This document shows, in pieces, positions 1-23,815 of a stretch of DNA of 23,815 bases. The first letter of the stretch is position 1, and the number at the start of each line of letters is the position of its first letter. The translations under genes were made by a program, and so were the position numbers. A model generated the notes under the pieces. It was given only the letters and a program-made list of their open reading frames with translations, made no database searches and had not been told where the DNA came from. Location: the IMG/VR virus record IMGVR_UViG_3300011115_000285, positions 1 to 23,815 of that record; one strand, 5' to 3'. The DNA is from a virus.

Positions 1-2
1 TA

Positions 3-758
3 GACGGCGGGGTGCTGTACAAGTTTATTTTAAAATCATCGACTTTTGTGCAGATCGGGTCGTATGACGATATTCCCGCAATTAACGACACAACAACCGT
101 TAATAACTTAATTACAGTAGCGGGCACTAACACGTTAACCGGTTTGGCTACACCTACATTAACAGGCTATGCCACCGGCGCGCAGTACAGCTTTGTTGCA
201 CAGAACACCAACACGTCTACCGTAACACTCGACATTGATACGTTAGGCGTCAAAGCCATTACTAAGTTTGGCACTACCGCTTTAGCAGCGGGCGACATCA
301 TCGCCGGTGCGGTGATGTTGATCGAATACGACGGCACACGATTCCAATTGCTAAACGCCGGTAAAACCACGTTTAACTACATTTTGGAAACGTCTACCGT
401 TGCGGCAACTGCCACAACTGGCAGCTTAAATTACGACGTTGCCGTGCAGTCGATTATGTACAACACCACGTCTGCTACAGGCAACTGGACGTTGAACTTT
501 CGAGGCAGCAGCAGCCAATCATTGAACACCATCATGGCTGCTGGTCAAACCGTATCGGTCACTTTTATGGCTGCTCAAGGTGCTACGGCGTACTACAACA
601 CGGCAGTTACCGTTGACGGCAACTCGGTTACCCCCAAATGGCAAGGCATTGCGCCGACCTTTGGGAATGCTAGTTCGGTGGACGTTTACACCTACGCAAT
701 TACCAAGACGGCAAGCGCCACGTTTAATATCTTTGCCTCACAAACCAAGTTTGTCTAG
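3..758 (+). CDS. Phage tail fibre / structural protein, C-terminal part (5' end outside window)
   Basis: The reading frame is open from the left edge, so the gene almost certainly begins before the window; the GTG at 12 is an internal codon. The first residues visible (DGGVLYKFILKSSTF) match the 'YKFILKDS' end of the N-terminal module common in phage tail and appendage proteins (family knowledge). The middle contains 'YSFVAQNTNTSTVTLDIDTLG' like beta-structure and 'GDIIAGAVMLIEYDGTRFQLLN', a pattern frequent in receptor-binding or baseplate-adjacent phage proteins. The C-terminal third is rich in Thr, Ala and Val, consistent with beta-helical or beta-sandwich structure. It ends 8 nt before the glycine-rich tail gene, with which it is probably cotranscribed. 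The exact role (fibre, tail spike or connector) is inference; the structural-protein call is fairly secure. Confidence 0.72.
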   Translation, partial: DGGVLYKFILKSSTFVQIGSYDDIPAINDTTTVNNLITVAGTNTLTGLATPTLTGYATGAQYSFVAQNTNTSTVTLDIDTLGVKAITKFGTTALAAGDIIAGAVMLIEYDGTRFQLLNAGKTTFNYILETSTVAATATTGSLNYDVAVQSIMYNTTSATGNWTLNFRGSSSQSLNTIMAAGQTVSVTFMAAQGATAYYNTAVTVDGNSVTPKWQGIAPTFGNASSVDVYTYAITKTASATFNIFASQTKFV

Positions 759-766
759 GACTGACG

Positions 767-1579
767 ATGCCACGTTTTTCTAGGATTGGAGCAGCCGCAA
801 GCGGGTCTTTTGGGTTCGGAACAAGTTCGGGCTACCTTGCAAGCTATCTAGTTGTAGCGGGCGGCGCGGGCGGCGGCGGTAACGCCATTGGTGGAGGCCC
901 GATTAACGGTGGTGGGGGCGGAGGTGCTGGTGGTTACCTTACCAGTACGTTTACGTTTAACATCGGCCAAACTTATACCGTTACTATTGGCGGGGGCGGC
1001 GCAGGCGGCACAACTAACGGTGTCAACGGAACTAACTCTTCACTCTCTAGCGTGGCCACCTCAACAGGTGGCGGTGGTGGAGGTAGTTACAGCATTGCCA
1101 ATGGATTGTCCGGCGGTTCGGGTGGTGGTGGCGGATTGGGCACAAACGCAGGGGCGGGCACATCTGGCCAAGGTTTTGCCGGTGGTAATGGCTCTGCTTA
1201 CGGCGGGGGTGGAGGTGGTGGTGCATCGCAAGTTGGTGTGGCTAACAACCAAGCCTTTGGTCAATACCCAAATGGTGGTAACGGACTAGCCTCTACGATC
1301 TCCGGTTCTAGCGTCTACCGAGGCGGTGGTGGCGGGGGCGCATCCGGTGCTACTGGCGGGTCAGGTGGGGGCGGCGCTACTGCTACTACGGGCACCGTTA
1401 ACACGGGCGGGGGTGGTGGTGGAGTGCCAGGCGACGTAGGTGCCACAGGCGCGGCGGGCGGTTCGGGCGTGGTGATTATCTCCTACCCTGGTTCGCAACG
1501 CGCAACGGGTGGCACGGTCACGTCGAGCGGTGGCAGCACTATCCATACCTTCAACAGTTCGGGGAGTTTTATAGCGTGA
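767..1579 (+). CDS. Glycine-rich tail fibre/adhesin protein
   Basis: A 270-residue protein with a short N-terminal lead (about 1-26) followed by a long low-complexity region of Gly runs separated by short Ser/Thr/Asn/Ala segments (about 31-230). It has the 'YLVVAGGAGGGG', 'YTVTIGGGGAGG' and 'GGSGVVIISYPG' signatures of the phage glycine-rich domain family. The C-terminus (TIHTFNSSGSFIA) is the usual beta ending of this family. Such domains are known in phage receptor-binding tips, where Gly runs can pack as polyglycine-II helices (T4-like gp38 adhesins are an example), so a surface-binding role is inferred. ATG follows a good ribosome site (TAGGA, 6-nt gap). The Gly codon runs make the DNA repetitive and produce several long spurious frames on both strands. 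Confidence 0.8.
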   Translation: MPRFSRIGAAASGSFGFGTSSGYLASYLVVAGGAGGGGNAIGGGPINGGGGGGAGGYLTSTFTFNIGQTYTVTIGGGGAGGTTNGVNGTNSSLSSVATSTGGGGGGSYSIANGLSGGSGGGGGLGTNAGAGTSGQGFAGGNGSAYGGGGGGGASQVGVANNQAFGQYPNGGNGLASTISGSSVYRGGGGGGASGATGGSGGGGATATTGTVNTGGGGGGVPGDVGATGAAGGSGVVIISYPGSQRATGGTVTSSGGSTIHTFNSSGSFIA

Positions 1580-2088
1580 GGGTGACCTTTGATCCCGCGT
1601 TGTTTCAAAATACAGCCGCCAAAATTAAATTTAGGCAAGATATTATGACTGTGCAAGAAGGGATGCAAAAGTTAATTGCCGAGGGTGCAATACCCTCAAC
1701 GCTAGAAGACTGTACGCTTAAGCACTACTTTACGCCTAAAGACGAAAAGTACGGATGTTGTACCTATGCCCGCGAGATGCTAATCCCAAAAGGAACGCTG
1801 ATCATTGGTAAAATTCACCGCCACCAGCATTTGAATTTTATCTCTAAGGGCAAAGTTACTGTCTTTACCGAGTTTGGGCAAAAGCACTTAGTAGCACCTT
1901 GCACTTTTATCTCTGAAGTCGGGCTTAAGCGCGCCGTGTACGCTGAGGAAGATACGCTTTGGACAACAGTTCACTTAACTGAACACGTTGGCGAAGAAAA
2001 TCTTGACAAAATGGAAGCGGAAGTAATAGCACCTAGTTACAATGACTTAGGCTTAATTGCTTCATTTGAGGTAAAGGAAATATTATGA
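1576..2088 (+). CDS. Cupin-fold protein of the tail/ejection gene cluster
   Basis: The core 'GKIHRHQHLNFISKGKVTV' (about residues 79-97) and the later 'WTTVHLTE' (129-136) look like cupin motifs 1 and 2. His81, His83, His85 and His133 are possible metal ligands. Proteins of this type recur between tail and DNA-ejection genes in phages but have no established function there; binding of a small molecule or sugar is only a guess. The GTG start overlaps the upstream stop (GTGA) and has GGGGAG 9 nt upstream. An in-frame ATG at 1645 would give a 147-residue protein starting MTVQEGMQ, closer to where I expect homologues to begin, and its upstream ribosome site is weaker. The stop overlaps the next gene start as ATGA. 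Confidence 0.68.
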   Translation: MRVTFDPALFQNTAAKIKFRQDIMTVQEGMQKLIAEGAIPSTLEDCTLKHYFTPKDEKYGCCTYAREMLIPKGTLIIGKIHRHQHLNFISKGKVTVFTEFGQKHLVAPCTFISEVGLKRAVYAEEDTLWTTVHLTEHVGEENLDKMEAEVIAPSYNDLGLIASFEVKEIL

Positions 2089-3083
2089 CTTGGGGACTAG
2101 TAGCCGTTGCGGGAGCCACCGTAGTTGGGGGCGTACTAAGCGCCAATGCCGCAAGTAAAGCAGCAGGCGCGCAAGTAAACGCGTCGCAAGACGCTAACGC
2201 AACACAATTGCTAATTTCGCAACAGCAACTTGCTGCGCAAAAAGAAGCGCTAGATAAGCAAATTTTGGCAGCGGGTTCGACCGTTGATAAGCAACTGCTT
2301 GTCCAACGCGACACGCTTAACCAGCAGTTAGCTTTTCAGCAAAAGATGTACGACCAAACGCGCGAAGATTTTGCGCCGTACCGCGAGTCAGGCACCGCTA
2401 ATCTTAACCAACTCAATACGTTGCTAGGCATCGGTGGTAACACGGGCGCTGCCGACTACGGTCGTTTTAAGACGGCAGACTTTACGCCAACTGATTTTGC
2501 CGCAGGCATTGACCCTGGTTATGGCTTTCGCGTTAGGGAAGGTTTAAAAGCCGTGGATCGTCAAGCGGCTGCTCGAGGTGGGTTAATTTCCGGTAATGCT
2601 CTCAAAGCCTCACAAGCGTACGGTCAAGAAGCGGCGTCGCAAGAATACACCAACGCGTTCAATCGGTTTCAGACTATCCGTGGCAACACCCTTCAGCCTT
2701 TCCAAATGGGCGCTGCTGCCGGTCAAAGTGCTGCGGCCATGCAAGGGCAAGCTAACGCCAACTTTGGCAGCGCGGGCGGTCAAGCTATAGCCAATGCTGG
2801 GCAAGGCGCGTCTAGCGCGTATGGTACGTTAGGCACAGGCACTTACAACGCATTTGGCAATTATGGTACTGGCGTGTCAAATACACTAGGCGCGTACGGC
2901 ACTAACGTCAGCAACAACCTTATCGGCGCGGGTAACGCTACGGCGTCGGGTTACGTTGGCGGCGCAAATGCTGTTAATTCAACTATTAGCGGATTGGCTA
3001 ATGCGTATTATCAAAATAAAATGATTAATACGTTTGCTGATAGAAATAAGCCGTATTACAGCGATGCTGAACGCTTAGCTTAA
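2085..3083 (+). CDS. DNA-transfer / internal virion protein (first ejection protein)
   Basis: A 332-residue protein with an N-terminal hydrophobic Ala/Gly/Val stretch (about 3-28), a Gln/Ala-rich predicted coiled coil (about 34-95), and a conserved core 'REDFAPYRESGTANLNQLNTLLGIGG' to 'GIDPGYGFRVREGLKAVDRQAAARGGLISG' (about 94-175). The core pattern (PYR-x-G-x-x-L, then P-GY-FR, then AARGGLxSG, then QEYxNxFNR) is typical of podovirus DNA-transfer proteins ejected with the genome. The C-terminal third is an Ala/Gly/Asn-rich tail with repeated 'YGTxVSN' like units. It starts by ATGA overlap with the cupin gene and is followed by two more large ejection-type genes, the usual three-gene arrangement. 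Specific role is inferred from family resemblance. Confidence 0.78.
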   Translation: MTWGLVAVAGATVVGGVLSANAASKAAGAQVNASQDANATQLLISQQQLAAQKEALDKQILAAGSTVDKQLLVQRDTLNQQLAFQQKMYDQTREDFAPYRESGTANLNQLNTLLGIGGNTGAADYGRFKTADFTPTDFAAGIDPGYGFRVREGLKAVDRQAAARGGLISGNALKASQAYGQEAASQEYTNAFNRFQTIRGNTLQPFQMGAAAGQSAAAMQGQANANFGSAGGQAIANAGQGASSAYGTLGTGTYNAFGNYGTGVSNTLGAYGTNVSNNLIGAGNATASGYVGGANAVNSTISGLANAYYQNKMINTFADRNKPYYSDAERLA

Positions 3084-3100
3084 TAAATAGGAAATAAATC

Positions 3101-4591
3101 ATGCCAGTTGATGCCAATATTGCTTTGGGCATACGCCCTGTAGAGCCAGTTAATATGCTTGGCCAAATGGGTCAAATGATGCAGTTGCGCCAAGCGCAGC
3201 AAGGTTATGAAAGCGAAAATGCTTTGCGTGACTTTTATGCACAAGGTGGGGATTTAAGCAAAGCGGAAGATCGTAGACGATTGATGTCGCAAGCGCCAAT
3301 CCAAGGACGGCAATTAATAAGCCAACAAAGTGAAATTGATGCGCGCGACATTAAAACGCAAGCCGATTCGCTTAAAACAATTAAAGATAATATATCTTTA
3401 GCCAATACCCCCCAAGCAATGGCTGAGTATCTTCGCGGTGCGTACAGTATGCCTGGCGGCGCGTTATTGGCAAAACTAATTCCGCTTGATATGGCAATTG
3501 CAAAAATACCAACTGACCCAAAAGGTTTTGCTGATTATCAACGCAATTTTGGTTTGACTAGCGAAAAACTACTTGAGTCGGCAGACGCGCAATTAAGTTC
3601 TAGAACTAGCCTTGCGACTAACGCTGCGACTAACGCTCAGTCAAATATAAACAGCCAACGTACCGATACTCGCGAACGCTCTCAGCTTCAATATCTTCAG
3701 GGCGAAAACGGTTTTTATGGCGTTACTAGATTTGACCCTAACTCTGCTAGCCCAGTAGGTATGGCACCACCCCCGCCAGTAGCTCAACCTTCGGTTACTA
3801 ATGCCTTGGCTAACCCTGCTACGGCAAGTACCATTGTTACGCCTTCGGTAAATGGATTATTGCCCACCGCGCAATCGCAACCTGGCGCTCCAACAATTGC
3901 TAATGCCGCCGTGTTAAATTCAACTTTGCGCCCCCCACCACGGGCGGGGTATGAGTATGACACTCAAGGCAAACAAGTTCCTTTGTTTGACCCCAAAAAG
4001 GTTGCCCGCGAAACTACAAACGTGGCTGGCGACGTTACACAATACAACGAACGCGGTGGAATTATTGGTGTTGTACCTAAAGCTGGTAAACCAAGCGCAG
4101 CGTACGAAAAAGATTTAGTGACAGAAGCTAAAAAAGTTGAAGGTCAAAAAACTGTTCAAACTTTAGTAGCTTCGCTTGCTGATCAATACAAAGGGCTATT
4201 GCAAGAGGGCGGCATTACAAGTACCGCACAAGGCGCTATGAGCAACATCGGCGCGCGTTCAGGTTCGTCGGCTGTGGGTCAGTTTGCTGCGGGTTTTGTT
4301 GGCACTAAAGCGCAAGAACTGCGCGATAGCATTGCACAGACACGACCCTTGATTATCAACGCAATTAAAGATTCTACGGGTATGTCTGCCCAGCAATTAA
4401 ACTCTAACGTCGAATTGCAAAACTTTTTAAAAGCTGCAACAGACCCAACCTTGTCCATTGAAGCCAACCTTAAAGCGCTTAACAATTTAAGCAAACTGTA
4501 TGGGTTAGGCAAAGAGTTGACAATGGATGATATGAGAGGCACCACCACCGCGCCTAGCACCGCATTGCCCAAAGGTTATAAAGAAGATTAA
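3101..4591 (+). CDS. Internal virion / ejection-type protein (second)
   Basis: A 496-residue, mostly alpha-helical protein without recognisable catalytic motifs. The N-terminus is Met/Gln-rich ('NMLGQMGQMMQLRQAQQGYESENALRDF') and resembles ejection proteins with an amphipathic helical start. There is a Pro/Ala-rich linker at about residues 210-290, then another helical region ('TQYNERGGIIGVVPK' and following). A good ribosome site (AGGA, 8-nt gap) precedes the ATG. Its position between the DNA-transfer-like protein and an 842-residue protein is the usual place for the second podovirus internal virion protein. No transglycosylase or peptidase signature was seen. The name rests mainly on position, length and composition. 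Confidence 0.6.
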   Translation: MPVDANIALGIRPVEPVNMLGQMGQMMQLRQAQQGYESENALRDFYAQGGDLSKAEDRRRLMSQAPIQGRQLISQQSEIDARDIKTQADSLKTIKDNISLANTPQAMAEYLRGAYSMPGGALLAKLIPLDMAIAKIPTDPKGFADYQRNFGLTSEKLLESADAQLSSRTSLATNAATNAQSNINSQRTDTRERSQLQYLQGENGFYGVTRFDPNSASPVGMAPPPPVAQPSVTNALANPATASTIVTPSVNGLLPTAQSQPGAPTIANAAVLNSTLRPPPRAGYEYDTQGKQVPLFDPKKVARETTNVAGDVTQYNERGGIIGVVPKAGKPSAAYEKDLVTEAKKVEGQKTVQTLVASLADQYKGLLQEGGITSTAQGAMSNIGARSGSSAVGQFAAGFVGTKAQELRDSIAQTRPLIINAIKDSTGMSAQQLNSNVELQNFLKAATDPTLSIEANLKALNNLSKLYGLGKELTMDDMRGTTTAPSTALPKGYKED

Positions 4592-4599
4592 GGATTAAT

Positions 4600-7128
4600 A
4601 TGGCACTCCGAACTGCAACTAATCCTGAAACCGGTGACCGCGTAATCTTAATTGGCGACGCATGGCAACCTATTGAAAAATCTGCAACTAACGAAGCAGG
4701 TGCAAAAGCGTATCTATCGGGCGGTAAATGGCACACCGAAGACACGGTTTTTGAAGGTATGCCTAAAACGCGTACTGCTAGAGAAGATACGGACGAAGCA
4801 ATTAAAAACGCCACAACCGCGCGCGAAGCGTTTGACATTTCGCAAAAAAATCTTCGCGGGAATCTTGACGCAGCGGGCAAAGCTGCACTTTCTCGCACCA
4901 TTGGTATTGGAGGTAACGTAGTTGGTTTAGTGGGTAAAGGCGTTGAAGCGCTTGGCGGTACACAAGTTGGTCAAGAAATACAAAATGCGGGCAAACGTGT
5001 GCAAGCCGGAGCCGAAGATTATCTTGTTGGCGCAAACCGTCAGCGGTACCCTGTTGCAACAAACATGGGCGGTTTGGCTACCGACGTAGCCGTAACGCTG
5101 CCTGTAGGCGGCGCAATAGGCGCGGTTCTTAAATCAGCCGCACCGTATGTCCCCTCAGTTGCAAAGTTTATTACGCCAATTGCTGAGTCTATATCTACGG
5201 GCGGTTTTAGAACTGGTCTTGGGCCAACAGGCGCGGTTAAACCTATTACTGGATTGCCTGGGTACACCGCGCGCGATGTAGCTGCCGAAGGCGCTGCGCG
5301 TGTTATTGGAGGGGGAACACTCGGAGGTTTAAGCACCGCCATTACTCACCCTGAAGATACAGGCACGGGTGTTGTTGTTGGCGCAGCATTACCCGCTGTT
5401 GCAGCCCCATTTGTTAAGGCGGGGATAACTGGTGTCGGGCGCGTACTTGATTTACTTTCCGGTCGTGCGGGCGATATTAAAGCCGCGCGAATTGCCAAGA
5501 CCGCATTGGGTGATCAACTGATCCCCGCAACGCTTGCGCTTCAACAGGCTCGACCAGGCATCACCGCTGTTCAAGCGTTGCAAGAAGCCGGTATCGACGC
5601 GGCACCGTTTATGTCGCTTGGCGTACTTGCCGAGCAAAGCAGTATTGGAGAAGCGTACCGTCGGTTAGCTGCCGCACAAACGCAAGAACAAAAAAATATG
5701 TTAATTGCTATGGCTGGCGGTCGCACTCAAACTGAAGTTCAAAATTCTTTAATCGCAAATAAAGGTGCATTAAACGATTTAACAACACCAATGCGTGAAG
5801 CTGAATTGCAAGCTGCTAATCAAGCCGGTCAAACTAGACAACGCCTTGAACCGTACATTGCCCAAAAACAAGCATCTATGGTTGATGCGTTGCAAGGTCA
5901 AGGTCAAGCGGCGACTAACGTCGCGCAACAAACAAACCTATCGCGCGGCGGCGTATTGCCCGCAACTATGGGTACGTCTAGCAACCCTAATGCTTTTGCA
6001 TCGCCCATAGGCGGTACAGGCGTTCCGCAGCCAATGGCTGTAGCTACGCAAGCCGGTCTACCCCGAATTTCACCTAGCGTTACATTAAACGCCGAACGTG
6101 CTGCGGAGTCAGGTGTTGTGGCGGACACAATGGGTGTCATTAAAGCGCAACGCCAAGCCGAACTTAAATTTGCTCAAGATGAACTTGGTAGCCTTCAAGC
6201 GTACGGGCTCAAACCGCTTGACGTTAATCCAATTCTTAGTTCAATTGACGGCAAGTTAGCCAACCCTAATCTATACGGGCAGACGCAATTGCTTAACGTG
6301 CTGCAAGGGCTGCGCGATGATTTTGCGGGTGCTGTGGCGGCTAACGGCGGCGTAGCAGACGCGCGCGCGTTGTACAGTATTCGCAAAGCAGGTATCAATC
6401 AAAAGATTGACGATATGTACGGCTCACTTGATCCGTCAGCTAAACAAAAATTAAGCGCTGATGTGTTGGCGTCAGTCAAAGCACCAATCGACAAAGCAAT
6501 TACGGATGCTGGCGGCACGGGTTGGAATCGTTATTTGCAAACTTTTGAAACAGGTATGCAAGAAATTAGCCAACAAAAATTAGCCGCAATAGCGTTGGAT
6601 AAATTTAAAAACGATAGCGCGGGGTTTATTAAACTTGCGCGCGGTGAAGATAAAGAAGCCGTAGAAAAAGTATTTGGATATGGTAGTTTTGATATTTTTA
6701 AAGAAATGGGGCGCAAGTCCGGCCAGCTAGAAACTATTGCTAGCCAACTTGAGCGCGATGTTGCTGTCAAAACAGCAGCCGATAGCGCCACGCAAGGATT
6801 GGCGCGCATCATGGGTATGGCTGAGTCTAAGGTTACAGGTGTACCGGCTTTCTTTAGTAAAACTGCCACAGCAGTTAACATGGCAGCTAAAATACTGCGG
6901 GGGCAAGTTAATGAAAAAACCTTTGCTGCGTTTGAAAAAGGTATGATTTCAGGCAAGACCGCAGCCGAAATGTTGGGCGAATTGCCAATGAGCGAGCGCA
7001 ACAAAGTGTTTAGACTTTTAAAGAACAGCAGCGAATGGAACCCTGGCGTAGCTACTGTAGCTACTCAATTATCCGCTCGACGCACCAACCAGCTTGCACC
7101 TGAAAACCGCAACAACATGAGGCCGTAA
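4600..7128 (+). CDS. Large internal virion / ejection-type protein (third)
   Basis: An 842-residue protein, largest in the window. It has several Gly/Ala/Val-rich semi-hydrophobic stretches (about 104-125, 157-178 and 255-280) that could associate with or cross a membrane. Long Gln/Ala-rich helical regions lie at about 360-450, and a further helical part at 500-620 includes 'LYSIRKAGINQKIDDMYGSLDPSAKQKL'. No lytic transglycosylase, peptidase or polymerase motif is visible, so unlike T7 gp16 it offers no wall-degrading domain that I can see. The ribosome site AAGGA lies 5-6 nt before the ATG. It is the third of three consecutive large genes, the expected set for the ejected conduit of a podovirus. 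Function is inferred from context; the coding call is certain. Confidence 0.62.
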   Translation: MALRTATNPETGDRVILIGDAWQPIEKSATNEAGAKAYLSGGKWHTEDTVFEGMPKTRTAREDTDEAIKNATTAREAFDISQKNLRGNLDAAGKAALSRTIGIGGNVVGLVGKGVEALGGTQVGQEIQNAGKRVQAGAEDYLVGANRQRYPVATNMGGLATDVAVTLPVGGAIGAVLKSAAPYVPSVAKFITPIAESISTGGFRTGLGPTGAVKPITGLPGYTARDVAAEGAARVIGGGTLGGLSTAITHPEDTGTGVVVGAALPAVAAPFVKAGITGVGRVLDLLSGRAGDIKAARIAKTALGDQLIPATLALQQARPGITAVQALQEAGIDAAPFMSLGVLAEQSSIGEAYRRLAAAQTQEQKNMLIAMAGGRTQTEVQNSLIANKGALNDLTTPMREAELQAANQAGQTRQRLEPYIAQKQASMVDALQGQGQAATNVAQQTNLSRGGVLPATMGTSSNPNAFASPIGGTGVPQPMAVATQAGLPRISPSVTLNAERAAESGVVADTMGVIKAQRQAELKFAQDELGSLQAYGLKPLDVNPILSSIDGKLANPNLYGQTQLLNVLQGLRDDFAGAVAANGGVADARALYSIRKAGINQKIDDMYGSLDPSAKQKLSADVLASVKAPIDKAITDAGGTGWNRYLQTFETGMQEISQQKLAAIALDKFKNDSAGFIKLARGEDKEAVEKVFGYGSFDIFKEMGRKSGQLETIASQLERDVAVKTAADSATQGLARIMGMAESKVTGVPAFFSKTATAVNMAAKILRGQVNEKTFAAFEKGMISGKTAAEMLGELPMSERNKVFRLLKNSSEWNPGVATVATQLSARRTNQLAPENRNNMRP

Positions 7129-7129
7129 C

Positions 7130-7384
7130 ATGGATTGGCAAAACGTCATCAACGTAGGCATAGGATCACTATTCGCAGTCGGGGGATGGTTTTGCCGCCA
7201 GCTATGGGATTCGGTCAAAGAACTCAAGACCGACATCTCTGACTTGAAACTGCACGTTAGCGACGCGTACGTTAAGAAGTCAGAAATGGATACGCTCAAA
7301 GGCGAGATGGACAAGCGCTTTGACCGCGTTGAGATGCTGCTCGACCGAATATTTGACAAACTTGAATCAAAGGTAGACAAGTAA
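7130..7384 (+). CDS. Small membrane-anchored coiled-coil protein of the lysis cassette
   Basis: An 84-residue protein with one N-terminal hydrophobic segment (about 5-23, 'VINVGIGSLFAVGGWF') followed by a charged coiled coil ('VKELKTDISDLKLHV', then 'EMDTLKGEMDKRFDRVEMLLDRIFDKLESKVDK'). This topology is shared by haemolysin XhlA-like phage lysis accessory proteins and, in outline, inner-membrane spanins. I cannot choose between these from sequence. GAGG lies 7 nt before the ATG. The stop overlaps the start of the holin-like gene by one base (TAATG), suggesting translational coupling and a shared role in lysis. A structural role in the virion is the main alternative. Confidence 0.6.
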   Translation: MDWQNVINVGIGSLFAVGGWFCRQLWDSVKELKTDISDLKLHVSDAYVKKSEMDTLKGEMDKRFDRVEMLLDRIFDKLESKVDK

Positions 7385-7749
7385 TGGATCCACTAACCAT
7401 CCTCGCAGCGCTCGGCCCACTCGCCGTCGATCTTGGCAAGTCCTTAATCGGGCGTTTCATTCAGTCTGACGTATACAAGCCGACCAACATCGGTGAGTAT
7501 ACGCAGATGCGTAACACCGACCTTGAGATGTTTAAGGCGATGAATAGCGTGGGTGGTACTAACACAACCTACCCGTGGGTTGAGGCCGTGGTGAGGCTCA
7601 TGCGACCTTCCGTAGGCGCTATTGTGTTGGGCACTTGGTCGTTTATGATGATCACAGGGCAAGACAGCGCAGCGGTCAACAACTTTGCAAGCGCCGTGGG
7701 TTTCTACCTGTTCGGTGACCGCACCCTGTTCTACGCGCAAAAGAAATGA
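7384..7749 (+). CDS. Putative holin (GTA_holin_3TM-like)
   Basis: A 121-residue protein with two clear C-terminal hydrophobic segments (about 74-93, 'PSVGAIVLGTWSFMMITG', and 97-112, 'VNNFASAVGFYLFG') and a weaker N-terminal hydrophobic helix (3-21). 'YPWVEAVVRLMRPSVG' before the membrane segments and the terminal 'DRTLFYAQKK' resemble the GTA_holin_3TM/DUF3154 group. Holins form inner-membrane lesions that release endolysin at a set time. It sits directly before an endolysin gene, with an ATGA overlap, which is the strongest support. Family assignment is from memory of the pattern. Confidence 0.65.
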   Translation: MDPLTILAALGPLAVDLGKSLIGRFIQSDVYKPTNIGEYTQMRNTDLEMFKAMNSVGGTNTTYPWVEAVVRLMRPSVGAIVLGTWSFMMITGQDSAAVNNFASAVGFYLFGDRTLFYAQKK

Positions 7750-8279
7750 AAAGTAATTTTGCAAAGTCTTTTAGCCTGATGCTGCAAAGCGAAGGCGGCT
7801 TTTCAGATAACCCTGCCGATAACGGCAACCACTTACCCGATGGTAGAGCCGGTTGCACCAATCTAGGTGTCACCCAAACCGCGTGGGAAGAGTACGTCGG
7901 GCACAAGGTCAGCACTCAAGATATGCGCGACCTGACCCCCGCAACCGTAATGAATTTTTATAAACAACGCTACTGGGACACGGTTAAGGGCGACGCCCTA
8001 CCAAACGCGTTGGACTACCTCGCTTTCGATATGTCGGTCAACTCGGGCTCGGGGCGTTCTATCAGATTGATTCAACGCGCGGTGGGCGCAACCGAAGACG
8101 GTCACCTTGGCCCACTTACCATGCAAGCCATTAGCGTTTGGTCAATACGCCAACTCATTGATAAATTCAGCAACACCAAAGCAGATTTTTACAAGTCCTT
8201 GAATAACCCAACCTTTCAAAAAGGCTGGCTAAACAGGGTTGAGCATACTAAAGCCAACGCATTGGAGATGTTATCGTGA
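7746..8279 (+). CDS. Endolysin, glycoside hydrolase family 108 lysozyme
   Basis: A 177-residue muralytic enzyme predicted to cleave peptidoglycan glycan strands. The N-terminal motif 'MLQSEGGFSDNPADNGN' holds the family's catalytic Glu (E16 in SEGGF), and 'GCTNLGVTQTAWEEY' is the next conserved block. The C-terminal half ('LAFDMSVNSGSGRSIRLIQRAVGATEDGHLGPLTMQAI') matches the peptidoglycan-binding domain usually fused to GH108. Length is normal for the family. No signal peptide is seen, so export would depend on the upstream holin. The start overlaps the holin stop (ATGA) with only a weak ribosome site, so translational coupling is likely. Confidence 0.92.
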   Translation: MKSNFAKSFSLMLQSEGGFSDNPADNGNHLPDGRAGCTNLGVTQTAWEEYVGHKVSTQDMRDLTPATVMNFYKQRYWDTVKGDALPNALDYLAFDMSVNSGSGRSIRLIQRAVGATEDGHLGPLTMQAISVWSIRQLIDKFSNTKADFYKSLNNPTFQKGWLNRVEHTKANALEMLS

Positions 8280-8809
8280 AATTTTTAATACTATTTTTGC
8301 TTACGTTTAGCGTTCAAGCCCAAACCATCGCAGTCTGCAAGGGCGAGTATGCCCTCTGCGCGGCGTCCCCCACCACGCTCACCGGCAAGACCATTAGCGT
8401 ATCGGGCAAAACTTTTAAAGAGGGCGTGGCAGTTTGCCCCGTGCTAACAGGCATGGCCGTGGCCAACATGACGCTTATGCAAGGCAGTTGTGACGCGCCC
8501 AAGGGTAAGGTATGGTCGCTCTTTGGAGTGCCGCCCTTGACCGCTTATCCCCAGGCACCCGATTGGTCGGTACAACCCGCTGTGTTTCGTTCGTTTACCG
8601 TGGGTGATACACCGACCTCGGGCATGAGCAATATGTGGTCGTTTCTATGCACCAAGCAAACCAAGCAAGTCAACGGCGTAACCTTGGCTAGTTGCTACGG
8701 GCCGGTGATGGAGTCGCCGTGGACAGGCAACCATGTCGTAAGTGGCGAAACAGCGTTCACCCAAGCACCAGCCGGTTCAACCTATCCTGTTGGCGGTAAC
8801 GTACCTTAG
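8276..8809 (+). CDS. Exported cysteine-rich protein downstream of the endolysin, unknown function
   Basis: A 177-residue protein with a clear signal peptide (MKFLILFLLTFSVQAQT; likely signal peptidase I cleavage after VQA, residue 15). The mature part has six cysteines (21, 28, 54, 72, 125, 140), an even number consistent with periplasmic disulfides. There is no lipobox, no coiled coil and no second membrane segment, so it is not an obvious Rz or Rz1 spanin even though it occupies the place where spanins often lie. The GTG start overlaps the endolysin stop (GTGA). I do not recognise the family. Possible roles are a periplasmic lysis helper, an exclusion factor or a virion surface protein; none is supported by a motif. 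Confidence 0.72.
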   Translation: MKFLILFLLTFSVQAQTIAVCKGEYALCAASPTTLTGKTISVSGKTFKEGVAVCPVLTGMAVANMTLMQGSCDAPKGKVWSLFGVPPLTAYPQAPDWSVQPAVFRSFTVGDTPTSGMSNMWSFLCTKQTKQVNGVTLASCYGPVMESPWTGNHVVSGETAFTQAPAGSTYPVGGNVP

Positions 8810-8909
8810 TACGCGCCGCCACAAGGGGATGTACGGCGGGCGGTAGTAACCTGAAAAGATCACACGCGGGACGCGCCCCGTCCAGTTGGCGTCCCCTCGG
8901 TTGGTGTTA
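8810..8909. other. Gap between convergent operons with a 7-bp inverted repeat
   Basis: No gene is supported here. GGGACGC at 8868-8874 and GCGTCCC at 8889-8895 form a perfect 7-bp stem with a 14-nt loop. Neither strand has a U-run after it, so a classical intrinsic terminator is not shown, although this is where one would be expected because the late plus operon and the minus cluster converge. Confidence 0.3.
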
Positions 8910-9098
8910 TTAGGCCAGTTTCTTGACGCAGTATTCACAATACCCCTCCTTGAGTTCACTACAAACTTGACCGCACCCGTCGCAGACCCACTCGGGTGGG
9001 TAGACGTGGGGCTTTTCGCGGGTGGTGTGAAACCACAACAAGGCACCCACCATCAGCGCCATAGAGGCGTAGAACCACATCATAAATTCTTCAAACAT
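8910..9098 (-). CDS. Small membrane protein with C-terminal zinc-ribbon-like cysteines
   Basis: A 62-residue protein with one hydrophobic segment (about 5-24, 'FMMWFYASMALMVGALLWF') and a C-terminal cluster C39-x2-C42-x3-C46 and C54-x2-C57, resembling a small zinc ribbon. It would sit in the inner membrane with a metal-binding knuckle. The ATG has a good ribosome site (GGAG, about 6 nt upstream). It is last in the minus cluster and overlaps the preceding 47-aa gene by 19 nt. Function unknown. Confidence 0.68.
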   Translation of the reverse strand: MFEEFMMWFYASMALMVGALLWFHTTREKPHVYPPEWVCDGCGQVCSELKEGYCEYCVKKLA

Positions 9099-9223
9099 TT
9101 TTTCTCCAATAAGATTTGAATGTCTACGCGCAACATCAAGTGCTGGTGGCGCAGCCGTGCAATGTCGTCGTCAATCTGTGCAAGGTTCTCGATGATCTGT
9201 TTGTAGACTTGGCTCTCGGTCAT
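9080..9223 (-). CDS. 47-aa hypothetical helical protein
   Basis: A short frame (MTESQVYKQIIENLAQ..., ending CLKNL) with a strong ribosome site (AAAGGAG, 8-nt gap). Its ATG overlaps the upstream stop as ATGA. The composition predicts a single amphipathic helix ('QIIENLAQIDDDIARLRHQHLMLRVDIQILLEKK'), suited to a coiled coil. The coupling on the upstream side and the overlap on the downstream side make it a likely true gene, not a gap. Function unknown. Confidence 0.6.
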   Translation of the reverse strand: MTESQVYKQIIENLAQIDDDIARLRHQHLMLRVDIQILLEKKCLKNL

Positions 9224-9576
9224 GTGTTCTTCTCCTTTAAAAGTTGTTCTACGTCTTTAATATCAATATAGCCGTTCCGCCATCGCTGCATAATCTTTTT
9301 AATCTCTTCATCCGTCAGCCCGACCCATTCTTTGCGTGGTGGTGCGGTGTAAAGTGGCACATACCCATCACAATCTTTCCCGTCAAGAATCCAATCATGT
9401 GTTCCGTCAGGCAATGTCAACATCCAAGCAACAGGTTCTTGCTTAGGCTGTGCGAGTGCGTCACGACAGTCAATAAGCAAGTCACGCACAGCTTCATGAT
9501 TTGCCATTTCAGGATTAAATAAACCTCCGCCTCTTAGATAGTCGGTTATGCGTTGTGACAACTCACGGTCAGTCAT
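9220..9576 (-). CDS. Conserved phage hypothetical protein ('QEPVAWM...GLTDEEI' type)
   Basis: A 118-residue protein with the recurring phage pattern 'ALAQPKQEPVAWML', 'THDWILDGKD', 'YVPLYTAPPRKEWVGLTDEEI'. Proteins of this pattern are common in phages and prophages of Betaproteobacteria (from memory) and have no known function. The C-terminus 'EEIKKIMQRWRNGYIDIKDVEQLLKEKN' is helical. It starts inside the end of the previous gene (8-nt overlap, ATGACTGA) and ends as ATGA with the next. It shares the start MTDREL with the 43-codon frame at 9817-9945. Confidence 0.72.
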   Translation of the reverse strand: MTDRELSQRITDYLRGGGLFNPEMANHEAVRDLLIDCRDALAQPKQEPVAWMLTLPDGTHDWILDGKDCDGYVPLYTAPPRKEWVGLTDEEIKKIMQRWRNGYIDIKDVEQLLKEKNT

Positions 9577-9820
9577 GCTTCACCTCTGCCTTGGAGATTG
9601 CTGCTTGTGCTAACGTCTTGATGTCATACTCTCGTGATGTCTGAACTCGATGCTGCATATCCTCATCGCAAAAAGCATCAATACCTTTCAACGCCTCAAG
9701 CAAATCAGCATTAACCTCATGCAAGCGGCGTAGTTCAGTTGCTACTGTTACCTTGTCGTGATGATATGGCGAGGTTTCTAGCCATTCAGCCAATCTCAAT
9801 GCTTCGGGTTGCTTAGTCAT
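9569..9820 (-). CDS. Conserved small phage hypothetical protein
   Basis: An 83-residue, mostly helical protein with 'EALRLAEWLET', 'ATELRRLHEVNADLLEALKGID', a pattern seen in many small phage proteins of unknown role. AGGAG lies 7 nt before the ATG, and the start overlaps the upstream small gene's stop (ATGA). Charged, with one Cys; no catalytic motif. It belongs to the coupled minus cluster. Function unknown. Confidence 0.7.
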   Translation of the reverse strand: MTKQPEALRLAEWLETSPYHHDKVTVATELRRLHEVNADLLEALKGIDAFCDEDMQHRVQTSREYDIKTLAQAAISKAEVKHD

Positions 9821-9945
9821 GCTTGCTCTCCTGTTGACTTTGGCAATTTTTTAATGGTGTAATCCGTTATTTGCAACGGTCTAGTTAATTTTTGATGTGT
9901 GATTAAAGTATCTAACGCTTCTCGCAATAGTTCACGGTCGGTCAT
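9817..9945 (-). CDS. 42-aa small protein, possible truncated relative of the 118-aa neighbour
   Basis: A 43-codon frame starting MTDRELLREALDTLITHQ and ending GEQA. Its ATG overlaps the upstream stop (ATGA), and its stop overlaps the next start (ATGA), so it fills the space between two genes exactly. The first six residues (MTDREL) are the same as those of the 118-residue protein two genes downstream, whose family typically continues as a helix and then 'ALAQPKQEPVAW'. It may therefore be the N-terminal remnant of a duplicated gene. Function unknown. Confidence 0.55.
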   Translation of the reverse strand: MTDRELLREALDTLITHQKLTRPLQITDYTIKKLPKSTGEQA

Positions 9946-10133
9946 GGCCGCAACCCCTCTTTCAACAGTTCAATCCGCTCACGCGCCACACGCAAGCTGT
10001 TCGCCCGCTGGTGCAAGCGCAACAGCATCTTCACACGACGCTCATGGGTGCGTTCGTACGCAAGCATGGCCATAATTTCATCTTCTGTAAATGTGGCCAT
10101 GTATTCGTTAAGCCTTCGCCAGGTGATCTGCAA
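9942..10133 (-). CDS. 63-aa hypothetical helical, basic protein (TTG start)
   Basis: A 63-residue protein (MQITWRRLNEYMATFTEDEIMAMLAYERTHERR...) rich in Arg and Leu, with a helix from about 17 to 58. The start is unsettled. The TTG at 10133 has GGAG 7 nt upstream, an excellent ribosome site, but overlaps the preceding gene by 26 nt. The ATG at 10100 (giving 52 residues, MATFTEDEIM) lies 7 nt after the preceding stop but has only a weak GAAGG about 13 nt upstream. I prefer TTG on ribosome-site grounds. Function unknown. Confidence 0.58.
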   Translation of the reverse strand: MQITWRRLNEYMATFTEDEIMAMLAYERTHERRVKMLLRLHQRANSLRVARERIELLKEGLRP

Positions 10134-10266
10134 GACGTTTCTCCAATTTCTTAACAGTTACAAAAACACGGTTGTAAGCGCGTGTCGCTTCGTTCATTAA
10201 GCGTTGTCGATGGCGCAGCACGTCCTTGGCCGCCGCCAGTTGCGCGCGTAGTAGGTCAAGTTTCAT
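10108..10266 (-). CDS. 52-aa basic coiled-coil protein
   Basis: A 53-codon frame: MKLDLLRAQLAAAKDVLRHR at the start, KKLEKRLADHLAKA at the end. Leucine spacing suggests a coiled coil along the whole chain, and Arg/Lys predominate. GAGG lies about 9 nt before the ATG. The start overlaps the upstream stop (ATGA), matching the rest of this cascade. No family recognised. Confidence 0.6.
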   Translation of the reverse strand: MKLDLLRAQLAAAKDVLRHRQRLMNEATRAYNRVFVTVKKLEKRLADHLAKA

Positions 10267-10463
10267 TTCTGCACCCTCGCTCTGATGTTCTCGGCAGCAA
10301 CCTCAAGCACCGCGCGGCGGATGTCATCGACCCTACTGGCCATCTCTTCGACCAACCGCGCGCAAGCCTCGCGCTCCATCAAAATGGCATTTTCCACGGC
10401 CGCAACCATTGCGACCTTGACTTGCTTTTTACAATCTTCAAAACCTTTTTCATAAGGGGTCAT
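10263..10463 (-). CDS. 66-aa hypothetical helical protein
   Basis: The reading frame extends upstream to 10520, but the ATG at 10463 (MTPYEKGFEDCKKQ) is the right start: TGGAGG lies 7 nt before it and it overlaps the helicase stop as ATGA. The protein is helical ('GFEDCKKQVKVAMVAAVENAILMEREACARLVEEM', then 'VDDIRRAVLEVAAENIRARVQK'), a make-up seen in many small phage proteins next to helicases. Function unknown. Confidence 0.66.
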   Translation of the reverse strand: MTPYEKGFEDCKKQVKVAMVAAVENAILMEREACARLVEEMASRVDDIRRAVLEVAAENIRARVQK

Positions 10464-11800
10464 TTCAACGCCTCCAAAGCGATATCCGACACAGCGCGCT
10501 TGTCGTGCAACGCCGCCCAAATCTTCTCATCAACGGTATCGTTGGTGAGTAACACATACACCCACACGTCGTGCTGCTGCCCCGACCTATGGATACGCCC
10601 TACGGTTTGCTCATAGAGTTCAAGGCTCCAAGGCAATGACAGAAAGACCATCCGGCAACCGCCGTGTTGCAAGTTAAGCCCGTGCCCTGCTGACTTGGGG
10701 TGGACAAGTAACAACTCCACTTTTCCCGCATTCCAGCGGTCAATAGCGTCTTTGTCATCAAGGGTAACGGCGTAGGGGTACTGGCGCTTGAGTTCATCAA
10801 GTTCCTCTCGGTAGGTGTAGGCGATGATGGTGTTGGCACGTTGGTTCTCCTCTAGTAAATCATCAAGCAAATCAAACTTGTGACGGCTTAACCAAATGGC
10901 AGTTTGCGTGGTATCAAACATACCTGGTCGTTCGCTTGCCATATTGTTCGTATGATAGATAAAGCCTGATGCCATCTGTTGCAATTTGCCGGTCACAACC
11001 CCTGCGTTAACGGCTGCAATTTGCGCGTTGCCAAAGCGCAACACAAATTCTTTTTTCATTTCTTTGTACCGTTCCATGTCCATGTCACAGCGCATCTCGA
11101 CCGTGTGACAAGGCGGCAGCTTATCGGCGTATTCACCAGGCTCAAGCAGGTAGGTCGCCGGTTTGATACGTTCCATCACCGACTGCAACGCCTTGGGGCG
11201 TGGTGCCCACTCGCCGTACTCAGCGTTCATCAGCACAAAATAAGTCTGTAAGAAGGCACCCTTGCTGCGCCCAAGCAACGATTGGTCAACAATCTTGCAT
11301 TGCCCGAACACGTCTTCTAGGCCGTTAGAGGTAAACGATCCGGTCAGGCCCCAACGCACACGCATAGGCTCAATGACTTTAAGTAACGCCTTGAACCGCG
11401 CGCCCGAAGGGTTTTTGAGCCGTGTCAGTTCATCAAACACAATCCCGTCAAAGTCCAACTCTTGCTCGGCCAACCATTGCAAATTGTCGTAGTTGGTCAC
11501 GACAACCCACGCATTAGATTTGAGCGCAGCTAGGCGTTGTACGGGAGTGCCAACGCATACCGCTATAGGCATTGGCAATTCAGGTGCCCACTTGACGGCC
11601 TCGGCCGGCCATACGCTTGTCGCCACACGTTTAGGGGCTACAACTAAAAATCGACGCGCTGCGCCGTCAGTTAGCAAAGCCGTCATGGCGGTCAATGTAA
11701 TCGCGGTCTTGCCCGCGCCCACGGGGGCTAACACCATTGCCCTGGAGCGGGCATACAAGAAATCAGCCGCGTCTTGTTGATAGGGTCGTAATGTAAGCAT
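10460..11800 (-). CDS. SNF2-type DNA helicase/ATPase
   Basis: A 446-residue superfamily 2 translocase. Visible motifs: N-terminal 'LRPYQQDAADFL' (Q-motif region), Walker A APVGAGKT (25-32), 'LVVAPKRVATSVWPAEAVKW' (motif Ia), Walker B IVFDEL (120-125, D123/E124, DEL-T where many relatives have DEAH), LTGS (151-154, motif III), 'SAGHGLNLQ' (motif V) and QTVGRIHRSGQ (398-408, motif VI with the arginine fingers). Length is that of the minimal phage SNF2 form without extra domains. It overlaps the VRR-NUC gene by 38 nt and has AGGA 8 nt before its ATG. The VRR-NUC/SNF2 pair is a familiar phage replication-recombination module; a role in origin opening, fork remodelling or recombination is inferred. 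Confidence 0.9.
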   Translation of the reverse strand: MLTLRPYQQDAADFLYARSRAMVLAPVGAGKTAITLTAMTALLTDGAARRFLVVAPKRVATSVWPAEAVKWAPELPMPIAVCVGTPVQRLAALKSNAWVVVTNYDNLQWLAEQELDFDGIVFDELTRLKNPSGARFKALLKVIEPMRVRWGLTGSFTSNGLEDVFGQCKIVDQSLLGRSKGAFLQTYFVLMNAEYGEWAPRPKALQSVMERIKPATYLLEPGEYADKLPPCHTVEMRCDMDMERYKEMKKEFVLRFGNAQIAAVNAGVVTGKLQQMASGFIYHTNNMASERPGMFDTTQTAIWLSRHKFDLLDDLLEENQRANTIIAYTYREELDELKRQYPYAVTLDDKDAIDRWNAGKVELLLVHPKSAGHGLNLQHGGCRMVFLSLPWSLELYEQTVGRIHRSGQQHDVWVYVLLTNDTVDEKIWAALHDKRAVSDIALEALK

Positions 11801-12050
11801 CTACTTGTTCCTTAGTCCATAGTGTTGTGTAGTTTTGGTTTAATTTCGCCATGTCGGCAGCAAAAATTTTTTGTAATTCTGACAATCGACCCCCTTTGGT
11901 TTTAAGTTCTACAAACCATGTCACCCCATTGGGAAAACACGCTATACGGTCTGCTACGCCACGGTGGCTTGGTGACGTAAACTTGTACGTCTTGCCGCCC
12001 GCGCGTTCAACCGCCCATTTAAAATAATTTTCGATTTCTGATTCTTTCAT
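11763..12050 (-). CDS. VRR-NUC domain nuclease
   Basis: The frame runs upstream to 12098, but the ATG at 12050 (MKESEIENYFKWAVERAGG) gives the usual 95-residue phage VRR-NUC protein. The core 'SPSHRGVADRIACFPNGVTWFVELKTKGGRLSELQ' has the PD-(D/E)xK-type residues D34, E48-x-K50 and Q60. Relatives act on branched or structured DNA. It heads the minus cluster with the SNF2 helicase. A -10 hexamer TATACT ends only 7 nt before this ATG, so the transcript would begin at or within a base or two of the start codon: translation may be leaderless. Confidence 0.87.
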   Translation of the reverse strand: MKESEIENYFKWAVERAGGKTYKFTSPSHRGVADRIACFPNGVTWFVELKTKGGRLSELQKIFAADMAKLNQNYTTLWTKEQVDAYITTLSTRRG

Positions 12051-12057
12051 GTAAAAA

Positions 12058-12087
12058 AGTATAGCACAAGCAAAAAATCGTGTACAA
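12058..12087 (-). promoter_or_regulatory. Sigma70-like promoter for the minus nuclease/helicase cluster
   Basis: On the minus strand TTGTAC (12087-12082) and TATACT (12063-12058) are separated by 18 bp. The predicted start of transcription is about 12051-12050, on the ATG of the VRR-NUC gene. The TGTACA at 12081-12086 is shared with a possible plus-strand -10 (TACAAT, 12083-12088) for the divergent replication operon, although that has no good -35. Confidence 0.55.
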
Positions 12088-12121
12088 TTAAATCTCACTC
12101 AACTAAATTGGACTACACGAA

Positions 12122-12430
12122 ATGAAAACTAAAACGATTGCATGGCTAAGTAGCACTAGTAATTTGTCACCCGAACAAATCTTAAATGACTCGGGTGATG
12201 AACTTGCTTCACAAGTAATGTTGACTAAATTAGATATGGCTAAACATGGCTATACCCGAATTGGTACGGCTACGATTGAGTTTGATTTGATTAGTAATAA
12301 AGAAATGATTGAGAACAAAGTGGTGGCGTTGCAAGCTGAAATGCAAATCATTAAAGCCGACGCGCAAGTTAAAGTGCAAAAACTTGAAGATCAATTACAA
12401 AGCCTGTTGGCTATTGAGGTGGCAAAATGA
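12122..12430 (+). CDS. Hypothetical protein with C-terminal coiled coil
   Basis: A 102-residue acidic protein. Residues 1-60 look globular ('SPEQILNDSGDELASQVMLTKLDMAKHGYTRIGTATIEFDL') and 62-100 form a clear coiled coil ('KEMIENKVVALQAEMQIIKADAQVKVQKLEDQLQSLL'). First gene of the plus replication operon, 71 bp from the divergent VRR-NUC gene. Its ribosome site is weak (TTGGA about 10 nt upstream). The stop overlaps the next start (ATGA). No family recognised. Confidence 0.65.
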   Translation: MKTKTIAWLSSTSNLSPEQILNDSGDELASQVMLTKLDMAKHGYTRIGTATIEFDLISNKEMIENKVVALQAEMQIIKADAQVKVQKLEDQLQSLLAIEVAK

Positions 12431-12726
12431 AACACACACCAGGGCCTTGGAGTTTTCACGAAGCTAGTCGCCCAGATGAATTTGTGATTAGAGATTACGG
12501 TTCGTCAGGCGGTTACGCGCCAATTGCAATTGTAAAAGGCGACAAAAGATCAACTCTTGCGCAGTCCGCCGCAAACGCCCGTTTAATTTCCGCTGCGCCG
12601 TTTTTACTTGAGGCGTTAGCGGAAATGCTTGTCCATTGTCAAGACGAAGAACGTAACGATGACATAGCCCGCGCGGTTTATAAATCGCGCGCAGCCATTT
12701 TAAAAGCTACAGGGGAAATCAAATGA
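12427..12726 (+). CDS. HTPGPW-family phage protein
   Basis: A 99-residue protein opening with KHTPGPWSFHE and containing 'AANARLISAAPFLLEALAEML', the two hallmarks of a very common small phage/prophage protein of unknown function. Between them is a beta-rich part ('EFVIRDYGSSGGYAPIAIVKGD'). It overlaps both neighbours by ATGA, so it is translated with the DUF2800 nuclease. Its steady association with early genes suggests a regulatory or metabolic role, which is inference. Confidence 0.78.
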   Translation: MKHTPGPWSFHEASRPDEFVIRDYGSSGGYAPIAIVKGDKRSTLAQSAANARLISAAPFLLEALAEMLVHCQDEERNDDIARAVYKSRAAILKATGEIK

Positions 12727-13811
12727 ATCACTCAACTATCGTCGGCGGCTCGACCGCCAAACGCGTTATCGCTTGCCCCGCATCAATTGAACTGGTCGCT
12801 AAAATGCCACCAAAGCCGTCTAGCAAATACGCTGACGAAGGCACATTGCTACACGACGCTATTAGCCAAATCCTTGACTGCAAGGCTACGCCTGAGTCTG
12901 TGATCGGCATGACTTACGAAGGCATCACACTCACACAGGAACTTTACGATGACAAGATTGCTGTGGCGCTTGCGGCGTTGGATGAAATTGATCCCGACAA
13001 GCAAATGGAATTTGCTGTGGAAAGCAGCGTCAACTTTGGTGATCTTTTGCCTGGCGTGTTTGGAAGTGCTGACCTACTTGGCCGGATCGGTAAGAAGGCA
13101 ATTGTGTTGGATTGGAAGTTTGGTAATGGCGTGGCTGTTGAGGCGACTGAGAATGAGCAAGGTATGTTCTACGCTGCTGCTGCAATGCACACGCCTGAAA
13201 CGCAATGGGTGTTTGAGGATGTTGAGGAAATTGAAATCATCATTGTCCAGCCGCCGATGGTAAAGCGTTGGACGACAACGCCGAGTCGTATTGCTATATT
13301 TCAGATGGATTTGGTCGCGGCGGTCAAAGGCCCACGCACTAGACTAGAGTCCGGTGAGCATTGCCGTTGGTGTGCAGCTAAACCTACTTGCCCGAAAGTC
13401 ACCGGTGCTGTTGATCGTGCGCTGAAAACCGCGCTTGTGCGCGTTGATGCTGATAAGGTGAGCGAGTACCTGACCCAAGCGGATGAACTTGAATCGTGGA
13501 TCGACGCCGTGCGTGTACTGGCGTACGATATGCTAGAGCACAATGTCAAAGTGCCAGGCTTTAAGTTGGTCGCCAAAAGGGGCACACGCCAATGGGTGAA
13601 TGACCAAGTAGCAAAAGATTTATTAGGTGACAAAGCGTATGAGAGTAAGCTAATCTCTGTCGCTCAAGCCGAGAAGTTGATCGGCAAAAAGAACTTTCCG
13701 TCTGACGTGGCTGTAAGCGTTAGTTCGGGCAGTACGTTGGCGGCCGACTCTGATCCAAGGCCAGCGGTGATCGACCTAGGTAAGCAACTCGCTAACCTAA
13801 AACTAATCTAA
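12723..13811 (+). CDS. DUF2800 family, Cas4/AddB-like PD-(D/E)xK nuclease
   Basis: A 362-residue RecB-family nuclease. Visible motifs: SKYADEGTLLHDAI (34-46, with the motif I His44), FGSADLL (113-119, D117), VLDWKFG (128-134, D130 and K132) and ENEQGMFYAA (143-152, Gln146 and Tyr150). There is a likely iron-sulfur cluster in the Cas4/AddB arrangement: Cys18 near the N-terminus plus Cys214, Cys217 and Cys223 in 'EHCRWCAAKPTCPK'. Phage members are placed with replication genes and probably resect DNA ends for recombination. Start ATG has AGGGG 7 nt upstream and overlaps the previous stop (ATGA). Confidence 0.87.
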   Translation: MNHSTIVGGSTAKRVIACPASIELVAKMPPKPSSKYADEGTLLHDAISQILDCKATPESVIGMTYEGITLTQELYDDKIAVALAALDEIDPDKQMEFAVESSVNFGDLLPGVFGSADLLGRIGKKAIVLDWKFGNGVAVEATENEQGMFYAAAAMHTPETQWVFEDVEEIEIIIVQPPMVKRWTTTPSRIAIFQMDLVAAVKGPRTRLESGEHCRWCAAKPTCPKVTGAVDRALKTALVRVDADKVSEYLTQADELESWIDAVRVLAYDMLEHNVKVPGFKLVAKRGTRQWVNDQVAKDLLGDKAYESKLISVAQAEKLIGKKNFPSDVAVSVSSGSTLAADSDPRPAVIDLGKQLANLKLI

Positions 13812-13823
13812 AAGGTACTCTAA

Positions 13824-14447
13824 ATGTTTAACTTAGCTAATCTCCCGCAAGTGAAATCTCTCTCTACAGCCCTGCGTACCATTCAAGCAGACGTGGGCCC
13901 CACCGGCACAGTCATCATCAAGATGGACAAAACTGGGCATTGGGTGTTTGGCGCTGATCAAGACGAAGTCGAAGCTGACTCAACATGGGCGGTCAATCCG
14001 TTCTCATTTGTCCACGGCTACATTGCGTGGGGCGATGGTGACGTTCTTGGCGAAAAGATGGTGTCGGTGTCTGAGCCATTACCCGAGATGGATGACGCAC
14101 CACCAATGGCCAAGCGCGGTTGGGAAGTGCAAGTCGGTATGTCACTCAAGTGTCTGACCGGCGAAGACAAAGGTTTGGAAGCGCGTTACACCACCACATC
14201 AGCCGGTGGTAAGCGTGGCGTACAGACCCTAGCTGTTGCGATTGCTGAGATGGTTGATAAAGACCCATCAAAGCCAGTTCCGGTTGTGTTGCTCAAAAAG
14301 GAACACTATCAGCACAAGAGTTACGGTCGTATCTACACGCCCTTGTTTGACATTCAGTCGTGGGTGTCAATGGATGGTGAAGAGCCTGTTGCTGAAATAG
14401 AAGAAGTTGAGGCAGCACCTACACGTCGTCGTAGGAGCGCAACATGA
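13824..14447 (+). CDS. Conserved replication-operon protein, probable ssDNA-binding protein
   Basis: A 207-residue protein with a beta-rich centre ('GWEVQVGMSLKCLTGEDKGLEARYTTTS', then 'VPVVLLKKEHYQHKSYGRIYTPLFDIQSWV'). The tail is acidic (EEPVAEIEEVEAAP) and ends in a basic RRRR. An acidic tail after an OB-like core is typical of single-strand DNA-binding proteins, although here the last residues are basic. In related phage modules the slot after DUF2800 is filled by a DUF2815 ssDNA-binding protein, so this is likely a functional equivalent; that is inference from order and shape, not from a recognised domain. AAAGG lies about 8 nt before the ATG. Stop overlaps the next start (ATGA). Confidence 0.6.
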   Translation: MFNLANLPQVKSLSTALRTIQADVGPTGTVIIKMDKTGHWVFGADQDEVEADSTWAVNPFSFVHGYIAWGDGDVLGEKMVSVSEPLPEMDDAPPMAKRGWEVQVGMSLKCLTGEDKGLEARYTTTSAGGKRGVQTLAVAIAEMVDKDPSKPVPVVLLKKEHYQHKSYGRIYTPLFDIQSWVSMDGEEPVAEIEEVEAAPTRRRRSAT

Positions 14448-14578
14448 TTGACTTGAACCTGACAGTCGCAGAAGTCAATTCGATCATGGCAATGTTAGGT
14501 CGTCAACCTTACGAACAGGTCGAAGGCCTGATTGCTAAGATTCGCGCGCAAGCGTTGCCGCAGTTGCCAAAAGAGTAA
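14444..14578 (+). CDS. Conserved 44-aa phage protein
   Basis: A 45-codon frame: MIDLNLTVAEVNSIMAMLGR, then QPYEQVEGLIAKIRAQALPQLPKE. This short protein pattern recurs in phages of many Proteobacteria beside early genes (from memory). It predicts two helices joined by a turn at GRQPYEQ, and has no Cys or His. The start is an ATGA overlap with the upstream gene. Function unknown. Confidence 0.75.
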   Translation: MIDLNLTVAEVNSIMAMLGRQPYEQVEGLIAKIRAQALPQLPKE

Positions 14579-14680
14579 GGTTCAGGGGGCGGTTAACCGA
14601 GCGTTTGAGGATGTCGTAAGTGTATATTTTTCTCGGTTTCCTATACACATTCAGTAACGACCAAATCAACGCCCCCACCT
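14578..14680 (+). promoter_or_regulatory. Structured leader/element before the DNA polymerase gene
   Basis: Three sets of complementary segments fill this 109-nt gap. Outer: AGGT (14578-14581) plus GGGGGCG (14585-14591) against CGCCCCC (14670-14676) plus ACCT (14677-14680), 11 pairs with a 3-nt bulge. Inner A: AACCGAG (14595-14601) with CTCGGTT (14632-14638). Inner B: GTGTATA (14620-14626) with TATACAC (14642-14648). A and B interleave, so they are either a pseudoknot or two alternative hairpins. The following ATG has no Shine-Dalgarno sequence. It could be a translational control RNA or, at the DNA level, an origin or operator. Confidence 0.45.
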
Positions 14681-14687
14681 ACACCTT

Positions 14688-16589
14688 ATGATCCTATACC
14701 TAGATTTTGAAACCCGCAGCCATTGCGACCTAAAGAAGCATGGCGTCTACAACTACGCGCAAGACTCGACGACTGACGTCTTGTGTATGTCGTATGCGTT
14801 TAATGATGAAGACGTACAAACATGGCTACCCACGCAGCCCTTCCCCGAGCGTGTGCGTAACCATAAGGGTTTGATCTACGCTCATAATTCGGCGTTTGAA
14901 AGACTGATTTTTTGGTATGTCCTGCAAATAAATTTTAAACTTGAGCAGTTTTACTGCACCGCAACACAAGCACGCGCCAACTGCGCGCCTGGTTCCCTTG
15001 AAGACGTGGGGCGCTTTGCCGGTGCCAGTATGAAGAAAGATTACCGTGGCGCGCAGCTTATCCGTGCGCTATGTGTGCCGCCGTTTAAAGATGACCCCGC
15101 GCTAATGACCGAGATGGTGCAATACTGTGAGCAAGATGTCCGCGCCATGCGCGCCGTCAGTCAAAGCCTACGCCCCCTATCAGACGAAGAGTTAGAGGAT
15201 TATCATGTCAACGAAAAAATCAACGACCGAGGTGTATTGGTGGACGTGCATCTTGCCCGCGCAGCTATTGGTTATGCGGCCACCGAACTCGCGGATATTC
15301 AGTCCATTGTCCGAGCCGTCACCAATGGCGCAATCACGTCAGTCCGCTCACCGAAAATGCGCGAGTGGGTCAAAGAAAGATTAAGTTCAGAACACCTTAA
15401 ACTAATGGAGATTGAAGATGGAAAGTATTCGATTGACAAGCGCGTTCGCGCAAACCTACTCGCCACGGACGATCTACCGCCCGACGTTGCCGAGGTTATC
15501 CAATGTGCCGATGATCTCTGGGCGTCGTCGGTTGCAAAGTTCTCACGCCTACGCGACTTGGCAGATGTGGAGGACAATCGCGTCCGTGGAGCCTTTGTGT
15601 TCGCCGGAGGCTCGGCTACAGGTCGCGCGTCTTCTTACGGCGCGCAAGTCCACAACTTCACGCGCAAATGCGCCAAAGCGCCCGAGTCTGTTAGAGCAAG
15701 CATGGTTCAAGGACACCCCATCGTTCCCAAGTTTGGTGCGAGGGTCACAGACGTCTTAAAAGGGATGCTACGCCCCGCAATCATACCGGCTAAAGGTAAG
15801 TCCTTGGTGGTTGCCGATTGGGCGCAGATCGAAGCGCGTATGACCCCGTGGTTGTCAGGGCGCGGCGATGACGTGCTAGACGTGTTCCGCTCAGGGCGTG
15901 ACATTTACGTTCGTGAGGCCGCTGCCATGTACAAGATACCCGAGTCAGAAGTCACCCCCGATCAGCGTCAGATCGGTAAGGTCGCAATCCTCGCCTGTGG
16001 TTTTGGCGGGGGTATCGGCGCGTTCTCTGCAATGGGCCGAGCGTACGGGCTAAGTATGAGTGAGTCTGACGCGCAGCGCACCGTTGACGCTTGGCGACGC
16101 GCGAACCAATGGGCTGTCAGGTACTGGCAAGAATTAGAAACCGGCTACATGATTGCCATGAGAAATAAGGGGCGCGAAATCGTGGCGGGTAGGGTTACCT
16201 ATCTGTTCGATGGCGCGCACCTGTGGTACGCTTTACCTTCGGGTCGCATCCTCTGCTACCCCTACGCCAAAATAGAAGAAGATGGTATCAGCTACGCAAA
16301 AGCCGCATGGAAACCCGCCGCCGATGCGCGCGAGTGGCCACGCGCAAGACTATGGCGTGGCTTGGCTTGCGAGAACATCACCCAAGCGTGCGCCAACGAC
16401 GTTTTGCGCTACGCCCTTCGCCAACTCGATAATGTCGTCTTACATGTTCACGATGAAATTTGTATCGAAACCGATCAACCTGAAGCCGTCACCGAGCGGC
16501 TAAGAGAGGTTATGTGTACGCCGCCCGCATGGGCGCAAGGTTTGCCCTTAGACGCCGAGATCAGCACAATGACTAGATACGGCAAGTAA
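14688..16589 (+). CDS. polA: DNA polymerase, family A, with 3'-5' exonuclease
   Basis: A 633-residue replicative polymerase of phage type without a 5'-3' exonuclease domain. Exonuclease: Exo I LDFETR (D6, E8), Exo II AHNSAFE (65-71), Exo III YCEQDVRA (Y146, D150). Polymerase: motif A VVADWAQIEAR (D377), motif B RQIGKVAILACGFGGG (R427, K431) and motif C HVHDEICIE (D589). In motif B, Leu435 falls where E. coli Pol I has Phe762 and Phe439 where it has Tyr766, so this is a Leu762-type viral PolA. The start (MILYLDFETRS) fits homologues, but there is no ribosome site within 20 nt and the upstream gap is strongly self-complementary. A hairpin follows the stop directly. Confidence 0.93.
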   Translation: MILYLDFETRSHCDLKKHGVYNYAQDSTTDVLCMSYAFNDEDVQTWLPTQPFPERVRNHKGLIYAHNSAFERLIFWYVLQINFKLEQFYCTATQARANCAPGSLEDVGRFAGASMKKDYRGAQLIRALCVPPFKDDPALMTEMVQYCEQDVRAMRAVSQSLRPLSDEELEDYHVNEKINDRGVLVDVHLARAAIGYAATELADIQSIVRAVTNGAITSVRSPKMREWVKERLSSEHLKLMEIEDGKYSIDKRVRANLLATDDLPPDVAEVIQCADDLWASSVAKFSRLRDLADVEDNRVRGAFVFAGGSATGRASSYGAQVHNFTRKCAKAPESVRASMVQGHPIVPKFGARVTDVLKGMLRPAIIPAKGKSLVVADWAQIEARMTPWLSGRGDDVLDVFRSGRDIYVREAAAMYKIPESEVTPDQRQIGKVAILACGFGGGIGAFSAMGRAYGLSMSESDAQRTVDAWRRANQWAVRYWQELETGYMIAMRNKGREIVAGRVTYLFDGAHLWYALPSGRILCYPYAKIEEDGISYAKAAWKPAADAREWPRARLWRGLACENITQACANDVLRYALRQLDNVVLHVHDEICIETDQPEAVTERLREVMCTPPAWAQGLPLDAEISTMTRYGK

Positions 16590-16614
16590 AAAAAAGCCAC
16601 CGGCTAGGGTGGCT
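16588..16614 (-). terminator. Intrinsic terminator reading on the minus strand
   Basis: On the minus strand AGCCACC-CTAGCC-GGTGGCT forms a perfect 7-bp hairpin followed by eight U residues. On the plus strand there is an A-run before the hairpin and no U-run after it. No minus-strand gene lies upstream until 18961, so it would stop antisense transcripts before the polymerase gene. In plus transcripts it would be an intercistronic hairpin between polymerase and primase. Confidence 0.7.
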
Positions 16615-16635
16615 CAAAACAACTAGGAGTATTAC

Positions 16636-18945
16636 ATGAACTTTGTCGAGTATATCTCTAAACAAGCACCCGAGGGTGAAACTTGCCTGTTGGTACGTCA
16701 AAAGCCTGTTGGTTCTGAACAACACGCCGACGGCACGATCAAGGCGACATGGCCAGCCTTTTACCCCAACGAATACAAGGAAGGCGGGGCGTGGTACTGC
16801 AACACCGCGTCGTTTATCGTCGAGCGGTTTAAAAGCAAACCAAGCGCCAGTATCCACAACTGCACCCACGTCGCGTTCTTGGTTCTTGATGATGTAGGCA
16901 CAAAGTCCAAAGCGCCCCCGCTTGAACCAACGTGGAAGATCGAAACCTCACCGGATAACTTTCAATGGGGCTATACGTTCAGCTTAGACGATCAACCTAA
17001 ACACGAAGAATTTAGCGCAGCGATTAAGGCGATCGCCGAGGCTGGGTTCACGGACAAAGGCGCGTGTAATGCGGTGCGTAACTTTCGCATACCTGGCAGC
17101 GTCAATTTAAAGCCTGAGCGCGATAAATTTAAATCTGTACTATCCGAGTTTCACCCCGAGCGTGAGTTTAGCTTGCCTCAAATCATGGGCGCGTTCGGTG
17201 TCACGTCGGGCCCCGTAGAGTCCGTGTACAAACCGATCAAGATAGACGACGACGGCACCGATACGATTTTTGCGTGGTTGGCCGAGAATAGCCTTGTCGT
17301 CACACGCCCCAATAGCGAGGGCTGGGCGGGCGTGGTTTGCCCCAACGCCCATGAGCATACAGACGGCAACCCCCAAGGCAGGTACAACCCTAGTATGAGG
17401 GCTTACTGTTGCCTTCACTCGCATTGTCTGCAACTCGACAGTCACATTTTTCTTGAATGGGTCGAGGGCCAAGGTGGGCCGAGCGCCGCCCCTGGTCTAC
17501 GCGATGAACTGTTGGCCAAGACAATGGCCAAGACCTATTCAATTATCGCCCCCACCCTTGCCTTCCCTGATGATGTCAAAAAGCGCCAAACCGAGATTGA
17601 AAACCGCGAACTCGGGCGCGTACAAAAGCGCGAGTGGTTCGGGCGGTTCGCTTACATTCAGTCCGACGACAGTTATTTTGATATGCAAGACAGGCGTGAA
17701 ATCTCGCGGGGCACCTTTAACGCGCTCTATCGGCACGTCATTTGCAAGTCGATTCGTACCGGCCGACATATTGAAGCGTCGGTTTGCTTTGACGAATTAA
17801 GACAAGAGAACGGCGCGCCCGCGCTGGTGGGCATAACGTACGCGGCCGGCGATACCGTACTGGTAAGCCGAGGCGGCGACGTGTACGGCAACCGTTGGCG
17901 CGATGCGCGCCCCGTGGGCGTGGCGGGCGATGTAAAGCCTTGGCTTGTGCATTGTAGGCACTTGGTGCCCGATGAGGTATCGCTTAATCACATTTTTGAC
18001 GTCATGGCGTTTAAATTGCAACACCCGCAACGCAAAATCAACCACGCGGTATTACACAAGGGCCCCCAAGGTATCGGTAAGGACACGATGTATCACCCGT
18101 TTATATGGGCGGTTTGCGGGGATAACGCGGTCAACCGAGGGTTGCTAGACTCGGACACGATGAACAGCCAGTTTAACTACGCTCTTGAATCCGAGATACT
18201 GATATTGAACGAATTACGCGAGCCCGACGCCCGCGACCGTCGCGCCCTAGCGAACAAATTAAAGCCAATTATCGCAGCACCCCCCGAGTATCTGAGCATT
18301 AACCGTAAGGGCCTCAAACCCTACGATATGGTCAACCGATGCCTGGTACTGGCGTTCAGTAATGACGCGGTGCCCATTACCCTTGATAGTCAAGACCGCC
18401 GGTGGTTTGCCCTAAGTTCGAACGTGGCCCGAATGACGCCCGAGGATAGCCAGCGGCTTTGGGCGTGGTTTGCCCGGGGTGGCGTGGCCGCGTGTGCCGC
18501 ATGGCTTTACGCGCGCGACGTGAGCGCGTTTAACCCGTCGGCTGCGCCCCCTGTTACCGAATTTAAACTTACCCTGATTGAGCAGGGTATGAGCGCCAAT
18601 GAAAGTTACCTAGTCGATTTAATCAAGGCCCGCGTGGGCGTGTTCGCCGGTGGCGTGATAGCGTCGCCGTTTCACGTTGTATGCGATACCCTGTCGCTCA
18701 ACGCCCCAGGCACCTACAAAGTCAGCCAGGGCGCGCTATTGCACGCGCTATTAGAATGCCAATGGTTTGACTGTGGGCGCTTGGCCACGCGTGACTTAAC
18801 AACAAAAAAGCAAGTTTATTGCGCGCCGGACATGGTAGGGCACAAAAAAGCCGAATTACGCGTAATGGCCGAAAACGTGGTTGTGCGGGCCGGTACGCCC
18901 ACGGCGGCAGTTAGCCACCTACGCCCAATAAAAAGCGCCCCGTAG
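16636..18945 (+). CDS. Primase-helicase: RepB-like (AEP) primase, zinc region and DUF5906-type ATPase
   Basis: A 769-residue fusion. Primase part (about 1-190): FLVLDDVGT (81-89, acidic metal site), 'ETSPDNFQWGYTF' (103-115) and 'NAVRNFRIPGSVNLKP' (145-160), matching RepB-type primases of the archaeo-eukaryotic superfamily. A Cys/His region at about 234-264 ('CPNAHEH', then YCCLHSHC) probably binds zinc. Helicase part (about 440-640): Walker A GPQGIGKDT (476-484), Walker B ILILNE (521-526), then 'INRKGLKPYDMVNRCLVLAFSNDAVPI', as in the DUF5906/NrS-1 primase-polymerase ATPase. It probably primes and unwinds at the fork with the PolA-type polymerase. TAGGAG lies 6 nt before the ATG. The stop codon lies within the hairpin of the converging operon's terminator. 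Confidence 0.87.
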   Translation: MNFVEYISKQAPEGETCLLVRQKPVGSEQHADGTIKATWPAFYPNEYKEGGAWYCNTASFIVERFKSKPSASIHNCTHVAFLVLDDVGTKSKAPPLEPTWKIETSPDNFQWGYTFSLDDQPKHEEFSAAIKAIAEAGFTDKGACNAVRNFRIPGSVNLKPERDKFKSVLSEFHPEREFSLPQIMGAFGVTSGPVESVYKPIKIDDDGTDTIFAWLAENSLVVTRPNSEGWAGVVCPNAHEHTDGNPQGRYNPSMRAYCCLHSHCLQLDSHIFLEWVEGQGGPSAAPGLRDELLAKTMAKTYSIIAPTLAFPDDVKKRQTEIENRELGRVQKREWFGRFAYIQSDDSYFDMQDRREISRGTFNALYRHVICKSIRTGRHIEASVCFDELRQENGAPALVGITYAAGDTVLVSRGGDVYGNRWRDARPVGVAGDVKPWLVHCRHLVPDEVSLNHIFDVMAFKLQHPQRKINHAVLHKGPQGIGKDTMYHPFIWAVCGDNAVNRGLLDSDTMNSQFNYALESEILILNELREPDARDRRALANKLKPIIAAPPEYLSINRKGLKPYDMVNRCLVLAFSNDAVPITLDSQDRRWFALSSNVARMTPEDSQRLWAWFARGGVAACAAWLYARDVSAFNPSAAPPVTEFKLTLIEQGMSANESYLVDLIKARVGVFAGGVIASPFHVVCDTLSLNAPGTYKVSQGALLHALLECQWFDCGRLATRDLTTKKQVYCAPDMVGHKKAELRVMAENVVVRAGTPTAAVSHLRPIKSAP

Positions 18946-18951
18946 GGCGCT
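18927..18951 (-). terminator. Intrinsic terminator of the clamp operon (minus strand)
   Basis: On the minus strand AGCGCCC-TACG-GGGCGCT is a perfect 7-bp hairpin with a tetraloop, followed by TTTTATT. It lies 10 nt after the last minus frame (21-aa micropeptide) and overlaps the last codons and stop of the plus-strand primase gene. On the plus strand no U-run follows. Confidence 0.78.
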
Positions 18952-18960
18952 GTAGTGGGG

Positions 18961-19026
18961 TTATAGGTCGAATACTAGGATTAGTAAGATAACCACGGCG
19001 GCCGCGACTAGCGAATACGTCATCAT
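18961..19026 (-). CDS. 21-aa single-span membrane micropeptide
   Basis: A 22-codon frame, MMTYSLVAAAVVILLILVFDL, almost entirely hydrophobic after residue 5 and long enough to span a membrane once. Its first ATG overlaps the upstream stop (ATGA), and it ends 10 nt before the operon terminator. The placement and composition argue for a real gene; alternatively it is a chance frame. A second micropeptide of the same kind lies upstream in the same operon. Function unknown. Confidence 0.5.
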   Translation of the reverse strand: MMTYSLVAAAVVILLILVFDL

Positions 19027-19229
19027 AACGGCATTAGCCCCGCGAATATGGGGTGCAAGCGCGGTATGTAAGCCCCAATATCGCACGGGAACACGCGTTT
19101 GATGTAACCACGCTCGCACATTGAGCGCAGGGTTACCGTGTCGCTGATTGAATAGACGGTATAAGCGCGGTTTTTAACGTGTACGACGTCGCCAACGTCG
19201 ACGGGCTGGCCTGTTTTATATTTCATCAT
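19023..19229 (-). CDS. 68-aa hypothetical beta-rich protein
   Basis: Begins MMKYKTGQPVDVGDVVHVKNRAYTVYSI. The alternation of charged and hydrophobic residues suggests a small beta barrel, like KOW- or SH3-type folds, in the first 35 residues, but this is only shape. An upstream TTG at 19235 is in frame, but the ATG at 19229 has AGGGG 6 nt upstream and is preferred. It follows the previous stop by 2 nt. Function unknown. Confidence 0.66.
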   Translation of the reverse strand: MMKYKTGQPVDVGDVVHVKNRAYTVYSISDTVTLRSMCERGYIKRVFPCDIGAYIPRLHPIFAGLMPL

Positions 19230-19231
19230 AA

Positions 19232-19705
19232 TCAACCCCTTAAACTGTCGAAAAGTGAGCCGCTATCATCCGGCGGCAAATAGTCGCGCCGCGCGGCAAA
19301 TATGCTTAGGCCGTGTTCCGCGCATAATTCAATACGTTCGCGTACGCGCAAGCTGGCCCAATATTCTTGAACTTCGTTGTACTCAAGTTCGCTGTGGTGT
19401 TCTTCGTCGAGTACAGGGTAATCCGACAACGCGCAAGCCATAGAATCGGCTGCAATTAACGCGGCCGTGTCGCTTTCATGTATCGCTATCCACTCAACCC
19501 AGCCCACAGCCCAATGACGCTCACTCACCACTAAAACCGTGTCAGATTCGCCGCCGAGCGCGGCTAGGCCTTGTTCAAAATTAGACCGTTCGAGCGCGTC
19601 AGAATCGCGGCTTTGGCCAAGAAAAACAAAATACTCGGGCCATTGTGCGCCGCCGTAATTATCGGGCCGCACCCAGCGCGCAATTGCTTTCAAATTTTCA
19701 ATCAT
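19232..19705 (-). CDS. Conserved phage hypothetical protein (157 aa)
   Basis: An acidic protein with 'RDSDALERSNFEQGLAALGGE', 'SERHWAVGWVEWIAIHESD', 'ALSDYPVLDEEHHSELEYNE' and 'REYWASL..ERIELCAEHGLSIFAARRDYLP' style blocks. These blocks recur in a family found in mobile elements and phages, function unknown (from memory). GAGG lies 7 nt before the ATG, which overlaps the previous stop (ATGA). High Asp/Glu content and conserved Trp/His pairs suggest a protein partner or DNA mimicry, but I have no motif to support either. Confidence 0.7.
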   Translation of the reverse strand: MIENLKAIARWVRPDNYGGAQWPEYFVFLGQSRDSDALERSNFEQGLAALGGESDTVLVVSERHWAVGWVEWIAIHESDTAALIAADSMACALSDYPVLDEEHHSELEYNEVQEYWASLRVRERIELCAEHGLSIFAARRDYLPPDDSGSLFDSLRG

Positions 19706-19965
19706 GTTGTCACCTCTAAACCCTTAATAAACGCGTGCATAAGGTTGTACAACTCGCGCTTGGGGACATGGCCTTGCACGATAGGGCACGACGCGCCGCC
19801 GCCTTCGTTGACGTGGCGATGCAAGCAAACGCCGCCGTACGCGTGCGAGATATGATAATTGCCCACGGCCGCGCGCCCGTCGGCCCAGGGCGCTTGCGGG
19901 CTATTGGTAATGGTGTTGAGATATTCGCAAAGTGAGTTGAGTTGTTTATCTGTTATGCGTTGCAT
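19702..19965 (-). CDS. Conserved phage hypothetical protein (87 aa)
   Basis: The pattern 'QLNSLCEYLNTITNSPQAPW', 'GNYHISHAYGGVCLHRHVNEGGG' and 'GHVPKRELYNLMHAFIKGLE' belongs to a frequent small phage protein family of unknown role (from memory). The central Gly/His/Tyr-rich part looks like a beta hairpin between two helices. AAGG lies 8 nt before the ATG. Stop and next start overlap as ATGA. It comes after the clamp gene and a 56-nt gap that contains a hairpin. Confidence 0.72.
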   Translation of the reverse strand: MQRITDKQLNSLCEYLNTITNSPQAPWADGRAAVGNYHISHAYGGVCLHRHVNEGGGASCPIVQGHVPKRELYNLMHAFIKGLEVTT

Positions 19966-19996
19966 TTTGTTTACCTTAAAGTGTAGGAAAGTTTAG

Positions 19997-20014
19997 CGAG
20001 CCCTCGCGGGCCCG
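19997..20014 (-). repeat. Intercistronic hairpin, third member of the GGCCCGC family
   Basis: CGAGCCC (19997-20003), loop TCGC, GGGCCCG (20008-20014): six of seven positions pair, with one A/C mismatch. It lies 3' of the clamp gene stop in the minus operon. It resembles but does not copy the two identical hairpins at 20708-20725 and 20969-20986. Confidence 0.45.
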
Positions 20015-20021
20015 AGTGGTG

Positions 20022-20603
20022 TTACATATAAGACCGATTGAAACCCGCGTACGGTGCCTCATTAGTGGCGCGCATGGGCATAATGACGACTAGGCATTCA
20101 TTGGCGCCCGCGTGCATTACGGCGCTATCGTTGCCGCGTTGTATAAAATTGAACGTGTCTTTAGGCTTAACACCGAGATACAGCGATAGGGCCGCGCGTG
20201 CGCGTACTAGCAAATCAGGGTTATAGGTGCCTGGCGCTTGCTCGGTGCTTGAGGTAATGTCGGGGATAACGCGGGCGATATCAGGATAACGGCCGTCAAG
20301 CGGCACAAAGCGCGCGCCGCCTAACATATAGTTTTGGCCGTCGTACTCGAGTTCTGTAAACTCGGATTTTTTGTCCAAGCGCTTTACGGCGTCGGTGGGG
20401 ATAATGATATTGAGTTCAGCGACATAGTCGCCGTCGTAAGGCAATTGACCGGCAAAAAGCATATGGCCGTCGGTGCCGTAAATCATGCCCACGCCTATCT
20501 TCTTAATTTGAATATTGATACCTTGCAAGTAATAACGTATGTCTTTTTTGGCTGCGCACTCAAGCGCAGCGAGTAGGGAAGTGGTTTTAAGTGTAATTTT
20601 CAT
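20022..20603 (-). CDS. DNA polymerase III beta-like sliding clamp (half-length)
   Basis: A 193-residue protein resembling bacterial DnaN. Visible signatures: MKITLKTTSLLAALECAAKKDIRYYL at the N-terminus, 'GMIYGTDGHMLFAG' (the conserved TDGHRL-type strand), 'NIIIPTDAVKRL', 'DGRYPDIARVIP' (RYP motif), and 'CLVVIMPMR' near the C-terminus, matching the VVMPMRL end of DnaN. Bacterial beta is about 366 residues with three repeats; this is about half, so it holds fewer repeats and may need a different ring stoichiometry. It presumably tethers the PolA-type polymerase or other factors to DNA. ATG has AAGG 8 nt upstream. It is the longest gene of the minus operon. Confidence 0.74.
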   Translation of the reverse strand: MKITLKTTSLLAALECAAKKDIRYYLQGINIQIKKIGVGMIYGTDGHMLFAGQLPYDGDYVAELNIIIPTDAVKRLDKKSEFTELEYDGQNYMLGGARFVPLDGRYPDIARVIPDITSSTEQAPGTYNPDLLVRARAALSLYLGVKPKDTFNFIQRGNDSAVMHAGANECLVVIMPMRATNEAPYAGFNRSYM

Positions 20604-20612
20604 GATTTGACC

Positions 20613-20687
20613 TTAAATAAAGTTAAAAAGGATTAAAGCGATAAACATAAGCGCCAGGGCGGCGGCGGCGTGAATTTTTTCAAGCAT
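20613..20687 (-). CDS. 24-aa single-span membrane micropeptide
   Basis: A 25-codon frame beginning MLEKIHAAAALALMFIALIL: a short charged start and then an unbroken hydrophobic run. GAGGTG lies about 6-8 nt before the ATG, a good ribosome site. It ends 9 nt before the clamp gene start. Single-span membrane micropeptides of this size are known among phage and toxin peptides, but no function can be assigned. It could also act only as a leader for clamp translation. Confidence 0.5.
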   Translation of the reverse strand: MLEKIHAAAALALMFIALILFNFI

Positions 20688-20700
20688 TGTGTACACCTCA

Positions 20701-20726
20701 GAGTTATGGCCCGCTTGCGCGGGCCG
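20701..20726 (-). repeat. Intercistronic hairpin repeat, copy 1
   Basis: Contains the palindrome GGCCCGC-TTGC-GCGGGCC (20708-20725). The 26-bp block differs at only one position from the copy at 20962-20987. It lies between the stop of the 72-aa gene and the 24-aa micropeptide. No U-run follows on the minus strand, so it is not a classical terminator; transcript processing or protection is possible. Confidence 0.6.
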
Positions 20727-20731
20727 TGGGT

Positions 20732-20950
20732 TTAAACGGCTGCGGGAATGGCTTCGGCAGCCGGCGCGCATTCGCGACAAATACAGGGCACTACGTCGGT
20801 TTTCACGGCTGCGCGAATCTCGGCAACAGTATCAAAGCCGCGAACATGCACAATGTCGTCGCACCAACGCCAGCCATAAGGTAAGAAAACCATGTAACCA
20901 TCTTCGCATTGGTCAACGTCGGTCTTAAAGTCTAATTTGAATTTTGGCAT
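20732..20950 (-). CDS. 72-aa hypothetical protein with C-terminal Cys cluster
   Basis: A 72-residue protein with a beta-rich start ('KFKLDFKTDVDQCEDGYMVFLPYGWRWCDD'), a helix ('DTVAEIRAAVKTD') and a CxCxxC cluster (C56, C58, C61) that may bind metal. AGGG lies 7 nt before the ATG. The same architecture recurs in small phage proteins (from memory) with no known function. Flanked on each side by an identical hairpin. Confidence 0.7.
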   Translation of the reverse strand: MPKFKLDFKTDVDQCEDGYMVFLPYGWRWCDDIVHVRGFDTVAEIRAAVKTDVVPCICRECAPAAEAIPAAV

Positions 20951-20961
20951 TTTGAGCCCTT

Positions 20962-20987
20962 GAGTAATGGCCCGCTTGCGCGGGCCG
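20962..20987 (-). repeat. Intercistronic hairpin repeat, copy 2
   Basis: The 18-bp core GGCCCGC-TTGC-GCGGGCC (20969-20986) is identical to that of copy 1. It lies directly 3' of the 63-aa gene in the minus operon. Confidence 0.6.
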
Positions 20988-20993
20988 GTTGTG

Positions 20994-21185
20994 TTACGCG
21001 TAAAAATCAGGATGATTCAAAAGTGAGTAAGCCATCGCAAGCTTGAGAATTTCGTCTTGCTGACTAGTCTTGCGCGCTGAGCGATACAATGCGCTCAAGC
21101 CGCGTGCGGCCGCGCCGTGGTTGCCGTTGTTGTAGTGCTGAATGTCGATTTGCACGGCGCGCAATTGTGATTTATTGAGAGTCAT
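20994..21185 (-). CDS. 63-aa hypothetical helical protein, first gene of the clamp operon
   Basis: MTLNKSQLRAVQIDIQHYNNGNHGAAARGLSALYR... predicts helices and resembles a small phage protein often seen near early genes. AAGGA lies 8 nt before the ATG, and a promoter about 35-60 bp upstream would start transcription at about 21211, giving a leader of roughly 25 nt. Function unknown. Confidence 0.7.
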   Translation of the reverse strand: MTLNKSQLRAVQIDIQHYNNGNHGAAARGLSALYRSARKTSQQDEILKLAMAYSLLNHPDFYA

Positions 21186-21217
21186 TTTGTAGATCCTTAG
21201 TGGTTGTCAGAAATTAC

Positions 21218-21246
21218 ATTGTACATGAATTTCTAGCATTGTACAA
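21218..21246 (-). promoter_or_regulatory. Promoter of the clamp operon, overlapped by a plus-strand promoter-like site
   Basis: On the minus strand TTGTAC (21246-21241), 17-bp spacer, TACAAT (21223-21218). Because CATTGTACA occurs twice (21217-21225 and 21237-21245, 20 bp apart), the same block read on the plus strand gives TTGTAC-17-TACAAC (21219-21247). The pair may thus be bidirectional or bind a dimeric regulator on two successive helical turns. Confidence 0.55.
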
Positions 21247-21414
21247 CTATTTATATCAGGACATACCCTTAGTTTGTAGGCAATTAAGGGTAATGGAAAG
21301 GTAACGCAAAAGGGCGCGAAGTGCTTTCAGAAAATGCTTTATAAATTACAGGCTTATATGCTTTGTAGGGTAATAAAAGTAATAGTAATTGTGTAATGAG
21401 ATATTTTGATAATA

Positions 21415-21434
21415 TACTGTATATATATACAGGT
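21415..21434. promoter_or_regulatory. LexA (SOS) box
   Basis: The perfect 16-bp palindrome CTGTATATATATACAG (21417-21432) matches the CTGT-N8-ACAG core of LexA boxes and 18 of 20 positions of the E. coli consensus TACTGTATATATATACAGTA. A possible promoter (TTGTGT 21389-21394, 18-bp spacer, TATACT 21413-21418) has its -10 overlapping the box, the classic place for repression. Confidence 0.65.
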
Positions 21435-21440
21435 GTTTAT

Positions 21441-21500
21441 ATGTCGCATAATTGGCACCGCGCAAACGTAGCAAGCTTGCGACCTTTGTGGGCACTTTAA
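21441..21500 (+). CDS. Possible 19-aa leader peptide downstream of the LexA box
   Basis: A 20-codon frame (MSHNWHRANVASLRPLWAL) with AGGTG five nucleotides before the ATG, itself directly after the LexA box. It ends within the 23-bp palindrome at 21488-21510, as a leader peptide controlling a hairpin might. There is no downstream gene before terminase at 21834. It may well be a chance frame. Confidence 0.2.
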   Translation: MSHNWHRANVASLRPLWAL

Positions 21501-21510
21501 AAGTGCCCAC
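21488..21510. repeat. 23-bp palindrome
   Basis: GTGGGCACTTT (21488-21498) and AAAGTGCCCAC (21500-21510) are perfect inverted repeats about one base. CCTTT (21483-21487) and AAAGG (21521-21525) can extend the stem beyond a small internal loop. No U-run follows closely. It could be an operator, origin element or processing hairpin. Confidence 0.6.
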
Positions 21511-21546
21511 ATTGCCCTTCAAAGGAAACTTAGTATTGTATTTTAA

Positions 21547-21745
21547 TGGCCGTTTGCCGGTGGCCGGCAACACTCGGCCGCCGGCCGTTAGCCTGGCACA
21601 ACTCGGCCCGCATTGTGTCGGCCGCCGGCCGCCAGGCACTCGGCCGCTAGGCACTCGGCCGCCAGCCGGTAGCATTCGGCTCGCCGGCCGTCAGGCACTC
21701 GGCCGCCGGCCGCCAGCCAGAGCCCGCCGGCTTGTTGCAGCGCAG
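21547..21745. repeat. G+C-rich block of short palindromic repeats
   Basis: CGGCCGCCGGCCG (palindrome about a central C) occurs at 21575-21587, 21619-21631 and 21700-21712. AGGCACTCGGCCGC occurs at 21634-21647, 21649-21662 and 21693-21706. The units are irregularly spaced and interleaved with variants (CGGCTCGCCGGCCG, GCCGGTGGCCGGC). The block is sharply different in composition from the A+T-rich DNA before it. Confidence 0.65.
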
Positions 21746-21795
21746 CATAGGGGTAGGGGGGGAGGGCCCTGCGAGGAGCCCTAGCTAGCGGAGGG

Positions 21796-21822
21796 TTAGC
21801 CACCAAAATTTTTTTATATAAT
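21796..21822 (+). promoter_or_regulatory. Weak promoter-like site before terminase small subunit
   Basis: TATAAT at 21817-21822 within an A+T-rich tract, with a poor -35 (TTAGCC 21796-21801, 15-bp spacer). The -10 ends 11 nt before the terminase ATG, so a transcript starting here would have only about 5 nt of leader; the ATG has no ribosome site nearby. Confidence 0.3.
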
Positions 21823-21833
21823 AAATTGCCTAC

Positions 21834-22331
21834 ATGACCTACAATCGCAAAATGCTATCTCTACACTTCACACCTCGCGAAGTCCGCGCCACCGAGTCGC
21901 GTTTGTTGCGCGTCTACGAAGCCGCAAAGCTAGGCTTGTCTAATGACGCACTTGCGCTGCGCGCTGGCATGATGCCCGAGGAGTTTCGTAAACTCTGCCA
22001 GCTAGACCCTGTGGTTGAGTTAGCCGCCATGCAGGGTCGAGCCGAAGCGGAGGCGACTATGTCGCAAGTCGTGTATGACGCGGCCGTGGGTGGTGACGCT
22101 AAGATGGCGTTGGAGTTCTTAAAGCACAAACACGATTGGGTGGCCAAGCAGCAAGTGCAGGTGGACGTCACGCAACAGATCAGCATCATCACAGCGCTTG
22201 AGCAAGCCGACAATCGTGTACAACACGGTCTAACTATAGATATGGAACCCACGGATGCAAACGACACAGTACAGCGCCGCCGAAGAGATGCGCCTAATGT
22301 CAGCGCTTTGGTCACCCAAGATCAAGGATGA
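21834..22331 (+). CDS. terS: Terminase small subunit
   Basis: A 165-residue protein that should recognise the phage packaging site. Helices with a helix-turn-helix-like segment lie at about 27-55 ('VYEAAKLGLSNDALALRAGMMPEEFRKLC'), followed by 'ELAAMQGRAEAEATMSQVVYDAAVGGDAKMALEFLKHKHDWVAKQQVQVDV', a pattern I associate with small terminase subunits. The N-terminus (MTYNRKMLSLHFTPREVRATESRLL) is basic. No Shine-Dalgarno sequence is near the ATG; an alternative ATG at 21852 has none either. It overlaps the large subunit gene by 77 nt. The G+C-rich repeat block just upstream is a candidate target. Confidence 0.78.
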   Translation: MTYNRKMLSLHFTPREVRATESRLLRVYEAAKLGLSNDALALRAGMMPEEFRKLCQLDPVVELAAMQGRAEAEATMSQVVYDAAVGGDAKMALEFLKHKHDWVAKQQVQVDVTQQISIITALEQADNRVQHGLTIDMEPTDANDTVQRRRRDAPNVSALVTQDQG

Positions 22332-23775
22332 CCCACTAGCGTTTGTCTTGTACGCATTTCCGTGGGGTCAAAAGGGTACGCCCTTGGCTGACTTCACCGG
22401 CCCACGCAAATGGCAGCGCGAGGTGCTGTCAGACCTAACCGCCCACATTAAGCAGAACGGCGGCAAGATTGACTTTGACACCTTTCGGATGGCAACGTCA
22501 TCCGGGCGTGGTATTGGCAAGTCAGCGTTGGTCAGTTGGCTAACCTTATGGATGCTGTCCACACGGATTGGCTCAACGACCATCATCTCGGCAAACTCGG
22601 AGAGCCAATTACGGTCAGTCACCTGGGCGGAGATTACCAAGTGGTTGGCGATGTCACTCAACTCCCATTGGTTTGAAGTGTCAGCCACACGACTTATGCC
22701 CGCCAAGTGGATTACCGAACTGGTCGAGCGTGACCTAAAGAAAGGCACCCGCTATTGGTCGGTGGAAGGCCGTCTTTGGTCAAGCGAGAACCCTGATGCG
22801 TATGCAGGGGTTCACAACTACGACGGCGTGATGGTGATCTTTGATGAGGCAAGTGGTATTGATGACGCCATTTGGGCGGTGACTGCGGGCTTTTTTACCG
22901 AGAACACGCCTAACCGCTTTTGGTTGGCGTTCTCTAACCCGCGCCGCAACACCGGCTACTTCTACGAATGCCACAACTCTAAGCGTGACTTTTGGAACAC
23001 TAAGATTGTGGATGCAAGAACGGTCGAGGGTACGGACAAAGCGGTGTATCAGCAGATCATTGACGAGTATGGTGCGGATTCTAGCCAAGCTGCGGTGGAA
23101 GTCTACGGTGACTTCCCCTCGGCGGGGGACGATCAGTTTATATCGTCATCAATCGTTGATGAGGCCATGCGCCGCGCAAGGCTTAAAGATCTATCCGCCC
23201 CCATTATTGTGGGCGTTGACCCAGCGCGGTTCGGTTCGGACTCGACGGTCATTGCGATCCGCCAAGGGCGTGACATTATTGGCATCAAACGCTTCAAGGG
23301 CGACGATACGATGACCGTTGTCGGTCACGTCATTGAGGCAATTGAAGAATATAAGCCCGCGTTGGTGGTGATTGACGAAGGTGGCGTGGGCGGTGGGGTG
23401 GTGGATAGATTGAAAGAGCAACGCTACAAAATTCGGGGCGTGAATTTTGGCAATAAGTCCAAAAATCCGCTTATGTATGGTAATTTAAGGGCTCAGATGT
23501 GGGGTGATATGCGTCAATGGCTCAAAACCGCATCGATTCCTAGTGACAGAGTACTTAAAACTGATTTAATATCACCTGTAATGAAGCCGGATTCAAAAGG
23601 AACTATCTTTTTGGAGTCTAAAAAGGACATGAGAGCGAGGGGGCTAGCATCGCCCGACGCAGCAGACGCTATATGCGTGACGTTTGCATTTCCTGTCGCG
23701 CACCGTGAGTATGTAGAACCTAAGAGTCGCAATTATTCGCCGAACGGCGTACAAACTTCTTGGATGGGGGCGTAA
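22255..23775 (+). CDS. terL: Terminase large subunit
   Basis: A 506-residue packaging motor with ATPase and nuclease domains. ATPase: SGRGIGKS (83-90, Walker A) and VMVIFDEAS (191-199, Walker B D196/E197). Nuclease: IIVGVDPARFGSDSTV (316-331, D321), ALVVIDEGGVGGGVVDRL (368-385, D373) and SPDAADAICVTFA (465-477, D467/D470), the three acidic groups of the RNase H-like fold. Length is typical. The start at 22255 lies inside terS (77-nt overlap); ATGs at 22288 and 22297 would shorten the overlap but lose part of the N-terminal helix. The next gene follows its stop directly. Confidence 0.94.
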   Translation: MQTTQYSAAEEMRLMSALWSPKIKDDPLAFVLYAFPWGQKGTPLADFTGPRKWQREVLSDLTAHIKQNGGKIDFDTFRMATSSGRGIGKSALVSWLTLWMLSTRIGSTTIISANSESQLRSVTWAEITKWLAMSLNSHWFEVSATRLMPAKWITELVERDLKKGTRYWSVEGRLWSSENPDAYAGVHNYDGVMVIFDEASGIDDAIWAVTAGFFTENTPNRFWLAFSNPRRNTGYFYECHNSKRDFWNTKIVDARTVEGTDKAVYQQIIDEYGADSSQAAVEVYGDFPSAGDDQFISSSIVDEAMRRARLKDLSAPIIVGVDPARFGSDSTVIAIRQGRDIIGIKRFKGDDTMTVVGHVIEAIEEYKPALVVIDEGGVGGGVVDRLKEQRYKIRGVNFGNKSKNPLMYGNLRAQMWGDMRQWLKTASIPSDRVLKTDLISPVMKPDSKGTIFLESKKDMRARGLASPDAADAICVTFAFPVAHREYVEPKSRNYSPNGVQTSWMGA

Positions 23776-23815
23776 ATGCCACTTAAACAATCCGCAAGCA
23801 AGCAAGCGTTTCGTG
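23776..23815 (+). CDS. Start of a small phage protein (truncated by window edge)
   Basis: ATG directly after the terL stop; visible residues are MPLKQSASKQAFR. This beginning resembles a short basic phage protein (about 60-70 residues, starting MPLxxGxSxxAxSxN) that often lies between terminase and portal (from memory). Function unknown. Confidence 0.6.
   Translation, partial: MPLKQSASKQAFR

Follow-up and report, generated by a model that had tools for sequence, protein, structure and literature searches.

A pseudoknotted RNA element upstream of polA in a phage genome, with copies at varying places in other freshwater phages and in Polynucleobacter and a likely relative in the Atu_At1 RNA of Rhizobiales

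The translational operator of phage T4 gene 43 is a pseudoknot-like RNA that precedes a phage DNA polymerase gene. Phages also encode small RNAs that act in trans, such as PreS of phage lambda, which are RNAs of single phages that pair with mRNA (review, PMC12197685). Among bacterial sRNAs, GsrN of Caulobacter depends on sigma-EcfG and uses a C-rich loop for antisense pairing to katG (PMC5869019). For the orphan sRNA family Atu_At1 (Rfam RF02496) of Rhizobiales no open paper was found in a literature search. Here we describe an RNA element that resembles Atu_At1 in design. It may share with the PreS-type RNAs that it is a small phage-encoded RNA acting on host genes, but unlike these it forms a conserved pseudoknotted class across many phages and has bacterial counterparts. 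Unlike the T4 operator it is not tied to polA, since it also occurs before unrelated genes and in bacteria.

The DNA analysed here, called the window, is a stretch of 23,815 nucleotides from a virus (IMG/VR virus record IMGVR_UViG_3300011115_000285). A preliminary description made from the letters of the window had noticed, just upstream of polA, an outer stem enclosing two perfect 7-bp complementarities in the interleaved order A-B-A′-B′. This arrangement was recovered in the sequence and in a repeat search, which returned a wider arm pair at 14576–14592/14672–14688 (17 nt, 76% complementary), and it is backed by covariation. The interleaved pattern by itself is weak evidence: when the leader was shuffled 20,000 times with dinucleotides preserved, 89 of the shuffles contained perfect interleaved 7-mers, and the window has eight sites of this kind. 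The folding energy of the leader was ordinary as well (z = −0.7 and −1.1); thermodynamic folding gives no signal because nested folding is blind to a pseudoknot. It is the comparison of relatives that makes the fold certain at the sequence level. The features are collected in Table 1.

Table 1. Features of the window around the RNA element; A, B, A′ and B′ are the strands named in the preliminary description.
Feature	Position	Strand	Evidence or remark
Whole pseudoknotted RNA element, 92 nt	14585..14676	+	Covariance model R1 (cmsearch), 98 bits, E 4e-23; score not independent, since R1 was built from 32 sequences that include the window
P1 5′ strand GGGGGCG, closing stem of 7 bp	14585..14591	+	A2: 7/7 pairs two-sided, 99.5% of cells paired
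P1 3′ strand CGCCCCC	14670..14676	+	Covariation in A1 and A2
Pseudoknot 5′ strand AACCGAG (A)	14595..14601	+	Two-sided pairs 5/7 in A1, 6/7 in A2
Pseudoknot 3′ strand CTCGGTT (A′), within P4 loop	14632..14638	+	A1, A2, loss in L019/L024
P2 5′ strand TTGA	14605..14608	+	TTGA/TCAA exchanged for TCAA/TTGA and TCGA/TCGA; 100% paired
P2 3′ strand TCAA	14666..14669	+	Same exchanges, A2
Internal loop GGAT, facing CAAA 14662–14665	14609..14612	+	AGGATG invariant in phage set A2, where search patterns preset the motif for many members
P3 5′ strand GTCGT	14613..14617	+	4/5 pairs covary (A2)
P3 3′ strand ACGAC	14657..14661	+	A2
P4 5′ strand GTGTATA (B)	14620..14626	+	6/7 pairs two-sided (A2)
P4 loop TTTTTCTCGGTTTCC, 15 nt, houses pseudoknot 3′ strand	14627..14641	+	T-run and TTYC conserved; partly preset by A2 search patterns, also visible in A1
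P4 3′ strand TATACAC (B′)	14642..14648	+	A2
207-aa replication-operon gene	13824..14447	+	Weak match to a PHROG family annotated as nucleotidyltransferase
44-aa ORF	14444..14578	+	Stop 6 nt before P1; absent from relatives such as L002 and L013
Family A DNA polymerase (polA)	14688..16589	+	Start ATG without Shine-Dalgarno sequence

A search of IMG/VR for proteins similar to that of polA found 68 loci, many of which carry the element. In set A1, 24 elements gathered through similarity of the polA protein and not through an RNA pattern, both sides had changed at 17 of 30 pairs and 97% of the cells were paired, as against 36–51% in slid versions. Set A2 contains 32 more diverse phage elements, chosen partly by pattern searches in which portions of the core and the loop were preset, a selection that biases sequence conservation and leaves the pairing of the pseudoknot 5′ strand, P1, P2 and P3 unbiased. 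In this set two-sided changes were found at 26 of 30 base pairs, 95.6% of the cells were paired, and the covariation score was 0.69 compared to 0.23 in shuffles; neither shuffles nor slid controls ever came near. The structure thus passed the examination of covariation in relatives that the preliminary description had named as its check. On this comparative basis, the element has a fold of four nested helices, P1–P4, plus a pseudoknot in which the P4 loop folds back onto the strand between P1 and P2.

The preliminary description had left the choice between a pseudoknot and two mutually exclusive hairpins; it had overlooked P2 and P3. The pseudoknot was retained and the hairpins were abandoned: both interleaved helices covary, and so do P2 and P3, which fit only the nested fold with a pseudoknot, in which A′ and B′ are separated by 3 nt. 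Natural variants point the same way. Two 74-nt elements (L019, 4134–4207; L024, 4137–4210) have simultaneously lost ca. 11 nt in the region of the 5′ pseudoknot strand and ca. 7 nt of the loop, so that both pseudoknot strands are gone while P1–P4 are kept. This joint loss, with the covariation of both helices, argues for a pseudoknot and against exclusive hairpins. In a third variant (L032), just before polA (5001), P1 is capped by a GCAA tetraloop where the core would be, with flanks unchanged. The retention of P1 where the core is shortened or replaced suggests a local role for this stem, and the three natural mutants indicate which parts of the element are dispensable.

The stems also show which molecule is functional. 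In phage-type stems G-U cells exceed A-C cells 20:1 and 21:1; since G-U is tolerated and A-C hardly, the functional molecule would be the RNA of this strand. The corresponding ratio in the Atu_At1 alignment was only 47:28, to which alignment errors in P4 may contribute. The preliminary description had mentioned an origin acting as DNA as its alternative, and a replication origin, a packaging site or a protein-binding cruciform would suit an element that belongs to a replication module in the window and has terminase genes nearby in two other phages (L077, L188). The asymmetry between G-U and A-C speaks against such a structure, as do the promoters that precede bacterial copies at a fixed distance (see below), and we consider it highly improbable.

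The arrangement in the window is compact. P1 follows a stop codon by 5–7 nt in the window lineage, and in many relatives ca. 10 nt separate it from the polA start; in several of these the stop codon of the 207-aa gene directly precedes the element. The polA start was confirmed to lack a Shine-Dalgarno sequence, as had been noted before, and the preliminary description had proposed from this a polA-specific leader, possibly an operator through which the polymerase controls its own mRNA as T4 gp43 does. The place of the element immediately ahead of polA, in the window as in many relatives, would be in keeping with such an operator. However, there is no constant association with polA among phages: one or more genes separate the element from polA in L003, L004, L010, L015, L028, L030, L046, L054 and others, other phages carry it at unrelated sites, and the bacterial loci have no relation to polA. 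A polymerase operator is therefore strongly disfavoured and hardly credible. Many polA relatives lack the element, so it appears dispensable, though records may be fragments. In five loci (L003, L004, L010, L016, L053) a gene starting with MEPLNFC lies between element and polA; insertions may be frequent at this site.

Elsewhere in phages the element separates terS from terL (L077, L188; gene families were checked for L077) or sits between two genes that converge on it (L151, L163, L179); in L168, L171, L178 and L181 it runs antisense to both flanking genes. The downstream gene varies widely. Downstream genes starting with SGGRTS- or SCGAAS-like sequences in L028, L076 and L164 look PAPS-reductase-like by eye. 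Of 30 phage records, 27 matched R1 at E ≤ 0.1, each with a single confident copy; of a further 19 records, 6 matched R1 and 13 gave no match. The only second match across both sets, in the record of L010 (G1079, C1:8727–8761, + strand; 12.2 bits, E 0.66, 35 bases), is probably due to chance; the confident copy of this record lies at 24073–24164. As far as these sequences go, the element is not a polA leader, and freshwater phages carry one copy per genome, in intergenic gaps at varying places. BLAST searches with the leader or the consensus against named phages gave no match, and a pattern scan across genomes yielded, among the matches listed, mostly chance matches and two real ones (L276, L288).

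These positions also bear on a cis-acting role within the operon, by which the element would protect or process the local mRNA, or bring stop and start codon close together for re-initiation on a polA without Shine-Dalgarno sequence. The close fit of P1 behind a stop codon and ahead of a start codon in the window lineage, the absent ribosome binding sequence and the retention of P1 in the three variants are all in favour, and a local role of P1 in this lineage is possible. For the element as a whole such a role is unlikely, because copies that oppose both neighbours, or that lie where two genes converge, are in the leader of neither, the downstream gene varies, and bacterial copies have promoters of their own. 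Promoters were also found for a few phage copies: strong sigma-70-like promoters end 4–7 nt before P1 in L187 and L177 (2 of 17 phage copies outside operons; 0.17 expected), and a further case, L192, depends on where P1 is set to begin. Some copies have T-runs after P1. Inspection of the window sequence revealed neither a promoter adjoining P1 nor a T-run. In L173 a parS-like palindrome, TGTTCCACGTGAAACA, adjoins the element ca. 20 nt before P1.

Outside phages, R1 matched Polynucleobacter sp. AP-Kaivos-20-H2 and one Burkholderiaceae MAG. The element was found in 19 of 186 Polynucleobacter genomes, three of which have two copies. In most copies ca. 52 nt upstream are conserved along with the RNA while wider flanks differ. 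This upstream stretch contains an imperfect palindrome and a TATAAAGT box that lies 34–39 nt before the element. The box occurs in no phage copy, and it is missing in L321, L324 and L318, of which the last (G414), beside lysis-type genes, is probably a prophage copy. Some Polynucleobacter copies have GGAAAC in place of the conserved internal-loop motif. Judged by these sequences, Polynucleobacter mostly appears to encode the element as an independent gene under a promoter of its own, at differing loci. The neighbours at some loci are genes for oxidative stress or light sensing (KatG, SodC, cytochrome bd, BLUF), which is suggestive of a link to stress for that part of the Polynucleobacter loci. 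Samples of Burkholderiales and Burkholderiaceae gave only matches of the Polynucleobacter type, and the Alphaproteobacteria sample contained no copies apart from those in Rhizobiales; the large genome samples were searched with strict filters and few candidates scored per genome, by which weak copies may be missed.

The scattered single copies, together with a pseudoknotted fold that has conserved junction nucleotides, might also be expected of a self-cleaving or otherwise catalytic RNA, a small mobile ribozyme at scattered phage sites. No Rfam ribozyme family matched, and dedicated bacterial promoters at a fixed distance point to the RNA as a product in its own right, which makes catalysis very unlikely.

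The closest known family is Atu_At1. At the gathering threshold Rfam gave no match on the window; below it, RF02496 aligned over its full length to 14582–14675 with 28.6 bits (gathering threshold 60 bits), with an E-value of 0.016 when 4227 families were compared with 701 bases, or about 4e-6 for a single family. The same family gave 25.6 bits on L153, and R1 gave 22 bits (E 0.006) on L144. Against 25 Atu_At1 loci R1 gave six weak matches, all at the element (E 0.9–5), and most loci had no confident match. When the phage-type model is matched to Atu_At1 copies, or the reverse, scores are weak (10–29 bits); the matches fall on elements. A comparison of the Atu_At1 consensus with phages gave only short chance matches.

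The two RNAs share the order of their parts: P1, pseudoknot 5′ strand, P2, an internal loop of the GAU/CAA type, P3, an A-rich spacer and P4. They share a P4 loop of the form T4-5-pseudoknot-TTYC, and pseudoknots covary at the same place in A2 and in A3, a set of 27 Atu_At1 sequences. In A3 98.8% of the pseudoknot cells were paired and 4 of 6 pairs were two-sided; some of its sequences were found through a fixed pseudoknot sequence and the chromosomal ones through the Rfam model. The pseudoknot is missing from the structure line of RF02496 in Rfam. The lengths of P2 and P3 and the 3′ bulge differ from the window element. Both RNAs occur in bacteria as well as in putative phage contigs of IMG/VR, where Atu_At1 scored above threshold in four contigs, including L144 with a phage DUF2800-polA module (names read from ORFs). 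Its distribution in Rhizobiales is patchy (22 of 199 genomes). Common descent of both branches is likely from these sequence comparisons.

Upstream of Atu_At1, GGAAC-N14-18-GTT, which we take to be the consensus of the stress-type EcfG promoter, was present at a similar distance in 10 of 25 loci (0.19 expected). Such promoters are thus common at Atu_At1 copies, in contrast to the window copy, where no promoter adjoins P1. Stress-related neighbours were not seen around the tested Rhizobiales loci. On pAt, near Atu_At1, a ROSE thermometer lies upstream of an Hsp20 gene (L070, 7951–8043). The promoters suggest that Atu_At1, like GsrN, is controlled by the general stress sigma factor of Alphaproteobacteria; homology to GsrN was rejected, as A2 and A3 have no C-rich loop, sequence likeness is lacking and the neighbours differ.

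Taken together, we propose, with a probability of about 0.6, that the element is a structured noncoding RNA of ca. 92 nt that acts in trans as a stable sRNA and here lies within a replication operon. Trans action is proposed from the scattered positions, the independence of orientation, the one confident copy per phage and the bacterial promoters. Processing of the operon mRNA would be needed to release the window copy. With its main loop engaged in the pseudoknot and its conserved residues in the loops where helices meet, the RNA would more plausibly bind a host protein or RNP than act by antisense pairing; it might thereby mimic or compete with an RNA of the host, and a link to stress may be involved. 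One structured RNA per phage genome that also exists in bacteria suggests interference with host physiology at the RNA level. More tentatively, the Burkholderiales (Polynucleobacter) and Rhizobiales (Atu_At1) branches may form one class of stress-regulated pseudoknotted sRNAs that phages have repeatedly taken up in single copy as mimics by which to steer the stress physiology of the host, which we regard as rather doubtful at present. The comparison joins an orphan family to a phage and Polynucleobacter RNA of like design and adds to it a pseudoknot and a likely promoter class. The compact phages that carry the element offer material for functional tests of Atu_At1-type RNA.

Two other identities were rejected. 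The AGGAUGU of the element resembles the CsrA motif, but each element has a single site, it lies in a structured internal loop, and relatives have GGAAAC or CGAUG instead, which argues against a CsrA sponge. A tRNA-like end, in the window the 7-bp P1 followed by ACC, is not conserved. Elsewhere in the window, at 21350–21810, repetitive-looking ORFs rich in G, R, P and A on both strands suggest GC-rich intergenic tandem repeats.
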